From Clostridia bacterium (GTDB lineage Bacteria > Bacillota_A > Clostridia > Christensenellales > Aristaeellaceae): a stretch of 64,000 bases of DNA. This document shows, piece by piece, positions 1 through 64,000 of the stretch. A program made the translations under genes and the position numbers. Position 1 is the stretch's first letter, and the number at the start of each line of letters is the position of its first letter. The notes below the pieces were generated by a model that was not told where the DNA came from, ran no database searches, and saw nothing but the letters and a program-made list of their open reading frames with translations. The DNA lies in contig JAFQEB010000021.1 of assembly GCA_017399225.1 (NCBI GenBank), positions 1 through 64,000 of the forward strand, written 5' to 3'.

Positions 1-2392
1 CGATGCGGGAGACGTCGGCCACGGGGAAGTTGCACAGGTGCACGGAGTCGATCGCGCCGGGCACGTTGGCCACGACGAGGTTCTGGTAGATATCCTCCGC
101 CATGAAGGGGATGAAGGGCGCGCAGACCTTCGACAGGGTCACCAGCACATGGTACAGGGTGGCGAAGGCGGCTTCCTTGTCGCCGGCCATGCCCTTGCCC
201 CAGAAGCGCTCACGGCCGCGACGCACATACCAGTTGGACAGCTCGTCCACGAAGTCCTGGATGGCGGTGGCGGGCTCGACGATGCGGTAGGCGTTCAGGT
301 CCTCATCGACCTTCTGGATCAGGCTGTTCAGCTTGCTGAGGATCCACTTGTCCATCAGGGACAGCTCAACATTCTCCAGCTTGTGGGCGTTGGGGTCGAA
401 GCCGTCGATCTGGGCGTACATGGAGAAGAAGGAGTGCACGTTTTGAAGGGTCGCCAGGAACTTACGCTGGACCTCCTGCACGGCCTCCTTGGAGAAGCGC
501 TTGGGCAGCCAGGGCGCGGCGGTGGTGTAGAAGTACCAGCGCAGGGCGTCGGCGCCGTAGGTATCCAGCGCCTCGAAGGGGTTCACGACGTTGCCCAGAT
601 GCTTGGACATCTTGCGGCCCTCAGCGTCCTGGACGTGGCCCATGACGATGCAGTTCTGGAAGGGAGCCTTGTCGAACAGCAGGGTGCTGATGGCTTCCAG
701 GGTGTAGAACCAACCGCGGGTCTGGTCAACGGCCTCGGAGATGAAGTTGGCGGGGAAGTTCTTCTCGAACATCTCCTTGTTCTCGAAGGGATAGTGCCAC
801 TGGGCGAAGGGCATGGAGCCGGAATCGTACCAGCAGTCGATAACTTCCTTGACGCGCTGCATTTCGCCGCCGCACTTTTCGCAGCGGAGCTTCACCTCGT
901 CGATGAAGGGGCGGTGCAGCTCGATGTTCTCGCCCGGATCGGTGACGGCCATCTCGCGGAGTTCCGCGCGGGAGCCGACCACATGCATATGTCCGCAGGC
1001 GCACTGCCACACGGGCAGGGGGGTGCCCCAGTAGCGCTCGCGGCTCAGGCCCCAGTCGTGGACGTTCTCCAACCAGGTACCCATGCGGCCTTCCTTGATG
1101 TTGTCGGGCATCCAGTTGATGGTGCGGTTGTTGGCAACCAGCTGATCGCGCACCTTGGTCATCTCGATGAACCAGGTGGGGCGGGCGTAGTACAGCAGGG
1201 GCGTATCGCAGCGCCAGCAGAAGGGATAATCATGCTCGAAGGGCTGGGGCTTGAAGAGCAGGTCGCGCTCCTTCAGGTCCTCCAGCACCATGGGATCGGC
1301 CTTCTTCACGAACACGCCGGGCCACTTGGTATCCTCGGTCATGCAGCCCTGGTTGTCCACGAAGTTGACGAAGGGCAGGCCGTTCTCGCGGCAGACGCGG
1401 TTGTCGTCCTCACCGAAAGCAGGGGCGATGTGCACGATGCCGGTACCGTCGGTCATGGTGACATAGTTGTCCGCCACGACGAACCAGGCGTCCTTGTCGA
1501 CCTTACCCTTGGCGAAGTCGAACAGGGGCTCGTAGTGCATGCCGCACAGGGCATTGCCGGGCATCTCCTCGAAGATCTCGACCTCCTGGCCGGGGAAGCA
1601 CGCCTCGATCAGGGCCTTGGCCATGATGTAAACCTTGCCGTCCTCCGCCTTGAACCTGGCGTACAGGTCGGTGGGGTTGACGCACAGGGCCAGGTTGGAG
1701 GGCAGCGTCCAGGGAGTGGTGGTCCAGGCCAGCAGGTAGGTGTTCTCCTCGCCCTTCACCTGGAAGCGCACATAGGCGGAAACTTCCTTGACGGTCTTGT
1801 AGCCCTGGGCCACCTCGTGGGAGGACAGGGCGGTACCGCAGCGGGGGCAGTAGGGCACGATCTTGTGGCCCTGGTACAGCAGGCCCTTCTCGTGGATGGT
1901 CTTGAGGGACCACCACTCGGACTCGATGTAGTCGTCATGGTAGGTGATGTAGGGGTGCTCCATGTCGACCCAGTAGCCGACCTGGTCGGACATCTCCTCC
2001 CAGTCGTGCAGGTACTTCCAGACGGACTTCTTGCACTCGCCGATGAAGGGCTCGATGCCGTACTTCTCGATTTGCGGCTTGCCGTCCAGGCCGAGGATCT
2101 TCTCGACCTCCAGCTCAACGGGCAGGCCATGGGTATCCCAGCCGGCCTTGCGCAGCACGTTCTTGCCCTTCATGGTCTGGAAGCGGGGGAAGAGATCCTT
2201 GATGACGCGGGTCTCGATGTGGCCGATGTGGGGCTTGCCGTTGGCGGTCGGCGGGCCGTCAAAGAAGGTGAAGGTCTCGCCATCCTTGCGGTGACCGAAG
2301 GAACGGCGGATCACGTCGTTCTGCTTCCACAGCGCGGTGATCTCCTTCTCGCGCGCGGGGAAATTCATGTCGGTTGCTACTTTCTTGTACAT
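1..2392 (-). CDS. ileS: Isoleucyl-tRNA synthetase, 3' end missing
   Basis: Cytoplasmic class I aminoacyl-tRNA synthetase that charges tRNA-Ile with isoleucine. Reading the minus strand from the ATG at 2390-2392 gives MYKKVATDMNFPAREKEI. The class I HIGH signature follows (TANGKPHIGH, near residue 50), then the editing domain with AWTTTPWTLPSN, a zinc-type CxxC pair in the insert (CEKCGG) and the KMSKS-equivalent GRKMSKHLGN. The anticodon-binding domain starts with LSNWYVRRGRERFW. The frame runs off the window start, so roughly the last quarter of a normal ~1030-residue protein is not seen. The start is supported by a CAGGAGGGA ribosome site. Transcription begins about 525 bp upstream through a T-box leader. 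A long open frame on the opposite strand here is a GC-bias shadow. Confidence 0.97.
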   Translation of the reverse strand, partial: MYKKVATDMNFPAREKEITALWKQNDVIRRSFGHRKDGETFTFFDGPPTANGKPHIGHIETRVIKDLFPRFQTMKGKNVLRKAGWDTHGLPVELEVEKILGLDGKPQIEKYGIEPFIGECKKSVWKYLHDWEEMSDQVGYWVDMEHPYITYHDDYIESEWWSLKTIHEKGLLYQGHKIVPYCPRCGTALSSHEVAQGYKTVKEVSAYVRFQVKGEENTYLLAWTTTPWTLPSNLALCVNPTDLYARFKAEDGKVYIMAKALIEACFPGQEVEIFEEMPGNALCGMHYEPLFDFAKGKVDKDAWFVVADNYVTMTDGTGIVHIAPAFGEDDNRVCRENGLPFVNFVDNQGCMTEDTKWPGVFVKKADPMVLEDLKERDLLFKPQPFEHDYPFCWRCDTPLLYYARPTWFIEMTKVRDQLVANNRTINWMPDNIKEGRMGTWLENVHDWGLSRERYWGTPLPVWQCACGHMHVVGSRAELREMAVTDPGENIELHRPFIDEVKLRCEKCGGEMQRVKEVIDCWYDSGSMPFAQWHYPFENKEMFEKNFPANFISEAVDQTRGWFYTLEAISTLLFDKAPFQNCIVMGHVQDAEGRKMSKHLGNVVNPFEALDTYGADALRWYFYTTAAPWLPKRFSKEAVQEVQRKFLATLQNVHSFFSMYAQIDGFDPNAHKLENVELSLMDKWILSKLNSLIQKVDEDLNAYRIVEPATAIQDFVDELSNWYVRRGRERFWGKGMAGDKEAAFATLYHVLVTLSKVCAPFIPFMAEDIYQNLVVANVPGAIDSVHLCNFPVADVSRI

Positions 2393-2437
2393 TGTGTTCC
2401 CTCCTGTAATTCGGCCATCCTTCGGCGTAAGCCGAAT

Positions 2438-2495
2438 GCTGGCTACACTCGGGCATTGCAAGCAATGCCTCTCGTTAGTCGGGCTTCGCCCGACC
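2438..2495. repeat. Dispersed palindromic repeat, family C (copy 1)
   Basis: Two short hairpins in tandem: GGCATTGcaaGCAATGCC and TCGGGCttcGCCCGA, joined by CTCTCGTTAG. The same plan (CTACACT, stem, CTCGTTAGTCGGG, stem) recurs at 41981-42040 and, diverged, inside ksgA at 46758-46850. Here it lies in the ileS leader RNA between the T-box terminator and the start codon. Confidence 0.6.
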
Positions 2496-2619
2496 TTCTG
2501 ATGTATTCCGATCAGCCTCACACCCATGGTCAACCCTCAAAGGAGGCGGCCGAAGGTTTCCAAAGGGCGATCGGAAAGCCCTTTGGTCGCGCCCGCAGGC
2601 GCGAAATCCTCTCGGGGCG

Positions 2620-2917
2620 AAAAAGAAAAATCCGCCCCAGCAAACATCACTGGGACGGACATTACTTCAATATCCGCGGTACCACCCAAGTTTGACAGCA
2701 TCGCTGTCCTCTCATCGCAAAGCAGCCGCTTTGCTCGCCCTGTATCGGGAGCGCCCGGATTCCCCTACTCCGTTCAGAGAATCTCACTCCGGGGTGATCT
2801 GCATGTCCGGCCATCTTCTGACCCGGACGACCCGCTTTCCTGCCGGACTTCCACCATCCTCCGGCTCGCTGAAGGCGCGCTGCCCTGCCGTCCCCATCTG
2901 CGTGAACGTTACGGTCT
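2620..2917 (-). promoter_or_regulatory. T-box riboswitch leader of ileS
   Basis: Transcribed leader that senses uncharged tRNA-Ile and allows read-through into ileS. On the minus strand the invariant T-box GGGTGGTACCGCGG lies at 2674-2687. It is followed by a terminator (CCGTCCCAG ... CTGGGGCGG then TTTTTCTTTTT, about 2620-2660). An ATC triplet followed by A, at 2796-2798 in the upstream stem region, is the likely isoleucine specifier. The antiterminator, terminator and gene identity are clear; the exact Stem I pairing was not folded. Confidence 0.88.
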
Positions 2918-2946
2918 ATTATAGCCGATAGATGCAGTTTTTGCAA
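2918..2946 (-). promoter_or_regulatory. Promoter of the ileS T-box transcript
   Basis: On the minus strand: TTGCAA at 2941-2946, a 17-bp spacer, then TATAAT at 2918-2923. This puts the start of transcription just before the T-box leader. Confidence 0.8.
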
Positions 2947-2964
2947 GGGGTTTTTGCGGCAAAA

Positions 2965-3267
2965 TCAAGCTTTTTCCCGTCTGAGCAACATAGCGATGTG
3001 CTGCAGCAGCTCCCCGGGAGCCACCGTCACGCGTTCAGGCAGCGCAGTGCAGTCCGTGGTCAGCATATCCCCCAGGAGGTCGTTGGGGGTGACCGTCAGC
3101 GCGGCGCAGAGCTGAAGCAGCGTTTCCAGGCTGGCAACGCGGGTGCCGCGCTCGATGTGGCCCAGGAAGGATGCGGAGATCTCTGCCTTTTCGACCAGCT
3201 GCTCCTGGGTCAGGTGTAAATGCTGCCGGAAGCTGCGCACACGTTCGCCCAAGGCTGCGTAATCCAT
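2965..3267 (-). CDS. Small XRE-family helix-turn-helix regulator
   Basis: A 100-residue protein that is almost entirely one Cro/CI-type HTH domain (residues about 6-62). The recognition region reads LTQEQLVEKAEISASFLGHIERG, and the usual hydrophobic second half follows (LETLLQLCAALTVTPNDLL). The short C-terminus ends in RREKA, with no partner domain, so it is a DNA-binding regulator of unknown targets. It is divergent from a second XRE gene at 3381, and the two share a 113-bp regulatory region with a palindrome just ahead of this gene, which suggests autoregulation. The pair sits between ileS and the CRISPR array at the edge of a lower-GC segment. No link to CRISPR control is visible. Confidence 0.85.
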   Translation of the reverse strand: MDYAALGERVRSFRQHLHLTQEQLVEKAEISASFLGHIERGTRVASLETLLQLCAALTVTPNDLLGDMLTTDCTALPERVTVAPGELLQHIAMLLRREKA

Positions 3268-3284
3268 CCTATCGTCTCCATTTC

Positions 3285-3330
3285 ACCACCATAGTGGTTA
3301 CAATCTACCATTGCAGATGCTATTTGTCAA
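3285..3330 (-). promoter_or_regulatory. Promoter and palindromic operator of the XRE gene
   Basis: Minus-strand TTGACA (3325-3330), a 17-bp spacer and TAGATT (3302-3307). Directly downstream is the palindrome ACCACcataGTGGT (3285-3298), placed where a bound dimer would block the promoter. The operator role is inference. Confidence 0.6.
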
Positions 3331-3380
3331 GCAGAATGTGCATTATACTTGTTATAAATAGCAACGAAGGTGGTGATTGC

Positions 3381-3710
3381 ATGATCGTCGAAAACGTATC
3401 TGTTCTGGGCAGCAAGCTTTATGCCATTCGCAAGAGAATTGGTCTGACGCAATCTCAGGCCGCAGAAGCAGCAGGCTTATCCAACAATACATATGCCGAA
3501 ATTGAACGCGGCGTTGTCAATACAAGCGTGGAATCCATCATGCAAATCTGCCGTGCCTTTCACATCACTCCAGATGCGATCATGACGCAAGAGAATACCG
3601 CAGCAGAAATCCACGAGGAGGAGATCCTTGCCCGTCTCCATAGCTGTACACCCAAGGCCAAGGAAACTGCCCTGCGTCTGCTTGAAACCTACCTGCAGTC
3701 GCTGGATTGA
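3381..3710 (+). CDS. XRE-family helix-turn-helix regulator
   Basis: A 109-residue protein starting at ATG 3381 after AAGGTGGTG. It has an N-terminal Cro/CI-type HTH (residues about 9-65, containing LTQSQAAEAAGLSNNTYAEI) and a short acidic-helical C-terminus (EEEILARLHSCTPKAKETAL) of the kind found in small Clostridia XRE proteins. It lacks a peptidase or sensor domain. It is divergent from the XRE gene at 2965-3267 and is followed by its own terminator, so it is a single-gene unit. Its targets are unknown. An in-frame upstream extension to 3171 would run back through the divergent promoter and into the neighbouring gene and has no ribosome site, so it was rejected. Confidence 0.85.
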   Translation: MIVENVSVLGSKLYAIRKRIGLTQSQAAEAAGLSNNTYAEIERGVVNTSVESIMQICRAFHITPDAIMTQENTAAEIHEEEILARLHSCTPKAKETALRLLETYLQSLD

Positions 3711-3721
3711 AGCGTACACAA

Positions 3722-3752
3722 AAGGACGGCTCGTCAAAGCCGTCCTTCCTTT
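3722..3752 (+). terminator. Terminator after the XRE gene
   Basis: A 10-bp stem AAGGACGGCT / AGCCGTCCTT with a 6-nt loop, followed by a short T-rich run (CCTTTA). Confidence 0.75.
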
Positions 3753-3990
3753 ATGCCCGAAAAGACTTTCGCCTGCCCGTACCGCGTCCATATGTTAGTG
3801 AGCATAACATCAACGATCAGCATAGCAGCCATTATGGGATATCTGAAGAGACAAGGTACCCTGATGATCTGCCTCACTATATACAAGCTGTATCTGTTTT
3901 CTCAGCATTCTACCGCAAGCAGGCATTTTACACTACTTCAACCGGTAAGTGGGACCTGCTGAAGGATGATGAGTTCCTTGTGGCGGTTGC
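3753..3990. other. Non-coding stretch at the leader-distal end of the CRISPR array
   Basis: AT-richer DNA between the XRE terminator and the oldest CRISPR repeat. A 69-codon open frame here has no ribosome site or recognisable content. I see no degenerate repeats beyond the one at 3991. Confidence 0.5.
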
Positions 3991-5170
3991 ATTTCAATCC
4001 ACCCACCCCGAGCAGGGTGGGACATTCATGTACTGGATGTCCTTGGTGTTGTACAGGCCATTTCAATCCACCCACCCCGAGCGGGGTGGGACTCTGCTCA
4101 CCCAGCACAATTTCAGGGTGGTCGATATTTCAATCCACCCACCCCGAGCGGGGTGGGACGTCGATCACGCCAAAGGCGTCCCTGCCAAAGACATTTCAAT
4201 CCACCCACCCCGAGCGGGGTGGGACGCCATCCGGGCCGGGTACAGCGCGAAGACGGCGATTTCAATCCACCCACCCCGAGCGGGGTGGGACGTCGTGATC
4301 GTTCCGGAGACGGCGCCTGTGTTTAATATTTCAATCCACCCACCCCGAGCGGGGTGGGACGTCGAGGGGCCTTTGATTGTTAAGATCACGGACGTATTTC
4401 AATCCACCCACCCCGAGCGGGGTGGGACTTATGGCGTGTCGGCAAAGTTAAGCATGATAACCATTTCAATCCACCCACCCCGAGCGGGGTGGGACGGGAT
4501 TCATAACGGCCGGATGCACGGCGCAATAGGATTTCAATCCACCCACCCCGAGCGGGGTGGGACGCCATGACGCCCATCCTATTAAGATCGACCGCTACCA
4601 TTTCAATCCACCCACCCCGAGCGGGGTGGGACACCTGGTCGGGCTGATTAACCAGGCTGTAGCGCAATTTCAATCCACCCACCCCGAGCGGGGTGGGACT
4701 GGGCCGAGACAGAGGCCCAGGGCATCAACATCAAATTTCAATCCACCCACCCCGAGCGGGGTGGGACCCTCCAGGCTGACCCTGGACAGCTGGCCCGTGG
4801 AATTTCAATCCACCCACCCCGAGCGGGGTGGGACGCATCTTCTTGGGCTGCTTGCCGTTGGTCTTGTAATTTCAATCCACCCACCCCGAGCGGGGTGGGA
4901 CTGGTCGGGGCAGCCTTACGGTCGTCGCCGTTAGATTTCAATCCACCCACCCCGAGCGGGGTGGGACCGAGCGTCTGGGACTTCGTGCTGGCGTTGTAGT
5001 AATTTCAATCCACCCACCCCGAGCGGGGTGGGACCCGGGCTGCGTCTGGGACGGCTGCCCCGAGGGCAAATTTCAATCCACCCACCCCGAGCGGGGTGGG
5101 ACGCAACGGCCGCAGCGGCGCCTGGTACGTACCCGTCATTTCAATCCACCCACCCCGAGCGGGGTGGGAC
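3991..5170 (-). CRISPR. Type I-C CRISPR array, 18 repeats and 17 spacers
   Basis: The 33-bp repeat, read on the minus strand, begins GTCCCACCCCGCTCGGGG and ends GTGGATTGAAAT, with an 8-bp stem (CCCACCCC/GGGGTGGG). The GGATTGAAA(C/T) end is the hallmark of I-C crRNA 5' handles, so the array is transcribed leftward, like the cas operon. Repeats start at 3991, 4060, 4127, 4193, 4259, 4328, 4396, 4463, 4531, 4600, 4667, 4735, 4802, 4869, 4935, 5002, 5070 and 5138. Spacers are 33-36 nt and all differ. Only the repeat at 3991 carries a substitution (AGCAGGG for AGCGGGG), as expected for the leader-distal end. Short peptides repeating HPARGGWIE here are translations of the repeats. Confidence 0.98.
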
Positions 5171-5345
5171 AGCAGAAGTAGCAGACATTTTTCCACGAAA
5201 AATTGTCGACTTCTGACAAAGAGAAGCCAAAGAAGGATGACTGAACCACCGTCAAGTGGTCAAATGATAGTGCGAAGCTGCATAACGCCGTGCAAACCAG
5301 GTGCGAACCGACCAGCCATTTCATGTGAGCTATTACTTCGCACGG
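5171..5345 (-). promoter_or_regulatory. CRISPR leader
   Basis: The segment between cas2 and the newest repeat. It holds an inverted repeat GTGCGAA (5301-5307) / TTCGCAC (5337-5343), with TCACATGAAAT (minus strand) between the arms, and a further GTGCGAA at 5270-5276. From memory, hairpins of this form are common in I-C leaders. The array promoter and the integration site at the repeat junction should lie here; no unambiguous -35/-10 pair was picked. Confidence 0.75.
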
Positions 5346-5636
5346 CTACAGGATTAGGTCCCCCTCGATCTCAAAGGTTTCTTTGGCACCGATGTGAGTG
5401 ACCTTGTTTTGATAGCTGTTGCCCAGCGTGTAGAAACGCAGACTATCAAAGTTAGTGTCGATGAGCTGTTCCAGTTCGTGCTTCAGCAGTTTATACTGGC
5501 TGTTGTCAAGCACGCATTCAAAAACCGAATTCTGCACCCGCGTACCGTGAGCGACGCACTTCTTGGCGACCATGCGCAGGCGGCGTTTGCCAGCAGAGGT
5601 CGTTGTGTTGACATCGTAAGTGATCAAAACAAGCAT
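5346..5636 (-). CDS. cas2: CRISPR-associated endoribonuclease-fold protein Cas2
   Basis: A 96-residue Cas2 that dimerises and bridges two Cas1 dimers in the spacer-integration complex. It begins MLVLITYDVNT, with the ferredoxin-fold first strand and the conserved Asp in YDV. RVQNSVFEC follows, then a C-terminal strand that swaps between subunits. I chose the ATG at 5634-5636 because GGAGGGAAACC precedes it; an in-frame ATG at 5660 would overlap cas1 and lacks a ribosome site. It is the last cas gene, 14 bp after cas1, and the CRISPR leader follows directly. Confidence 0.95.
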   Translation of the reverse strand: MLVLITYDVNTTTSAGKRRLRMVAKKCVAHGTRVQNSVFECVLDNSQYKLLKHELEQLIDTNFDSLRFYTLGNSYQNKVTHIGAKETFEIEGDLIL

Positions 5637-5650
5637 GGTTTCCCTCCGAC

Positions 5651-6682
5651 TCACTTCCACAGGAAGGGGGGATATTCGTCAATGTCTCCGCGAATGTAAC
5701 GGGCAAGAAGCAGCGATTGCACATAGGGAACCAATCCCCAGGGCAGTTTCTCCTTCAGGAAGGGATGGGTAATCTCGTCACGTTTCTTCTCCTGCCAGTG
5801 TTTCAAAAATAGCTTCCGGCCGTTGTCATTCAGCAGGACAGTGCCGCTTTCCTGACGGTCGAAGTGCTTGTCCTGAATGATGCGGTTGTTGATCAACGTC
5901 AGTACCAGGCGATCAGCAAAGGGGGCGCGCAGCTCTTCTTCAAGGTCGAGGGCAAGGGACTTGCGTCCCGGGCGATCCTGGTGGAGCAGGCCAACATAGG
6001 CATCCAGGCCGACTGCTTCCAAGGCAGCGGCGCAATCGTTGGCCAGCAAGGTGTAGGCAAAAGAAAGCATGGCGTTCACATTGTCCTGGGGCGGCCTGCG
6101 GTTTCGGCCGTCGAAGATGAAATCCACCTTCTGGCTCAAAATCAATTCGTCAAACGCGCTGAAGTATGCAGCGGCAGCCTCTCCTTCAAGGCCGCGGAGA
6201 GAGTCCAGCTCCGTTCCGCTGCGGATGAGGGGAATGAACTTCTGGAGCTGTTCGGAGGCGGCCTTGACCAGGCTCTGATTGATCCGCAGCGCGTGGTCGC
6301 GCAAGGCTCGTTCCAAAATCCAGCGAGAATTGTAGACCTTGCCGGTGATCATGTTGCGCACGATGGTGCAGCTGCGGGCATGGCTATCGGCAATGCGGTA
6401 TTGCTCTCGCCGGAGGTATACGTTCCCCTGGGACATTCCGTTTACCCGGGCGAGGAATCTACCGTTAGGCGTCATGAAGGTGAGCTGAATGTTGCGCTGG
6501 GCGCACTCACCCATCAGGGCCGGTGTGGCTCCGGCATAGGAGAAGCTGATGATACCTTCCAGATTTAACAAAGGAAACCGGGCTGTATCTTCATCGCCAC
6601 GGTTGACGACCACGTTACCATTGCTGTAAGAAAGAAACAGGTCTTCGCTGGTGATGTAGAGTGTATTGAGCAGCTTTCTCAT
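5651..6682 (-). CDS. cas1: CRISPR-associated integrase Cas1, type I-C
   Basis: A metal-dependent integrase that inserts prespacers at the leader end of the array. The 343-residue protein has an N-terminal beta domain (MRKLLNTLYITSEDLFLSYSNG) and a helical catalytic domain with E166 in GLEGEAAA, H234 in GLLHQDRPGR and the acidic cluster DLEEE at 246-250. These match the Glu/His/acid metal-binding set. It overlaps cas4 by 4 nt (ATGA) at its start. The length and organisation are those of I-C Cas1, and no key residue is missing. Confidence 0.97.
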   Translation of the reverse strand: MRKLLNTLYITSEDLFLSYSNGNVVVNRGDEDTARFPLLNLEGIISFSYAGATPALMGECAQRNIQLTFMTPNGRFLARVNGMSQGNVYLRREQYRIADSHARSCTIVRNMITGKVYNSRWILERALRDHALRINQSLVKAASEQLQKFIPLIRSGTELDSLRGLEGEAAAAYFSAFDELILSQKVDFIFDGRNRRPPQDNVNAMLSFAYTLLANDCAAALEAVGLDAYVGLLHQDRPGRKSLALDLEEELRAPFADRLVLTLINNRIIQDKHFDRQESGTVLLNDNGRKLFLKHWQEKKRDEITHPFLKEKLPWGLVPYVQSLLLARYIRGDIDEYPPFLWK

Positions 6683-7332
6683 GCGTTATCCTCCAACCTG
6701 GCTTTGATGTAGGATGACACATCGGAATATTTACTAAGCTTGGGTAGGCAGAGATCCCGCAGCGAGCAGGCGTTGCAGCCCTTGGTCTGTCGTGCCTTGG
6801 GCGTATGGTGCGCGTTGTAATACTTTTGCATTTGGTCAAACATCTGCGCGACCTCATCCCGTAGCGGAGCATCCAGAGAAACGACCTCCCGCCGGCGGGT
6901 CTCGCCATAGAACAGGCTGCCCTCCGGAATGTCGCACAGCAGTATCTCCTCCAGGCACATGGCCTGGGCGCAGAGCTGTAGTCTGTCGGCATTGTTTTCC
7001 TTGGGTTCGCCACGCTTATATTCCACCGGGTAGGGCTTCCATGTTCCTTCAAAACGGGGTAAGGTTACGCCCGCCGGATCACGGTGAAACTCTACCACAT
7101 CACAAGCACCGCTGATGCCCAATTTGTCTGAAAAGACCCGCAGCCCGCGCAGGATCAGCAAATCACCGCGAAACTCATGGGAAGTACCATCGTGCGCTCG
7201 GCTGTGGAAGATGCGGCCATCGGTAGTGCGTTCATTTTCCTGCCATTGCTGCTCAATGTGGATCAGTGCCCATTGCCTGGGGCAATAGGCAAAGTGCTGT
7301 AAACCGGAAAGCTGCAACGGCTCGCGGGCCAT
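6679..7332 (-). CDS. cas4: CRISPR-associated Cas4, RecB-like Fe-S exonuclease
   Basis: A 217-residue Cas4 that trims and orients prespacers according to their PAM, acting with Cas1 and Cas2. The Fe-S cluster ligands are visible: one Cys near the N-terminus (YCPRQW, C17) and three near the C-terminus (GCNACSLRDLC). Between them are the RecB nuclease motifs GACDVVEF and PVEYKRG, then the QxxxY-like helix QLCAQAMCLEE. It starts 1 nt after the cas7c stop and overlaps cas1 by 4 nt, so the adaptation genes are translationally coupled to the interference genes. Confidence 0.96.
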   Translation of the reverse strand: MAREPLQLSGLQHFAYCPRQWALIHIEQQWQENERTTDGRIFHSRAHDGTSHEFRGDLLILRGLRVFSDKLGISGACDVVEFHRDPAGVTLPRFEGTWKPYPVEYKRGEPKENNADRLQLCAQAMCLEEILLCDIPEGSLFYGETRRREVVSLDAPLRDEVAQMFDQMQKYYNAHHTPKARQTKGCNACSLRDLCLPKLSKYSDVSSYIKARLEDNA

Positions 7333-7333
7333 A

Positions 7334-8167
7334 TCACATACCCTCGATCACTTCGCAGGCCAGGCCGGGCAGTTCGTCCAGCTGGATGTCATAGTCCTCC
7401 ACGGATGCAGGAGCATCGACCTTGGACTTCACCTTCAGCAGCCGATGCACCTTAGCAGAGGAATACTGGCCGTCCTTGCAGTTATGCTCCCACCAGTAGA
7501 GCCGCACCACTTCCATGGAGCCATCGGGCCGGGCAGCAGAGGCATCGTTGATAAACAGGGTGCGCAGAGCTTCCTTCACCACCAGTGCATCCTCCCGGGA
7601 GAAGCCGGTCTTTTCGGCCAGCTGCACATTGATGGAACCCTTCACCTGATACAGGCCGAAGCGCACAAAGTGCTTCATCCCCATGGTATCGCTGCCCCGG
7701 TCGGCTTCGCTCTTACGCTCACCGCTGACGCTCTTGGTGATCTGCATGGAGTAGGCATCCACCGGGTTAACGCTGACGGCCTGATGGACGGACACCGGGC
7801 CGCGCACGCCAACGGAAGCACATCCAAAGCCTTTGAAGGCAAATACCTGGCCGAAGGCACGCACGTCCAGCCATTTTTCGCAGGCGGTGTGGGCAAATTC
7901 ATCTTGCGATTTGATCTTTTCCAGGAACTTGGCACGGTCCTTCAAGCTGATGAACCCATCATCCGCGCGGTCATCGGATTGAACGAAAACAGCGTGTCCC
8001 ATATCCTGCATACGGTTGCGGATCTTGCGCTTGATGCACACATCAGACATCTCACCAAAGCCCTTGTAGTCCGTGCGGGGCCGATTGCCGTTGAGAGGAT
8101 CGCCGTTGGGGTTGGCATTGGTGACGGAAAGCAGAACAGCAAAGTCGATCTTCTTGTCAAACTTCAT
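7334..8167 (-). CDS. cas7: Cascade backbone protein Cas7c (Csd2)
   Basis: A 277-residue Csd2/Cas7 protein, the repeated backbone subunit that coats the spacer part of the crRNA. The family N-terminus is clear (FAVLLSVTNANPNGDPLNGN), followed by RTDYKGFGEMSDVCIKRKIRN and a central glycine-rich FAFKGFGCASVGVRGPVS segment. The start at 8167 has GGAGGAACATACCG ahead of it and overlaps the cas8c stop by 11 nt. Several copies per complex are expected from the family. Confidence 0.96.
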   Translation of the reverse strand: MKFDKKIDFAVLLSVTNANPNGDPLNGNRPRTDYKGFGEMSDVCIKRKIRNRMQDMGHAVFVQSDDRADDGFISLKDRAKFLEKIKSQDEFAHTACEKWLDVRAFGQVFAFKGFGCASVGVRGPVSVHQAVSVNPVDAYSMQITKSVSGERKSEADRGSDTMGMKHFVRFGLYQVKGSINVQLAEKTGFSREDALVVKEALRTLFINDASAARPDGSMEVVRLYWWEHNCKDGQYSSAKVHRLLKVKSKVDAPASVEDYDIQLDELPGLACEVIEGM

Positions 8168-8558
8168 CGGTATGTTCCTCCATTTCTTCGGGTTCCTTCT
8201 TAGTGTAAAGCGCGCTCTTTTGCAGATAGTAGCCAGGGAGATAGCTTTCGGTCAGAGGCTTGCCGTAATCCTCAGAATCTTCGAGAGATAGGTGGAGTTG
8301 CTCCATGATCTCGCTGATCAGTCTTTCGTATTTTGTGCGAAGGCCAATGTGCAGTCGGGGATAATAGGCATTTTTAAGTTGTTCCATGATGACCATGAAG
8401 GCGTAGCCGGGGCGCTTGACGAATACGGACTGCATTCGGATCGCATTGGGTTCGCGCTTTTCATCCGGGTCATAGGTATCACGTTCAATCTTCTCCATCA
8501 CGGCCAGCAAACGTCCCCATTGATAGCTTCGATCCTTGCGTTCGGGTTCCAGTGCCAA
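8157..8558 (-). CDS. cas11c: Probable internal small subunit Cas11c (in-frame start inside cas8c)
   Basis: In type I-C systems the Cas11 small subunit is known to be made by internal translation of the 3' part of cas8c. Here a near-perfect ribosome site AAGGAGG (8567-8573) lies 8 nt before an in-frame TTG at 8556-8558, codon 461 of cas8c. Translation from it gives a 133-residue helical protein starting (M)ALEPERKDRSYQWGRLLAV. That GRL(L/F)AV(M/L)E region is where the family's Cas11c segment begins. No better internal start (ATG or GTG with a ribosome site) is apparent nearby. Two or more copies per Cascade are expected from the family. Confidence 0.7.
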   Translation of the reverse strand: MALEPERKDRSYQWGRLLAVMEKIERDTYDPDEKREPNAIRMQSVFVKRPGYAFMVIMEQLKNAYYPRLHIGLRTKYERLISEIMEQLHLSLEDSEDYGKPLTESYLPGYYLQKSALYTKKEPEEMEEHTDEV

Positions 8559-9938
8559 TTCGAGTTCCTCCTTCTTATGGTCGATGTAGTATTTTCGTAT
8601 GGCTGCGCAGGCGATGCACAGCAGCCTGTTGCGGTTCGTCTTGGTGTAAATCTGGAGATTGCCAGCTCTGGTTACCAACGCCTGCATGATATCCAGCGGG
8701 AATACAGCCTGGTCAATGCGGCAGGAGAGCAAACGCTGCATCTGGGGTGCGATCATTTTTTCGTCTGGCTCCACCTTGCCAGTCTCGCCGCGCGGTGTGC
8801 CAAAGGCAAAGGCAATGATGTTGTACAGCAGCGGCGATTGTATGCCGTTGTAGTAGTCGTTCCAGCAGCAGGTTTCGTCCCAGCGTGCCAGTCGCTCAAG
8901 GAAGTCCGAGCCGAACATTTCGTTGTAGTAGGTGATGGCCAGGCGGCCGGTGGTGGCTGCATCAAAGGCGGCAATGATCACCTGATCCTCGGGCTGCCAC
9001 TTATCCTGATAACCTGCCAGCTTGCGCCGGAGATCTTGGCGGTAGCTCTGATAATCCGGCAGGGATTCTTCTTCCTCAAACTGAAATTGCAGCGGCCATA
9101 TCGGCTTGGGAACAGCCCGGCCCTGAGGATTCCAGCACACAAAGGCTCGGCCGCCCTGAACCGTCCCCTGGGTGCTGATGAGCCACTTGAGGGCGTTGTG
9201 GGCCTTCTGTGAGGCGAGGTAGCCCACGGAGGCTGCCTCCTCCGGCTCGGCAAAGCGACCACGGTAAGTGAAGTTGGAGGAGTCATTGGCGGAGATGATC
9301 TTTGCATTGCCGTTGAGGGAAAAGGCGCCTTTCAGGTGCTGCCATGTGATGTGTGTATCCTCTCCTGTCAACATGCAGAGATTGGTCTCGCCTTGCTTTT
9401 GCGATAGGTAGTAGGAGGAGTAAGCCTTCATCAGAGAAACGTCCTCCCATACGGCAGAACGGTCTGAAATGCCAAAGCCAAGCACACGCCAACAAATCAT
9501 GTCCTTTTCCTTGTCGGTGGATATTCCGGCGTTGGTCAGGTCGCTGCGCAGCGTGCGCTGCCGGATATAGGTCAAAACCACCTTTGCTTTAGGGTGTGCG
9601 TATGCTGATTGACACCATTGCGTGAGGTTGTTAATGTACAGGTCAAACTTGACCTCATCATCGCCCAGCAGGTAGCCCAGTTGCTCGCACAGCGGGTGGG
9701 CGGCAGGACTGCTTGTACGGCCAGAGGATTCCTCCGTCACCGGAATAATGATTTTCTTATCCTTTTCAGCTGATTTAGCACCGACGAACCTTCCATCTGC
9801 ATCAATAGTGACCTCGATCTGCGCCTTAGTCACAATGTGGCCGATGGGGGCCAGTGGCTCTTCCTTACCCTCCTCATAGATACCGGCAAGGCCTTCCATG
9901 GCCTCGTAGGTTTCAAGTGCCTTTTGCAAAAGCCCCAT
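8157..9938 (-). CDS. cas8c: Cascade large subunit Cas8c (Csd1)
   Basis: A 593-residue Csd1 family protein, the type I-C large subunit that reads the PAM and recruits Cas3. Recognisable Csd1 segments are the N-terminal MGLLQKALETYEAMEG, WCQSAYAHPKAKVVLTYI and LCMLTGEDTHITWQHLKGAF, then the helical C-terminal region with GRLLAVMEKIERD and LQKSALYTKKEP. The start codon overlaps the cas5c stop by one base (TGATG). Its C-terminal 133 codons probably also encode a separate small subunit (Cas11c) from an internal start, listed separately. Confidence 0.95.
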   Translation of the reverse strand: MGLLQKALETYEAMEGLAGIYEEGKEEPLAPIGHIVTKAQIEVTIDADGRFVGAKSAEKDKKIIIPVTEESSGRTSSPAAHPLCEQLGYLLGDDEVKFDLYINNLTQWCQSAYAHPKAKVVLTYIRQRTLRSDLTNAGISTDKEKDMICWRVLGFGISDRSAVWEDVSLMKAYSSYYLSQKQGETNLCMLTGEDTHITWQHLKGAFSLNGNAKIISANDSSNFTYRGRFAEPEEAASVGYLASQKAHNALKWLISTQGTVQGGRAFVCWNPQGRAVPKPIWPLQFQFEEEESLPDYQSYRQDLRRKLAGYQDKWQPEDQVIIAAFDAATTGRLAITYYNEMFGSDFLERLARWDETCCWNDYYNGIQSPLLYNIIAFAFGTPRGETGKVEPDEKMIAPQMQRLLSCRIDQAVFPLDIMQALVTRAGNLQIYTKTNRNRLLCIACAAIRKYYIDHKKEELELALEPERKDRSYQWGRLLAVMEKIERDTYDPDEKREPNAIRMQSVFVKRPGYAFMVIMEQLKNAYYPRLHIGLRTKYERLISEIMEQLHLSLEDSEDYGKPLTESYLPGYYLQKSALYTKKEPEEMEEHTDEV

Positions 9939-10663
9939 CAGGTCACCTCCCCGTATTCACGCAATCCTGAGAAATTGCCCGTCTCCTCACCAAAGGTCTT
10001 CATGCTCATGGCTTTGATGGGCTTGTGCCTGGGGCAATCTTCCGGCCGGACGAATTTGATGATCCCCTTTTCCATCACCGGTCGCCAGAGGTTGACGGTC
10101 ATTTTGCCTGCGGTTTCCTCGGAATATGCCTCATCAGCATAGGTCATGCCATGGTACATCACGCCGAAGGAAAGCTGTGGCAGATCATCATAATAGCCTG
10201 CTCCATCACCAAACACGCAAGGTTCTACATAGGCCTGACATTCCCTGGTCCCCAGGAATACGTCTCTGCGACCACCGCGGCGGATCATCTTTTTGGCGAT
10301 CTCATGGTGCTTGTTTTCGTTTCTGTCGCCAGCCAGTTCGGGACGGTTCATGTTCCACTCGAAATGGGCGCGTACCTGATAGCGGCAGTCCTTCAGGTAG
10401 GTGTAGTAAGCCAGATCGTTGCCGCCGTTGTACTTGATGGGACGGATGCTCTTGACCTCCGTCTGGATGCGGTTCATGATACGCACCTCATCTATATACC
10501 AGATGATGGTGGGTTTCCAATACACAGAAGACAGAACGCCTTTGAGTGCCTCGTATGTAGGCACCTGGTAGCTGCTTTTCTCTCCGCCCACGCGCATCAG
10601 CGGGTCGGCGAACAGGGCATACGGCCCATAGACCTCGAACTCTACAATATTAGGGTGTTGCAC
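9938..10663 (-). CDS. cas5c: Cas5c (Cas5d), pre-crRNA processing endoribonuclease
   Basis: In type I-C this protein replaces Cas6: it cuts pre-crRNA at the base of the repeat hairpin and then stays on the 5' handle within Cascade. The 241-residue protein has Y48 (SSVYWKP) and K118-H119 (NENKHHEIAKK), positions that match the catalytic Tyr/Lys/His reported for Bacillus halodurans Cas5d. The N-terminal FEVYGPYALFADP strand and the C-terminal MKTFGEETGNF complete the RAMP fold. Its start lies 22 nt inside the end of cas3. Confidence 0.95.
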   Translation of the reverse strand: MQHPNIVEFEVYGPYALFADPLMRVGGEKSSYQVPTYEALKGVLSSVYWKPTIIWYIDEVRIMNRIQTEVKSIRPIKYNGGNDLAYYTYLKDCRYQVRAHFEWNMNRPELAGDRNENKHHEIAKKMIRRGGRRDVFLGTRECQAYVEPCVFGDGAGYYDDLPQLSFGVMYHGMTYADEAYSEETAGKMTVNLWRPVMEKGIIKFVRPEDCPRHKPIKAMSMKTFGEETGNFSGLREYGEVT

Positions 10664-13008
10664 AGATCATTTCCCTCCTTTATACCGATGTGTTCATCAT
10701 AACAGTCATCATTAAGAACATAGATGCTGCCATCCAGGCGTGTGGACAGCATACCTTTTTTCTTCATCTGCTCGATTTGCCCGGATGTGACGGAAATGGT
10801 GTAAGGTTTCGCATTCTCCAAAGTTGTCTTCACACGGGAAAGGGCGTATCGGGAAAGCTTTTCTGGCAGTTCGCCAATAAAGGTTTTTCCTTTGCCGTAT
10901 GGCACGAGGATGCTTTCACTGTTGCTGTCAAACACCTCAAACCATTCCCCTGCCGTGCGGAAGGCCTGGTTGAGCATATAAGGGGATGAGGGCTTTGACA
11001 GGAACTGCGTGTTGGTCGAAAGCAGTTCGAAAAGATATTGTTCGTTGATATAATAATCCTGTGCACGCTTCGGCATATCGCCGTACAGGGCAGTATAATA
11101 ATCCCGCACCGCTGCATCTGAGGCAAGATCGTGACCATATCTCTCAGGGTGAAGATGATATTCCGCCAGCAGCTTGGTCAAGGCAGTTTGTGCCTCGCGG
11201 ATCTCCTTCAGCGAACCCAGCCTTTCATCTTTCAGCGTGCAGACGCGCACAGGCTGCGGCTCAGTATGTTCGCCATGGCGGTTGCAGCGCCCAGCTGATT
11301 GCACGATGCTGTCTAAACCGGCGGCCAAGCGAATAACTGAACCGAAGCTGATATCTACGCCTGCCTCGATCAGTTGGGTGGATACGCAGATCAGCTTCTC
11401 CTTCCCTGCCAAGGCTTCGTTCAGTTCTTCAAGCACATGCTTGCGGTGCGCCATGCACATACCGGCGGACAGGTGGAAAAGCTTTGCATTTGTCGTTTCG
11501 CCCAGTGTGCGGAACAAATCGGCAGCCTCACGCTTGGTATTGCAAACGACCAGCAGGCTGGTGGTGGATTCAAGCGTTTTGAGTGCAAGATCGGCAAGCT
11601 CCGCCATGGATAAGGAACCAGCATCCTGGATTTTTGTGCGTTGGAAAAGTGGCGCATATTGCTTGAACATGGTCTCGCTGATCAGCGGCTCGCATGGGAG
11701 CATTTTGCGTGCTGCTTTGTCGAAAGCGGGTTGTGTAGCAGAGCAAAGCACCACAGTCGCTTTGCAGCACATGGCCAGGAAATTGACGGCGCAGTTGAAC
11801 ATCGAAAGCATTCTGGGCGGCAGAGACTGCACTTCATCAATGATGATGACACTTTCACATAACGCATGGAAACGCCTCACCGAGGACATCTTGCCGCTGA
11901 ACAGCGTATTCAGCAGCTGTACAAAGGTGGTGATGATCATGGGTGCGTCCCATGTTTCCTGCATATATTCTGTTGCCGCTGCTTTCTCTGGTGTTGCTTC
12001 TTCCTGCACCAGATTGGAATGATGCTCCAGCACGGGAATGCTGTCACCCACCGCCGACCTGATCACATCTGCATTCTGCTCGATGATGGAAAGGAAAGGG
12101 GCTACATAGAAAATCCTTTGCATCTTGTTCTTCTTGGCATGGAGCACTGCAAACCGTAAGGCTGCCAGCGTTTTGCCGCCGCCGGTGGGCAGGTCGAGCC
12201 GGTAAAGCCCAGGGTCGTTCTTTGCAGCCTCGGCGCAGCGGTCGGAAAAAGCTCTTCGCGCCAACTGGATGGGTTTCTCCTGCGAAAAGGAAGCAATGTG
12301 TGCCTCGACCCGTGCGGCGCATTCTGCCCAGTCAGGCGGGTTGTTCGGTGGAAGGGGAAGGTCGTCCATAAAGCAGCGGGTGTCTGTTCTGTCTGCTTCA
12401 ACGATGGCCGAGGTGATCAGACGCGCCAGCATCCCCAGAGCATAGCAGAGTTCCTTTTGTTTTCTGACGCAGGGCGTGAGCTTGCTTTGAATGTAGGCCT
12501 CGATCTCTTGCTCTGCATCCTCAAAAAGCCGTTCGATTTCTTTCGGGCTCGCGCATTCTTCGTAAAAGGCCGAAATTGCCCGCCGGTCATATTCAGGCTG
12601 ATGCTGCAACCGATGTTCAAAACCACTTTGGTGCTGTACATCCCACAGGTCAATCAAACCATGGTGGCTGCCGATACTTATAGCAATCAACTCAGCCGTG
12701 ATATTCCTAAACACCGATTCTCTCTTCGAATGAAACTGCTCCAGTATACAGCGTACGCCAGCAAATGTATGGATCACGCTGCCCTTACGGACATATTCGC
12801 CAGCACTCGCCTTGGCGATGTACACATCAAATTCATCCGTAAACTTACCGCAGTCATGTAACAATCCTGCAAGATAGACGGTTGAACCCAGCCCGATTGA
12901 TTCAAGGGAAGTTCGTGCTAAAGCGGCAACGGAACGTGAATGCTCCGCGCATGTTTGAATACGACATGCATTTGTTTGTGGATCAATGACTTTATGTGCT
13001 GTATACAT
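10642..13008 (-). CDS. cas3: CRISPR-associated nuclease-helicase Cas3
   Basis: The effector recruited to Cascade-bound DNA, which unwinds and degrades the target. The 788-residue protein has an N-terminal HD nuclease with H23 (AEHS), H51-D52 (LLHDCGKF), the HH pair at 115-116 (GSHHG) and D206 (EADRTD). The SF2 helicase follows with Walker A LPTGGGKT (273-280), DEVQ (391-394), motif III CSATQP and motif VI QSAGRCNRHGE. All catalytic residues expected of an active Cas3 are present. The start at ATG 13006-13008 has AGGGAGA before it. It is the first gene of the operon, and its promoter lies inside a guide-RNA target site. Confidence 0.97.
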   Translation of the reverse strand: MYTAHKVIDPQTNACRIQTCAEHSRSVAALARTSLESIGLGSTVYLAGLLHDCGKFTDEFDVYIAKASAGEYVRKGSVIHTFAGVRCILEQFHSKRESVFRNITAELIAISIGSHHGLIDLWDVQHQSGFEHRLQHQPEYDRRAISAFYEECASPKEIERLFEDAEQEIEAYIQSKLTPCVRKQKELCYALGMLARLITSAIVEADRTDTRCFMDDLPLPPNNPPDWAECAARVEAHIASFSQEKPIQLARRAFSDRCAEAAKNDPGLYRLDLPTGGGKTLAALRFAVLHAKKNKMQRIFYVAPFLSIIEQNADVIRSAVGDSIPVLEHHSNLVQEEATPEKAAATEYMQETWDAPMIITTFVQLLNTLFSGKMSSVRRFHALCESVIIIDEVQSLPPRMLSMFNCAVNFLAMCCKATVVLCSATQPAFDKAARKMLPCEPLISETMFKQYAPLFQRTKIQDAGSLSMAELADLALKTLESTTSLLVVCNTKREAADLFRTLGETTNAKLFHLSAGMCMAHRKHVLEELNEALAGKEKLICVSTQLIEAGVDISFGSVIRLAAGLDSIVQSAGRCNRHGEHTEPQPVRVCTLKDERLGSLKEIREAQTALTKLLAEYHLHPERYGHDLASDAAVRDYYTALYGDMPKRAQDYYINEQYLFELLSTNTQFLSKPSSPYMLNQAFRTAGEWFEVFDSNSESILVPYGKGKTFIGELPEKLSRYALSRVKTTLENAKPYTISVTSGQIEQMKKKGMLSTRLDGSIYVLNDDCYDEHIGIKEGNDLCNTLIL

Positions 13009-13060
13009 GTTTTTCTCCCTTTATGGTCAATAAACGCACCAGATATACCTGTCGATATGT

Positions 13061-13089
13061 ATTTTAACGTATGGGGCAGGCTTTGTCAA
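13061..13089 (-). promoter_or_regulatory. Promoter of the cas operon
   Basis: On the minus strand: consensus TTGACA (13084-13089), a 17-bp spacer and TAAAAT (13061-13066), giving a leader of roughly 45 nt before cas3. It is a strong promoter on its face, which makes a repressor plausible. Confidence 0.85.
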
Positions 13090-13120
13090 CAGAACATATT
13101 TAAATTTATCAAACAACGAA
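13084..13120 (-). promoter_or_regulatory. Predicted Cascade-binding site (PAM plus protospacer) over the cas promoter
   Basis: On the minus strand the bases TTC (13118-13120), the canonical I-C PAM, are followed by GTTGTTTGATAAATTT (13102-13117). This is identical over 16 nt to the sequence after the lone repeat at 13161-13198. A 34-nt protospacer starting at 13117 would end at 13084, exactly the end of the -35 box. Identity stops after 16 nt, which would favour binding over target cleavage. The sequence match is directly seen; repression is inference. Confidence 0.8.
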
Positions 13121-13126
13121 ATCATC

Positions 13127-13155
13127 TTGAAATTCTGTGGTATTCTTGCTATAAT
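13127..13155 (+). promoter_or_regulatory. Promoter of the mini-crRNA
   Basis: Plus-strand TTGAAA (13127-13132), a 17-bp spacer and TATAAT (13150-13155) with an extended TG motif (TGCTATAAT). Seven bases downstream of the -10 is the first base region of the lone CRISPR repeat. The -35 box lies 6 bp from the PAM of the target site, so Cascade bound there might also limit this promoter. Confidence 0.85.
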
Positions 13156-13160
13156 ACATT

Positions 13161-13262
13161 GTCGCATCATTCACACTGTTCGATGCGTGGATTGAAATGT
13201 TGTTTGATAAATTTCCCGGAAAAGCAGAAGGCTGGGATACGAAAAGTATCCCAGCCTTCTTG
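13161..13262 (+). ncRNA. CreR-like cas-regulating RNA: single repeat, partial guide and terminator
   Basis: A stand-alone guide-RNA gene divergent from cas3. It begins with a diverged I-C repeat at 13161-13198: GTCGCATC, a 13-nt loop, then GATGCGTGGATTGAAAT. The stem CGCATC/GATGCG differs from the array repeat (CCCACCCC/GGGGTGGG), yet the 12-nt end GTGGATTGAAAT, which contains the crRNA handle, is identical. Next comes the pseudo-spacer starting GTTGTTTGATAAATTT (13199-13214), which matches the cas promoter next to a TTC PAM. It ends in a 15-bp hairpin (13226-13260). No ORF fits. Cas5c could process it and load it into Cascade to repress the cas genes; such CreR RNAs are known from other CRISPR types. 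Function here is inferred from sequence only. Confidence 0.85.
13226..13262 (+). terminator. Terminator of the mini-crRNA
   Basis: A perfect 15-bp stem (13226-13240 with 13246-13260, arm AGAAGGCTGGGATAC) with a GAAAA loop. The run of T after it is short (CTTCTTG), so termination strength is uncertain. Confidence 0.7.
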
Positions 13263-13263
13263 C

Positions 13264-13405
13264 ATATATCGGACTCGCTGGTTTTCTTGATAGGATTAAC
13301 TGGTTACACAATAGCCACACATAACACAAGCTTGCATACAATAAGCAATCCAATTCAGCAGACAGCATTCTAAGTAAGCCAATCTTATCTGGGCCGCCTT
13401 TCGCT
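13264..13405. other. Non-coding AT-rich boundary of the CRISPR island
   Basis: I see no gene, repeat or promoter in this stretch. It separates the mini-crRNA from the convergent esterase gene, and GC content rises on its far side. Confidence 0.5.
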
Positions 13406-14323
13406 TTATCCCAGATGCTTTTTGAGGAAGGCGTCCACCTCGTTCAGCGCCTCGTCACAGCAGAAGCCCCGCCAGCCGTGGTCGCCGCCCAGCACCTTCA
13501 CGAATTCAACCTCCTTGCCCAGCGCCCGCATGGCCTCGTAGAGATGCACGCTCTGCTGGAAGTTGACCGTCCTGTCGCGGCTGCCGTGCATGATCAGCAC
13601 CGGAGGGGCAGGCCTGTCCGCACTCAGGTAGCTCTGGGGCACAGTGGCCGCCGCCAGCTCCGGATGTTCCGGCACGGACAGATGACCGATGAGCCAGCCC
13701 TCGGGACAGTCGGGGCTGACATGCTCGCCGCAGCTGGGCTCGTAGCCCATCTCGCTCACGACCGTGGGGCCGTACCAGTCGACGATGCAGCGCACAGAGG
13801 CGTCGCCCTCGTCGCCGTCAGCGTTCAGGCAATCGTTGCCGGTAAAGCCCGCCATCAGTGCCGTATGGCCGCCGCTGGAATCACCCCAGACCGCTACCTT
13901 CTCCGGGTTGAAGCGGTACTTCTCCGCCCGGGCCCGCAGGAAGCGGATGGCCGTTTTGACGTCCTCCACCTGAGCAGGGAACTTCGCCGTGGTGGACGGA
14001 CGGTACATGACCAGCGCCACGCAGTAGCCCCGCTGGCACATGCGGAGCATCTCCGGCAGGTGGATGTAGACGTCCTGCCGGAACCAGGCGCTGCCCTGCA
14101 CGAAGACGATCAGCGGATTATCCCGGCGGTCGTTACGGGGCGTAAGATAGGAGATGGTCAGCTTCTCGCCGTCGCGCTCAGCGTAGACGATATCCGGCCG
14201 GAAGGCCACGCCGTAGCCGAAGGAATCCTGCCAGCGCACCTCGCGGGCGCCCTCGGGCAGGGCGGGGTTTTCAGGGAAGTTCTCATCCTCGTAGGAATAG
14301 GGCTGCAAAATCTCGCGGGGCAT
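13406..14323 (-). CDS. Alpha/beta-hydrolase esterase
   Basis: A 305-residue cytoplasmic carboxylesterase of the alpha/beta-hydrolase fold (BD-FAE/Aes-like). The nucleophile elbow is GDSSGG (S149), the acid is in HGSRDRTV and the catalytic His is in GGDHGWRG. An oxyanion-type loop FVQGSAW sits near residue 77 in place of the HGGxW motif of related lipases. There is no signal peptide. The catalytic acid and His spacing is typical of feruloyl or acetyl esterases acting on xylan-derived oligosaccharides, so it may assist the xylan enzymes 8 kb away, but the substrate is not determined. It starts 15 bp after the Dabb gene and is probably co-transcribed with it. Confidence 0.85.
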   Translation of the reverse strand: MPREILQPYSYEDENFPENPALPEGAREVRWQDSFGYGVAFRPDIVYAERDGEKLTISYLTPRNDRRDNPLIVFVQGSAWFRQDVYIHLPEMLRMCQRGYCVALVMYRPSTTAKFPAQVEDVKTAIRFLRARAEKYRFNPEKVAVWGDSSGGHTALMAGFTGNDCLNADGDEGDASVRCIVDWYGPTVVSEMGYEPSCGEHVSPDCPEGWLIGHLSVPEHPELAAATVPQSYLSADRPAPPVLIMHGSRDRTVNFQQSVHLYEAMRALGKEVEFVKVLGGDHGWRGFCCDEALNEVDAFLKKHLG

Positions 14324-14338
14324 GGGATTCCCTCCAAA

Positions 14339-14626
14339 TCAGAATTCGTAGTCGATGCAGGCGCGGTCGATGCGGACCGTACCGACAAACTGCCCGAAGG
14401 CCACATGCTCCGGGGAAACCTGGTAAGCCTGCAGGCCCTCCACATCATCAAAGTCGATAATGAGGGACACGTCATAATTGGACGCCGGCGTACGGGGATC
14501 ATTGGTCACGACGGCAAAATCCCGTACAGAGGGGATCGCCTTCAAGCTCCCGGCGCGGCGGACGAACTCAGCCGCGTTGGCAGCCTTGTCTTCCTTCAGG
14601 GTGAACATACAGATGTGACGGATCAT
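14339..14626 (-). CDS. Dabb-family (stress-responsive A/B barrel) protein
   Basis: A 95-residue protein covering one dimeric alpha/beta-barrel (Dabb) domain. It begins MIRHICMFTLKEDK and carries the family's central NYDVSLIIDFDDVEGLQAYQVSPEH. Members are small dimers with varied or unknown functions, some enzymatic. The gene ends 15 bp before the esterase start and is preceded by a stretch with GGAG-type ribosome signals, so the two likely form an operon. The role is unknown. Confidence 0.85.
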   Translation of the reverse strand: MIRHICMFTLKEDKAANAAEFVRRAGSLKAIPSVRDFAVVTNDPRTPASNYDVSLIIDFDDVEGLQAYQVSPEHVAFGQFVGTVRIDRACIDYEF

Positions 14627-14677
14627 CAGCGGGGCACTCCTTTCATCAGTCGCAGCATCTCAGCTTTTCATTTCCCA

Positions 14678-16327
14678 CTATACTTTGTCGATCGTACACC
14701 CGCCGATGAACTCCCGCAGCAAACTCAGCGGCGGGATCTCATCCAGCACCTCATCCGATACCTCGGTGAAGTAGTTGAGCATCTTCACAAGGCGGCGGGC
14801 GGTCAGATAGTGCGGATTTTCCGGGGGGATGGCCCGGAGCATATCGTAGGCGTATTTCTTCAGCACCGGCAGCTCGTAGTGCAATGCGGTGTTGAACATG
14901 CTGTCGGCCCGTTCCTGGTGGGGGAAGATCCAGGTTTCCTCGCCCCTTCGGACACTGGGCCACATGGCCAGGGTCTCCTCCGGGGTGGTGCCCCGGAACT
15001 GGTTATCCCGCACAATGCGCCGCAGCAGGCGCACATCCGTGGTGCGGATGCGGTTGTGGTCATCCAGGTTGATGCAGGTCAGGGCGCTGACGAAGATGCG
15101 GTGGATGGCCTCCTCCGGCACGCCTTCGGAGAGCGCCGGGTTCAGGCCGTGGATGCCCTCGATCAGCACCGGCTGTCCCGGGGCCAGGGCGGTCATCACA
15201 CCATGCTCCATGCGCTTGCCCGTGTGGAAGGAGAAACGCGGCACCTCCACCGTTTCGCCTGCCAGCAGCCGGTTCATATGCTCCCGGAAGAGGGGCACGT
15301 CGATGGTGTGGAGGGCCTCCAGATCCACGGTGCCGTCAGGTTCGACGGGCAGCTCATCGCGGTTGCGGTAGTAGTCGTCCAGGGATATCAGCACCGGATT
15401 CAGGCCCAACACCCGGAGCGCCACGGCCAGGCGGCCCGTAGTGGTCGTTTTGCCCGAGGACGACGGGCCGGCAATGAGGATGATCTGCTTGCCGCGGTCA
15501 GCGATTTTCTGCGCGATCTCGTCGATGGCCCGGGCATGGAGCGCCTCGTTGACGCGGATGAACTGCCGCAGCTCGCGCCGCTCCATCAGCCGATCCAGAT
15601 CGGGCGCGTTCTTCACCCCCAGAATGCCGCACCAGGCCGCGCTCTGGTCGAACACCGCCAGGTGCTTGGGGCGGTCGATGTAGGCGGCGGGGCGGTCGGG
15701 CGACTCCGTATCGGGGGTCAGCAGCGCAAAGCCGCGCCCCGGCATGTGCTCCACGCCAAATACCTGCAAATACCCCGTGCTGGGGGGCATCGCACCGTAG
15801 AAGTACTCGTTCATCCCGCCGCATTCATACAAGCTGAAGAAGGGCACGGTGCGCCGCTTCAGCAGCTCGACCTTGTCCGGCTGGCCATCCTCCTCAAAAT
15901 AGGCGATGGCATCGTCCAGCGACCATTCCCGCTTGTCAAAGGGCAGATCGGCAGCAATGAGGCCGGACATCTCCGCACGGATGGCCTCGCAGTCCGCTTC
16001 CGTCAGGTCGCGTCCGGGCAGGCTGATGCACACGCCGCCGCCCACGCTGTACTCAATGCGCACACGCTGCCCGGGCATCAGGCGGCGGATGGCCAGCAGC
16101 GCCACGAAGCGCAGCCCGCGCTCATAGATGCGGCGGCCCTCCTCGTCCGCAAGGGTCAGCAGCCGGATCTCACCCGCCTGCATGACCGCGTCCGTCAGTT
16201 CCAGCACACGGCCCTGCTGCTGCACCGCCAGCACGCCGCGCATATCCACCTGCAGCTCCCTCAGGCACTGCATGACGCCCATGCCCGGCTCAGCCTGCAT
16301 GGAACGATTTTCATAACTGATGATCAT
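14678..16327 (-). CDS. Nucleoside (uridine-kinase-like) kinase with threonyl-tRNA-synthetase-type N-terminus
   Basis: A 549-residue protein common in Clostridia. The first ~250 residues resemble the TGS and second additional (editing-like) domains of ThrRS (for example ERGLRFVALLAIRRLMPGQRVRIEYSVGGGV). From about residue 285 a P-loop kinase domain follows with IAGPSSSGKTTT (Walker A), LDDYYRNRDELP and EGIHGLNPAL, as in uridine kinase/phosphoribulokinase. It probably phosphorylates a nucleoside in salvage. The start at ATG 16327 follows CGGGAGGCCAAA. The promoter at 16368-16396 serves it alone. Confidence 0.85.
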   Translation of the reverse strand: MIISYENRSMQAEPGMGVMQCLRELQVDMRGVLAVQQQGRVLELTDAVMQAGEIRLLTLADEEGRRIYERGLRFVALLAIRRLMPGQRVRIEYSVGGGVCISLPGRDLTEADCEAIRAEMSGLIAADLPFDKREWSLDDAIAYFEEDGQPDKVELLKRRTVPFFSLYECGGMNEYFYGAMPPSTGYLQVFGVEHMPGRGFALLTPDTESPDRPAAYIDRPKHLAVFDQSAAWCGILGVKNAPDLDRLMERRELRQFIRVNEALHARAIDEIAQKIADRGKQIILIAGPSSSGKTTTTGRLAVALRVLGLNPVLISLDDYYRNRDELPVEPDGTVDLEALHTIDVPLFREHMNRLLAGETVEVPRFSFHTGKRMEHGVMTALAPGQPVLIEGIHGLNPALSEGVPEEAIHRIFVSALTCINLDDHNRIRTTDVRLLRRIVRDNQFRGTTPEETLAMWPSVRRGEETWIFPHQERADSMFNTALHYELPVLKKYAYDMLRAIPPENPHYLTARRLVKMLNYFTEVSDEVLDEIPPLSLLREFIGGCTIDKV

Positions 16328-16367
16328 TTTGGCCTCCCGCTCAACGCATCAGCAAGATATTGATATC

Positions 16368-16396
16368 ATTGTAGCATAATCAGGCGTTTTTGTCAT
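16368..16396 (-). promoter_or_regulatory. Promoter of the nucleoside kinase gene
   Basis: Minus-strand ATGACA (16391-16396), a 17-bp spacer and TACAAT (16368-16373). Confidence 0.6.
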
Positions 16397-16412
16397 CATG
16401 CCAATTCACAGC

Positions 16413-16452
16413 AAAAAGCCGTTCCCCCGCTACTGGCAGGAGGAACGGCCTT
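16413..16452 (-). terminator. Terminator of the exonuclease gene
   Basis: On the minus strand, an AAGGCCGTTCC / GGAACGGCTT stem (one bulge) followed by TTTTTGC, just after the exonuclease stop. Confidence 0.75.
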
Positions 16453-16462
16453 AATCGGTTCG

Positions 16463-17461
16463 TCAGTCATCAAAGGGCATACTGCTGCGCTCCACCAGCG
16501 CCAGCTCCTTCTCCAAGTCGCGGGGATGGCCATGCTCAGCCTCGTACTCCGCGTCGCGCTGCTGCTGCTGGATGCGTTTGGTATGCACATAGGCCCGGTT
16601 GCTGGGGGCCGCCTTGGACAGGTTCATGCTGATCAGCCGCTCCCCGGACTGGGTCAGGGACAGACGCACCTTCACCAGCAGCAGACCATGGTGGGAACAC
16701 TTGGCCAGGCCGATGTACTTGTCCGCCGTCTGCCGGACGTAGCCCTCTTCCTCCAGCTTCGCCTTTTTGGCGCACACGGGGCAGCGGGGCTCCCGGGCAA
16801 ACTCGCTCTCAAAGGCCTCCCGGATGGAGGCGAAGCTCTGTCCCTTGCGGCGCTCCCGCTTGTCCGAATGGATCAGCGGACGGGGCTGCTGGGGGTACTT
16901 GAGCACATCCTCCGGATGGGGCAGCCGGGCAAAGACCAGCGCCGTGTAATATGCGTCATGCAGGGCATTGTGGAAGTAGCGCGCCTCGTCCGGCTGGATC
17001 TCCAGCATCTCCATGGCCGCCTTGAGGCCCTTGCGCTCCTTGCACTTGTACACGTCGGAGAAGAGCCGCTGGATATCGCACAGCGGGGGCAGCTGCACCT
17101 GACAGCCGAAGAAGTCCATGTTCTGCTTCAGCACGCTCACGTCGTCACAGCCCCAGGTGAGCAGGGTATAGTCCTCCCCGCACCAGGCGGCAAACTGATC
17201 CATCGCCTCCAGAAACTGCGGCGCGTCCGCCAGCTCCTCCGCGCCCAGCTGGGTCATCTTGCGGATGCGCGGATGGATCTTCACATAATGCGTCGGCCGG
17301 ATCGGGATGGAGATGGAATCCACCACCTCGAAGTTCTCCCCGACCTTCACCGCGCCGATCTGTATCATCTCAAAGATCAGCCTGTCCCCCACCTCGCGGT
17401 ACACATGCGAGTCAAAGGACATCGGCTGATTCCATTCCAGGTCTACCACTATGTAATGCAA
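16463..17461 (-). CDS. DEDDh-type 3'-5' exonuclease (ERI-1/KapD-like)
   Basis: A 332-residue protein with an N-terminal DnaQ-like exonuclease domain: D7 and E9 in VVDLEWNQ, a middle Asp in TWGCDDVSVLKQ and the terminal HDAYYTAL (H and D). The linker around LIHSDKRERRKGQSF leads to a C-terminal Cys pair (CPVCAKKAK) that may form a small zinc knuckle, then a charged tail. It probably trims RNA or single-stranded DNA. The zinc-knuckle extension after the nuclease domain is a variation worth noting. The start ATG 17461 is preceded by AAGGAGATATTGC. Confidence 0.85.
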   Translation of the reverse strand: MHYIVVDLEWNQPMSFDSHVYREVGDRLIFEMIQIGAVKVGENFEVVDSISIPIRPTHYVKIHPRIRKMTQLGAEELADAPQFLEAMDQFAAWCGEDYTLLTWGCDDVSVLKQNMDFFGCQVQLPPLCDIQRLFSDVYKCKERKGLKAAMEMLEIQPDEARYFHNALHDAYYTALVFARLPHPEDVLKYPQQPRPLIHSDKRERRKGQSFASIREAFESEFAREPRCPVCAKKAKLEEEGYVRQTADKYIGLAKCSHHGLLLVKVRLSLTQSGERLISMNLSKAAPSNRAYVHTKRIQQQQRDAEYEAEHGHPRDLEKELALVERSSMPFDD

Positions 17462-17484
17462 AGCAATATCTCCTTAAAGGAACG

Positions 17485-17567
17485 CCAGGGCTCTGCCCTG
17501 GATTCGGCAGGGGCTCACGCCGCCCCTGCACCCGCGCAAGGGGTTTCACCCCTTGACCCGTTCCGCA
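17485..17567. repeat. Dispersed GC-rich hairpin repeat, family E (copy 1)
   Basis: A run of short hairpins: CCAGGGctctgCCCTGG, CAGGGGCtcacgccGCCCCTG and CAAGGGGtttcaCCCCTTG, then ACCCGTTCCGC. Relatives lie at 42867-42945 and 57751-57810. Confidence 0.6.
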
Positions 17568-17616
17568 ATCCTTCTCGTCTTTTTTCTTTGGGCTGTGCAC
17601 GCGTGGGAGTCGCGTG

Positions 17617-17672
17617 CCAAAAGGCTCCCTCTCCGAGGGAGCTGTCAGCCGCTTGTTGGCTGACTGAGGGAG
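17617..17672. repeat. Dispersed palindromic repeat, family A (copy 1)
   Basis: Starts CCAAAAGGCTCCCTC, then the hairpins GGCTCCCTCtccGAGGGAGC and TCAGCCgcttgttGGCTGA, and ends CTGAGGG. Other copies are at 22075-22124, 22628-22677 and 47777-47822. Confidence 0.7.
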
Positions 17673-17704
17673 TCCGCGTCCGCAGACGCGGCGCCAACCC
17701 GCCG

Positions 17705-18943
17705 TTATGCAAGCGGTTCCTCCGCCGCGCAGGTGCCCGCCAGCGCGCCGGTCGCCCAGGCGATTTGCAGATTGTAGCCGCCGGTGTGGGCGTCCACGTC
17801 GATCACCTCGCCCGCGAAGTACAAACCAGGCACCAGCTTACTCTCCATCGTCGAGGGATCGATCTCCTTCACGGATACGCCGCCGCGGGTGACGATGGCC
17901 TCCTCGATGGGAGCCAGCTTCTTCAGCGTCAGCGGAAGGGCCTGCACCTTTTCGGCAATGGCCTCCCGCTCCTCGCGGGTGATCTGTGCGCAGACCTTGT
18001 CGCCGTCCACGCCGCACAGGGCCGGGAAAAGCTCCGCCAGGCGGGCAGGCAGCAATCCCGGCAGGACGCTGCGGAGCATCTTGCGGCTGTTGTCGTCAAA
18101 ATCCCGCTGCAGCCGGGCGTCCAGCTGCTCCCGGGTCAACCCGGGCTTCAAATTCAGCGTGACGGACGCATCCGCCAGGTTCTCCGGCAGGTGGCAGCTC
18201 ATGGTCAGCACCAGCGGGCCGGAAATGCCGAAGTGGGTGAAAAGCATCTCGCCCAGATCGGTGTAAAGGGTCTTCTTGCCCTTCTTCATGGTCAGGGTCA
18301 CATTGCGCAGGCTCAGGCCCATCAGTTCACCCGGCCAGCTTTCGACCGTTTCGATGGCGGAAAGCACCGCGCTTCTGGGCGTGACGGTATGGCCCAGGGC
18401 CTCCGCCATGCGGTAGCCGTCGCCGGTAGAGCCCGTCAGCGGGCAGCTCAGGCCGCCGGTGGCGATCACCACCCGGTCCGCCGGGAGGCTCGTGCCGTCC
18501 ATCAGCGTCACCCCGGCAACAGCGCCGTCCTGAAGCTTCACATCCCGCACGCGCGCGCCGTAGATCACCTTCACGCCGCCCTCGCGCAGCAGCCTCTCCA
18601 GCGCACGGGTGACGTCGCTGGCCTTCTCCGTCGCCGGGAACACCCGCCGTCCGCGCTGGACGACCACGGGACAGCCCGCATCCTCCAGCAGCTCCATCAT
18701 GCTCTGGGGGCCGAAGTAGCTCATGGCAGAATACAGGAACCGCGGGTTGCGCGGCACCTCCTTCATGAACTCGTCCAGCGTACAGTCGTTGGTGACGTTG
18801 CAGCGGCCCTTGCCGGTGATGTAGACCTTCTTGCCCAGCTTCTCGTTGCGCTCCAGGAGCGTGACGGCAGCCCCCAGGCGCGAGGCATGGATGGCGGCCA
18901 TCATGCCCGCTGCACCGCCGCCGATGATCAGCACATTACGCAT
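17705..18943 (-). CDS. NAD(P)/FAD-dependent oxidoreductase, HI0933/BaiN-like flavoprotein
   Basis: A 412-residue flavoprotein. It opens with the Rossmann dinucleotide motif VLIIGGGAAGMMAAI and the FAD-binding continuation LLERNEKLGKKVYITGKGRCNVTN, the signature of the HI0933 family. A second GxG region (VVIATGGLSCP) and the C-terminal GLYFAGEVIDVDAHTGGYN, then LQIAWATGALAG, complete it. BaiN-type members reduce bile-acid or other enone intermediates, but most members have no proven substrate. The start at ATG 18941-18943 is chosen because homology begins there; the frame is open further upstream but that part is out of frame with the RpiR gene. It overlaps the RpiR gene by 8 nt, so the two form one operon. 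Confidence 0.88.
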   Translation of the reverse strand: MRNVLIIGGGAAGMMAAIHASRLGAAVTLLERNEKLGKKVYITGKGRCNVTNDCTLDEFMKEVPRNPRFLYSAMSYFGPQSMMELLEDAGCPVVVQRGRRVFPATEKASDVTRALERLLREGGVKVIYGARVRDVKLQDGAVAGVTLMDGTSLPADRVVIATGGLSCPLTGSTGDGYRMAEALGHTVTPRSAVLSAIETVESWPGELMGLSLRNVTLTMKKGKKTLYTDLGEMLFTHFGISGPLVLTMSCHLPENLADASVTLNLKPGLTREQLDARLQRDFDDNSRKMLRSVLPGLLPARLAELFPALCGVDGDKVCAQITREEREAIAEKVQALPLTLKKLAPIEEAIVTRGGVSVKEIDPSTMESKLVPGLYFAGEVIDVDAHTGGYNLQIAWATGALAGTCAAEEPLA

Positions 18944-19808
18944 GATTGTTTGCTTCCTCCAGATACACCTCGTAGATCTCCCAGATGGATTCCAGCTTGC
19001 TGAAATGCTGGGAGAGCGCATCCTTGCGATGCAGCCCCAGCGCCACCAGCAGGGCATTGATGACCGACAGGGGCGCAGCCAGGCTGTCCACGAAGGAAGC
19101 CATGTCCGTGCGGGCCATGAGGGTGGCGTCAGCAATGTCGTTCAGGGGGGACATGGGGCCGTCCGTGATGGCGACCACCTGCGCGCCGCAGCGCTTGGCA
19201 AAACGCATGGCCTCCAGCGTGCGGGTGGAGTAGCGCGGGAAGGAGATGCCCACGAGGATGTCATCCTCCTTGAGCTTGGAGATCTCCTCGAACACATCCG
19301 TCGCCCCGGAGGACACCAGATGCACGTTGTCAAAGATGTAGTTGAGGTAATACCCCATGAACTGCGCCAGGGGCGCGGCCGAGCGCAGGCCCATCACATA
19401 AATGGAGCGCGCCGAAAGCAGCCGCCTGACCACATCGTCAAAAACCGCATTGTCCAGCTGCTCCAGCGTTGCGCGCAGGTTCTGCATGTCGCTCTTGAGC
19501 ACGATGCCCAGCGCTGCGCTGGGGTCGATCTCCGTGGACATCTCAAACCGCTGGTTGGCCGTCAGCCGGTGGCTGACAAGCTCCTGCAGCGCGCGCTGCA
19601 GCTGGGGGTAGCCCTCGTATCCCATGGCGGAGGCAAAGCGCACCACCGTGGATTCGCTCACGCCCACGCACTCGCCCAGACGGCTGGCCGTCATAAAGAC
19701 CGCCTTGTCGTAATGCTCGACGATGTACTGGGCGATTTTCCTGTGGCCCTTGGAGAGCCGCTTGCCCGACTGGTTCAGCCGGTCGATCATGTCCTGCATA
19801 TCCTGCAT
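18936..19808 (-). CDS. MurR/RpiR-family transcriptional regulator
   Basis: A 290-residue regulator with an N-terminal RpiR-type HTH (residues about 15-80: ASRLGECVGVSESTVVRFASAMGYEGYPQLQ) and a C-terminal SIS phosphosugar-binding domain (about 120-265: RSIYVMGLRSAAPLAQFMGYYL ... ILVGISFPRYSTRTLEAMRFAK). Such proteins sense phosphorylated sugars and control sugar or cell-wall amino-sugar genes. The gene leads an operon with the flavoprotein, behind a good promoter with repeated TGCATTTTT motifs upstream. The effector and target are unknown. Confidence 0.9.
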   Translation of the reverse strand: MQDMQDMIDRLNQSGKRLSKGHRKIAQYIVEHYDKAVFMTASRLGECVGVSESTVVRFASAMGYEGYPQLQRALQELVSHRLTANQRFEMSTEIDPSAALGIVLKSDMQNLRATLEQLDNAVFDDVVRRLLSARSIYVMGLRSAAPLAQFMGYYLNYIFDNVHLVSSGATDVFEEISKLKEDDILVGISFPRYSTRTLEAMRFAKRCGAQVVAITDGPMSPLNDIADATLMARTDMASFVDSLAAPLSVINALLVALGLHRKDALSQHFSKLESIWEIYEVYLEEANNHA

Positions 19809-19898
19809 GACGCTTCATCTCACTTTCATCCGTTCCCGGCGCCATGCCGAAGAACGGCTGCACCCGGCAGGTCTCCCTGCCTTTACAGAGCTCTGACC

Positions 19899-19968
19899 AT
19901 TATACGCTCATGCAGGAAATTTTGCAAGTCAAAACCTGAAAAATGCAGTTTCTGCGTCAAAAATGCAA
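19899..19968 (-). promoter_or_regulatory. Promoter and repeated upstream motif of the RpiR operon
   Basis: Minus-strand TTGCAA (19922-19927), a 17-bp spacer and TATAAT (19899-19904). Upstream, TTGCATTTTT and CTGCATTTTT occur about 20 bp apart within 19935-19968. They are in phase with a helical turn and could be regulator half-sites (inference). Confidence 0.6.
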
Positions 19969-19970
19969 GT

Positions 19971-21080
19971 TCATACCGCACCCAGCGCCCATGCCAGCAG
20001 CAGGAGCGCCGCAAGGAACAGCACATTCAGCGCCGTAAAAACCAGCATGAACCGTCCGCGCCGGGCGCCCGGAGCCGCACCGTACAGCCGGAAGGAGATG
20101 AGGCTCGCCAGCGACGCCACGAGCGTGCCCAGGCCGCCCAGGTTCACTCCCAGCATCAGGGCGGCAGCATCCTCCGTGAAGGGCGAAAGCAGCAGGCACG
20201 CCGGCACGTTGCTGATGACCTGTGAGGCCAGGAGACTCGTCAGCAGCGGGCTTCCCGCCATCAGGCCCTCCAGCCAGTCGGAGACGGGCGTACATGCCTT
20301 CACCGAGGCAACGAAAACGAAGAAGCACACGAAGGTCATGAGCAGCGTATAATCCACCCGGCGGAGGACGGGGCGATCCCAGATCAGCAGCGCCAGCAGC
20401 ACCGCGAGGGCCAGCAGCCAATCCGGGATCAGCTTGGCCAGGGCCAGGAGGGCCAGCGCGGCCAGGAAGCCGTAGAGGGCGAGCCGCCGGGCGGGCAGGC
20501 GCTCGCCGGTGACGGGCGCGGGGCGGACGGGGGCACAGGGGATCAGCAGCGCACAGGCCGCGAGCAGCGCCAGAGCCAGCAGCGCGTAGGGCCAGGTGAG
20601 CGCCGGGAAAGCCAGCGCATCCAGCCGTCCGCTGGAATACAGGTACAGGTTCTGCGGGTTGCCGATGGGCGTGACCATGCTGCCCAGGTTGGCCGCGATG
20701 GTCTCCAGGACGACGGTCAGGGTAAGGTGCTTCACCTCAGCCTCCTTCATCAGCAGCACTGTGAAGGGCACGAGGGTGATGAGGGCCACATCGTTGGTGG
20801 CGACCATCGCCAGCAGAAAGCAGGCCGCCGTGAGCACCATTGCCAGGCCCCGCAGGGTGTGGATGCGCGAAGTGACCGCCGCCGCCAGCTTGTCAAAGGC
20901 GCCCATGTGGCGCAGCCCCGCGACGATGGCCATCAGCGAAAAGAGCATCATCAGCGTCGTGGTATCAATACCCTCAAGGGTATGCCGCCCCGGCGCAGCC
21001 AGCAAAAAGGACAGCAAAGCCGCAACCAGCGCCACAGTCAGCACGACCTCGCGGCGGAAATAACCAAGGACTCTCTTCAT
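19971..21080 (-). CDS. Ion-transporter superfamily (ArsB/NhaD/CitM-like) membrane permease
   Basis: A 369-residue integral membrane protein with about ten hydrophobic segments. Two pseudo-symmetric halves carry the diagnostic re-entrant motifs: MVATNDVALITLVPF and NLGSMVTPIGNPQNLYLY in the first half, SQVISNVPACLLLSPF in the second. These Asn/Thr-rich loops define the ArsB/NhaD/citrate (IT) superfamily. Substrate cannot be read from sequence: a carboxylate, arsenite or Na+/H+ role are all possible. No arsenic genes are nearby, so a carboxylate or sulfate substrate is somewhat more likely. It is a single gene with no clear operon partner. Confidence 0.85.
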   Translation of the reverse strand: MKRVLGYFRREVVLTVALVAALLSFLLAAPGRHTLEGIDTTTLMMLFSLMAIVAGLRHMGAFDKLAAAVTSRIHTLRGLAMVLTAACFLLAMVATNDVALITLVPFTVLLMKEAEVKHLTLTVVLETIAANLGSMVTPIGNPQNLYLYSSGRLDALAFPALTWPYALLALALLAACALLIPCAPVRPAPVTGERLPARRLALYGFLAALALLALAKLIPDWLLALAVLLALLIWDRPVLRRVDYTLLMTFVCFFVFVASVKACTPVSDWLEGLMAGSPLLTSLLASQVISNVPACLLLSPFTEDAAALMLGVNLGGLGTLVASLASLISFRLYGAAPGARRGRFMLVFTALNVLFLAALLLLAWALGAV

Positions 21081-21108
21081 AACAAATCGCTTCTTTCGTC
21101 ACACAAAC

Positions 21109-21147
21109 CAAATTCCGAATTCCGAATTCATAATTCCGAATTCATAA
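21109..21147. repeat. Low-complexity GAATTC-rich tract, family F
   Basis: Tandem variants of TTCCGAATTC and TTCATAATTC between the permease start and the SGNH hydrolase stop. The same kind of tract lies at 22351-22372, 41627-41650 and 48188-48219. Confidence 0.6.
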
Positions 21148-22329
21148 TTACCTCAGCAGCTCCGCCGGCACCTCTTCGGCCATGCGCTCGTAGCCCTTCT
21201 TGCTGGGGTGCAGGTGGTCGCCGGAGTCGTATTCGGGGAGGAACCAGTCCGGGCGGGCGGGGTCACGCAAGGCAGCGTCGAAGTCGATGCAGCCGTCGAT
21301 CAGGCCGTCCAACGCGGCCTGGTGGATGAAGTCGTTGTAGGCGTGGCGCATCTCCTGGCGGAAGGGGGCGTCGGTGCGCCATCCGCCCATGGGGATCAGG
21401 GTGCCGACATAGACCCTCAGGCCCATTTCACGCGCCTGGGCGATGTAGGTTTTCAGGCCCTCGATCAGCTCATCCACGGTAGGCAGGTCGCTCATGGGGC
21501 GGAAGATATTGACCTCCTCCCCTACCGGGTGGATGATGTCGTTGATGCCCTGCTGGATGATGACCGCGTCCGCGCCGTCGGTGGGTACTTCGTGGAGGAA
21601 GCGGCGGCTACCCATGAGGCCGTAGCTCTCGTAGGTGAGGCAGGTGTACTCCCGCAGGATGCGGGTGCCGCTGGCCGCCCGGCGGATGATGGCCGTGCGG
21701 GTGAAGCCCTCGCGTTCGCAGCGGATTTGCAGGTCGTCGGGCCAGTCCTGGGCGGTGATGGAGTCGCCGTAGCAGACGATGCACCGGTTTTCGGGAGCGG
21801 TCAGAATCGAGACGTTCGAGAGGAAGTAGTTCAGCTTGGTCTGGCGGGAGGTGTGGATGGAGATGTCCGCGTTCTCCGTTTCGTCGCCGTTGGCGTACAG
21901 GCCGCCCGAGCGCTTGCCGCAGGTGAAGACCACCGAGCGCATGAGGGTGAAATCCGCCAGGTAAAAGCTGACGTGGACGGTTTCGCCGGCACGGAGGTTG
22001 ACGGCGATCGGGTCGCTGGTGACGGTCTCCCCTGCCCCGATGGTGACCGCGCGGTTGCCGGAGAAGGTGACGGGCCAAAAGGCTCCCCCTTCGGGGGAGC
22101 TGTCACCGCAGGTGACTGAGAGGGTTTCCCCGCGCACGAGCAACGTGGTTTTATTGATGGTGACCGGCTCGGTGCCGCAGTAGTTGTCGAAGGTCAGGCG
22201 CAGGGCCGTGCCGTCAAAGGGTACGCGAATCGGGTAGCGGATGGTGATGTTTTTCGCGTAGCGCTCGGGGCGGTTCTCCGCGACGGAGACGGCGTTGCCC
22301 CAGATGGACGTCCAGTGGCGGTCAGACAT
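21148..22329 (-). CDS. SGNH/GDSL hydrolase (probable carbohydrate esterase)
   Basis: A 393-residue intracellular SGNH hydrolase. An N-terminal beta-sandwich (residues about 1-170) precedes the catalytic domain with block I CYGDSITAQDW (nucleophile Ser), block III-like GINDI and block V DHLHPS (catalytic Asp/His). Two-domain proteins of this type are mostly carbohydrate O-acetyl or related esterases, fitting the neighbouring xylanase and mannosidase. The start at ATG 22327-22329 follows AGGGAGGAACCTCC. An oddity lies in the N-terminal domain: about 17 residues (ETLSVTCGDSSPEGGAFW) are encoded by a dispersed repeat inserted in frame at 22075-22124. Confidence 0.85.
   Translation of the reverse strand: MSDRHWTSIWGNAVSVAENRPERYAKNITIRYPIRVPFDGTALRLTFDNYCGTEPVTINKTTLLVRGETLSVTCGDSSPEGGAFWPVTFSGNRAVTIGAGETVTSDPIAVNLRAGETVHVSFYLADFTLMRSVVFTCGKRSGGLYANGDETENADISIHTSRQTKLNYFLSNVSILTAPENRCIVCYGDSITAQDWPDDLQIRCEREGFTRTAIIRRAASGTRILREYTCLTYESYGLMGSRRFLHEVPTDGADAVIIQQGINDIIHPVGEEVNIFRPMSDLPTVDELIEGLKTYIAQAREMGLRVYVGTLIPMGGWRTDAPFRQEMRHAYNDFIHQAALDGLIDGCIDFDAALRDPARPDWFLPEYDSGDHLHPSKKGYERMAEEVPAELLR
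22075..22124. repeat. Dispersed repeat, family A (copy 2), inside the SGNH hydrolase gene
   Basis: CCAAAAGGCTCCCCC, then GGGGGAGC and GTCACCgcaGGTGAC, ending CTGAGAGGG. It matches copies 1, 3 and 4 in order and spacing. It keeps the reading frame and contains no stop on the coding strand. Confidence 0.8.
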
Positions 22330-22420
22330 GGAGGTTCCTCCCTTTGGGGAATTCGGAATTCGGAATTGGATTGGGAGGACGGGGTGGTTTCCTCCCGGAT
22401 TGGTGTGGTGGGGTGGGGGT

Positions 22421-22450
22421 ATTATAGCACGGCGGAGGGGCGGTTGGCAA
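22421..22450 (-). promoter_or_regulatory. Promoter of the SGNH hydrolase gene
   Basis: Minus-strand TTGCCA (22445-22450), an 18-bp spacer and TATAAT (22421-22426), about 90 bp before the start codon. Confidence 0.65.
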
Positions 22451-22464
22451 TGGGGCGGGAGCAC

Positions 22465-22611
22465 GCAAGACCTCATCCGTCACCGCGCAGGCGCGGCGAC
22501 ACCTTCCCCAGAGGGGAAGGCTAAGTTTGTGGAACGGCGGAACCAGTAGATTCGCCTTCCCCTCTGGGGAAGGTGGATTCGGACGCAGTCCGAAGACGGA
22601 TGAGGTCTTGC
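22465..22611. repeat. MITE-like inverted-repeat element, family B
   Basis: A 147-bp element with 17-bp perfect terminal inverted repeats (GCAAGACCTCATCCGTC at 22465-22481 and its complement at 22595-22611). It also has long internal inverted arms built from CACCTTCCCC and AGGGGAAGGC. There is no coding capacity. Confidence 0.75.
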
Positions 22612-22627
22612 GGGGGGGGCGGAGAGA

Positions 22628-22677
22628 CCCTCTCAGTCAGCTGCGCTGACAGCTCCCCCCAAGGGGGAGCCTTTTGG
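22628..22677. repeat. Dispersed repeat, family A (copy 3, inverted)
   Basis: CCCTCTCAGTCAG, the hairpin CAGctgcgCTG, then GCTCCCCCCaaGGGGGAGC and CTTTTGG. It lies 16 bp from the family B element, so the intergenic region between the SGNH hydrolase and the xylanase is almost wholly repeat DNA. Confidence 0.7.
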
Positions 22678-22721
22678 TTAGTGGGACAAGGACGGCGGAC
22701 AGCCAACAGGGCCATCCGCCG

Positions 22722-22762
22722 CACTTTTCATTTTCCATTTTTCATTTTGCATTTTTCATTTA
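22722..22762. repeat. AT-rich CATTTTTCATTTT tract, family G
   Basis: Tandem degenerate copies of TTTTCATTTTCCA directly after the xylanase stop codon. The same motif fills 25848-26018. Confidence 0.6.
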
Positions 22763-23995
22763 TTACAGCACCAGCCAGCAAGGACGCACCTCCTGCTCGC
22801 GGCCTTCTTTGTCCAGCGTGAAGGTGTTCATCAGGCCGTCGCACACGGCTTCGTATTCGCCGCGGAAGCCGGTGACGGTGACGTAGCCGTCCGCGTCGGT
22901 GACGAGGGTCTCCTTCGTGTGCCAGTCCTTCGTGATGCGCTGCTTCAGGGCGTCGTAGGCGGGCTTGGGGGCGCCGTTCAGGCGGACGAGGCCGGCGGGC
23001 GCGCCAAGCCAGGCGCCGTCGCGGAAGTCCCAGTTGGTGAAGGCCTCCACCTGCGGGTGGGCGAAGAGGGTGTCCAGCATGGCCAGGAAGTCGCGGGCCT
23101 GACGGTCTTCGCCGGCGGGGGTGGTGGGCCATTCGGGGACCTGCCAGTCGTTGAGATCGACGATGTGTGGGGGCATCAGGTCGCCGGAGACGAAGGTGTT
23201 CTCGGTGAAGTGGATGGGGAGATGGAATTTTTCGAAGCGCTCGAGGACTTCGTGGAGCTTTTCCTGGCCCCAGAAGCCCTGGTGCTGGTGGCTTTGGATG
23301 CCGATCACGTCCAGGGGGACGCCGGCGGCCAGGCACTCGGCGATCAGCTCGGCGTACTTTTCACTGGTGTTGAAGTCGTTGAGGAGGAGGGTCGCATTCG
23401 GGTCGGCGGCGCGGGCCTGGTCGAAGATGGCCTTGACCAGGTTCACGCGGCCCATCTCGGCGCACAGGCGGGTGATGGCGTTGTCCTCCTTGTCGAAGAT
23501 GGGCATGATGACCACCTCGTTGATGACGTCCCACATGTGGATGTAGTCGCGGAAGGCGGTCAGCTCACGGCGGATGCGGGCGAGCTGGTTGGCAAGGACG
23601 TCGGCATTGGGGCGGCCCAGGAGCCATTTCGCACTGACGGTGTGCCAGCACAGGGGGTGGCCCTTCATGGCGACGCCGTTGTCCCTCAGGAAGGCGGCGG
23701 TGCGCAGGGTGCTCTCCTCCTGGGTGACGCCCTCCTCGCGCTCGTAGCGGCCCTGGTAGAAGGGCAGCGTGCCGAAGTTGAACAGGGCGTGCCACTTCTC
23801 CCACAGCTGCTCCAACCAGACGCGGCGGGCCGGGGGCGTGCGGGGATCCAGCATTTCGCTGAGCCAGAAGATGTTGCAGCCGAAGCGGAATTCGTGGTTC
23901 TTCAGTTCCACCGTGACCTTGCGGCCGGCGATGGGGGTGTTGCCGTCCATGAGGCGGATGCGGCAGGTGGATTTGCGGTGGGCGTAGCGGTCCAT
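22763..23995 (-). CDS. GH10 endo-beta-1,4-xylanase, intracellular
   Basis: Hydrolyses internal beta-1,4 bonds of xylan or xylo-oligosaccharides with retention. The 410-residue protein has a short N-terminal beta domain (residues 1-35) and a GH10 (beta/alpha)8 barrel with KGHPLCWHTV, the acid/base E160 in WDVINE and the nucleophile E265 in IHFTENTF, where most GH10 have ITELD. There is no signal peptide or binding module, so it likely cleaves imported oligosaccharides. It follows the unknown 584-residue protein by 11 bp with GAGGAGGATCCCT as ribosome site, making a two-gene operon. Confidence 0.92.
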   Translation of the reverse strand: MDRYAHRKSTCRIRLMDGNTPIAGRKVTVELKNHEFRFGCNIFWLSEMLDPRTPPARRVWLEQLWEKWHALFNFGTLPFYQGRYEREEGVTQEESTLRTAAFLRDNGVAMKGHPLCWHTVSAKWLLGRPNADVLANQLARIRRELTAFRDYIHMWDVINEVVIMPIFDKEDNAITRLCAEMGRVNLVKAIFDQARAADPNATLLLNDFNTSEKYAELIAECLAAGVPLDVIGIQSHQHQGFWGQEKLHEVLERFEKFHLPIHFTENTFVSGDLMPPHIVDLNDWQVPEWPTTPAGEDRQARDFLAMLDTLFAHPQVEAFTNWDFRDGAWLGAPAGLVRLNGAPKPAYDALKQRITKDWHTKETLVTDADGYVTVTGFRGEYEAVCDGLMNTFTLDKEGREQEVRPCWLVL

Positions 23996-24006
23996 AGGGA
24001 TCCTCC

Positions 24007-25761
24007 TCAGCGGATGATGTGGTAGAGGTCGTAGCGGCCGGGCATGGCGCGGAATTCGAAGACGGTTTCCGCGCCCGTGTGGCAGAGGGGCTTCACCTCG
24101 CGGCCGGTGACGGGCATGCGCAGGGCCTGCACCTGGCCGGAAACGTGGATGCGGCCCAGGCTGGGCTGTGCGCCGTCGTCCACATAAGGGTAGATGATGA
24201 AGGCGTCGTTGTCATAGCAGAAGAGGCTGATACGGCTGACGCACTCCAGGTGGACGCCGTTCACCGGGAGGGCGGCGCGCAGGCGGGTCAGCACGTCCAC
24301 CGGGAGGCGGTAGAGGTCGGAGAAGGCGTCCGGCACGGCGAGGGTCAGCATTTCGCCCTTGCCGTAGGTATCGCGCAGGAGCATGCCGTAGCTCTCCTGG
24401 CCCACGCGGGTCTTGATCAGGGCCCAGGTGCTGTTGTTGCGGTGCTCCGGGACGGCGATGGCGATGGGCTTTTCGCCGTGGGGGTAGGTCAGCAATCTGC
24501 CGTGCATGAGGGAATCGACCTGCTCGACGAGGAAGTCGTCGGCGATGACGCGGCGATCGGCAAAGCGGATGGAGGTCATGCGGCGAATTCCGCGATCCAT
24601 GGTCGCCTGCAGGAAGCCGTGGGTCACCAGGGCCTTGCCGCCGGCGGCGACGTAGGATTCCAGCTGATCGACGATGGCGGGGTCGCAGGCGGAGGAGCGG
24701 GTCAGGAGGATCGCCGGGGCCTCCGCCGGGAAGTACGGCGTGCAGACGATGGGCAGGCCCACCATGCCCAGGAAATCCTGGATGTTGTCCTCGCCCTGGC
24801 AGTTGTCGGGCAGGTAGCAGGGCACGCCGACGGGCGCGCCGCAGTGGTCGAGGAGGGCGTCCAGCTTGTCGAGCTGGAAGCCCAGGGCGGGGACGTTCAT
24901 GGTGTTCACCAGGGCCTGGAAGCAGAACATCATCAGCTCCCTGGGCTTCGCGAAGGCGGTCAGGTAGGCCTGCTCCAGGTAGTGCTCGGTGATGTGCATG
25001 TCGAAGGGGTCGAACCAGCCGCCGCCGTTGTGGCCGGGCCACATGTTCTCGAAGTAGGTCATCAGGGAGTAGCTGAGGTAGCGCGGCAGGTGCTGGTCGG
25101 TGGTGACGGGGTCGCGGGTCTCGGTGCCGGTGTAGAGGTTATCGAAGATGGTGCGCTGGCCGGCGGGGTTGTAGCCCGTCTCCTGGTAGCTTTCGGCCCA
25201 GTTGGGGTACTTGATGGTGATGCGGCAATCGGGGTTGACGGCCTTCGTCGGGGCGATCATGTGCGTCTGGCTCACGCGCTGCATGAGGTCGAGGCGGTAG
25301 CGCTCCCAGCTGCCGTCCGGGATGCCGTTCGCGGCGTTGTACGCGTCGCGGCCCGCGCGGCACTTGCCGCAGGTGCAGTTGGTGAAGTAGAAATCGTCGA
25401 TGATGAACTCGTCCACGCGGCTGCCCAGGAAGGCGCTGCCCTCCCGCAGGGTGGCGAGCATCGCTTCATCATTGTAGCAGAAGGTGTTGAACATGCGCTG
25501 GCGGTCGTCGCCCTCGGCGCGGGGATAGGTGGTGGTGACGCCGCCGGCGACCTCGATGCCGTGCTGCTCAAAGACGGCCTTGCACAGGTCGAACTGCTCC
25601 GCCCCGGCGAAATGGTCGCGGTAGGGCTCCAGGTACACCTTGTCCAGGCGCATGTGACGGCCGAAAAATGCGAGGTCTTCCTCCAGCTGATCGCGGGTCG
25701 CGCGCTTCACGCCCCCCGCCACGAAGTACACCACCAGCTTGAAATTGCGGTAATTGCCCAT
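24007..25761 (-). CDS. Uncharacterised large protein of the glycan cluster, probable TIM-barrel hydrolase
   Basis: A 584-residue soluble protein I cannot assign to a named family. The N-terminal half looks like a (beta/alpha)8 barrel: strand-like ends read LDKVYLEPYRDHF, VDEFIIDDFYFTNCTCGKC (an acidic pair followed by a CxCxxC cluster), CRITIKYPNWAESYQETGYN and MTYFENMWPGHNGGGWFDP. The second half has a glutamine-amidotransferase-like segment (QLESYVAAGGKALVTHGFL) as in beta-galactosidase trimerisation domains, and a terminal beta domain. A GH42/GH-A-like glycosidase is a reasonable guess. It is the first gene of an operon with the GH10 xylanase. Confidence 0.6.
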   Translation of the reverse strand: MGNYRNFKLVVYFVAGGVKRATRDQLEEDLAFFGRHMRLDKVYLEPYRDHFAGAEQFDLCKAVFEQHGIEVAGGVTTTYPRAEGDDRQRMFNTFCYNDEAMLATLREGSAFLGSRVDEFIIDDFYFTNCTCGKCRAGRDAYNAANGIPDGSWERYRLDLMQRVSQTHMIAPTKAVNPDCRITIKYPNWAESYQETGYNPAGQRTIFDNLYTGTETRDPVTTDQHLPRYLSYSLMTYFENMWPGHNGGGWFDPFDMHITEHYLEQAYLTAFAKPRELMMFCFQALVNTMNVPALGFQLDKLDALLDHCGAPVGVPCYLPDNCQGEDNIQDFLGMVGLPIVCTPYFPAEAPAILLTRSSACDPAIVDQLESYVAAGGKALVTHGFLQATMDRGIRRMTSIRFADRRVIADDFLVEQVDSLMHGRLLTYPHGEKPIAIAVPEHRNNSTWALIKTRVGQESYGMLLRDTYGKGEMLTLAVPDAFSDLYRLPVDVLTRLRAALPVNGVHLECVSRISLFCYDNDAFIIYPYVDDGAQPSLGRIHVSGQVQALRMPVTGREVKPLCHTGAETVFEFRAMPGRYDLYHIIR

Positions 25762-25805
25762 AACGGCACCTCCGGTGATATGATGGAACGAAATTTTGTA
25801 TCCCC

Positions 25806-25834
25806 ATCATACCACAGAACCGTTGCATTGGCAA
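25806..25834 (-). promoter_or_regulatory. Promoter of the unknown-xylanase operon
   Basis: Minus-strand TTGCCA (25829-25834), a 17-bp spacer and TATGAT (25806-25811) with an extended TGG. The arms TTGCcaatGCAA around the -35 form a small palindrome that could be an operator. Confidence 0.65.
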
Positions 25835-25847
25835 CGAACAGTGCAAG

Positions 25848-26018
25848 GAAAATGAAAAATGAAAAATGGAAAATGGAAAATTAGTTTGGCCGGACGGCGG
25901 GGGGAGAATGAAGAATGAGGAACGAAGAATGAAAAATGAAAAATGAAAAGTGAAAAATTGGATTGGCGCTGTCTTTCACTCTTCATTTTCCATTTTCCAT
26001 TTTTAATTTTTCATTTAA
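25848..26018. repeat. Long AT-rich GAAAAATGAAAA tract between glycosidase genes, family G
   Basis: About 170 bp of degenerate tandem GAAAAATGAAAAATG-type units, reversing to CATTTTCCATTTT near 25985. The two halves can fold on each other. There is no gene. Confidence 0.65.
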
Positions 26019-28568
26019 TTATTTCTCCCCTACCCAGTGGATCTCCGGCGTCCAGCCTTCCGGCGCGCGGACGAGGACGTCCCGCGTTTGTCCCGGCAGG
26101 AGGTCGAAGTCGTTGTCCTGGGCGAAGACACCGTCGGGTTCGGAGATGTGCAGCTGCCAGACGAAGGTTTCGCTGTGCAGGCGCAGGCGGTAGAGGCCGT
26201 CGGCCGTGCTGGTCACTTGGCAATCCGGGGCGGGGTGGGTACGCAGCATCTGCGCGTAGGGGGCGAAGAAGTAGCGCGTGTCGGTGGTCGTGCCGTCGGC
26301 GGCGGTGATTTCCGCGTGGAGGAGGGTCTGCGCCGGGGCGAGGGCCAGGCCGTCCAGGGGGATGGGCGCGAGGGGCACCGAGGCGTTGGGGGGCAGGGTG
26401 GCTTCGCCGGCGGCGGTGCGAAGGAGGAGGCCATCCACCGTCAGGATCTGCCAGCGCCAGCGGATCGGCTGGGGGGCCAGGGTGTCGTTCACGGCTTGGA
26501 GGGTCAGGGGTTCGGGATTGGCGGCCCAGTGGGCGGCGTAGTCGGCCATCCCCCGGAAGCTCTGCACCTCGTAGCCGCGGATGACCGGGATCACGTCGGC
26601 CATGGCGCGCTTCATGGCGTGGTAGGCAGGCTTCCTTCTTAAATCGTAATCAATCAACGACCAGTTGTGGATGCCCATCGAGTCGCCGAGGGTCCAGAAG
26701 AGCAGCCCCGAGCAGACGAACTTGCGGGCGCGGAACTCGTCATAAATGTGGCGCAGGATCTCGGCCTGGATGCACTGGCTGCGCAGGATGTACTGCTGGA
26801 GGGACAGTCCCCGGTAGCCGCCGAAGTAGACATCCATGAACTTGTTGAGCAGGCCGTGGTTCTGGCTGTCGTTGGTGTGGTGCAGCCAGACCGGGTCGTC
26901 GGGGTCGCGGTGGGCGGCGGAGAGGCAATTCTCGGTGGTCTCGCGGGTCATCGCGCCGATGACGCCGAACTCGCTGAGGAACTTGACCGGGAAGTCCGTG
27001 AAGCGCCACAGATCCAGATAGTGCTCGTCGTTCGGGCGGTGGGTGAAGTGCCAGATGTGCTGGTCGCCGCGGAGGGATCCGGCGGGGTCGTCGGCGTCGC
27101 CCAGGGGGCTGGAGGCGCGGTAGATGGCGCCGGGGTGGAGCTCCTGCACCAGGCGGGGCAGCAGCTCCTCGTAGATGCGGCCGCCGTAGAAGGGGAAGGG
27201 CTGCATCCACTTCTGCTGGCCCAGGTACATCTCCTGCACCTCGTTGTTGCCCGACCAGCCGATGACGCTGGCGTGCTCGCGCAGACGGCGGATGGCCAGC
27301 TCGGCCTCGCGGGTGACGTTCTGATAAAAGTCCGGGTCGTGGTCGGGGTAGTAGCCGCAGGCGTACATGAAATCGTGCCAGACCATGAGGCCCAGGCGGT
27401 CGCAGGCGGCCAGGAAGGCCTCCGAGGCGTAGACGCCGCCGCCCCACACGCGCAGCATGTTCATGTTGGATTCGGCGGCCAGGGCGACCAGCTGTGCCTC
27501 GCGCTCGTCGGTCACGCGGCCCAGGAGGCAATCCGCCGGGACGACGTTCGCGCCCTTGCAGAAGACCCGCGCGCCGTTGATGACGAAGGTGAAGCCGCTT
27601 TCGCGCTCGTTGATCACGGCCTCTTCCAGTTCGGCGGTGCGGAGGCCGAAGGAGCGCTCCTCATGCTGGAGGGGGGCGCCATTTGCGTCCAGGAGGTCGG
27701 CGGTCAGGCGGTACAGGTGCGCCTGGCCCATGCCGCGCGGCCACCACAGGCGGGCGGCGGGCAGGGCGGCGGTCAGGGTGTTGTCACCGGGCTGCAGGGG
27801 GGATTCGCCGCTGGCGGCGGGGCGGCCGTCCGCGTCGGTGATCTGCCAGCGGAGGGTGACGCGCTCGGCGGAAAGGAGCGTCAGGTGGGTGTCGATTTTC
27901 AGCTGAGCGGGCTGGCCGTCAGCGAGTTCGCCTTCCGCGTGGGCGTAGAGGCCCGTGAGGTACGCGCCGTCGCGGACGGTCAGCTCCACGTCGCGCCAGA
28001 TGCCGCAGGTCGGCAGCCAGATCGTCCAGTCCCAGCCGTACACGTATTGCGGCTTGCGCATCCAGGCGCGGTAGGGCTGGTTGTTGTTCCACATATTGCC
28101 CATTTCCCACAGGGGCTTATCCTGCACCTCGTGCAGGCCCTGGTCGATGCGCACGACCAGCTCGTTTTCGCCCGCTCGCGTCAGCGCGGTCACGTCAAAC
28201 GTATGCGGGACGAAGGCGTTGTTCGTATGGCCCAGGAACGTGCCGTTGAGCCAGATATCCGCCGACGTGTCCAGACCGTGGAAGGTGAGCTGCATCTGCT
28301 CGCGGAGGTCGTCCGCCGTCAGAGCGAAGGCGCGGCGGAGCCAGAACTCCTCCCCTTCCAGCCAGCGGCAGGCCTCGTCGTTGCGGTCGATGAGGGGCTC
28401 GGGGATCAGGTCCGCGTCGATGAAGGCCGTGTGGACCGCCCCGGGGATGGTGCACGGCAGCGTGGAGAGCGCGCGGAAGGCGGGGTATGTGCCGGTTCCC
28501 ACCGGGCAATGGGCCAGCTGCCACGCGCCGCCAAGGGACATCTTCACATTCAGTGCTGTATCCTGCAT
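26019..28568 (-). CDS. GH2 beta-mannosidase, intracellular
   Basis: Removes terminal beta-D-mannose from manno-oligosaccharides. The 849-residue protein has the GH2 order: jelly-roll N-domain (RNDEACRWLEGEEFWLRRAF), immunoglobulin-like domain, then a TIM barrel with LRVWGGGVYASEAF, the acid/base Glu in GWSGNNEVQEMYLG and the nucleophile Glu in KFLSEFGVIGAM. C-terminal beta domains follow. WSGNNE is characteristic of beta-mannosidases rather than beta-galactosidases or glucuronidases. There is no signal peptide. The start at ATG 28566-28568 is set by AGGAGGTATCTGAT; the frame is open upstream but without support. It has its own promoter at 28606-28634. Confidence 0.92.
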   Translation of the reverse strand: MQDTALNVKMSLGGAWQLAHCPVGTGTYPAFRALSTLPCTIPGAVHTAFIDADLIPEPLIDRNDEACRWLEGEEFWLRRAFALTADDLREQMQLTFHGLDTSADIWLNGTFLGHTNNAFVPHTFDVTALTRAGENELVVRIDQGLHEVQDKPLWEMGNMWNNNQPYRAWMRKPQYVYGWDWTIWLPTCGIWRDVELTVRDGAYLTGLYAHAEGELADGQPAQLKIDTHLTLLSAERVTLRWQITDADGRPAASGESPLQPGDNTLTAALPAARLWWPRGMGQAHLYRLTADLLDANGAPLQHEERSFGLRTAELEEAVINERESGFTFVINGARVFCKGANVVPADCLLGRVTDEREAQLVALAAESNMNMLRVWGGGVYASEAFLAACDRLGLMVWHDFMYACGYYPDHDPDFYQNVTREAELAIRRLREHASVIGWSGNNEVQEMYLGQQKWMQPFPFYGGRIYEELLPRLVQELHPGAIYRASSPLGDADDPAGSLRGDQHIWHFTHRPNDEHYLDLWRFTDFPVKFLSEFGVIGAMTRETTENCLSAAHRDPDDPVWLHHTNDSQNHGLLNKFMDVYFGGYRGLSLQQYILRSQCIQAEILRHIYDEFRARKFVCSGLLFWTLGDSMGIHNWSLIDYDLRRKPAYHAMKRAMADVIPVIRGYEVQSFRGMADYAAHWAANPEPLTLQAVNDTLAPQPIRWRWQILTVDGLLLRTAAGEATLPPNASVPLAPIPLDGLALAPAQTLLHAEITAADGTTTDTRYFFAPYAQMLRTHPAPDCQVTSTADGLYRLRLHSETFVWQLHISEPDGVFAQDNDFDLLPGQTRDVLVRAPEGWTPEIHWVGEK

Positions 28569-28605
28569 ATCAGATACCTCCTGATGTACGCAATATTCAA
28601 TGCGG

Positions 28606-28634
28606 ATTATACCAGCTCCGCCAGGAAACCGCAA
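28606..28634 (-). promoter_or_regulatory. Promoter of the beta-mannosidase gene
   Basis: Minus-strand TTGCGG (28629-28634), a 17-bp spacer and TATAAT (28606-28611) with an extended TGG. Confidence 0.7.
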
Positions 28635-28640
28635 TCCACA

Positions 28641-28704
28641 AAAGAAAAAACCGGCAAAAAGCCGGTCGCTGTGAGTCGAAAAAGTGCTTTAGGCACTTTT
28701 TCGA
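28641..28704 (-). terminator. Terminator of the PTS operon and adjoining hairpin
   Basis: Minus-strand ACCGGCtttttGCCGGT (28650-28666) followed by a T run, after ptsI. A second strong hairpin CGAAAAAGTGC/GCACTTTTTCG lies just upstream at 28677-28703. Confidence 0.75.
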
Positions 28705-28920
28705 GGATTGCACTCTGTCGCTGGTCGGGCCTGAAAGGCCCTCCCGGCCGCTCCTCCGTGTAAGGAAGCTTTTCCTTGCGCAAAAGCGCGGAAATCGCCG
28801 CGCATGTCGCCGATTTCCGATGTAGAGTCGAAGGGCTTGCGAGCCCTCCGACGCCTCCCGAGGTTTTCTGAAAGTCTGAAACCGTCAAATAGCCGTCAGT
28901 GCATATCGAAAGAGCACGCT
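28705..28920. other. Non-coding stretch after ptsI
   Basis: GC-rich DNA with several short inverted repeats (for example GGGCctgaaaGGCCC and AGGGCTtgcgAGCCCT) and no plausible gene. It is probably more dispersed-repeat material. Confidence 0.4.
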
Positions 28921-30576
28921 TCACACCTCTGGTATTTCCGGCGTGCAATCCGCCGCACGAAGGGCACGGATCGCCGCCCGCACCTTCAGCACCGCAGGCG
29001 GCGGCACGGAGACCGCATCGATCCCCATGGCGATCAGCGCAGGCAGCGCCCGGGCGTCCGCTCCCAGATCACCACAGACGGCCACGCGGATCCCCGCTGC
29101 ATGGGCTGCATCCGCCGCCAGCTTCACAGCCCGGAGCACCGCTGGATGGTAAGGGTCGTAGTACCTGTCCAGCTCGCCGGATTGCCTGTCACAGGCAAGG
29201 ACGTACTGCGTCAGGTCGTTGGTGCCGATGGAGAAGAAGTCTGCCTCCTCCGCCAGCTCCCGGGCGATAAGGGCCGCCGCCGGGGTCTCGATCATCACGC
29301 CGATCTCGGTTTCCTGCCGGAAGGGGATGTCCTCCCGGCGCAGGGCCTGCATCACCTCGCGGCAGAGGCGTCGGCATTCCCTTACCTCCCAGACCGAGGC
29401 CACCATGGGCAGCAGGATCGCCACCTGTCCAAAGGCAGAAGCCCGGTAGATGGCCCGGAGCTGTGTGCGGAACATCTCCGGCCTGCTCAGGCAGACGCGC
29501 ACGCCCCTCATGCCCAGCGCCGGGTTTTCCTCCTCCGTAAGGCCAAAGTAAGGGGCCTGCTTGTCCGCGCCCACGTCCAGCGTACGGATCACCACGCGCC
29601 CGCCGTTCATCCGCTCCGCTGCGGCCCGGTAGGCCTCCAGCTGGGTCTCCTCGTCCGGATAATCCTCCGCGGCCAGGTAGAGGAACTCCGAGCGGAACAG
29701 CCCGATGGCCCGGGCGTCGTTTTCCAGCACTGCCGGAATATCCGCCGGGGAACCGATATTGCAGCACACGTCGATGCGCCTGCCGTCCCGGGTCACGTCC
29801 GCCTTGCCCTTCACTCCCAGGCGCAGGGCAGCATCCGCCTCCTGGCGCAACTGCTTCTCCTTCACTTCCGCCAGCACGGCGGCGTTGGGCCTGAAGATCA
29901 CGCGGCCGTTTGCTCCATCCACATGGGCAACGCGTCCCGCGTAGCTCTCCCGGAGCGCATCGCCCAGCCCGCAGACCGCCGGGATGCCCATGGTCCTGGC
30001 CAGGATGGCCGTGTGGCTGTTGGCCGAGCCGCCCCGGGTGACAAAGGCCAGCACCATCGCGCGATCCAGCTGGATGGTCTCCGAGGGCGCCAGGTCGTCG
30101 GCAGCGATGATCGCGGGGGCATCCAGCACGATCCCCTGCTGTTCTGCGCCGGTCAGGTTGTCCGTGAGCCGCCGGCTCACATCCAGGATATCCGCCGCCC
30201 GCTCCTGCATATAGGCATCCTCCATCCCGGCAAACACCCCGGCGAAACGCTCCCCCGCCGCCTGCACAGCCTGCTCGGCGCTCACGCGCTCCTCCCGGAT
30301 CAGGCTGTGGATGCACTGCACATAATCCTCATCCTCCACCAGGGCGGCATGGGTCTCCAGCAGCACGGCAGCCTCCTCCCGGCCCTCGTCGCGGCAACGC
30401 CGGGCCATGCCCTCCAGCTGAGCAACGGCACGGGTCTGCGCCTCCACCAGCCGTGAAAGCTCCTTATCAGGAGCGCCGGTCTTTCGTGCTGTGGCCTTCC
30501 CTGACCGGCGGCGGAAGAATACGAGCTTCCCCTCCGCCACCCCGGGTGAAACGCCCTTGCCCTGCAACAGAATCAT
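28921..30576 (-). CDS. ptsI: PTS enzyme I (phosphoenolpyruvate-protein phosphotransferase)
   Basis: The first enzyme of the sugar phosphotransferase system, which takes phosphate from PEP and passes it to HPr. The 551-residue cytoplasmic protein has the N-terminal HPr-binding and phospho-His domain with H188 in GGSANSHTAIL, and the C-terminal PEP-binding barrel with EFLYLAAEDYPDEETQ, GMRGVRVCLSRPEMF and the active-site Cys region VAVCGDLGADARA. It is last in the operon IIACB - EEP protein - HPr - EI, 23 bp after ptsH. Its presence with ptsH beside a transporter suggests the general PTS genes are co-regulated with this sugar. Confidence 0.96.
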   Translation of the reverse strand: MILLQGKGVSPGVAEGKLVFFRRRSGKATARKTGAPDKELSRLVEAQTRAVAQLEGMARRCRDEGREEAAVLLETHAALVEDEDYVQCIHSLIREERVSAEQAVQAAGERFAGVFAGMEDAYMQERAADILDVSRRLTDNLTGAEQQGIVLDAPAIIAADDLAPSETIQLDRAMVLAFVTRGGSANSHTAILARTMGIPAVCGLGDALRESYAGRVAHVDGANGRVIFRPNAAVLAEVKEKQLRQEADAALRLGVKGKADVTRDGRRIDVCCNIGSPADIPAVLENDARAIGLFRSEFLYLAAEDYPDEETQLEAYRAAAERMNGGRVVIRTLDVGADKQAPYFGLTEEENPALGMRGVRVCLSRPEMFRTQLRAIYRASAFGQVAILLPMVASVWEVRECRRLCREVMQALRREDIPFRQETEIGVMIETPAAALIARELAEEADFFSIGTNDLTQYVLACDRQSGELDRYYDPYHPAVLRAVKLAADAAHAAGIRVAVCGDLGADARALPALIAMGIDAVSVPPPAVLKVRAAIRALRAADCTPEIPEV

Positions 30577-30599
30577 GCTGACGCTCCTTTCGCCATGGC

Positions 30600-30860
30600 T
30601 TACAGATTCTCCCGGAAGAAGCGCTCCATCGCCGCGATGGCCTCAGCTTCCGCCTCTCCCTCGGCGCTCACGCTCACCGTGTCTCCTTTGGCGATCCCCA
30701 GGCTCATCAGCCGGATCAGCTGCGAAGCCTTCGCCTCCGCGCCGTCCTTGGAAACGGTGATCTCCGTGCCCGGAAAAGCCCGGGCTTCCTTTGCCAGCAG
30801 CCCCGCCGGTCGGGCATGGATCCCCAGGGGATCGGTAATGGTATAGGTAAAATGCTTCAT
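30600..30860 (-). CDS. ptsH: PTS phosphocarrier protein HPr
   Basis: An 86-residue HPr that relays phosphate from enzyme I to the IIA domain. The active-site His is in DPLGIHARPAG (residue 15). The Ser used for HPr-kinase control in Bacillota is present in AKASQLIRLMSLG. The start at ATG 30858-30860 has AGGAGGGAAGCGCT before it and overlaps the upstream gene's stop by 4 nt (ATGA). Confidence 0.96.
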   Translation of the reverse strand: MKHFTYTITDPLGIHARPAGLLAKEARAFPGTEITVSKDGAEAKASQLIRLMSLGIAKGDTVSVSAEGEAEAEAIAAMERFFRENL

Positions 30861-31726
30861 AGCGCTTCCCTCCTGTCCTTGCTGCAAAGGCGCAGCTGCC
30901 TGGTTTCGATCATCACGCCGAAATGGTCGGATACAAGGGGCTGATGCACGCCGTCAAAAACCACGGCGGCCTGCTTCACCTGCGGGGCGCGGCTGCACCA
31001 GATATGGTCGATGCGCGCGCCGCCCCGGACATTCCGCCAGCCATCAATGACCCCGGGGATGGTCGCGCTGCCGCTGCGCCGTTCCGCCAGCGTCCAGCAG
31101 TCATGCCATCCGGCGCGGCAGATACAGTCGTAGCTTTCGCCCCGCACCTCCGCAGGGGCATTGAAGTCCCCCATCATCCAGACCGGGCCTTCCCCCGCAA
31201 GAGGCGCAATGAACCTCGCCAGCGTCTCCCACTGGGCGGCAAAGGGCTCCTCCGCGTCCCCCCACCAGCCCATATGCACCGAGCAGAACCAATCCGGCGC
31301 GCCCTCCGGCTGAACTGCCAGCACGCGCCGGGTCTTCCAGTTGGCATAGTCGTCCTTTTGGCTGATCCTGCAGGATTCCACCCGGGCGATCCTCCCCTTC
31401 AGCAGCAGGATCGCCAGTCCTTCCTCGTATCTGCCGTAGCCGAGCTTCACCGGCAGCCAGCTCCAGCTACAAGAGACGCCCGCATCCCGCAAAAGCTGCA
31501 CCGCACGGGCCGCGTGGTTATCGGCACGCACCGGCACGGCGCTCCCAGCAGGCGCAAACCCGGCCAGCAACTCCCCTCCGGCGGGGGGCGTATCCACACG
31601 CTGGTTGACCTCCTGCAGGGCGATCACCTCCGGCCGGAACTCCAGCACGCCGCTGATAAAGCCCTTCAACTTCTGCTCATAGTCCGGTTCAATCAGACTG
31701 TGGGCGTTGAGGGTCAGCAGCTTCAC
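30857..31726 (-). CDS. Endonuclease/exonuclease/phosphatase-family hydrolase in the PTS operon
   Basis: A 289-residue EEP-fold enzyme. It shows KLLTLNAHSL at the N-terminus, the metal-binding Glu in VIALQEVNQR, the catalytic pair in GDFNAPAEV, and DHIW ... SDHFGVM at the end, the full DNase I/phosphatase core. I start it at GTG 31724-31726, which overlaps the PTS stop by 4 nt, because homology begins there; an upstream in-frame extension would lie inside the PTS gene. Both ends overlap neighbours by 4 nt, so it is translationally coupled between the transporter and HPr. A sugar-phosphate or phosphodiester substrate is likely but unknown. Confidence 0.85.
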   Translation of the reverse strand: MKLLTLNAHSLIEPDYEQKLKGFISGVLEFRPEVIALQEVNQRVDTPPAGGELLAGFAPAGSAVPVRADNHAARAVQLLRDAGVSCSWSWLPVKLGYGRYEEGLAILLLKGRIARVESCRISQKDDYANWKTRRVLAVQPEGAPDWFCSVHMGWWGDAEEPFAAQWETLARFIAPLAGEGPVWMMGDFNAPAEVRGESYDCICRAGWHDCWTLAERRSGSATIPGVIDGWRNVRGGARIDHIWCSRAPQVKQAAVVFDGVHQPLVSDHFGVMIETRQLRLCSKDRREAL

Positions 31727-33858
31727 AGCCCGTCCCCCCGCAGCAGATCGTTGATATCCGATTTCAGCACGTCCGCCCTGGGGCCGTAGACCGCCTGCAC
31801 GCCCTCGCCGCGCACCATCAGGCTCAGCGCCCCCGCAGCCCGCCATGCCTGGGCGTCGGCGACCTTTGAGGCGTCCCGGACGGTCACCCGCAGCCGGGTC
31901 ATGCAGGCGTCGACCAGCACGATGTTCTCCGCCCCGCCCAGCAGCGCGATGATGCGTCCAGCCTCGCCGCCGTCCTGCACGACTGCCGGTGCATTCTCCG
32001 CCGGACGCTCGTCGCTGTAGTTGCCCAGGCGGCCGGGAGTGGCCAGGCGGAATCGCCCGATGATGAAATACGCCGCCAGGTATCCGATGACCAAAAATGC
32101 CCCGCAGGCAATGACGAAGTTGAGGATATCCCCTGCCAGCCCCGCCCGCAGGGACATGGGCACACGGGTCAGGAATTCAATGCTGCCAAAGGCATGAAGC
32201 CGCAGGTCGATCACCCCCGCCAGCGCAAAGGCGCAGCCCTGCAGGAGCGCATAGACGATGTACAGCGGCAGCGCACAGAACATGAACATGAACTCGATCG
32301 GCTCCGTCACGCCGGTGAGGAAGACCGCCAGCGCCGCAGAGATGAACATGGAGCGATAGCCCTTGCGCCGTCCGGGCTCGATACGGCGGTACATGCCCAG
32401 CGCCACGCCCAGCAGCAGCCCCGTGGAGCCGATCATCTGCCCCACCTTGTAGCGGGCCGGCACAACGGAGGCCATCAGGCTCTGGGCCGCTGCGGCGTCG
32501 CCCGCGCTGCGGTAATTGATCAGATCCGTGACCCACGCCAGCCAGAGGGGATCCTGCCCATAGACCATCGTGCCCATGGAGGCTCCGGTGCGGATCATGT
32601 ACTCGCCGCCGAAGGAGGTGTAGTTCATGGGGATGGTCAGCATATGATGCAGCCCAAAGGGAAGCAGCAGCCGTTCCAGGGTGCCGTAGATGAAGGGGGC
32701 CAGCACGGGCGAAGTGTCCGCGGAGTTGGCGATCCACAGCCCGAAGGCGTTGATGCCGGACTGGATCAGCGGCCACACCACCGAGAGGATCAGCGCCGCC
32801 GCTGCGGAGTAGCCGATCACCGCCAGGGGCACGAAGCGCTTGCCGTTGAAGAAGGACAGCGCGTCCGGCAGGCCCCGGAAATTATAGAAACGATTGTATG
32901 CCGCGCCCCCCACAAAGCCGGAGATAATACCGATGAACACGCCCATATTCAGCGCCGGGCGGCCCAGGATATCGGTAAAGTAGCTGCTGACCAGCATCTC
33001 CTGTCCGAAGAGGGAGCGCACCGTCGCCCCCTCGGTGCGCAGCATGTCGCCCGTCACACCGAATACCGCGCCGGTGATGCAGTTGATCAGCAGAAATGCG
33101 ATCACCGCCGCGAAGGCGCCGCCGGCCCTTTCCTTTGCCCAGCTGCCGCCGATGGCTGCGGCAAAAAGGAGGTGCAGATTGCCGATGATGGCCCAGCCGA
33201 TCTGCTCCATCACCATCCCGACAGTCATCATGAAGGCGGCATTCGCCCCCGCCATCTGGATGAGCTTGCCCAGGGAGAGCATCAGCCCCGCCGCAGGCAT
33301 GACGGCGATCACTGTCATGAGCACCTTGCCCAGCTTCTGAAAAAAGTCAAAGCGGCTGCCGGAGGCTCCGGTCTGCCGGACAGTCTTCTCCGCCGGGCAT
33401 CTCAGGGTGATGATCGCATCCCGCCCGGCCCGGACGCTGCCTCCCGCAGGCTCGGCGCGCATATTCTCCGGCCCGCCGGTCAGGATGACAGGCGTCACCG
33501 GATCGATCCCCCGCGCCCGTAGCAGCGCAAGGTCGATCTCCGCCACAGGCTCGCCTGCCCGGACGCGGTCGCCTTCCTGCACAAGGGGCCGGAAGCCTTC
33601 GCCCCCCAGCGCCACGGTATCCAGGCCCACATGCACCAGCACCTCCAGCCCGTTGTCGGCTGCAAAGCCATAGGCATGGCCTGTTTTGGCAATGGAAGCG
33701 ACCCGTCCGTCCACGGGACTGAGCAGCCTGCCGTCCTCCGGGATGACAGCCGCGCCGTCTCCCAGCACCCGCTGGGAGAACACCTCGTCCGGCACCTCCT
33801 CCAGCCTGACGACCCGCCCGCTCAGGGGGGCCATGATCCTCCGGAGCTTGTTCCTCAT
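31723..33858 (-). CDS. PTS glucose/N-acetylglucosamine-type transporter, fused IIA-IIC-IIB
   Basis: A 711-residue permease that imports and phosphorylates a hexose or amino sugar. It has an N-terminal IIA domain (phospho-His H76 in LEVLVHVGLDTV, with H61), a IIC membrane domain from about residue 150 (FFQKLGKVLMTVIAVMPAAGLML ... PFGLHHMLTIPMNYTSFGGEY) with about ten segments, and a C-terminal IIB domain with the phospho-Cys in VDACMTRLRV. The pieces are typical of the Glc/GlcNAc family, but the A-C-B order is less common than C-B-A. GlcNAc or glucose is the likely substrate. It is the first gene of the operon. Confidence 0.9.
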   Translation of the reverse strand: MRNKLRRIMAPLSGRVVRLEEVPDEVFSQRVLGDGAAVIPEDGRLLSPVDGRVASIAKTGHAYGFAADNGLEVLVHVGLDTVALGGEGFRPLVQEGDRVRAGEPVAEIDLALLRARGIDPVTPVILTGGPENMRAEPAGGSVRAGRDAIITLRCPAEKTVRQTGASGSRFDFFQKLGKVLMTVIAVMPAAGLMLSLGKLIQMAGANAAFMMTVGMVMEQIGWAIIGNLHLLFAAAIGGSWAKERAGGAFAAVIAFLLINCITGAVFGVTGDMLRTEGATVRSLFGQEMLVSSYFTDILGRPALNMGVFIGIISGFVGGAAYNRFYNFRGLPDALSFFNGKRFVPLAVIGYSAAAALILSVVWPLIQSGINAFGLWIANSADTSPVLAPFIYGTLERLLLPFGLHHMLTIPMNYTSFGGEYMIRTGASMGTMVYGQDPLWLAWVTDLINYRSAGDAAAAQSLMASVVPARYKVGQMIGSTGLLLGVALGMYRRIEPGRRKGYRSMFISAALAVFLTGVTEPIEFMFMFCALPLYIVYALLQGCAFALAGVIDLRLHAFGSIEFLTRVPMSLRAGLAGDILNFVIACGAFLVIGYLAAYFIIGRFRLATPGRLGNYSDERPAENAPAVVQDGGEAGRIIALLGGAENIVLVDACMTRLRVTVRDASKVADAQAWRAAGALSLMVRGEGVQAVYGPRADVLKSDINDLLRGDGL

Positions 33859-33926
33859 GCAGGGATCCCTCGCTTTCGCACCGCACCTTCCGGGCAGTGC
33901 CGCAATATTCCCTCCTACTGTTTCCT

Positions 33927-33998
33927 GAACAGGCCCTGTTCATCCCTCCCGGCAGCAGAAAAAGCTCCGGCAGCAAGGCATACGCCGGGAGCCTTTTG
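33927..33998 (-). promoter_or_regulatory. Palindrome and terminator-like hairpin upstream of the PTS operon
   Basis: The palindrome GAACAGGcCCTGTTC lies at 33927-33941. Next to it, on the minus strand, is a hairpin GGCTCCCGGC ... GCCGGAGC followed by TTTTTC (about 33957-33998). It lies ahead of the first gene, so it could be an attenuator in the operon leader or an operator region; no definite minus-strand promoter was found. Confidence 0.45.
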
Positions 33999-34005
33999 CG
34001 CAATC

Positions 34006-34034
34006 TTGCCCTTCCGTTCCGGACATGGTATAAT
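34006..34034 (+). promoter_or_regulatory. Promoter of the metallophosphoesterase-mnmE operon
   Basis: TTGCCC (34006-34011), a 17-bp spacer and TATAAT (34029-34034), 27 bp before the start codon. Confidence 0.7.
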
Positions 34035-34061
34035 GGTCAAAATCCCCGAAGGAGGCGCGCC

Positions 34062-34919
34062 ATGCCGACCCTGATCCTGACCGACATCCACGGCAATCTG
34101 CCCGCGCTGGAGGCCGTGCTGGCCCATCCGGCGGCCCGGCGCTGCACGGAGATCATCTCCCTGGGGGATCATGTGAACTTCGGCCCCCAGAGCCGGGCGG
34201 TGCATGAGCGGCTCTGCAGCCTGGATGCGGTAATGCTGCTGGGCAACCATGAGGAGCGCCTCACCCGCCCTGCCGATGCGGAGTTCGACGGCTACAACTG
34301 GCGGCTCATGCGCTGGACAGCCCGGCAGCTGCGAGGGTTCGACCTGCATCTGCCCACGGATCTGCGCCGGGGCAACGTGCTGTTCACCCACGGCACGCCG
34401 GGAGACCCTTATCATCTGGTGCAGCCGGATGAAGTCCCTGCCCTGCTGGATACGCTGCCGGAGGGCGTCACGCTGCTGCTCTCCGGGCACAACCACACCC
34501 CCTGGGACGTGGCGCGCGGCGGCCGCCGCTGGGTCAACCCCGGCAGCGCCGGTATGCGTGAGCTGATCCCCGGCACATTGGAAACCGGCAGCGCCGGTAT
34601 TGCACCCTTCCTCGTGCTGGAGGACGGGGAGCCGACGCAGCACGCCGCCCGCTACAGCGTGGCAGACGTGGCCCGGGCTTATGTGGAGACCGGCGCCTGC
34701 CGCGAGGCGCCGGAACTGTGCCGAGCCGTGCTGCATGTGATGCAGACCGCACAGCCCCAGGGCGCGCTGGCGCTGATCCGCCATGTGAGCGCCATCGCTG
34801 CGCGCATGGGCCTGACCCTGGGAGACGAAGCCGCCTGGAAGGCCGCCGACCGCACCTACCCCTGGGCGGAAAGCATGACCAGCGAAGAATACTGGAAACA
34901 TATGGAGGAATCCCTGTGA
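34062..34919 (+). CDS. Calcineurin-like metallophosphoesterase (YfcE/ApaH-related)
   Basis: A 285-residue hydrolase with a two-metal phosphoesterase core: DIHGN (residues 8-12), GDHVNFGP, GNHEE, FTHGTPG and the terminal GHNHTPW. The motif GDHVNFGP follows the pattern GDxVxxGP of protein phosphatase/diadenosine tetraphosphatase-like members. A C-terminal ~110-residue extension (after NPGSAGM) is unassigned. The start at ATG 34062 has GAAGGAGG. It overlaps mnmE by 4 nt (GTGA), so expression is coupled. The substrate is unknown. Confidence 0.88.
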   Translation: MPTLILTDIHGNLPALEAVLAHPAARRCTEIISLGDHVNFGPQSRAVHERLCSLDAVMLLGNHEERLTRPADAEFDGYNWRLMRWTARQLRGFDLHLPTDLRRGNVLFTHGTPGDPYHLVQPDEVPALLDTLPEGVTLLLSGHNHTPWDVARGGRRWVNPGSAGMRELIPGTLETGSAGIAPFLVLEDGEPTQHAARYSVADVARAYVETGACREAPELCRAVLHVMQTAQPQGALALIRHVSAIAARMGLTLGDEAAWKAADRTYPWAESMTSEEYWKHMEESL

Positions 34920-36268
34920 TCAACGACACCATTGCCGCCATCGCCACCGCGCCGGGACAGGGCGGCGTCGCCATCGTGCGCCTGAGCGGCCCGGAGGCCG
35001 AGAGCATCCTGCTGCAGGTGTTCCGCCCCGCCGGCCGGGACGCGCTGCCCCTGACCTCGCATCTGCTGACCTATGGGCATGTGTTGGAGGCCGGACGGGT
35101 CATCGACGAGTGCATGGCCGTCCTCATGCGCGCGCCCCGCTCCTACACCCGGGAGAACGTGGCAGAGATCCAGCTCCACGGCGGCGGATACATCGCCCGA
35201 CAGGTGCTGTCCTGCTGCCTGCAATGCGGCGCGCGGCTGGCAGAGCCGGGGGAATTCACCCGGCGTGCCTTCCTGAACGGCCGCATCGACCTCAGCCAGG
35301 CCGAGGCCGTGATGGGGCTGATCGCCGCCCAGGGCGAGCGGAGCCACCGGGCCGCGATCCGGCAGCTGCAGGGCGGAGCCTCCTCCTTCATCCGCAAAGC
35401 GGCGGATACGCTCTACAACATTCAGGCGGGCGTTGCGGCCTGCATCGACTACCCCGAGGAGATCAGCGAGGAGGAGGCCGCCGAAGACCTCCTGCCCCGG
35501 ACGCTGGCCCTGGCTGCGGAGCTGGACGCCGCCTGCGACGAGCGGGCCGCCCGCATCCTTCAAAGCGGTTTGCAGGTCGCCCTCTGCGGCCAGCCCAATG
35601 TGGGCAAATCCAGCCTGCTCAACGCCCTGCTGGGCGAGGAGCGCGCCATCGTCACGCCCATTCCCGGCACGACCCGCGACATGGTCACGGGGGATCTGCT
35701 GCTGGGCGGGAGCATCATCCATCTGACCGACACTGCGGGCCTCCATGCCACGGAGGACCCAGTGGAGCAGCTGGGGGTTCTCCGCGCCCGCCGCGCGATG
35801 GAGGAGGCCGACGCAGTGCTGGCCGTCCTGGACGTCAGCCGCCCCCTGTCCGCTGACGACCGGGAGCTGCTGCGGACCCTTGATGACAAAAACGCCGCCA
35901 TTGTGCTGAACAAGGCCGACCTCGCCCCCGTCCTCAGCGCCGGAGAAGTCACTGAGCTGCTGCCGGGCGCGCCGGTCATCACCGTCAGCGCAGAGGATCC
36001 CGCCAGCCTGACGCCCCTGAAGGCGTATCTGGCCCAGCAAGCAGCAGTGAGCGATCAGCTGGCCCTCACCCAGCCCCGGCACGTGGAGGCAGCCCGGCGG
36101 GCAGCGAAGCATCTGCGGCAGGCCGCCCAGACCGCTCAGGCGCTCTCGGTGGACATGGCCTCCATCGACCTGCAGGCTGCGCAGCTGGCGCTGGCGGAGA
36201 TCACCGGCGACGAGGTCGAGGAGCGGCTGCTGGACCGGGTCTTCGGAATGTTCTGCGTGGGAAAATGA
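34916..36268 (+). CDS. mnmE: tRNA modification GTPase MnmE (TrmE)
   Basis: With MnmG it installs the aminomethyl-type group on U34 of certain tRNAs. The 450-residue protein has the N-terminal folate-binding domain (ATAPGQGGVAIVRLSG), a helical domain, and an inserted Ras-like G domain with GQPNVGKSS (225-233), DTAGLH and NKAD. It ends in FGMFCVGK, whose Cys is the conserved catalytic residue. The start is GTG 34916, overlapping the preceding stop, with GGAGGAA before it. mnmE often lies near the replication origin in Bacillota, and a DnaA-box cluster follows here. Its usual neighbour mnmG is not in the window. Confidence 0.97.
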   Translation: MINDTIAAIATAPGQGGVAIVRLSGPEAESILLQVFRPAGRDALPLTSHLLTYGHVLEAGRVIDECMAVLMRAPRSYTRENVAEIQLHGGGYIARQVLSCCLQCGARLAEPGEFTRRAFLNGRIDLSQAEAVMGLIAAQGERSHRAAIRQLQGGASSFIRKAADTLYNIQAGVAACIDYPEEISEEEAAEDLLPRTLALAAELDAACDERAARILQSGLQVALCGQPNVGKSSLLNALLGEERAIVTPIPGTTRDMVTGDLLLGGSIIHLTDTAGLHATEDPVEQLGVLRARRAMEEADAVLAVLDVSRPLSADDRELLRTLDDKNAAIVLNKADLAPVLSAGEVTELLPGAPVITVSAEDPASLTPLKAYLAQQAAVSDQLALTQPRHVEAARRAAKHLRQAAQTAQALSVDMASIDLQAAQLALAEITGDEVEERLLDRVFGMFCVGK

Positions 36269-36278
36269 AAACACGACA

Positions 36279-36326
36279 AAGCCCCCTTTCGCGGCATGTA
36301 CAATGCTGCGGAAGGGGGCGTCTTTG
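36279..36326 (+). terminator. Terminator of mnmE
   Basis: A long stem GCCCCCTTtCGC ... GCGgAAGGGGGC closed by a GCATgtacaATGC tip, followed by GTCTTTG. Confidence 0.8.
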
Positions 36327-36429
36327 CGCTTTGCGGAGCTTCGGCAGGCACGGATACCAGGCGACCCTGGCAGTCAAAATCCGAACATTTTCCCCGCATT
36401 CGCTGCGCTATTTCGTCCAAAAATGGGGA

Positions 36430-36700
36430 TAATGCTGTACATAACTGTGGATAAGCTGTGGATACTGTGGATTTCCGGCTTCACCGTTCCCCTTTTCCTG
36501 TGGATAACTTTCTGCATACCCATGTGGAATTTACAATGATGAACAGACCACATCTGACATATCCGCGCACATTATTCATACATCGCTGCATAATTGCCTG
36601 CCATCCGGTGGATAACTGCTGCTGTGGACGACATTTTATGCGAACATCCACAGGATATCCACAAAGTTTGCCACAGGCGCTGTGGATAAGCTGACGAATC
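36430..36700. other. Candidate replication origin (oriC): DnaA-box cluster
   Basis: Six DnaA boxes lie within about 245 bp. Perfect TTATCCACA (written TGTGGATAA) is at 36446-36454, 36499-36507 and 36681-36689. One-mismatch boxes are at 36457-36465, 36607-36615 and 36655-36663, with further weaker TGTGGA copies between. The stretch is non-coding and AT-richer than its surroundings (for example 36520-36600). mnmE is adjacent, and gene strand flips here from mostly minus to mostly plus. dnaA itself is not present in the window. Confidence 0.7.
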
Positions 36701-36767
36701 TCCCACAAAGAGGCTGCTGCACAGGGTCTTCCATCGCTTCGTCCCGTCGCCGCGAACCCATACCGAC

Positions 36768-36810
36768 AAAAAGCAGGAGTGGCGCCGCTTCCGCTTCGCC
36801 ACTCCGCTTG
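36768..36810 (-). terminator. Terminator of the SPFH gene
   Basis: Minus-strand GGAGTGGCG ... CGCCACTCC followed by TGCTTTTTG. Confidence 0.75.
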
Positions 36811-36893
36811 ATTCACTTTTCCCATACAGAGGGATCATCCGCATCCTCCGGCAGCGCATACGGCCCGGAGGCGCGGTTACTCAGCTGCCTTCA

Positions 36894-39800
36894 TCAGATC
36901 TTGCCGCACTTGGGGCACTTGATCTCATTGGCGTTGAACAGGTAGCCGCAGTACAGGCAGGCACGGAGGTTCGCCGCAGGCTCGGCAGGCGCAGCGGGCG
37001 TCTGCACGGCAGCAGCGGGTGTCTGCGCGACGGTCGTAGCAGCGGTCTTCACCGCGCCCTGCACCGCACTTGAGAACACATTGCTCAGGCCGCCCATGCC
37101 GTTGAGCAGGGTCGCCAGCACCTTGTCCAGAATGCCGCTGTTATCCTGATTCTGCGCGGGCAGGACGTTCTTCATCTCCGTCACCGTATCCCGCAGCGTT
37201 TCCATCCGGCGGGTCAGCTCACGCAGCTGATCCTCCTGGTATTCACGGCCCTTGGCGTCCACCATCGCGCGGCCGCTCTCGTAGGCCCGCACGTTTTCCA
37301 GCTTCATTTCCTCCAGCTTGCCCTGGATCTGCATCATATCCTGGGTCAGGTTGTACGCACGCTCGGACATCACGTCCTCCCGTCGCAGCTGCTCCTGGCG
37401 GCGCTTCTCAGCCTGCTGCTTCTCCTCCGCCTCGCGCTTCTCCTGATAATCGCGCTCCGCCGCTGCCTTAGCCTCGGCCAGACGGGTCTGCAGCGTGGCC
37501 TGGGTCACCTGCTGGTCGCCCACCTTCACCAGGTACTCCAGCACCTGACGCATGGCGGTATTCTCCTGCTGCAGCTCGAGCCTGCGGCTCTCCTCGGCCG
37601 CCAGGGCACGCTCCTGGGCAAACTGGGCGTTCAGGCGCTCCATATCCTCTGCCAGGCGCTGACGGCGCAGCTCCAGGTCGCGGACAAACCTTGCCTGCTC
37701 CTGCTCCTCCTCGCGCTGCTTCGCCGCCGCCTCCAATTCAGCCATCAGCCGGCTGGTCTCCGCATTCAGCTTCAACTCCTGCTGACCGGCGTAGGTCTTG
37801 CTGTCCGTTTCCGCGCGGCTGCGGGCGGTATCCTGCTCCAGCGCATCCTGGAAGGCATTGCTGCGGCACAGGCGCTCATAAGCATCCAGCTTTTCGCGCC
37901 AGGACATGTCGCTCTCCTCCACCGCGCGGACGATGTCGTGCATGGCCTTGTCGTGCATGGCCTTGTCGATCTGCATCGCCTGCTCCTGGCCCTGACGGTA
38001 GCGGGCCTGCTGATAGGCCTGCTTCTCCTTCTCCGTCTCCAGACGGCTCTGCTCCTGCCAGGCCTGGAAGGACAGTTCGCCCTTGGCCCGGACCTGGGCG
38101 GTCTGGCGGGCGATATCCTCCAGCACCTTCTTATGCTCCAGCTCGGCACGGGCGCCGGCCAGCTTCGCTTCGTTCTCAGCCTTGCGAATGATCGCCTCCG
38201 TCCGGGCGTCGTCAAGCCTGCCTTCATTCTTCAGGCCCGCAAGCTCGTCCTCGGTCTTCAGCTCCTCGATCTCCCGCTTGGCCGCGCTGTCGGTACGGGC
38301 ATTGGCCACGTCCAGCTTCTTCTGGTACTCGTACAGCTTGGCCTCCACGGTCGCCTTGTCCTCGGCGTTCACCAGCTGCTCATGGCGCGCATAGGCCTCG
38401 GACTTGGCCACGATGCCGACCTTCACCACCAGCTGGCTGGCGTTCAGGCCCCGGTCGGCCAGGTAATCACCCTGGGCGTTCAGCAGCTGCTCCGCCTTGG
38501 CCTTGAGATAGCCGGCAAAGGTCTGCAGCGTCTCCAGCGGCGGGTTCATATCGTCGATCAGCTGCTGGAAGAGAGCGGTGAACATGCTGCCCAGCATATT
38601 GCCGGCATGTTCTGCGATCTCGCGGCGGGCACAGTCCTCGGCCATTTCCGGCTTGCGCCACAGCGCGGCGGAAACGGACTGGTTCAGCTTTGCCTCATCC
38701 GCTATGCGGACATAGAAGCTGCCGTTCATCCGGATCTGCGCATACTTGCCCGGCTCGTCCTTGACGTGCACGTGCATCAGGTCGGTCTGCCAGTTGACAG
38801 CGCTGCCCTCGATGCGGGCGCGAAGCACGTCCACATAGCCCTCCGTCGCGGTCAGCTCGATCTTCTCGGCCGCCACGCTGCGTAGCTGCACGCCCCACTC
38901 AGCCAGCTTTTCGTTCGCGCAGGCGAGGATCTCCTCCTGCACCTCCGCCCGGTGAGCCGGGATCATCTCTGCCGGGAGCCCCAGCCTGTCGCGCACGCTG
39001 CGCAGCGCGATATCGTAGCAGCCCAGCATGGCGCTGCGGATCTGCTTGGCGTACTCGCCCACCGTTTCGCCGCCGCGGCTGTCCATCGCAGAGGCGAAAT
39101 CTGCCGCCTTCACCGAGGTATCGAACCGGATCCAGCGCAGGAAGGCCGCATGGTCGGCAATGGGGGCCAGCTCGCCCCTGCCGAACATGCTGAATTTGTG
39201 CATCTGGTTATGCTCGTTGACCAGCGTCGCCGCGCCGCCCCAGGGGAAGCTCCCGCTGACGGCATTGCGGACGTAATAGATATTCACATAAACGAATTTG
39301 TTCTTATACTCCCCGTACTGATAGGCGTCGGCAGTCAGGTTGGTCTCGGAGAGCACCACGCTCTGGCCGTTGACGGCGAAGGCCTGCTGATCGCCCTGTA
39401 CGCACACGGCCGTGTAGCCGGGCCTGGCGATGATACGGGCGTTGAGGGGGAAACAGTTGAGGGGATGCTGCCAGACCAGCTCGTCCGCCGCCAGCTCCTC
39501 GGTCATGCGGATGTCGGGAGCGTCATTGGAGAGGATACCGTCCTGCTTGCCAGCCTCTCCGGCGGGGTTGAAGGCATAGCCGCAGCTGACACACACGGCA
39601 GAGGTATCCCCCGGGGACCAGATCACCGGCACCTGGCACTTGGGGCAGGGCACGGAAGTGCGCAGCGCCTGGGAAGCCAGATCCGTCAGCGCATGGTTGC
39701 AGCTGGGACAGTTGTTGCCGCGCTTGAGATCATAGACCACCTCGCGCTGGCAGCCCGGGCAGGTGACGATCTGGGTCACGGAATCCTTCATGCGGATCTT

Positions 39801-40136
39801 CTTGCCGCACTTGGGGCATTCCTGCTTCTTCCAGCCGAACATGCCGCGCACCAATTCCACCACCAGATGGCATTCCGGGCACTGGACGGAAACATGGTTT
39901 TCGTCATTGTCCACCAGCGCGCGGTTGCAGATGGGGCAGTTGTTCTTGCGCTCCAGGTCATAAGCGACGTCCCTGCCGCAGCCGGTGCAGGTCATGATCT
40001 GCGTGCGCGCCTCGTCAAAGCTGATCTTCGTTCTGCACTTGGGGCATTCTTCCTTCTTCCAGCCAAAGAAGCCCTTCTCCAGCGTCACGCCGAGGCCGCA
40101 TTTGGGGCAGCTTACACTGATCTGCTTATCTGCCAT
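36894..40136 (-). CDS. SPFH-domain protein with N-terminal zinc-ribbon array and long coiled coil
   Basis: A 1080-residue protein with five CxxC...CxxC zinc ribbons at residues 10-34, 50-70, 86-110, 126-146 and 164-185. The first two and the next two are a tandem duplication (FFGWKKEECPKC and MFGWKKQECPKC; NNCPICN and NNCPSCN). An SPFH/band-7-like domain follows (about 215-560, with AEWGVQLRSVAAEKIELT). Then comes a Glu/Gln/Arg-rich coiled coil (about 570-960), a proline/alanine linker and a sixth zinc ribbon at the C-terminus (CLYCGYLFNANEIKCPKCGKI). SPFH proteins form large ring or cage assemblies, often at membranes; no membrane segment is obvious. The start MADKQ is set by AAGGAGAGATGAAC. 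It is monocistronic. The role is unknown. Confidence 0.85.
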   Translation of the reverse strand: MADKQISVSCPKCGLGVTLEKGFFGWKKEECPKCRTKISFDEARTQIMTCTGCGRDVAYDLERKNNCPICNRALVDNDENHVSVQCPECHLVVELVRGMFGWKKQECPKCGKKIRMKDSVTQIVTCPGCQREVVYDLKRGNNCPSCNHALTDLASQALRTSVPCPKCQVPVIWSPGDTSAVCVSCGYAFNPAGEAGKQDGILSNDAPDIRMTEELAADELVWQHPLNCFPLNARIIARPGYTAVCVQGDQQAFAVNGQSVVLSETNLTADAYQYGEYKNKFVYVNIYYVRNAVSGSFPWGGAATLVNEHNQMHKFSMFGRGELAPIADHAAFLRWIRFDTSVKAADFASAMDSRGGETVGEYAKQIRSAMLGCYDIALRSVRDRLGLPAEMIPAHRAEVQEEILACANEKLAEWGVQLRSVAAEKIELTATEGYVDVLRARIEGSAVNWQTDLMHVHVKDEPGKYAQIRMNGSFYVRIADEAKLNQSVSAALWRKPEMAEDCARREIAEHAGNMLGSMFTALFQQLIDDMNPPLETLQTFAGYLKAKAEQLLNAQGDYLADRGLNASQLVVKVGIVAKSEAYARHEQLVNAEDKATVEAKLYEYQKKLDVANARTDSAAKREIEELKTEDELAGLKNEGRLDDARTEAIIRKAENEAKLAGARAELEHKKVLEDIARQTAQVRAKGELSFQAWQEQSRLETEKEKQAYQQARYRQGQEQAMQIDKAMHDKAMHDIVRAVEESDMSWREKLDAYERLCRSNAFQDALEQDTARSRAETDSKTYAGQQELKLNAETSRLMAELEAAAKQREEEQEQARFVRDLELRRQRLAEDMERLNAQFAQERALAAEESRRLELQQENTAMRQVLEYLVKVGDQQVTQATLQTRLAEAKAAAERDYQEKREAEEKQQAEKRRQEQLRREDVMSERAYNLTQDMMQIQGKLEEMKLENVRAYESGRAMVDAKGREYQEDQLRELTRRMETLRDTVTEMKNVLPAQNQDNSGILDKVLATLLNGMGGLSNVFSSAVQGAVKTAATTVAQTPAAAVQTPAAPAEPAANLRACLYCGYLFNANEIKCPKCGKI

Positions 40137-40197
40137 GTTCATCTCTCCTTATCTATTGATGCGATGCGGGTGCATCGTACAACATTCCATTGTATAC

Positions 40198-40226
40198 ATT
40201 GTATCACACACTTCGCCGTTCTTCAA
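40198..40226 (-). promoter_or_regulatory. Promoter of the SPFH gene
   Basis: Minus-strand TTGAAG (40221-40226), a 17-bp spacer and TACAAT (40198-40203). Confidence 0.65.
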
Positions 40227-40317
40227 CGTTGGTTTATCACTTTCGTGCGAAATTTGCCGGAAATTTTCCATCATGCGTCATCTTTCAGCGCAACAGGGCG
40301 CGGAACAGCAGAAATAC

Positions 40318-40346
40318 TTGCACTTCCCCCCGCCTTGTGCTATAGT
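40318..40346 (+). promoter_or_regulatory. Promoter of lysA
   Basis: TTGCAC (40318-40323), a 17-bp spacer and TATAGT (40341-40346). Confidence 0.65.
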
Positions 40347-40384
40347 GGGCAGGTACTTTCATTATGCAATCGGAGTGGATACCT

Positions 40385-41626
40385 ATGCCGAATTTCACCC
40401 TGACGGACAGCGTATTTGAGGCTGCTGCCGCCAAGTTTCCCACCCCCTTCCACCTGTATGACGAAGCCGGCCTTCGCCAGCGCGCCCGCGACCTGAACAA
40501 GGCCTTCTCCTGGTGCGCGGATTTCAAGGAGTACTTTGCCGTCAAGGCCCTGCCCAACCCGGCCATCCTGCGCATCCTCAAAGAGGAGGGCTGCGGCGTG
40601 GACTGCTCCTCGGAGACCGAGCTGATGCTGGCGGAATGCTGCGGCTTCTCCGGCGAGGACGTGATGTTCTCCGCCAACGCCATGCCCTATGAGGAGTTCG
40701 ACCATGCCAGCGCGATGGGGGCCTATATCAACCTGGACGACATCACCCACATCGCTATCCAGGAAAACCACGGCGGCATCCCGGAAACGGTCTGCTGCCG
40801 CTACAATCCTGGCGGCGACTTCAAGATCGGCACGGAGATCATGGGCAACCCGGGCGACGCCAAGTACGGCTTCACCTATGCCCAGCTGCAGGAGGGCCTC
40901 AAAATCCTCAAGCAGAAGGGCGCAAAGCGATTCGGCCTGCACTCCTTCCTGTCCTCCAACAACACCGACGACGGCTACTATCCCGCGCTGGCGAAGATCC
41001 TCTTCAGCACCGCCAAGGCGCTGGCAGAGGAGACCGGCCTGGAGCTGGCCTTCGTCAACCTTTCCGGCGGCGTGGGCATCCCCTACCTGCCCGACGCGGC
41101 CGCCACGGATATCTTCGCCGTGGGCGAGGGTGTGCGCAAGGTCTACGAAGAGATCTTCCCCGAGGGCGGCGTGGCCATCAAGACCGAGCTGGGCCGCTGG
41201 ATGACCGGCCCCATCGGCTGGCTGGTGACCCGTGCCATCCACCGCAAAGACACCTACAAGCACTACATCGGCGTGGACGCCTGCTGCGCCAACCTGATGC
41301 GTCCGGCCATGTACGGCGCGTACCACCACATCACCGTCTGCGGCAAGGAGGATCAGCCCCACGACTGCATGGTCGATGTGGTCGGCAGCCTGTGCGAGAA
41401 CAACGACAAGTTCGCCATCGACCGGATGCTGCCCGCCATCGAAAACGGCGACCTGGTGGTCATCCACGACACCGGCGCCCATGGCCACGCGATGGGCTAC
41501 AACTACAACGGCCGCCTGCGCTCTGCCGAGGTGCTGCACCGGGAGGACGGCTCCTTCAAGCTGATCCGCCGGGCGGAAACCGCGCAGGATTACTTCGCCA
41601 CGCTGGATGTGGATGAGGGATTCTGA
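40385..41626 (+). CDS. lysA: Diaminopimelate decarboxylase
   Basis: A PLP enzyme that decarboxylates meso-diaminopimelate to lysine. The 413-residue protein has the PLP lysine in YFAVKALPNP and the fold III barrel segments CGVDCSSETELMLAE, FGLHSFLSSNN, VNLSGGVGIPY and TELGRWMTGP. The C-terminal DACCANLMRPAMYGAYHH and the substrate/PLP tyrosine region AMGYNYNGRLRSAEV follow. It is a clear LysA relative of the type seen in Clostridia; other fold III amino-acid decarboxylases are less likely. The start at ATG 40385 is preferred over an ATG 21 nt upstream because GGAG lies 9 nt before it. It is a single gene ending in a good terminator. Confidence 0.9.
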   Translation: MPNFTLTDSVFEAAAAKFPTPFHLYDEAGLRQRARDLNKAFSWCADFKEYFAVKALPNPAILRILKEEGCGVDCSSETELMLAECCGFSGEDVMFSANAMPYEEFDHASAMGAYINLDDITHIAIQENHGGIPETVCCRYNPGGDFKIGTEIMGNPGDAKYGFTYAQLQEGLKILKQKGAKRFGLHSFLSSNNTDDGYYPALAKILFSTAKALAEETGLELAFVNLSGGVGIPYLPDAAATDIFAVGEGVRKVYEEIFPEGGVAIKTELGRWMTGPIGWLVTRAIHRKDTYKHYIGVDACCANLMRPAMYGAYHHITVCGKEDQPHDCMVDVVGSLCENNDKFAIDRMLPAIENGDLVVIHDTGAHGHAMGYNYNGRLRSAEVLHREDGSFKLIRRAETAQDYFATLDVDEGF

Positions 41627-41657
41627 ATTTGAAATTCGGAATTTGATATGGTTTTCT

Positions 41658-41690
41658 GCGCCCGGATTCCTTTCCGGGCGCTGTTTTTTG
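41658..41690 (+). terminator. Terminator of lysA
   Basis: GCGCCCGGA/TCCGGGCGC stem followed by TGTTTTTTG. Confidence 0.9.
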
Positions 41691-41721
41691 TATATGTCCG
41701 AACCTTTTCACTTATTCGTGC

Positions 41722-41750
41722 TTGACAGTTCGTCATTTTCGTGATAGGAT
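41722..41750 (+). promoter_or_regulatory. Promoter of the 31-codon gene
   Basis: Consensus TTGACA (41722-41727), a 17-bp spacer and TAGGAT (41745-41750). Confidence 0.8.
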
Positions 41751-41781
41751 GACTCCATTCTATCCGAAAGGAGGGCACCCC

Positions 41782-41877
41782 ATGAAGGCTTTCGCTTACA
41801 TCGTCAACTGCAACGTTTGGCATGCTGTCGTCGTTTATTGGCGCACGGGCAGGCTTTCATTGCGGTACCCTTTTTGA
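41782..41877 (+). CDS. Orphan 31-residue small protein or leader peptide
   Basis: A compact transcription unit between lysA and a methyltransferase. It has a near-consensus promoter, the ribosome site AAAGGAGGG 6 nt before the ATG, 31 codons and stop, then a strong terminator. The peptide starts MKAFAYIVNCNVWHAVVVYW and ends RTGRLSLRYPF. It is rich in aromatic residues (three Phe, three Tyr, two Trp and one His), with a hydrophobic middle. It could be a small membrane-associated peptide. It could also be an attenuation leader peptide, because a CCTCCG/CGGAGG-type hairpin lies between stop and terminator. No known family was recognised. Confidence 0.65.
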   Translation: MKAFAYIVNCNVWHAVVVYWRTGRLSLRYPF

Positions 41878-41907
41878 CGGGTGAAACCTCCGCATCCGGC
41901 GGAGCAG

Positions 41908-41956
41908 AAGCAGTGCAGGCTTGCCTTATCCGGCATGACCTGCACTGCTTTTTTTA
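41908..41956 (+). terminator. Terminator after the 31-codon gene
   Basis: A 12-bp perfect stem AAGCAGTGCAGG / CCTGCACTGCTT followed by T5. Confidence 0.9.
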
Positions 41957-41980
41957 TCCGGTCATCACCGCTTTTCAGCG

Positions 41981-42040
41981 GCGCTGACTACACTTCGGTC
42001 AACGCGAGCGTTGATCCTCGTTAGTCGGGGCAGGAGCCCC
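41981..42040. repeat. Dispersed palindromic repeat, family C (copy 2)
   Basis: GCTGACTACACTTCGG, the hairpin TCAACGCgaGCGTTGA, CTCGTTAGTC, then GGGGCaggaGCCCC. It has the same plan as 2438-2495 with different stems, so the stems change while the linkers are conserved. Confidence 0.6.
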
Positions 42041-42068
42041 TCCCTCATATCGAAAGGAGGACACGACC

Positions 42069-42908
42069 ATGTGCCAGAACACCAACCCCACCCCCTACCT
42101 GCAGGCCTACTACGAAACCCACGACGAAGACGGCCGCCTGCTCAGCCGCACCGGGCAGGTCGAATTTCTGACCACCATGCGCTATATCGAAAGGTACCTG
42201 CGGCCCGGTATGCGCATCCTTGAAATCGGCGCGGCGACGGGCCGCTACAGCCACGCCCTGGCCCGCATGGGATACCAGGTGGACGCCATCGAGCTGCTGG
42301 AGCACAACATCGATGTCTTCCGGCAGAACACCCGGCCCGGGGAGAACATCACCATCACCCAGGGCAACGCCATCGACCTGAGCGCCTTCCCCTCCGATAC
42401 CTACGACATGACCCTGCTGCTGGGGCCCATGTACCACCTGTTCACGAAGGAGGATCAGCACCGCGCCCTCTCCGAGGCCCTGCGCGTGACCAAACCCGGC
42501 GGGCTGCTCTACACCGCCTACTGTAACAACGAGGCGACCATCTACAACTTCTGCTTCATGCGGGGCTACCTGTTCGACCCGCATTTCTTCCCGTTGATCG
42601 ACAAGGAGACCTTCAAGTGCACCTCCAACCCGGAGGACCGCTTCGTGCTGCACCGCCCCGGAGAGATCGCCGCGCTGATGGCCGATCTGCCCGCCGAGCG
42701 CCTGCATTTCCTCGGCACGGACATGATGACCCAGTACATCAAGGACGTCATCGAAGGGATGAGCGAGGAGATGTACCAGTACTACCTCCAGTACCATTTC
42801 CTCATCTGCGAGCGCCCGGACATGACCGGCATCACCAATCATTACCTGGACATTTGCCGGAAGCGGGAGGGGCTCTGCCCCTCCACCCCGCAAGGGCTCT
42901 GCCCTTGA
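42069..42908 (+). CDS. Class I SAM-dependent methyltransferase
   Basis: A 279-residue methyltransferase with SAM motif I ILEIGAATGRYSHALA (about residues 47-62), an acidic end of strand 2 (VDAIELLEHN), motif II-like YDMTLLLGPMYHL and VTKPGGLLYTAYCNN. The substrate is unknown. The start at ATG 42069 has GAAAGGAGG. The last ~14 residues (REGLCPSTPQGLCP) are encoded by a dispersed GC-rich hairpin repeat (42867-42945) that supplies the stop codon, so the original C-terminus was probably extended or replaced. Confidence 0.85.
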   Translation: MCQNTNPTPYLQAYYETHDEDGRLLSRTGQVEFLTTMRYIERYLRPGMRILEIGAATGRYSHALARMGYQVDAIELLEHNIDVFRQNTRPGENITITQGNAIDLSAFPSDTYDMTLLLGPMYHLFTKEDQHRALSEALRVTKPGGLLYTAYCNNEATIYNFCFMRGYLFDPHFFPLIDKETFKCTSNPEDRFVLHRPGEIAALMADLPAERLHFLGTDMMTQYIKDVIEGMSEEMYQYYLQYHFLICERPDMTGITNHYLDICRKREGLCPSTPQGLCP

Positions 42909-42945
42909 CCCGCTCAGGGGCGTTACGCCCCTAAGAACCCCTTTT
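42867..42945. repeat. Dispersed GC-rich hairpin repeat, family E (copy 2)
   Basis: GAGGGGctctgcCCCTC, CAAGGGctctgCCCTTG, then AGGGGCGttaCGCCCCT. It shares units and order with 17485-17567 and 57751-57810 and overlaps the end of the methyltransferase gene. Confidence 0.65.
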
Positions 42946-43021
42946 CGCAATGCGGCTGGGTAGGCTTTGGAGGGTGGTCGCGCGTGCGGATGGGGGGACG
43001 AGGGGACGCTGCGCTTTTCCT

Positions 43022-43050
43022 TTGACGGCGCGGCTCCCCTGTGATATGAT
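43022..43050 (+). promoter_or_regulatory. Promoter of the RluA fusion gene
   Basis: TTGACG (43022-43027), a 17-bp spacer and TATGAT (43045-43050). Confidence 0.7.
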
Positions 43051-43077
43051 GGGTACATCCCTTTTCCGGAGGTTGTT

Positions 43078-45078
43078 ATGCAGATCCTTTACCATGACCG
43101 CGACCTTGCCGTCGTCATCAAACCCGTTGGGCTGGATTCCGAATCCGCGGTGCCTGCCGCCATCCGTGAGGCTCTGGGCGGCGAGGTGTTCACCGTGCAC
43201 CGCCTCGACCTGAACGTCGGGGGCGTGATGGTCTACGCCCGCACGAAGCAGGCCGCCGCCACACTCTCCCGGCTGATCCAGGAGGGCACGCTGGTGAAGG
43301 AGTACGTTGCCCGCGTGGGCGGCATGCCGGAGGAAAGCGGCGACTGGACGGATCTGCTGCTCAAGGACGCGCGGAAGAACAAGGTTTTCGTCGTCACCCG
43401 CGAGCGCGGGGGCGTGAAGAAGGCCCGGCTGGAGTACACCCGCCTGGAAACCGACGGCGAGACCTCCCTGGTGCGCATCCGGCTGCACACGGGCCGCAGC
43501 CATCAAATCCGCGTGCAGTTTGCCAGCCGCAAGCACCCCCTGCTGGGCGACCACAAATACGGCGCGAAGGACGCCCTGACCGCGCCGCAGCTCTTTTCCT
43601 GCTGCCTGACCTTCCCCTGGAAGGGCCAAACGCTGCGCTTCGAGCAGCTGCCGGACTGGGCCATGCTGCCCGCTGACCGGCTGGAGCGCATCGCCGAGAT
43701 GGAAGCCGCCTTCGACCGTGCCTCCATCCGGCCCACGGAGGACGACCTGCGTGTCCTCACCGCCTACATGGACTCCGGCGACTGGCTGAAGGACTATACC
43801 GCCGATGAGCAGGGGCGCATCCCCCCGACCATGAAGCGCGGCGTGCTCAGCCAGGACGGGCTGTATAATCTCGTTTGTGACTGGGAGGCGCGAAAAAGAC
43901 TTTCTCTAAATTGCGGCCATCCGAGCCTACTGGAATTCTCCGGAATCGAAATGACCGGATGCACCGGAGATATCGCAGCTGACGCCGAAACACTCCTGAT
44001 GTCACGCAGGAAAGTGGCCACCTGGCGGCATGTACAGAACGTAGCAGACGCCTGCGTGGAATTGGCTACACGCTTTGGTCTGGACGAGGCACAGTGTCGC
44101 ATCGCGGGCATCCTGCACGATATCTCCGCCGTTGTTCCGGCTGCGGAGATGCTGCGGTACGCGCAGCACACCGGCATGTCGCTGGACGCTGCGGAAATCA
44201 ACCACCCCTTCCTGCTGCACCAGCGTCTGAGCGCCGTCATCGCACAGGAAGCCTTTGGAGTGAATGACGACGCCGTTCTGCAGGCCATCGCGTGCCACAC
44301 CACGCTGCACGCAGAAGCCTCCCCGTTGGATATGGCGCTGTTCCTGGCGGACAAGATCGCATGGGATCAGCCGGGCGAACCGCCATTCCTGGCTCCTGTG
44401 CAGGCAGCCCTGCAGACTTCCCTGGACAGCGCCTGCTGGGTATACCTCGATTATGTGATGAACCACGGTATGATCCTGCAGCCGCATCAGAATCTGCTGG
44501 CTGCGAGAGATTGGCTGCGAACCAACGTGCAGCCCCGCCCCGTCATCCACCTCTTCGGCGCCTCCGGCTCCGGCACCACGACCCTGGGACGCACACTGGC
44601 AGAGCGGCTGGGATACGTCCACATGGACACTGACGATTACTACTGGCTGCCCACCGATCCGGCTTTCACGCAGAAGCGCCCCATCCCGGAGCGGCTGGCG
44701 ATGATGAACGCCGATATCGACGCATCAGAAAAGGGCGCGGTGATCTCCGGCTCCCTGACCGGCTGGGGCGATGTGCTGATTTCGCGTTTCACGCTGGCCG
44801 TGCGCGTAGTGACGGACACTACCGTCCGTCTGGAACGCCTGCGCCAGCGGGAATACGCCCACTTTGGCGACCGCATCCACGAGGGCGGCGACATGTACCA
44901 GAATCATCTGGACTTCCTTGAGTGGGCGTCCCAATACGACGCCGGCGACGTCGCCATGCGCAGCAAGGCCTGCCACGACGCATGGCAGCAGACCCTTCCC
45001 TGCCCGGTGCTGACCATAAACGGCACTCTTCCGCTGGATGAGAATATCGCAAAAATCATAGCGGCGCTGCCCCTTTGA
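43078..45078 (+). CDS. Four-part fusion: RluA pseudouridine synthase, DUF4298, HD hydrolase, P-loop kinase-like
   Basis: A 666-residue single frame. Residues 1-200 form an RluA-type pseudouridine synthase with the catalytic Asp in VHRLDLNVGG (D44) and IRLHTGRSHQIRV. Residues about 203-265 match DUF4298 (TAYMDSGDWLKDYTADEQGR ... KRGVLSQDGLYNLV). Residues about 310-470 are an HD hydrolase of the YqeK type (HVQNVADACVELATRFGLDE ... GILHDISAVVP, and CHTTLH). Residues about 487-666 are a P-loop NTPase (GASGSGTTTLGRTLAERLG, then DTDDYYW) resembling adenylate/shikimate kinases. The first part is more GC-rich, and composition shifts near 43860-43990, so a gene fusion at that junction is likely. The start ATG follows CCGGAGG. 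Confidence 0.85.
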   Translation: MQILYHDRDLAVVIKPVGLDSESAVPAAIREALGGEVFTVHRLDLNVGGVMVYARTKQAAATLSRLIQEGTLVKEYVARVGGMPEESGDWTDLLLKDARKNKVFVVTRERGGVKKARLEYTRLETDGETSLVRIRLHTGRSHQIRVQFASRKHPLLGDHKYGAKDALTAPQLFSCCLTFPWKGQTLRFEQLPDWAMLPADRLERIAEMEAAFDRASIRPTEDDLRVLTAYMDSGDWLKDYTADEQGRIPPTMKRGVLSQDGLYNLVCDWEARKRLSLNCGHPSLLEFSGIEMTGCTGDIAADAETLLMSRRKVATWRHVQNVADACVELATRFGLDEAQCRIAGILHDISAVVPAAEMLRYAQHTGMSLDAAEINHPFLLHQRLSAVIAQEAFGVNDDAVLQAIACHTTLHAEASPLDMALFLADKIAWDQPGEPPFLAPVQAALQTSLDSACWVYLDYVMNHGMILQPHQNLLAARDWLRTNVQPRPVIHLFGASGSGTTTLGRTLAERLGYVHMDTDDYYWLPTDPAFTQKRPIPERLAMMNADIDASEKGAVISGSLTGWGDVLISRFTLAVRVVTDTTVRLERLRQREYAHFGDRIHEGGDMYQNHLDFLEWASQYDAGDVAMRSKACHDAWQQTLPCPVLTINGTLPLDENIAKIIAALPL

Positions 45079-45113
45079 GCTGATATCGGCTCAAAGAGGC
45101 GCGCCGCCTTTAT

Positions 45114-46049
45114 TTATGATGATACCTGATTGACCAGTCTGCACAGATCGCAGACAGAATAGCACCGGGCCAGATCCACGCTGATCCCGCGCTTCTGCGC
45201 CAGGGCCAGCAGGCCGGGCACGCCGTCCATGGCGGCCCGCATCCCCTCTTCTGCGTGGGGATCATACCGGGCGATGATATCCGCCATGGGTTCCCGCGTC
45301 AGGTCGCCGATGCTGAATCCGCACACCGACACACGGCCATCGGGCTCCACGGACAGGGAAGTTTGATGCGTCAGCGGCTCGGTGTAGGGCATGGAGCCGC
45401 AGCAGTCCGCCGCGTCCAGGCAGGCCGGGGGATAATAATGCGCCAGGTGCTCGAAGGCATTGCCCGCCAGGAAGATGTCGTTGCCGCTGTGCACGGGAAT
45501 ACCGATATCCCGCAGGCTGTCCAGCACCTCGCGGGTGCGGGTGTTCTCCGGGCAGGAGAACCCCTCGTTGACCACCCATGCAGGCGACCAGCGCAGCCGC
45601 TCCATCCCGTTTTCCTTCAGCGCGAGGGCAAACAGCCGCACCGGCTCCAGGGGAATAGTCTCCTGATGAAACGCGTCCACGGAGATCAGCACGTCGTTCA
45701 CGCCGGCGGCCGTCAGCATGGCAGCAACCTCGCGGATGCGCCCTTCGTCCCGGCTGAAGAAGCCATTGGTGATCAGCTGGCGCTTCGGGAAGCCCGCGTC
45801 CATCGCCGTGCGGTGGATGAGGCAGGTGACCTCGGGGTACAGCAGGGGCTCGCCGCCGAAGGTCATCACGGACTGCATGGGGTAATGCGCCGCCAGCGTG
45901 CGGATAGCCTCCACCGCGGCGCTTTCCGGGACGTGATGCACGCAGCCGGTGTGGCTTCCGCCCACGGAGCAGTGCCTGCAGCGGCCGGAGCAGTGATTGG
46001 TCAGGATAAATTCAAGCCGGTCAAGGAACAGATATGGGGATAAATTCAT
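45114..46049 (-). CDS. Radical SAM protein
   Basis: A 311-residue radical SAM enzyme with the 4Fe-4S motif CSGRCRHC (residues about 20-27) in LEFILTNHCSGRCRHC, then FGGEPLLYPE for SAM binding and LITNGFFSRDEG. A C-terminal Cys cluster (CYSVCDLCRLV) may bind a second cluster, as in SPASM/twitch-type members. The substrate is unknown, and no precursor peptide or partner gene was recognised next to it. The start at ATG 46049 follows GGAGGCATCACC and is preferred over an ATG 18 nt upstream. It is convergent with the RluA fusion. Confidence 0.88.
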   Translation of the reverse strand: MNLSPYLFLDRLEFILTNHCSGRCRHCSVGGSHTGCVHHVPESAAVEAIRTLAAHYPMQSVMTFGGEPLLYPEVTCLIHRTAMDAGFPKRQLITNGFFSRDEGRIREVAAMLTAAGVNDVLISVDAFHQETIPLEPVRLFALALKENGMERLRWSPAWVVNEGFSCPENTRTREVLDSLRDIGIPVHSGNDIFLAGNAFEHLAHYYPPACLDAADCCGSMPYTEPLTHQTSLSVEPDGRVSVCGFSIGDLTREPMADIIARYDPHAEEGMRAAMDGVPGLLALAQKRGISVDLARCYSVCDLCRLVNQVSS

Positions 46050-46283
46050 GGTGATGCCTCCATTCATGTATTTGATGACGAAAAGTCCACAACAGCCCTT
46101 GGGCTGATGCGGGCCGATACACGAACGGTGCAGGGGCAGTCAAAATCATCCGATACAGCCTGCCTCACTGCACCGGGAGGTTACCTCGCATGGTCTGCCG
46201 CATGGGCATTCACCCGCCTTTCTGCGGATTATTGTAGCACACTTCCTTTTGCCCGTAAAGTGTGGTATAATCTGCATGATAAT

Positions 46284-46344
46284 GTAGGGGCGAGCAATGC
46301 TCGCCCGCCTAAGACATCAACGGGCGAGCAATGCTCGCCCCTAC
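46284..46344. repeat. Large hairpin repeat in the ksgA leader, family D
   Basis: Two 24-bp perfect arms (46284-46307 and 46321-46344; core GGGCGAGCAATGCTCGCCC) separated by 13 bp. Each arm is itself palindromic. A promoter-like TATAAT lies at 46266-46271, so the hairpin should be in the 5' UTR of ksgA. A single related arm is at 47856-47878. Confidence 0.75.
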
Positions 46345-46363
46345 GATAGGAGACACACCAACC

Positions 46364-47299
46364 ATGAGCAAATCCAAGGAACGCATCCGCGACAGCCAGC
46401 TGCGCTACAAGCAGGGGCTGGGCCAGAATTTCATCTATGACGAGGATCTCCTCGCGTCCCTGGTGCGCGCCGCCGGCGTGACCAAGGAGGACGACGTGCT
46501 GGAGGTCGGCCCCGGCGCGGGCAGCATGACCAAGCACCTGTGCCGAGCGGCCCATCACGTCATGTCCGTGGAGCTGGACGACCGGCTGATCCCGCTGCTG
46601 AACGGCTTCATGGCCGATTATGACAACTTTACCCTCGTCCACGGCGACGTGATGACGGTCAATCTGCCGGAAATCACCGCGAACCTCCGCAAGCCCCTGT
46701 CCGTCGTGGCGAACATCCCCTACTACATCACCACGCCGCTGATGACGATGCTTTTATCCGGCCCTCGCCGGGTGCAAGCCCCGTCGAGGGCTTCGCTCGG
46801 CGATTCCAAGGAATCGCAGTCGCTCGTCGGGCAAAGCCCGACCTCCATTGGCCCGCTTGACATCAAGCAGATGGCCCTCATGGTGCAGAAGGAAGTCGCG
46901 GACAAGGTGCTGGCCGAGCCCGGCACGGACGCGTGGGGCCCGCTGGCCCTGCGCTGCCAGTTCTACTGCGACCCGTACCTGGCCATGGACGTGCCCGCCG
47001 AGTGCTTCACCCCCGTGCCCAAGGTGGACAGCGCCTTCATCGTGCTGCCCCGGCGCGAGAAGCCCCTGGTCTCCGTGAAGAGCGAGGAGGACTTCTTCCG
47101 CGTGGCGCAAGCAGGTTTCGCCCTGCGCCGCAAGACCATGACCAACGGTCTGTGCGCGGCCTTCCACATGGAGCGCGCCGAAGCCGTCGCCCTGATGCAA
47201 GCCGCCGGCCTGGATGAGCGCATCCGCGGCGAAAAGCTTGGCTTTGAGGATCTGGCCCGGCTGTCCGACGCCTACACCGACTGGAAGGAGGCGCAGTGA
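46364..47299 (+). CDS. ksgA: 16S rRNA dimethyladenosine transferase KsgA (RsmA), with in-frame repeat insertion
   Basis: Dimethylates two adjacent adenines near the 3' end of 16S rRNA. The 311-residue protein has QGLGQNFIYDEDLL, SAM motif VLEVGPGAGSMTKHL, VELDDRLIPLL, the target-base motif NIPYYITTP, MVQKEVADKV and the C-terminal helical domain. Between MTMLL and LDIKQMALMVQ, where homologues have only a few residues, lie about 31 extra residues (starting SGPRRVQAP and ending SPTSIGP). These are encoded by a dispersed palindromic repeat at 46758-46850. The frame is intact. The start at ATG 46364 has AGGAGA before it. It overlaps dut by one base. Confidence 0.93.
   Translation: MSKSKERIRDSQLRYKQGLGQNFIYDEDLLASLVRAAGVTKEDDVLEVGPGAGSMTKHLCRAAHHVMSVELDDRLIPLLNGFMADYDNFTLVHGDVMTVNLPEITANLRKPLSVVANIPYYITTPLMTMLLSGPRRVQAPSRASLGDSKESQSLVGQSPTSIGPLDIKQMALMVQKEVADKVLAEPGTDAWGPLALRCQFYCDPYLAMDVPAECFTPVPKVDSAFIVLPRREKPLVSVKSEEDFFRVAQAGFALRRKTMTNGLCAAFHMERAEAVALMQAAGLDERIRGEKLGFEDLARLSDAYTDWKEAQ
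46758..46850. repeat. Dispersed repeat, family C (copy 3), inside ksgA
   Basis: GCTCGGCGATTCCaaGGAATCGC, then CGCTCGTCGGGCaaaGCCCGACC. It has the stem, CTCGT-linker and CGGGC-stem plan of family C, about 93 bp long (31 codons), open on the coding strand. Confidence 0.65.
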
Positions 47300-47778
47300 T
47301 GGCCATCGCGCGTTTTCTGCATGTCTCCGAAGCGCAGTACGCCGCCGACCAGCAGCTGCCGGAGGCCCTGCCCGTCGGCGACATCCCCCTGCCCCGCCGC
47401 GCCACGGCCGGTTCCGCAGGCTATGACTTCGTCTGCACGGCGGAGGTCACCCTCCAGCCCGGCGAGGCCATCACCATACCCACCGGAATTCGCTGCGAGA
47501 TGCAGCCCGGCTGGGTGCTCATGCTCTTCCCCCGCAGCGGCCTGGGCTTCAAGCATCAGATCCGCCTGGCGAACACCGTGGGCGTCATCGACAGCGATTA
47601 CTATCACGCCGCCAACAAGGGGCACATCATGGTGCGCATCGTGTGCGGCGGCGACCATCCCGTGACCATCGCCCGGGGCGAGCGCTTCTGCCAGGGGGTG
47701 TTCCTGCCCTACGGCCTGGCGGAAGAGGATGAGGTGCAGAAAGACCGCGCAGGCGGTTTGGGGAGTACAGGTAAATAA
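47299..47778 (+). CDS. dut: dUTP diphosphatase
   Basis: Hydrolyses dUTP to dUMP, keeping uracil out of DNA. The 159-residue protein shows all five trimeric dUTPase motifs: ATAGSAGYDF, FPRSGLGFKH, NTVGVIDSDYYHA, IARGERFCQGVF and RAGGLGSTGK, the last being the Gly-rich C-terminal arm. The start at ATG 47299 is 7 nt after AAGGAGG; a GTG 3 nt earlier is possible. The first base overlaps the ksgA stop, so the two are translationally coupled. Confidence 0.95.
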   Translation: MAIARFLHVSEAQYAADQQLPEALPVGDIPLPRRATAGSAGYDFVCTAEVTLQPGEAITIPTGIRCEMQPGWVLMLFPRSGLGFKHQIRLANTVGVIDSDYYHAANKGHIMVRIVCGGDHPVTIARGERFCQGVFLPYGLAEEDEVQKDRAGGLGSTGK

Positions 47779-47822
47779 GGCTCTCCCTTTGGGAGAGCTG
47801 TCACCGCAGGTGACTGAGAGGG
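47777..47822. repeat. Dispersed repeat, family A (copy 4)
   Basis: AAGGCTCTCCCtttGGGAGAGC, GTCACCgcaGGTGAC and CTGAGAGGG, directly after the dut stop codon. Its second half is identical to the copy inside the SGNH hydrolase gene. Confidence 0.75.
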
Positions 47823-47855
47823 TTCTCCCGCAGCAGTCCTTTCTTGCAGCAGAGC

Positions 47856-47878
47856 GGGCGACCAATGGTCGCCCCTAC
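47856..47878. repeat. Family D half-element
   Basis: GGGCGACCAATGGTCGCCC followed by CTAC: one palindromic arm of the type found twice upstream of ksgA. Confidence 0.6.
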
Positions 47879-47896
47879 AACCGTGTATATCAGCAA

Positions 47897-47940
47897 AGCG
47901 CCGGATACCGCATCATGTACGGTATCCGGCGCTGATTTTA
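47897..47940. terminator. Bidirectional terminator between dut and the zinc-ribbon gene
   Basis: A 14-bp perfect stem AGCGCCGGATACCG / CGGTATCCGGCGCT with T-rich flanks on the plus strand (GATTTTATTTG), serving the convergent genes. Confidence 0.85.
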
Positions 47941-48165
47941 TTTGCTGACCTCCGTCTCGAAGATCATCTTTTTGCACTTGGGGCAGTAGTCGGCAGGAAG
48001 CGGCTTGGCCATCCAGGTTCCCTTCGAGGCTTCCACCAGCCCCGTGCCGGCAAGCTGGTCAAAGAAGCCCAGCTTCTGCCCGTCCGCCTGGAAGTACATG
48101 GCGCTGCGGCGGTCGTAGCTCAATACGCCATGCTGCATCTCATTCTGACAAAAGGGACAAAGCAT
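47938..48165 (-). CDS. Small zinc-ribbon protein (DUF6487-like)
   Basis: A 75-residue protein with CPFC near the N-terminus (MLCPFCQNEM) and CPKC near the C-terminus (YCPKCKKMIF) that together form one zinc ribbon around a beta-rich middle. This type is common beside varied genes in Clostridia and has no known function. The start at ATG 48163-48165 is chosen because AGGAGG precedes it (GGAAGGAGGCTGCGCG). Confidence 0.8.
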   Translation of the reverse strand: MLCPFCQNEMQHGVLSYDRRSAMYFQADGQKLGFFDQLAGTGLVEASKGTWMAKPLPADYCPKCKKMIFETEVSK

Positions 48166-48187
48166 CGCGCAGCCTCCTTCCGTCCAC

Positions 48188-48219
48188 ACTTCAAATTCCG
48201 CATTCTGAATTCCGAATTC
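48188..48219. repeat. GAATTC-rich low-complexity tract, family F
   Basis: AAATTCCGCATTCTGAATTCCGAATTC-like units adjoining the kinase stop codon, as at 21109-21147. Confidence 0.5.
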
Positions 48220-48969
48220 TTAATAGTATTCCACCACAGATGCCCAGCTCATCAGCAGCTCCTGCTCCTCGGGCTTGCCCTTGACGGACTGGGAGGCCGC
48301 GACGATGGGGATCCACTTCTGCACGTACTGCTTGGCAGTGTCGCTCTTCTTGCAGAACAGCTTCAGGTACTTGCGGGCCAGCGCTTCCTTGCCCTGCAGG
48401 TTGAACAGCAGGTAGGTGCGGGCCACGTCGGCAGAGGCATTGCCCTGGGTGGCGTGCGCCCAGTCGATGATGTAGGGCTTGCCTTCGGGGGTGATGATGA
48501 TGTTGGAGGGGTTGAAGTCGCCGTGGCAGAGCTTCTTATGCACGTGCATGGAGGCCAGACGGGCGTGCAGCTCGTAGCGCTGGGTGGCGTCCAGCTTGCT
48601 CTGGTCGATCTTGCGGTTCATCTTCTCCGTCAGCATGTTCAGCATGGGGCAGACGTGCTTGTGCATATCCAGCTGCAGGTCGACGAAGAGTTCAAGGTAC
48701 TCGTCTTCCTTCTCGGGGTTCTCCTCCATCAGCTGGGCAAGGGTCTTGCCGGGGATGTACTCGGTGATGATGGCCCACTTGCCATCGATCTGCTGCACGT
48801 CGATCAGCTGGGGGATGGCAAGGCCGGTCTCCTCCACGCGGGCGGTGTTCAGCGCCTCGTTGAGGACGTCGGACTTCTTGTAGCTTTCGTCAAAGACCTT
48901 GATGGCCTGATCGCCGTCGCGGTACACGACCTTCTTCTCAGGGGTCGCGATGATGGTATCGAGCTTCAT
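48220..48969 (-). CDS. Aminoglycoside-phosphotransferase-fold kinase
   Basis: A 249-residue protein-kinase-like enzyme. It has an ATP-site Lys in QAIKVFD, a hinge with IITEYIPGKTLAQLM, the catalytic loop LCHGDFNPSNIII (Asp and Asn), and the metal-binding IIDWAHATQG. Such APH/choline-kinase-fold proteins phosphorylate small molecules; no resistance context is present, so the substrate is open. The ATG 48969 start follows an AGGAGG-type site. It is a single gene. Confidence 0.85.
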   Translation of the reverse strand: MKLDTIIATPEKKVVYRDGDQAIKVFDESYKKSDVLNEALNTARVEETGLAIPQLIDVQQIDGKWAIITEYIPGKTLAQLMEENPEKEDEYLELFVDLQLDMHKHVCPMLNMLTEKMNRKIDQSKLDATQRYELHARLASMHVHKKLCHGDFNPSNIIITPEGKPYIIDWAHATQGNASADVARTYLLFNLQGKEALARKYLKLFCKKSDTAKQYVQKWIPIVAASQSVKGKPEEQELLMSWASVVEYY

Positions 48970-49097
48970 TGTGTTACCTCCTGTTACTGATGATGGTCAA
49001 CGATACATATACCTCTTACATTCTACTTGCGGCCGTTTTCTCCTGCCGGTGGGAAAGCTTTCTCTCCCCCGACAGGTGAAAACCGGTCAGAAACCTC

Positions 49098-51701
49098 TCA
49101 GTTGCCGTAGTAGCACTTGAGGTACATTTCCTTGATCTCGCTCATCAGCGGGTAGCGGGGATTGGCGCCGGTGCATTGGTCGTCGAAGGCCTGCTCGACC
49201 ATCTCGTCCAGAGTAGCCAGGAACTTCTCCTCGTCCACGCCGTATTCCTTGATGGACTTCTTGATGCCCACGCGGGCCTTCAGCTCGGCGATGGCCTTGA
49301 TCAGGTTCTCCACCTTCTCGTCATCGTTTGCGCCGCCCAGGTTCAGGTAATCGGCCACCTCGGCGTAGCGGGCCTTGGTGTGGGGGTAGGCGTACTGGGG
49401 GAAGGTACCCATCTTCGGGGGCACTTCCTCGCTGTTGAAGCGGATGACCTCCTCGATCAGCAGGGCGTTGGCCACGCCGTGGGGCAGGTGGTGATAAGCG
49501 CCCAGCTTGTGCGCCATGGAGTGGCACACGCCCAGGAAGGCGTTGGCGAAGGCCATGCCGGCGATGGTGGCGGCGTTGCCCATCTTCTCGCGGGCGACGG
49601 GCTCGTTCATGCCGTTGTCGTAGCAGGCGGGCAGGTAGTCAAAGACCAGCTTGGTGGCCTTGAGGGCCAGGCCGTCGGTGAAATCGGTCGCCATGATGGA
49701 GGCGTAGGCTTCCAGGGCATGGGTCAGGGCGTCGATGCCGGAGGCAGAGGTCAGACCCTTGGGGGCGCTCATCATCAGGTCGGCGTCGACGATGGCCATG
49801 TTGGGCATCAGCTCGTAGTCGGCCAGGGGGTACTTGACGCCGGTGGTTTCATCGGTGATAACAGCGAAGGGCGTCACCTCGGAGCCGGTGCCAGCGGAGG
49901 TGGGCACGGCGATGAAGTAGGCCTTCTCGCCCATCTTGGGGAAGGTGTACACGCGCTTGCGGATATCCATGAAGCGCATGGCCATGTCCATGAAGTCCAC
50001 CTCGGGGTGCTCGTACATCACCCACATGATCTTGGCCGCGTCCATCGCGGAGCCGCCGCCCAGGGCCAGGATGCAGTCGGGCTGGAAGGCCGCCATGGCC
50101 TTCGCGCCTTCCTTGGCGCAGGCCAGGGAGGGGTCGGGCGCAACGTCGAAGAAGGTGGTGTGGACGATGCCCATCTCGTCCAGCTTGTCGGTCACGGGCT
50201 TGGTGTAGCCGTTGTTGAAGAGGAACGCGTCGGTGACGATGAAGCACTTCTTCTTGCCCATGACGGTCTTGAGTTCATCCAGGGCCACGGTCAGGCAGCC
50301 CTTCTTGAGGTACACCTTTTCAGGTGCGCGGAACCACAGCATATTCTCCCTCCGCATCGCCACGGTCTTGACGTTGATCAGGTGCTTCACGCCCACGTTC
50401 TCGGAGACGGAGTTGCCGCCCCAGGAGCCGCAGCCCAGGGTCAGGGAGGGCTTGAGCACGAAGTTGTAGATATCGCCGATGCCGCCCTGGGCCGCAGGGG
50501 TGTTGACCAGGATGCGGCAGGTCTTCATGCGGGCAGCGAAGCGATCGATCAGATCCTTGCGGGTGACGGCGTTGAGGTAGATGGAGGAGGTGTGGCCGTA
50601 GCCGCCGTCAGCGATGAGCTGATCCGCCTTGTCGAAGGCCTCGTCCATGTCCTTGACGCGGTACATGGCCAGCACGGGGGACAGCTTCTCGTGGGCGAAC
50701 TCCTCGCTCAGGTCAACGGACTCGACCTCGCCGATCAGCACCTTGACGGTGTGGGGCACGGTCACGCCGGAGAGCTCGGCGATCTTCCAGGCGGGCTGGC
50801 CGACGATCTTGGCGTTCAGCGCGCCGTTGATGATGATGGTGCGGCGGACCTTGTCCAGCTCCTCGCCCTCCAGGAAGTAGCAGCCGCGGGCGGCGAACTC
50901 AGCCTTCACCTCGTCGTAGATGCTGTCCATCACGATGCAGCTCTGCTCGGAGGCGCAGATCATGCCGTAGTCAAAGGTCTTGGAGTGGATGATGGAGTTG
51001 ACGGCCACCTTGATGTCGGCGGACTCGTCGATGATGGCGGGGGTGTTGCCGGCGCCGACGCCCAGGGCGGGCTTGCCGGAGGAGTACGCCGCCTTGACCA
51101 TGCCGGGGCCGCCGGTGGCCAGGATGGTGTCGGCCTCCTTCATGGCCATGTTGGTCAGCTCCAGGCTGGGCACGTCCACCCACGCGATGATGTCCTCGGG
51201 CGCGCCGGCGGCCACAGCGGCCTCCAGCACGATCTTCGCGGCCTCGATGGTAGACTTCTTGGCGCGGGGATGGGGGCTGATGATAATGCCGTTGCGGGTC
51301 TTCAGGCACAGCAGGCACTTGAAGATGGCGGTGGAGGTGGGGTTGGTGGTGGGGATGACCGCAGCCACCACGCCGATGGGGTCAGCCACGCGCATCACGC
51401 CGGCAGCCTCGTCGCGCTCCAGCACGCCGCAGGTCTTGGTATCCTTGTAGGCGTTGTAGATGTACTCGGCAGCATAGTGGTTCTTGATGACCTTGTCTTC
51501 CACCAGGCCCATGCCGGTCTCGGCCACAGCCATCTTCGCCAGCGGGATGCGGGCGTTGTTGGCAGCCAGGGAAGCAGCGCGGAAGATGGCGTCCACCTGC
51601 TCCTGGGTATAAGTCGCAAACTTCTTCTGGGCGGCGCGCACGCGGGCCAGAGCCGCCTCAAAGCTTTCCACAGAATCGACGATCTGGTATTCCTTGGCCA
51701 T
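49098..51701 (-). CDS. adhE: Bifunctional acetaldehyde-CoA/alcohol dehydrogenase
   Basis: Converts acetyl-CoA to acetaldehyde and then ethanol, regenerating two NAD+ during fermentation. The 867-residue protein has an N-terminal CoA-acylating aldehyde dehydrogenase (catalytic Cys in MICASEQSCIV; NPTSTAIFKCL; VGAGNTPAIID) and a C-terminal iron-dependent alcohol dehydrogenase from about residue 450 (LALGGGSAMDAAKIMW, GVCHSMAHKLGAYHHLPHG). Such proteins assemble into spirosome filaments. The promoter's -35 box is overlapped by a Rex-like operator, so expression should rise when NADH accumulates. It is a single-gene unit. Confidence 0.97.
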   Translation of the reverse strand: MAKEYQIVDSVESFEAALARVRAAQKKFATYTQEQVDAIFRAASLAANNARIPLAKMAVAETGMGLVEDKVIKNHYAAEYIYNAYKDTKTCGVLERDEAAGVMRVADPIGVVAAVIPTTNPTSTAIFKCLLCLKTRNGIIISPHPRAKKSTIEAAKIVLEAAVAAGAPEDIIAWVDVPSLELTNMAMKEADTILATGGPGMVKAAYSSGKPALGVGAGNTPAIIDESADIKVAVNSIIHSKTFDYGMICASEQSCIVMDSIYDEVKAEFAARGCYFLEGEELDKVRRTIIINGALNAKIVGQPAWKIAELSGVTVPHTVKVLIGEVESVDLSEEFAHEKLSPVLAMYRVKDMDEAFDKADQLIADGGYGHTSSIYLNAVTRKDLIDRFAARMKTCRILVNTPAAQGGIGDIYNFVLKPSLTLGCGSWGGNSVSENVGVKHLINVKTVAMRRENMLWFRAPEKVYLKKGCLTVALDELKTVMGKKKCFIVTDAFLFNNGYTKPVTDKLDEMGIVHTTFFDVAPDPSLACAKEGAKAMAAFQPDCILALGGGSAMDAAKIMWVMYEHPEVDFMDMAMRFMDIRKRVYTFPKMGEKAYFIAVPTSAGTGSEVTPFAVITDETTGVKYPLADYELMPNMAIVDADLMMSAPKGLTSASGIDALTHALEAYASIMATDFTDGLALKATKLVFDYLPACYDNGMNEPVAREKMGNAATIAGMAFANAFLGVCHSMAHKLGAYHHLPHGVANALLIEEVIRFNSEEVPPKMGTFPQYAYPHTKARYAEVADYLNLGGANDDEKVENLIKAIAELKARVGIKKSIKEYGVDEEKFLATLDEMVEQAFDDQCTGANPRYPLMSEIKEMYLKCYYGN

Positions 51702-51786
51702 GATCTTGTCTCTCCTTCTTCGTTCACACCATCAGGGGATATCTTCTTTCATCCTGCAGACGGGTTTTACCTTCGTCTGCAGGGTC

Positions 51787-51826
51787 AGTATAGCATACCC
51801 GAAAGCCATTGTCAATAATTTAACGA
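51787..51826 (-). promoter_or_regulatory. adhE promoter with overlapping Rex-like operator
   Basis: Minus-strand TTGACA (51810-51815), a 17-bp spacer and TATACT (51787-51792). The 18 bp at 51809-51826, TTGTCAATAATTTAACGA, match the clostridial Rex consensus TTGTTAANNNNTTAACAA at 12 of its 14 fixed positions and cover the -35 box. Rex control of adhE is well established in Clostridia. Confidence 0.75.
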
Positions 51827-51916
51827 TATATTCTTGACAATTTCAAACGTTTTCGGATAATGTCGAACATTTTCGCGCCGCACTGCCCTGCCCTTCGTTT
51901 TTTCTGCGTCTTTCCC

Positions 51917-51945
51917 TTGACAAACCGCCCGGTTCCGCCTATGAT
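51917..51945 (+). promoter_or_regulatory. glyS promoter
   Basis: TTGACA (51917-51922), a 17-bp spacer and TATGAT (51940-51945). The leader is only about 50 nt, so no T-box precedes this synthetase. Confidence 0.75.
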
Positions 51946-52004
51946 ACAATGGTATGAGTACGGGCATGGCACGCCAGCCATGTACCAATAAGGAGGATAC
52001 TGCA

Positions 52005-53390
52005 ATGGCTGAACTGACGATGGATAAACTGAAGGCGCTGTGTCAGAACCGCGGCTTCATCTTTGCCGGCTCCGAGATCTACGGCGGCCTGGCCAACACC
52101 TGGGACTTCGGCCCCCTGGGCGTGGAGTTCAAGAACAACATCAAGAAGGCCTGGTGGCAGAAGTTTGTGCAGGAGAGCCCCTACAACACGGGTCTGGACT
52201 GCGGCATCCTGATGAACCGCGAGGTCTGGGTCGCCTCCGGCCACGTGGGCGGCTTCAACGATCCCCTGATGGACTGCAAGGCCTGCAAGGCCCGCTTCCG
52301 TGCGGATAAGCTGATCGAGGACTTCACGGGGGGCGCCGAGACCGGCGACGGCTGGAAGAACGAGGAGCTCGAGGCCTACATCAATGAGCATGATATCGTC
52401 TGCCCCGTGTGCGGCAAGAAGGACTTCACCGGCATCCGCCAGTTCAACCTGATGTTCAAGACCCACCTGGGCGTGAATGAGTCCAGCGCTGCCGAGGTGC
52501 TGCTGCGCCCCGAGACCGCGCAGGGCATCTTCGTCAACTTCCTCAACGCCATGCGCACCACCCGCAAGAAGCTGCCGGCCGGCATCTGCCAGATCGGCAA
52601 GTCCTTCCGCAATGAGATCACCCCCGGCAACTTCATCTTCCGCGTGCTGGAGTTCGAGCAGATGGAGCTGGAATTCTTCTGCAAGCCCGGCGAGGACCTG
52701 GAGTGGTTCAACTACTGGCGCTCCTACTGCAAGAACTGGCTGCTGTCCCTGGGCCTGAAGGAAGAGAAGCTCCGCCTGCGCGACCACGAGCCGGAGAAGC
52801 TGGCCTTCTACTCCAAGGCGACCACCGACTTCGAGTACCTCTTCCCCTTCGGCTGGGGCGAGCTGTGGGGCATTGCCGACCGCACCGACTACGACCTGAA
52901 GCAGCACATGGAGCACTCCGGCAAGTCCATGGAGTACCTCGATCCCGTCACCAACGAGCGCTACATCCCCTACTGCGTGGAGCCCTCTGTGGGCGTTGAG
53001 CGTCTGGTGCTGGCCTTCCTGTGCAACGCCTATGAGGAGCAGCTGCTGGATGCGGAGAAGAACGACGTCCGCACGGTCCTGCACCTGCATCCGGCCCTGG
53101 CGCCCTACAAGGCCGCCGTGCTGCCCCTGCAGAAGAACAAGCTGGGCGACAAGGCCCGCGAGGTGCACGCCCAGCTGGCCAAATACTTCCCCGTGGAGTA
53201 CGACGAGACCGGCTCCATCGGCAAGCGTTACCGCCGCCAGGACGAAATCGGCACCCCCTTCTGCATCTGCGTCGACTTCGACACCGAAGAGACTGGCACC
53301 GTCACCGTCCGTGACCGTGACACCATGGAGCAGGAGCGCGTGGCTATCGCCGACCTGCGCAAGTACATCGAGGATCGCATGGTCTTCTGA
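52005..53390 (+). CDS. glyS: Glycyl-tRNA synthetase, dimeric (eukaryote-like) type
   Basis: Class II synthetase that charges tRNA-Gly. The 461-residue single chain has motif 1 region [17 protein letters not shown], a zinc-type Cys set (CKACKARF ... CPVCGKKDF), [13 protein letters not shown], motif 2 [23 protein letters not shown] and motif 3 [13 protein letters not shown]. The C-terminal anticodon-binding domain begins at [20 protein letters not shown]. This alpha2 form differs from the alpha2beta2 GlyQS. The start at ATG 52005 has AAGGAGG. Terminated by a hairpin after 53407. Confidence 0.97.
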
Positions 53391-53406
53391 GAAAAGCGAA
53401 TCAACC

Positions 53407-53441
53407 GCCGGGGCATGTAGTTGCATGTCCCGGCTTCTTTT
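53407..53441 (+). terminator. glyS terminator
   Basis: GCCGGGGCATG / CATGTCCCGGC stem followed by TTCTTTT. Confidence 0.85.
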
Positions 53442-53526
53442 ATCGCTATATAGGCACTCACGGAGCTGTGTACTTGTTGCTGTAATACATTTTCTCCGAA
53501 AGCCTTGATTTTAGCGGATTTGCTTG

Positions 53527-53555
53527 TTGACACCGCGCATACATCATGCTATAAT
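53527..53555 (+). promoter_or_regulatory. rtcB promoter
   Basis: Consensus TTGACA (53527-53532), a 17-bp spacer and TATAAT (53550-53555). Confidence 0.85.
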
Positions 53556-53676
53556 TCGCCATGTTGGCAATAGCCAACGATCAATCCCGGGCCATCGGGA
53601 AGAAAGAGGTGAGTCCAAAGTGATGCTTCGCAACGACACTTAGAACTGAACGGCCCCTACAGAAAGGAATATGATT
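53556..53676 (+). promoter_or_regulatory. Long 5' leader of rtcB, possibly structured
   Basis: About 115 nt between a strong promoter and the start codon. It contains hairpins GTTGGCaataGCCAAC and CCCGGgccatCGGG. A very short open frame follows with ATGCTTCGCAACGACACT then TAG. A regulatory leader is possible; I do not recognise a known riboswitch class. Confidence 0.4.
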
Positions 53677-54858
53677 ATGTTTGAAATCCGCGGCAGGTAC
53701 AACACTGCCATCGTCTACGCCGAGCGCACGGATCAGGATTCCGTCGCCCAGGTCATGGCCATGTGCAACACCCCTTATCTGGCGGAAAGCCGCATCCGCA
53801 TGATGCCCGATATGCACGCCGCAGAAGGCTGCACCGTGGGCACCTCCATGACCATTACGAACAGAGCCAATCCTGCATGGGTAGGCGGCGACATCGGCTG
53901 CGGCATGCAGGTTTACAAGCTGAAGGAGCGGGAGATCGACTGCCCGGCGCTGGACGCCGTTATCCGCAGCGAGATCCCCTCCGGCGCAGCCATCTTCCCG
54001 GGCGTAAACAAGGCTGTGCGCGCCCTGAAACTGACCGACCTGATCTGCCATGAGTGGACGCGCAAGAAGATCGTCGATGCGTCCCTGGGCACGCTGGGCG
54101 GCGGCAACCACTTTATCGAGGTGGACCGCGATATGGACGGCGCGCTGTACCTGGTCATCCACTCAGGCAGCCGCCGTCTGGGCCGCGACGTAGCCACTTA
54201 TTGGCAGAACGAGGCCTTCTGCCAGACCAACGGCTTCGACCCCAAGCTGTTTGCAAAGCGCAAGGTGGATATCAGCAAAGCCAAGGTCAAAAAGCCCCTG
54301 TGCTACCTGGAGGACGAGGCCCTGGAGGGCTATCTGCACGACATGAACATCGCCGTGCGCTACGCCGTGCGCAGCCGCGAGCTGATGGGCGAGACGATCC
54401 TCTCCGCGCTGAACCTCCACGTGGAGGAGAGCTTCGCCACCATCCACAACTACATTGACACCGCCCACGGCGTGCTGCGCAAGGGCGCCGTCAGCGCCCA
54501 GGCCGGGGAAAAGCTGATCATCCCCATCAACATGCGCGACGGCAGCCTGATCTGCGTGGGCAAGGGCAACCCGGAGTGGAACTGCACCGCCCCCCACGGC
54601 GCTGGCCGCATGATGACCCGCAGCCAGGCCAAGGAGGAGATCACCCTTGAAGAATACCGCGAGGCCATGGCCGGGATCTACTCCACCTCCGTCAGCGAGT
54701 CCACCATCGACGAAAGCCCCATGGCCTACCGCGCCATCGACGAGATCCTGGACGTGGTGGAGGACACCGCTGCCGTCACGGCACTTCTGACCCCCGTGTA
54801 CAACTTCAAGGCCAGCAAGGCCGCCGTTGACGAAGATACAATGGATGGAAATGATTGA
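53677..54858 (+). CDS. rtcB: RtcB-family RNA ligase
   Basis: Joins RNA 2',3'-cyclic phosphate (or 3'-phosphate) ends to 5'-OH ends using GTP and Mn2+. The 393-residue protein has MPDMHAAEGCTVGTSM, the metal site GGDIGCGM, LGTLGGGNHFIEV, HSGSRRLG and APHGAGRMMTRS, whose His is the guanylylated residue. It acts in RNA repair after stress or toxin cleavage; no archease or RtcA/RtcR partner is adjacent. The start at ATG 53677 is better placed (8 nt after AAAGGA) than an ATG 6 nt upstream. It is a single gene behind a strong promoter. Confidence 0.93.
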   Translation: MFEIRGRYNTAIVYAERTDQDSVAQVMAMCNTPYLAESRIRMMPDMHAAEGCTVGTSMTITNRANPAWVGGDIGCGMQVYKLKEREIDCPALDAVIRSEIPSGAAIFPGVNKAVRALKLTDLICHEWTRKKIVDASLGTLGGGNHFIEVDRDMDGALYLVIHSGSRRLGRDVATYWQNEAFCQTNGFDPKLFAKRKVDISKAKVKKPLCYLEDEALEGYLHDMNIAVRYAVRSRELMGETILSALNLHVEESFATIHNYIDTAHGVLRKGAVSAQAGEKLIIPINMRDGSLICVGKGNPEWNCTAPHGAGRMMTRSQAKEEITLEEYREAMAGIYSTSVSESTIDESPMAYRAIDEILDVVEDTAAVTALLTPVYNFKASKAAVDEDTMDGND

Positions 54859-54887
54859 TTGACAATCCCTCGCGTACATGCTAAACT
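54859..54887 (+). promoter_or_regulatory. Promoter of the secreted-protein gene
   Basis: TTGACA (54859-54864), a 17-bp spacer and TAAACT (54882-54887), starting at the rtcB stop codon. A leader of about 205 nt follows, containing inverted repeats such as GGACAAG/CTTGTCC and GCAGGT/ACCTGC but no gene. Confidence 0.65.
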
Positions 54888-55099
54888 AAATGCAGTGTAT
54901 TGTCATGGACAAGGAATGGCCTGCAAGGAAAAGTGTCTGCTTGTCCTTCCATTCTCCTACGGCAACCGCACAGGCGTCGACACGGTGTATGCCTTTGGCA
55001 CTGCCAGCTGCAGGTCACCATTGACGCCGTCACCTGCCTCAGCCCATTCCGGCAATGTCGTATTGATCTGCAAGTAATGTACGAAAGGGGTTCATCCAT

Positions 55100-55930
55100 A
55101 TGCGCCGCAACCTCCTGCTTATCCTCACCGCCATCCTGATGATGTGCCTGCCCGCCATCGCCTCCGCGGCCACCTGTACCCTGTGCGGCAGCGAGACCGG
55201 CAGCGATGATTATCTGTGCACCAACTGCCTGCTGACCCTGCTGAACACCAAGCGGGAGAGCACGCTGACCATCACCGGTGCGGAGAAGAATGACCGCGGC
55301 GCAGTGACCGTCACCTGGGCGGATGAGGAGCGCAACGCCCCCTACACCGTCACCTACGAGCTGCTGGAAACGGCGCCCGTTCCCTTTGGCTGGACGGCCG
55401 CGGAAAGCACCTGGAACACCAGCATTACCCTGAAGCGTCTGGTGCCCGGCATCAGCTATGTGATCACGGTGACTGACGCTCAGGGCAACAAGGCAGATCA
55501 CACCTACTTCGCCCCCGTCCCCCAGGAGGATACGGAGATCGGCGCGAAGATCCGCCTCAAGCCCATGAACCGCACGGGCCGCATGACCAAGCAGCAGCAG
55601 AGCTTCTCCGCCGCTGAGATCGCCCAGGACAACGGGACGGAGCACGGCCTGTACCTGCGCCTGACCTACTCCACGCTGAAGAAGACCCGCAACTACGACT
55701 TCCAGATCGCCGTGGAAGCGCCCAACGACTTCAGCAACGTGATCTTCTCCGGCACGCTGGAGCTGCACCACGGCAAGTCCGCCATCCCCGTCTGGGGCTT
55801 CATCCCCATGGACGAGTTCTTCGCCCTGCTGGAGAACTACTACGGCGGCGTCCCTACGGGCGAGTATGACGTGACGCTGTACTTCAACGGCAACGAGGTC
55901 TGGTCCGTCCCCTTTACCGTCAGCGAATAA
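55100..55930 (+). CDS. Secreted protein with zinc-ribbon-like and beta-sandwich domains
   Basis: A 276-residue protein of unknown function. It has an N-terminal signal peptide (MRRNLLLILTAILMMCLPAIASA, cleavage probably after ASA). Two CxxC pairs follow directly (CTLCGS and CTNCLL, residues about 26-43), which may form a metal or disulfide knuckle. A fibronectin-III-like segment follows (about 55-140: GAVTVTWADEERNAPYTVTYELL ... PGISYVITVTDAQG), then a C-terminal beta-rich domain (VEAPNDFSNVIFSGTLEL). An extracytoplasmic zinc-knuckle right after the signal peptide is unusual. It is a single gene. Confidence 0.75.
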   Translation: MRRNLLLILTAILMMCLPAIASAATCTLCGSETGSDDYLCTNCLLTLLNTKRESTLTITGAEKNDRGAVTVTWADEERNAPYTVTYELLETAPVPFGWTAAESTWNTSITLKRLVPGISYVITVTDAQGNKADHTYFAPVPQEDTEIGAKIRLKPMNRTGRMTKQQQSFSAAEIAQDNGTEHGLYLRLTYSTLKKTRNYDFQIAVEAPNDFSNVIFSGTLELHHGKSAIPVWGFIPMDEFFALLENYYGGVPTGEYDVTLYFNGNEVWSVPFTVSE

Positions 55931-55937
55931 AACCACG

Positions 55938-56012
55938 CGGCTGTACCGATCAGGTGCAGCCGTTTTGCTTGCACGAAAAGAGCAGGAGCCGCATAGACTC
56001 CTGCTCTTGCTG
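55938..56012. terminator. Paired terminators of the secreted-protein and helicase genes
   Basis: CGGCTG/CAGCCG then TTTTG on the plus strand (55938-55967). AGAGCAGGAG/CTCCTGCTCT then TTTTCG on the minus strand (55976-56012). Confidence 0.8.
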
Positions 56013-56015
56013 TAT

Positions 56016-57671
56016 TTACCTTTCGCCGTTGCGGCCGCGGGCGCGGTTGACGCGCTGCACAGGCTTGCCCAGGCCGGACTTTGCCGAGGGCTTGCCCGCC
56101 TTATGGGGCGCGGCGTTTTTCTCCCGGGCAGGGGCTGCCTTTTCCGGCTTAGCCGCCTGCACCTTGCCGCCCTTGCCGATCACGATGGCCTGTCCGCCCT
56201 TGGGAACGCTGAAGCGGCTCATATCGGGGGCGCGGTTCTCCGCGCCGGGGCCAAAGCGGGGCTTGTGCTCCTGCACGGGCACTTTGCGCTCCTGGGGTGC
56301 AGGCTTGCGCTCCGGCGCCGCTGCCTTGCGTTCCGCATCCGGCTTTTTCTCCGCAGCCTTGACAGCCTGAACAGCCTTGCGGGCTTTCTTCTCCGGGGCT
56401 GCCTGGCCGGAGGCGGTCACCTTCTTGGGCAGCACAGAGGCGCGCTCCAGCTTGGCCAGGCGGGCGGCCTTCGCCAGCTGACGGGCGGCTTCCTTCTCCT
56501 TGGGATCGGTGGGGGTGGTCACCAGCATCGGCCATTCGCTCTCCCTGACGGGCAGGCGCTTGCCGATCAGCTTCTCCACCTGATCCAGCTGCTTGGTCTC
56601 GTCGATGCAGCAGAAGGAGATCGCCTTGCCGTCGCGCCCGGCGCGGCCGGTGCGGCCGATGCGGTGCACATAGGCCTCAGGCTCCATGGGCATGTCGTAG
56701 TTGAACACATGGGACAAGCCGGCGATGTCGATGCCGCGGGCGGCAATGTCGGTGGCGATGAGCACCTTGCTCTCGCCGGACTTGAACTTCGCCAGGGCAG
56801 TTTGGCGCTGGCCCTGGCTCTTGTCGCCGTGGATGGCCACGCTCTGGATGCCCTCGCGCTTCAGTTCGCGGACGATGCGATCCGCGCCGTGCTTGGTGCG
56901 GCTGAAGACCAGCGCATTCTCCACGTCCGGCTCCCTGAGGAGCTTGGCCAGCAGGAGCTTCTTGTTGGCCTTGTCCACATAATACAGGCACTGGTCGATC
57001 TTCTTCACCGTGGAGGACACCGGGTCTACCTTCACCGTCTCCGGCTCATGCAGCAGATCCATGGCCAGCTTCTCCACCTCCGGGGGCATGGTGGCGGAGA
57101 AGAGCAGCGTCTGATGCTTCTTGGGGAGCTTGGCGGCGATGCGGCGCACGTCATGGATAAAGCCCATGTCCAGCATCCGGTCGGCCTCATCCAGAACGAA
57201 GGTCTCCACGAAGTCCAGGCGCACATAGCCCTGGTTCATCAGATCCCACAGGCGGCCGGGACAGGCGATGACCGTATCCGCGCCCCGGTGCAGGGCGTCG
57301 ATCTGCCCCTGCTGGCCCACGCCGCCGAAGATGACGCAGGGGGTCACGGGCAGGTTCTTGCCGTAAAGGACGAAGTTCTCGTAGATCTGCAGCGCCAGCT
57401 CCCGGGTGGGGGTGAGGATCAGTTGGCGGATGGTGCAGGGCTGGCCGGGCTTGACGGGCTTTTTCGCCATCTGCTGGATCATCGGCAGGGCAAAGGCTGC
57501 CGTCTTGCCAGTGCCGGTCTGGGCACAGCCCAGCACATCCTTGCCCGAGGCCACCAGCGGGATCGTCGCCTGCTGGATGGGCGTGGGCTTTTCATAGCCG
57601 GCGTTGCGTACGTTTTTGAGGATAGCGGGCATCAGGCCCAGGGATTCAAAGCTCATATTGATGGTTTCCAT
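56016..57671 (-). CDS. DEAD-box RNA helicase (RhlE-like) with basic tail
   Basis: ATP-dependent RNA helicase for ribosome assembly or RNA turnover. It has a Q-motif (GYEKPTPIQ), Walker A AQTGTGKTAAF, DEAD in VLDEADRMLDMGF, SAT, ARGIDIAGLSHVFNYDMP and HRIGRTGRAGRDG. The ~370-residue core is followed by a ~140-residue Lys/Ala/Pro/Glu-rich disordered tail (residues about 410-551) with repeated PERKPAPQERK-like units, probably RNA-binding. The start at ATG 57671 lies at the boundary of the core homology. The promoter at 57709-57737 serves it alone. Confidence 0.93.
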   Translation of the reverse strand: METINMSFESLGLMPAILKNVRNAGYEKPTPIQQATIPLVASGKDVLGCAQTGTGKTAAFALPMIQQMAKKPVKPGQPCTIRQLILTPTRELALQIYENFVLYGKNLPVTPCVIFGGVGQQGQIDALHRGADTVIACPGRLWDLMNQGYVRLDFVETFVLDEADRMLDMGFIHDVRRIAAKLPKKHQTLLFSATMPPEVEKLAMDLLHEPETVKVDPVSSTVKKIDQCLYYVDKANKKLLLAKLLREPDVENALVFSRTKHGADRIVRELKREGIQSVAIHGDKSQGQRQTALAKFKSGESKVLIATDIAARGIDIAGLSHVFNYDMPMEPEAYVHRIGRTGRAGRDGKAISFCCIDETKQLDQVEKLIGKRLPVRESEWPMLVTTPTDPKEKEAARQLAKAARLAKLERASVLPKKVTASGQAAPEKKARKAVQAVKAAEKKPDAERKAAAPERKPAPQERKVPVQEHKPRFGPGAENRAPDMSRFSVPKGGQAIVIGKGGKVQAAKPEKAAPAREKNAAPHKAGKPSAKSGLGKPVQRVNRARGRNGER

Positions 57672-57708
57672 TCTGTTTCATAGATTGGCGCATAACACAC
57701 CATTTTGC

Positions 57709-57737
57709 ATTGTAGCACAGATCGCCTGCGGGGGCAA
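57709..57737 (-). promoter_or_regulatory. Promoter of the DEAD-box helicase gene
   Basis: Minus-strand TTGCCC (57732-57737), a 17-bp spacer and TACAAT (57709-57714). Confidence 0.65.
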
Positions 57738-57750
57738 GAGGCTTTTGCAT

Positions 57751-57810
57751 GGGCGCTGCCCCTGTGCCCCGCTCAAGGGCGTTGCGCCCCTGAGACCCCT
57801 TTGGGCCGAG
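57751..57810. repeat. Dispersed GC-rich hairpin repeat, family E (copy 3)
   Basis: GGGCGCTGCCCCTGTGCCCC, CAAGGGCGTTGCGCCCCTGAGACCCCTTT in short stems, with the same GCTCAAGGGCG/CGCCCC units as the copies at 17485 and 42867. Confidence 0.55.
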
Positions 57811-57888
57811 GTGCTGCCGGTTCCTTCCCTTGCAGGAGGGATCGGCGCGTGCACCGGCGCAGGCAGGGTGCGGGGAGAAGACTCTCCC

Positions 57889-57918
57889 TTGACAGGCCGT
57901 GCCTGCCCGGGGTATCAT
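57889..57918 (+). promoter_or_regulatory. Promoter of the HAD phosphatase operon
   Basis: TTGACA (57889-57894), an 18-bp spacer and TATCAT (57913-57918). Confidence 0.65.
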
Positions 57919-57954
57919 AGATAAGTATATGACGTCTTTTTCGGAGGTATACCC

Positions 57955-58593
57955 ATGACGATTCTCTGGGACTGGAACGGCACGCTGGTGGCTGATGTAC
58001 CCCATGTGGTGGAAATGAACAACCTGGTGCTGGAGCAGTTCGGCTACCGGCACACCTCTGAAGAGGAATACCGCGCAAAGTTCCGCCACCCGGTACATGA
58101 ATACTATTACGACCTGGGCGTGACGGCGGAGGACTTCCCCCAGATCGCAAAGGTGTGGAACAAGGCCTATGTGGATGGCTTTGACCGCGTGCCCCTGGCC
58201 CCCGGTGCAGCCGACGCGGTTCGCCGCTTCAAGGCCGCCGGGCATAAGCAGGTCATCATCTCCGCCTCCCAGGTGGATCAGCTGCGGGCCCAGGTGGAGC
58301 ACTTCCCCGAGCTGCGGGGCATGTTTGACGAGGTACTGGGTCTGAGCAACCAGCTGGCCGTGAGCAAGGTGCACCTGGCGACGGACTTCCTGGCCCGCAC
58401 CGGCGTCGATCCTGCCGACTGTGCCTTCATCGGAGACACCACCCACGACGCGGAAACCGCCGCGGCCATCGGCTGCCGCTGCTTCCTTGTCGAGGGCGGC
58501 CACCAGGAGCGCAGCGTGCTGGATACGGCGGAGAATGCCATGGTCGTTCCTTCTCTGAACGAGGTTCTGGAGCGGCTGGAGGTACTGAAATGA
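57955..58593 (+). CDS. HAD-family phosphatase (phosphoglycolate-phosphatase-like)
   Basis: A 212-residue HAD hydrolase with a DWNGT motif at residues 6-10, which has Asn where the family's general acid Asp normally sits (DxDGT). It then has a helical cap, motif II ISAS, a Lys in VSKVHLATDFL and motif IV FIGDTTHDAETA. The Asn form is known in some HAD members and may lower or change activity. It overlaps the next gene by 4 nt (ATGA). The substrate is unknown. Confidence 0.85.
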   Translation: MTILWDWNGTLVADVPHVVEMNNLVLEQFGYRHTSEEEYRAKFRHPVHEYYYDLGVTAEDFPQIAKVWNKAYVDGFDRVPLAPGAADAVRRFKAAGHKQVIISASQVDQLRAQVEHFPELRGMFDEVLGLSNQLAVSKVHLATDFLARTGVDPADCAFIGDTTHDAETAAAIGCRCFLVEGGHQERSVLDTAENAMVVPSLNEVLERLEVLK

Positions 58594-59087
58594 ATAAGCA
58601 AGACTGGATGAAGGCGCTGCAAAGAATGGCCCAGGGCGAGCGTATGGTAGACGCGCTCGGGTTGTTTGAGCAGCACAAGGATGAGGTAGTCGACATGCTC
58701 TTCGGGGAGAAGGCGTGTGCAGCAACGGCCGCCGCGGCCTCGGGAGACAGCCTGTTTGAACGAGACACCCGCGAGATCGCGCAGCTGGTAGCGAAGTGGT
58801 CCATCTATGCACTGCCGTTGGATGAAGAAGTGCTTGGCATCACCGTGGATGTAAGCCAGCCTGATCAGCCGCCGCTTGTCATAGCGCGCACCGAGGGCGG
58901 AGAGGTCTTCCTGTTTGACGTGAACGAGGCTTCCCGTGCCAATGAGGATCACCTGGAGGACTGCCGTCATGTGGAGGCCTCATGGAGCGACTGGCAGGAT
59001 CGCCCTGAATTCCTCCCCCTGTTCTGCGAGACGCTGACTGCCGCCCCGACCGCTCAGGGGCTGCCAGCACCGGAATATATCCACTGA
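58590..59087 (+). CDS. Uncharacterised protein, paralogue of the next gene
   Basis: A 165-residue acidic cytoplasmic protein of no family I know. It has an N-terminal helical part (NKQDWMKALQRMAQGERMVDALGLFEQHKDEVVDML), a middle IAQLVAKWSIYALP and a C-terminal LPLFCETLTAAPTAQGLPAPEYIH. The same frame of features (AHIVAKW; FIPVFKSALNTALKGYGLPVPEYRL) recurs in the adjacent gene, so the two are tandem paralogues that have diverged. It is translationally coupled to the HAD phosphatase. Function unknown. Confidence 0.75.
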   Translation: MNKQDWMKALQRMAQGERMVDALGLFEQHKDEVVDMLFGEKACAATAAAASGDSLFERDTREIAQLVAKWSIYALPLDEEVLGITVDVSQPDQPPLVIARTEGGEVFLFDVNEASRANEDHLEDCRHVEASWSDWQDRPEFLPLFCETLTAAPTAQGLPAPEYIH

Positions 59088-59108
59088 TATCCGTAAGGAG
59101 GCTCTCCC

Positions 59109-59609
59109 ATGCCCAACGAGAACACCTGGCTGGACGACCTTTTGGCGCAGGTTGCCTCCGGTGCCATGCAGCCGCAGGACGCGCTGCAGCAGTTCTTCCT
59201 CCATAAGCGCAAAGCCGGAGAGGCCTCTCTCACCGAGGAGGATCACGCCTTCATCAGCGCCATGGATGCGGTGGAAACAGCGCACATCGTCGCCAAATGG
59301 TGCGCCCGCAGCGCTGCCGCCCAGGGCGGCGTCACCGCGATCCTGGCAGATTTGCGCCGCCCGGGCTTCTTCCGCATGAACCGCCGCCCGCCGCTGGTCA
59401 GCGGCATATCGCTGGTTTCCGGACGCAGCGTGATGCTCTTCTCCCCCGCCGACGTCTCCGGCGACGACGAGTATGCCGAGGACTGCATCCGCGTTTCCGG
59501 CAGCTTTGCCGGCGCGCCGGGCGATCCCGCCTTTATCCCCGTATTCAAAAGCGCCCTGAACACAGCCCTGAAAGGCTACGGACTTCCCGTGCCCGAATAC
59601 CGGCTGTAA
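59109..59609 (+). CDS. Uncharacterised protein, paralogue of the preceding gene
   Basis: A 166-residue protein starting MPNENTWLDDLLAQVASGAMQPQDAL after AAGGAGG. It matches the preceding protein in the central (A/Q)xIVAKW helix and the C-terminal (F)xPxF...GLPxPEY. It contains a beta-rich middle (PPLVSGISLVSGRSVMLFSP) aligned with PPLVIARTEGGEVFLF in its neighbour. It precedes the P-type ATPase by 18 bp and is probably in the same operon. Function unknown. Confidence 0.75.
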   Translation: MPNENTWLDDLLAQVASGAMQPQDALQQFFLHKRKAGEASLTEEDHAFISAMDAVETAHIVAKWCARSAAAQGGVTAILADLRRPGFFRMNRRPPLVSGISLVSGRSVMLFSPADVSGDDEYAEDCIRVSGSFAGAPGDPAFIPVFKSALNTALKGYGLPVPEYRL

Positions 59610-59627
59610 CAGGGCACAGGAGGAGTC

Positions 59628-61967
59628 ATGACTGAACCCCTGCATATCCCCGCCGGGCTTCCCGCCGACTTCCAGCCCACCGGGCCGGAAGGGCTGAGCG
59701 ATCAGGAAGCCGCAGGTCGCAAAAGCAACCAAACGACTGCCAGCCCCGGCAAATCCGTCTGGCAGATCCTTTCGGGAAACCTGTTCACTCCCTTCAACCT
59801 GCTCAACGTCGCCCTGGCGGTCTGCCTGGCGCTGGTGGGCTCCTGGCGGAACATGCTCTTCATGGGCGTGGTGATCTCCAACACGGTCATCGGCACCGTG
59901 CAGGAGCTGCGGGCCCGGGCCACCATCCGCCGCCTGACGCTGCTGAGCGCCCCCCGGGCGCATGTGATGCGGAACGGGCAGGTGCGCACCTGCCGCGCAG
60001 AGGAGCTGGCGGAGGGCGACCTGATCCTCCTCCACGCGGGCGATCAGGTCATGGCCGATGCGATGATCGTCAGCGGCCAGGGTGCAGCGAACGAATCGCT
60101 GCTGACGGGCGAGAGCGACCCCATCCGCAAGCAGCCCGGCGACTGGCTCATGTCCGGCAGCTACGTCACCGAGGGCAGCTTCACCGCCCAGCTGGTTTTT
60201 GTGGGCGACGACAGCTATGCCGCCCGCCTCACCAGCTCAGCCCGGGAGATCAAGCGGCCCAGATCCGCCCTGATGGCAGAGCTGAACAAGCTGATCCGCT
60301 TCGTCAGCATTATCCTGCTGCCCCTGGGCGTGCTGCTCTTCCTCAAGGAGTACCTGCTGAGCCAAGCCCCCCTGCAGGAGGCCGTCCCCGAGGCCGTCGC
60401 CGCCATGGTCGGCATGATCCCCGAGGGGCTGATGCTGCTGACCAGCGTGGCCATGGCCGTAGGCGTGGTGAAGCTGGGTCTCCGCCATACGCTGGTGCAG
60501 GAGCTCTACGGCATCGAGACCCTCGCCCGTGCCGACGTATTGTGCCTGGACAAGACCGGCACCCTCACCACCGGCCGGATGATCGTGCAGGAGCTTGTGC
60601 CGGTGGATCTGTCCGCCGATGATCTGGAGGCGGCCCTCAGCCGCTTCCTGGGGGCCGTGGACGAACCCTCCGGCACGCTGGACGCCCTGCGCGCCGCCGT
60701 GAAGCCCGGTACGGAAGAGGCGCTCGCCCGCCTTCCCTTCTCCTCCGAACGCAAAAAATCTGCCGTCTCCTTCCGTGACGGCACGACGCTCATCCTGGGC
60801 GCGCCGAACTATGTGCTGCCTCCGGAGGAGCTCGCGCCGCTGGAAAGCACCATTGCCGGGTATGCCGCCCGGGGCTGCCGCGTACTGCTGCTGGCAGAGG
60901 CCGACGGCTGCATCGACGGCGAGCTTCTCCCGCCGGTACAATGCGTCACCGGTCTGTGTATCCTGGCCGATGAGCTGCGCGCCTCCGCCGCCGAAACGCT
61001 GCAGTACTTCCGCGAGCAGGACGTGACGCTCAAGGTCATCAGCGGCGACGACCCCCGCACCGTGGAGGCCATCGCCCGCAGCATCGGCCTGACCGGCGAG
61101 GCCGTGGACGCCTCCACCCTTTCCGACGCCGATCTGGCTGCCGCCTGCGAGCGCTTCACCATCTTCGGCCGCGTGACGCCGGTGCAGAAAAAGCTGCTGG
61201 TCGAGTCCCTCAAGGCCCAGGGACACAGCGTCGCCATGACCGGCGACGGCGTGAACGACATCCCGGCCCTGAAGGCGGCGGACTGCTCCATCGCCATGCC
61301 CGGCGGCGCAGACGCAGCACGCCAGGTCGCCCAGCTGACGCTGCTGGACGGCGACTTTTCCAGCCTGCCCCTGGTGGTGGGCGAAGGCCGCCGCGTCGTC
61401 GGCAACATCACCCGGGCTGCCTCCCTCTTCCTGGTCAAGACGCTGTACTCCTTTGCGCTGGCGGCGCTGGTGCTGTTCCTGCCGGTGGATTACCCCTTCC
61501 AGCCCATCCAGCTGACCCTCGTCAGCTCCCTGACGGTCGGCGTACCTTCCTTTTTCCTGGCGCTGGAGCCCCGCAACGCCCGCATCCGCGGCGGCTTCCT
61601 GCAAACGGTGCTGCTCCGGGCCATTCCGGGCGCGGCTGCGGTGACCGTCTGCGCCTTGGCCGCCATGCTGTGCCGCTATCGGGGCTGGTCCGCGGAGGAC
61701 TGCTCCACCCTGGCGACCCTCTCGGCGGGCACGGTGGGGCTGCTGATGCTCATGACCGTATGTCTGCCTCTGACCCGTATGAGAGCCGTCCTGCTGGGCA
61801 CGATGACCGCCGCCTTCGTGGGGGCCGTGCTGGTGCTGGGCCGCATCTTCCTGCTGACCACCCTCGGGCCGCAGCAGTGCATCGGCCTGCTCCTCCTGAT
61901 CGCCGTAGCCGGCAGTGTCATGGCCGCGACGTCCTGGCTGATGCGCCGCTGGAATGCCCGGCGCTGA
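59628..61967 (+). CDS. P-type cation-transporting ATPase (CtpE-like, HAD-IC)
   Basis: A 779-residue membrane ion pump. It has an actuator domain with LLTGESDPIRKQ, the M4 motif MIPEGLMLLTS, the phosphorylation motif DKTGTLTTG (Asp about residue 308), GDDPRTVEAIARSIG in the N/P region and the hinge GDGVNDIPALKAADCSIAM. There are about 10 hydrophobic segments. There is no N-terminal metal-binding domain. PEGL in M4 is shared with CtpE/YfgQ-type ATPases linked to calcium rather than heavy metals; the ion is not proven. The start ATG 59628 follows AGGAGGAGTC. Confidence 0.9.
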   Translation: MTEPLHIPAGLPADFQPTGPEGLSDQEAAGRKSNQTTASPGKSVWQILSGNLFTPFNLLNVALAVCLALVGSWRNMLFMGVVISNTVIGTVQELRARATIRRLTLLSAPRAHVMRNGQVRTCRAEELAEGDLILLHAGDQVMADAMIVSGQGAANESLLTGESDPIRKQPGDWLMSGSYVTEGSFTAQLVFVGDDSYAARLTSSAREIKRPRSALMAELNKLIRFVSIILLPLGVLLFLKEYLLSQAPLQEAVPEAVAAMVGMIPEGLMLLTSVAMAVGVVKLGLRHTLVQELYGIETLARADVLCLDKTGTLTTGRMIVQELVPVDLSADDLEAALSRFLGAVDEPSGTLDALRAAVKPGTEEALARLPFSSERKKSAVSFRDGTTLILGAPNYVLPPEELAPLESTIAGYAARGCRVLLLAEADGCIDGELLPPVQCVTGLCILADELRASAAETLQYFREQDVTLKVISGDDPRTVEAIARSIGLTGEAVDASTLSDADLAAACERFTIFGRVTPVQKKLLVESLKAQGHSVAMTGDGVNDIPALKAADCSIAMPGGADAARQVAQLTLLDGDFSSLPLVVGEGRRVVGNITRAASLFLVKTLYSFALAALVLFLPVDYPFQPIQLTLVSSLTVGVPSFFLALEPRNARIRGGFLQTVLLRAIPGAAAVTVCALAAMLCRYRGWSAEDCSTLATLSAGTVGLLMLMTVCLPLTRMRAVLLGTMTAAFVGAVLVLGRIFLLTTLGPQQCIGLLLLIAVAGSVMAATSWLMRRWNARR

Positions 61968-61990
61968 TCCCATATCCACAGCCGCATAGC

Positions 61991-62035
61991 AAATCCCCCG
62001 GTGCAGCATTTCAGCTGTATCCGGGGGATTTAATC
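61991..62035. terminator. Terminator between the convergent ATPase and membrane-protein genes
   Basis: AAATCCCCCGG / CCGGGGGATTT stem with A- and T-rich flanks on both sides. Confidence 0.8.
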
Positions 62036-62037
62036 TG

Positions 62038-63015
62038 TTAGCCCTGCTGCTCCGGCCTGTTCAGCAGCCGGAAGCACCCGGCTGTTGCGAAGCCCGCTGC
62101 CAGAATGACCAGCAGATCAACGGGCGCCAGCACGATCCCGGGCAGGCCGTCAAAGAGGAAGCCCGCGCCAAAGCGATACAGATGCCCGTGCAGCAGGATC
62201 ATCTCGCCTGCGTACATCAGCAGCGTCATCCCGGCGGCGACGGCCGCAGGCAGCCAGACAGCGGCTCTTCCCCTTCCCAGCAGGAAGGAACCCGCAAAGC
62301 CGCCCGCCGTCATGCCGAGCAGGATGAAGAACAGCGCCATCAGCGCCGCGGACAGGGGCGACACCCGCAAGCTGCCATCCCGCCAGAAGGCCGTGAAGCA
62401 CGCCAGGATGCACAGCCCCAGGAATACTGCCGTGCAGACCGATTGCTGCACCAGCGCCTTCACGCGCCGCCCGTCGCCCGTTCGGGTCAGCTGTCCGAAG
62501 CCGTACAGGCAGTTCAGCAGCACAAGGATCAGCACGACGGAGATGACGTAAAAGTGCAGCTTGAACGCCGGACTATATTCCCCCATCAGGATCTCAACGG
62601 CGGTCTGGGTCTTGTAGGCGGTTTCCGCCGTGCCCCAACCGTTCGGCGGCCTGTAGCACATGAACATCTGCCAGTCCTCCAGCCGGACCACGGTTTCCGC
62701 CGTCGTCACGACCACCCGCTGCTCAAACAGCCATTCCAGCGCAAAGAATGCACCGATGCCCAGCGCCGCGCCCCCCGCCAGCGCATGGCGGCGCAGCAGC
62801 CTCATGCACAGCGGCATCAGCAGCACCGCCAGCAGCACAGCAAGGCAGATCGGCGTGTACGGGATGACATATTTCGGGTAGTTCTCCTTCAGCACTGTAC
62901 CGTTCAGGAGCATATCCCGAACCACCTGCACGCCCATGGCGAGCGGATACCAGGAGGCCAGCAGCACCTCCAGGCAGGCCAGCAGCCAGTATCGGCAAAA
63001 GCGCTTGTTTTGCAA
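62038..63015 (-). CDS. Uncharacterised polytopic membrane protein
   Basis: A 325-residue protein with about eight hydrophobic segments (for example ICLAVLLAVLLMPLCMRLL, FYVISVVLILVLLNCLYGFG and LLVILAAGFATAGCFRLL). A soluble loop sits near residues 98-150 (VVVTTAETVVRLEDWQMF ... MGEYSPAF). It resembles small permease or ABC-type membrane subunits only in general character; no ATPase is adjacent. The start at ATG 63015 follows AGGAGGGAAAAACGTT. It is a single gene of unknown function. Confidence 0.65.
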   Translation of the reverse strand: MQNKRFCRYWLLACLEVLLASWYPLAMGVQVVRDMLLNGTVLKENYPKYVIPYTPICLAVLLAVLLMPLCMRLLRRHALAGGAALGIGAFFALEWLFEQRVVVTTAETVVRLEDWQMFMCYRPPNGWGTAETAYKTQTAVEILMGEYSPAFKLHFYVISVVLILVLLNCLYGFGQLTRTGDGRRVKALVQQSVCTAVFLGLCILACFTAFWRDGSLRVSPLSAALMALFFILLGMTAGGFAGSFLLGRGRAAVWLPAAVAAGMTLLMYAGEMILLHGHLYRFGAGFLFDGLPGIVLAPVDLLVILAAGFATAGCFRLLNRPEQQG

Positions 63016-63182
63016 CGTTTTTCCCTCCTGTTCGTTCCCGTCATACGCTTCCTTGAATCCATTCTATCGCAACAGTCTGCATTTGTCATCCCTCCGCGCC
63101 AGATTTTACAAATCAGCATGATGTTCACAGGAAGTTTCCAAATTTGTGTCCAAAAGGGCTCGATTCCTCTTGACGAGCGTGG

Positions 63183-63188
63183 TATAAT
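63183..63188 (+). promoter_or_regulatory. Extended -10 of the COG0523 GTPase gene
   Basis: TGGTATAAT at 63180-63188 (TATAAT at 63183-63188) about 60 bp before the start. No good -35 is visible. Confidence 0.5.
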
Positions 63189-63250
63189 AAAAGGTGGCGG
63201 GCCATGTGACCCGCGTGACATTGCGACAGTTTGAAATGGAGATCATCGAC

Positions 63251-64000
63251 ATGGTTAAGGTAAACATTATTTCCGGCTTCCTGGGCGCTGGCAAGACCAC
63301 GCTGATCAAGAAGCTGCTGCAGGCCCCCGCTGAAATGAAGGGCGAGAAGATCATCCTGCTGGAGAACGAGTACGGCGACGTGGGCGTGGACGGCGCGTTC
63401 ATGAAGGACGCCGGCGTCATTGTCGACGAGCTGAACAGCGGCTGCATCTGCTGCACGCTGGTGGGCGACTTCCAGAAGGCCGTGGACGAGCTGATCGAGA
63501 AGTACAACCCCGACCGCCTGATCATCGAGCCCAGCGGCGTTGGCAAGCTGAGCGAGATCGTCTCTGCGGTGGAGAAGTGCAAGGCCAATCACCCTGAGAT
63601 GGAGATCGCCGGCTGCGCGACGGTGGTGGACGCTGGCAAGTGCCGTATGCACATGAAGAACTTCGGCGAATTCTTCCTGGATCAGGTGAACACCGCCGAC
63701 ACCGTGATTTTCAGCCGCACCCAGCTGCTCAGCGCTGACCGCGTGGAGAAGAGCCGCGTGCTGATCGAGGAGGCCCATCCCGGCGTGCGCGTGGTCACCA
63801 CCCCCTGGGACGACCTCTCTGCCGAGGTACTGCTGGAGGTGGTCGAGTCCGGCCGCCCCATCGTGCTGCATGTGGAGCATGAGCATCACCACCATGAGCA
63901 TGGCGAGGAGTGCCACTGCCACGACCATGAGCACGAGCACCATCACCACGAGCATGGCGAGGAGTGCCACTGCCATGACCATGACCACGAGCACCATCAC
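63251..64000 (+). CDS. CobW/COG0523-family GTPase metallochaperone, 3' end missing
   Basis: Guides metal (often Zn) insertion using GTP. The visible 250 residues start MVKVNIISGFLGAGKTTLI (Walker A residues 9-16), then ENEYGDVGVDG, the family's Cys motif SGCICCTL (C65, C67, C68) and a TQLLSADR guanine-specificity-type region. From about residue 213 it is a His-rich metal-binding tail with an exact-length tandem 18-residue unit (HEHGEECHCHDH). The start is taken at ATG 63251, 9 nt after GGAG; an ATG 15 nt upstream is possible. The frame is open to the window end. It was not among minus-strand frames, which are shadows here. Confidence 0.9.
   Translation, partial: MVKVNIISGFLGAGKTTLIKKLLQAPAEMKGEKIILLENEYGDVGVDGAFMKDAGVIVDELNSGCICCTLVGDFQKAVDELIEKYNPDRLIIEPSGVGKLSEIVSAVEKCKANHPEMEIAGCATVVDAGKCRMHMKNFGEFFLDQVNTADTVIFSRTQLLSADRVEKSRVLIEEAHPGVRVVTTPWDDLSAEVLLEVVESGRPIVLHVEHEHHHHEHGEECHCHDHEHEHHHHEHGEECHCHDHDHEHHH

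Follow-up and report, generated by a model that had tools for sequence, protein, structure and literature searches.

A one-repeat mini-CRISPR beside a Clostridia type I-C operon carries a guide to the cas promoter and is a probable autorepressor

The Clostridia DNA analysed here (64,000 nt, the whole of which is referred to as the window) was found to possess a one-repeat mini-CRISPR beside a type I-C cas operon, with a guide that matches 16 nt of the cas promoter beside a TTC motif. Judged from the sequence, the RNA of this unit very probably loads into Cascade and represses the cas operon, which would make it an autorepressor of the CreR type. The lone repeat, the guide, the TTC, the target, a hairpin and two consensus promoters are present in the window, and guide and target recur at related loci in the reading frame of Cascade. 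RNA-guided autorepression of cas genes would thereby be extended to type I-C, a subtype that ranks among the commonest, and up-switching of I-C systems would be predicted, for example when anti-CRISPRs remove Cascade. The signature (repeat tail, TTC and pairing in the order 5+1+5+1+5) is strong enough for such RNAs to be searched for computationally, and they would represent short natural guides for gene silencing without killing of the cell.

Type I-C operon and CRISPR array

Matches to NCBIfam models identified cas3, cas5c, cas8c, cas7c, cas4 and cas1c on the minus strand, which constitute a type I-C operon, accompanied by an array on the same strand:

10642..13008, minus strand: cas3 (NCBIfam), the first gene of the target operon
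9938..10663, minus strand: cas5c (NCBIfam), crRNA processing and Cascade
8157..9938, minus strand: cas8c (NCBIfam)
7334..8167, minus strand: cas7c (NCBIfam)
6679..7332, minus strand: cas4 (NCBIfam)
5651..6682, minus strand: cas1c (NCBIfam)
5346..5660, minus strand: open frame at the usual cas2 position, named by position and appearance only
3991..5170, minus strand: CRISPR array of 18 repeats of 33 nt with 17 spacers of 33–36 nt

When all 17 array spacers were compared with positions 13009–13400, the best match was 11/17. An alpha/beta hydrolase-like (esterase) gene at 13406–14323 on the minus strand, which scores below all NCBIfam cut-offs, adjoins the mini-CRISPR; no connection of this gene with CRISPR was seen.

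The guide RNA unit and its match at the cas promoter

The unit and its target, which lie upstream of cas3, comprise the following features:

13127..13155, plus strand: predicted guide-RNA promoter TTGAAA-17-TATAAT, a consensus match
13161..13198, plus strand: lone degenerate type I-C repeat of 38 nt, stem CGCATC/GATGCG
13199..13214, plus strand: guide GTTGTTTGATAAATTT, the first 16 nt 3' of the lone repeat, with the same letters as the target in the cas promoter
13226..13260, plus strand: strong hairpin with a 15-bp stem 3' of the guide, a likely terminator and RNA 3' end
13118..13120, minus strand: TTC PAM, directly 5' of the target, read from the sequence
13102..13117, minus strand: target (seed half of the protospacer), identical to GTTGTTTGATAAATTT, upstream of the cas -35
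13084..13117, minus strand: 34-nt footprint expected for Cascade, its far end at the -35 box
13084..13089, minus strand: predicted cas operon -35 TTGACA, of the promoter TTGACA-17-TAAAAT (13089–13061)
13061..13066, minus strand: predicted cas operon -10 TAAAAT of the same promoter

The unit stands divergent to cas3, outside the array and beside the cas genes, which is the CreR layout. Its lone repeat has the 3' 12-nt tail GTGGATTGAAAT in common with the 33-nt array repeat, and the position of the TTGAAA-17-TATAAT promoter predicts that the RNA begins near the first base of the repeat. The stretch from repeat to hairpin (13161–13265) has a folding z of -5.40. In Rfam, searched at E up to 1, the sole match was to a microRNA family; it covers the hairpin and scores far under that family's cut-off.

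Within the 64 kb, GTTGTTTGATAAATTT is found only at 13199–13214 (plus strand) and 13117–13102 (minus strand) with up to 3 mismatches allowed, a search that gave a mean of 0.07 matches in shuffled sequence, and exact guide runs after a TTC reached 9 nt at most in 20,000 order-1 randomizations of the promoter region. The identity over 16 nt given in the preliminary description is thus exact, with both copies located in the window. Its other readings of the site are also borne out, as minus strand 13120–13118, directly before the target, reads TTC and the identity stops at 16 nt, the seventeenth being C in the guide and A in the target. Since the array spacers measure 33–36 nt, 34 nt is a fair footprint, and the protospacer 13117–13084 finishes within the cas -35, at its final base, as had been proposed. 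A full-length self-targeting CRISPR spacer was rejected as a candidate, the match ending at nt 16 of about 34 in a search within the window.

The cas operon start is predicted at about 13054, which leaves some 46 nt before the cas3 ATG. Relative to this predicted start the paired 16 nt span about -48 to -63, and the -35 is reached by the unpaired half of the footprint alone. Should Cascade occupy a shorter stretch on the window guide, whose hairpin begins at about nt 26–28, repression would be weaker.

These distances also bear on an addiction arrangement like CreTA/CreP, in which the guide represses a toxin and the match to the cas promoter is incidental. The RNA is built in the same way, with a repeat-like element and a short promoter match, and CreA too pairs at nt 1–5 and 7–11, according to passages of PMC8501985. 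However, the promoter matched in the window is not that of a toxin and points into cas3, and the interval of approximately 46 nt ahead of the cas3 ATG would leave no room for a toxin gene, as expected of a CreR. Such an arrangement is considered very unlikely for the window.

Recurrence across related type I-C loci

Related loci were obtained by a Cas5c alignment scan of species genomes, of which the best 80 of at least 576 relatives were taken, so that close relatives are over-represented; the nearest relatives among these best 80 matches are ruminant-gut Clostridia MAGs. Further loci came from searches of other genomes, in which 30/32, 9/12 and 16/21 genomes with a Cas5c match were taken (most of the remainder being already in the set), and from a plasmid protein search, in which 13 of 27 records were taken and only L317 of these passed. 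The first counts comprised 174 loci, from which 26 duplicates with identical sequence at the cas5c start were removed (25 short copies of fetched regions, and L236, which equals L143), giving 148 distinct loci. Many are metagenome-assembled, and their independence is incomplete: L151, L155 and L165, for instance, are almost the same in this region.

Isolated repeat tails numbered 217 and were present in 109/148 loci. Two criteria were applied to them: with TTC required, a site agreeing with the tail's guide at 13/17 or better had to lie within 700 nt, and with no PAM presupposed the agreement had to be 14/17 or better. All 17 guide positions were weighted equally in site selection, and both criteria miss more degenerate repeats. 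L162, L164 and L256 pass at 13/17 only. L161 (12/17 with TTC) was dropped as a tandem-repeat artefact and L184 (an 11-nt match with CTC) was left uncounted.

A lone repeat with a guide matching a site upstream of cas3 or cas5c was found in 28/148 distinct I-C loci including the window, that is, in 27/147 related loci, with letters that are mostly different; in the other 120/148 loci the criteria used yielded no guide–target pair. Of the 148 loci, 134 have a cas3 match preceded by at least 300 nt of sequence, and 26 of those 134 are positive. TTC-flanked matches of at least 13/17 were given by 26 tails, compared with 0.4 expected from the cross-locus rate (88/46,498 pairs), a rate that overstates chance because the pairs include related loci. 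The relatives thus take the guide–target match far beyond chance. Covariation of guide and target across relatives, which the preliminary description had named beforehand as a check, came out positive in 28/148 distinct loci. The plasmid locus L317 is included in the tallies of 26 tails, 30 tails and 23 guides given in this section; it is excluded from the 28 (otherwise 29/148) and from the set of 25 TTC pairs used for orientation and run length, which contains no dropped duplicates.

With no PAM presupposed, 30 tails gave matches of at least 14/17, of which 23 follow TTC, three TTT and four other triplets, against a background TTC frequency of 2.1% of all positions. TTC as the PAM, taken as canonical in the preliminary description, accordingly emerges from the relatives' best matches by itself. 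For Neisseria lactamica, passages of PMC10865793 give TTC and TTT as the I-C PAMs.

After merging of guides with at least 13/17 common letters, the 23 distinct TTC/TTT guides showed the following numbers of mismatches at nt 1–17: 0, 0, 0, 0, 0, 14, 0, 1, 1, 2, 0, 13, 0, 2, 0, 1 and 7. Hence nt 6 and 12 account for 27 of the 34 mismatches within nt 1–16 and nt 1–5 for none, while each of nt 18–26 is mismatched in 16–20 of the 23 guides, so that identity is random from nt 18. The 3,159 cross-locus matches have a flat mismatch profile. The four matches of at least 14/17 without a TT PAM (L175, L166, L146 and L303) do not have the 6/12 pattern (1/7 mismatches), and three of them had looked repeat-like or weak in an earlier any-PAM list. 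When nt 6 and 12 are ignored, the match is unbroken to nt 16–18 in 16/25 TTC pairs, and in 9/25 a mismatch elsewhere breaks the run before nt 16; pairing in the relatives mostly extends to nt 17, in three blocks. As TTC was not assumed and nt 6 and 12 are bases reported not to pair in Cascade, the matches stand in the reading frame of Cascade, a frame that an operator bound by a protein would not produce.

The same comparison addresses a protein operator, the rival explanation named in the preliminary description, in which two 16-bp arms are the sites of a DNA-binding regulator. In the window the two 16-nt copies are indeed inverted with respect to each other, with about 80 nt between them. 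Across the 25 TTC pairs, however, guide and target share a strand in 14/25 and are on opposite strands in 11/25, at spacings of 39–514 nt, and the letters vary between most loci (21/25 guides are distinct). TTC precedes only the target copy, the repeat tail precedes only the guide copy, and the mismatches are concentrated at nt 6 and 12, so that an operator has become extremely improbable.

Among the closest relatives, the alignment shows a layout common to the window, L122, L123 and L124. Five pairing positions differ between the window and L123, all five of which are compensated, and two compensated changes each separate the window from L122 and from L124; nt 8 is unpaired in both of the latter. 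In L121, with 95% Cas5c identity, the 900 nt upstream of cas3 contain no repeat tail when up to 2 mismatches are allowed. L123 has a further degenerate repeat tail at a distance of 51 nt from the lone repeat (about 144–196 nt before cas3), which is perhaps the remnant of a two-repeat mini-CRISPR.

Compensation of this kind also bears on whether the unit is an array relic, or a captured solitary repeat of the Racr type serving as a decoy, with a self-derived spacer. Solitary repeats are known as RNA anti-CRISPRs, I-C included, in passages of PMC10651486. For a decoy the guide match is unnecessary, yet it has been kept across loci by compensation and in the Cascade frame, and no phage record matched 13001–13290; this origin is regarded as highly improbable. 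A bare scan of viral contigs with the 16-mer matched at least 120 stretches and was set aside, because 16-mer matches arise by chance and these carry no weight.

Positions of the units

The unit is divergent and located before cas3 in 17/28 loci, between cas3 and cas5c in 7/28 (L151, L155, L157, L162, L165, L256 and L261) and on the cas strand upstream of cas3 in 4/28 (L127, L189, L250 and L259). Within the group between cas3 and cas5c, the target lies 36–39 nt before cas5c in 5/7 loci, 12 nt before it in L256 and 600 nt in L261. This placement suggests separate control of the Cascade genes and of cas3.

In L127 the unit is on the cas strand about 370–470 nt before cas3, with its target falling within a predicted promoter that immediately precedes the unit. 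The RNA may thus repress its own promoter together with the operon behind it, as a leader-encoded form.

L317, from the Lacticaseibacillus paracasei plasmid pLPZ1, has a poorly conserved repeat-like tail about 366 nt before cas5c, and its match following TTC runs for 13 nt. This could faintly hint at a unit on a mobilizable plasmid.

Footprints and predicted promoters

The 34-nt footprint overlaps a predicted cas-strand promoter in 19/28 pairs, compared with 17% at random places within 300 nt; no overlap with any predicted promoter was found for 9/28 footprints. The paired 17 nt touch the -35 in none of the 19 overlapping pairs and the -10 in three (L127, L132 and L261). Apart from these three, the overlap comes from the unpaired far half of the footprint. 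The target is at least 250 nt from the cas gene in L127, L189, L250, L259 and L261.

Since the window pairing is itself upstream of the -35, which only the unpaired footprint overlaps, Cascade guided to the site might have an effect other than repression, such as activation or marking of the region. This is highly doubtful in light of related cases: passages of PMC10865793 describe repression of a TTC-PAM promoter in Neisseria gonorrhoeae by I-C Cascade without Cas3, and the known CreRs repress, as described in passages of PMC12737573 and PMC13131331.

Proposed mechanism

In the mechanism that we favour, autorepression by guided Cascade, the RNA would be made from about 13161. The crRNA of type I-C systems is processed by Cas5 and not by Cas6; in this instance Cas5c may process the repeat, or the RNA may load as it is. 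Cascade would then bind the target through guide nt 1–5, 7–11 and 13–16, with the far, unpaired half of its footprint on the -35, where RNA polymerase would be blocked. The pairing is probably too short for attack by Cas3. Once free Cascade is drained by array crRNAs or anti-CRISPRs, expression of the cas genes would rise, a step carried over from CreR.

A single I-C repeat–spacer unit lowered lacI in Escherichia coli as well as repeat–spacer–repeat did, according to the knockdown passages of PMC10865793, which fits the one-repeat form found here. In type I-F1, shortened R-loops bind and leave Cas2/3 untriggered (PMC7296934); if type I-C is alike in this, the chromosome would be spared.

For the I-C systems of Clostridia in general, a wider proposal may hold or fail with about equal chance when all its parts are taken jointly. 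It states that a fixed code is used, with pairing at nt 1–5, 7–11 and 13–17 only, at a site beside the cas promoter, such that the unpaired far half of the footprint lies on the -35 or -10. The guide would then contain no common promoter letters, so that other promoters are spared, and its pairing would be too short for Cas3. Guides and targets would be rewritten together in each lineage, and placement of the unit before cas3, in the operon leader or between cas3 and cas5c would provide separate control of nuclease and Cascade.

Comparison with known systems

Cas9 of type II-A reportedly represses its own operon by means of a long-form tracrRNA. The likeness is that a natural guide directs the effector against its own operon; that system uses Cas9 and a tracrRNA isoform, and the machinery is unrelated.

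Racr RNAs likewise have one repeat and often lie behind a predicted promoter. However, in the passages of PMC10651486 they are virus-borne inhibitors that mimic the repeat, with no basis in a guide–target match. Membership of the window unit in this class was rejected, given a guide match that is kept across loci and the absence of a matching phage record for the region.

The CreA RNA of haloarchaeal CreTA is similar in its degenerate repeat, in guide pairing at nt 1–5 and 7–11 with nt 6 and 12 free, and, for CreA in H. hubeiense, in the TTC PAM (passages of PMC8501985 and PMC9458426). Changes at nt 6 and 12 of CreA were without effect, and the others of its first 11–12 nt matter (PMC8501985, in the same passages). 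Unlike CreA, which in these sources silences a toxin RNA, the unit targets the cas promoter, and its guide–target identity has a third block at nt 13–16/17.

CreR, a cas-regulating mini-crRNA (Liu et al., 2023, Cell Host Microbe), is cited here through passages of the reviews PMC12737573, PMC13131331 and PMC12948488. The subtypes named in the passage of PMC13131331 are I-B, I-E and V-A, from which the window differs in having an I-C operon; the passage of PMC12737573 places CreR widely in type I, plus V-A, and does not name I-C. Competition by array crRNAs and loss of the effector to anti-CRISPRs are described for CreR in passages of PMC12737573 and PMC13131331. No report of CreR in type I-C was found among the open-access papers searched, and the 2023 CreR survey may list I-C. 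As in CreR, a crRNA-like RNA in the window has a partial match, with PAM, to the promoter of its own cas operon, and the unit is predicted to act in the same effector-guided manner. The CreR class being already described, the best reading of the unit is as a CreR-type RNA in a further subtype, one that the passages of the reviews leave unnamed. Some I-C units are set apart from CreR by their position between cas3 and cas5c.
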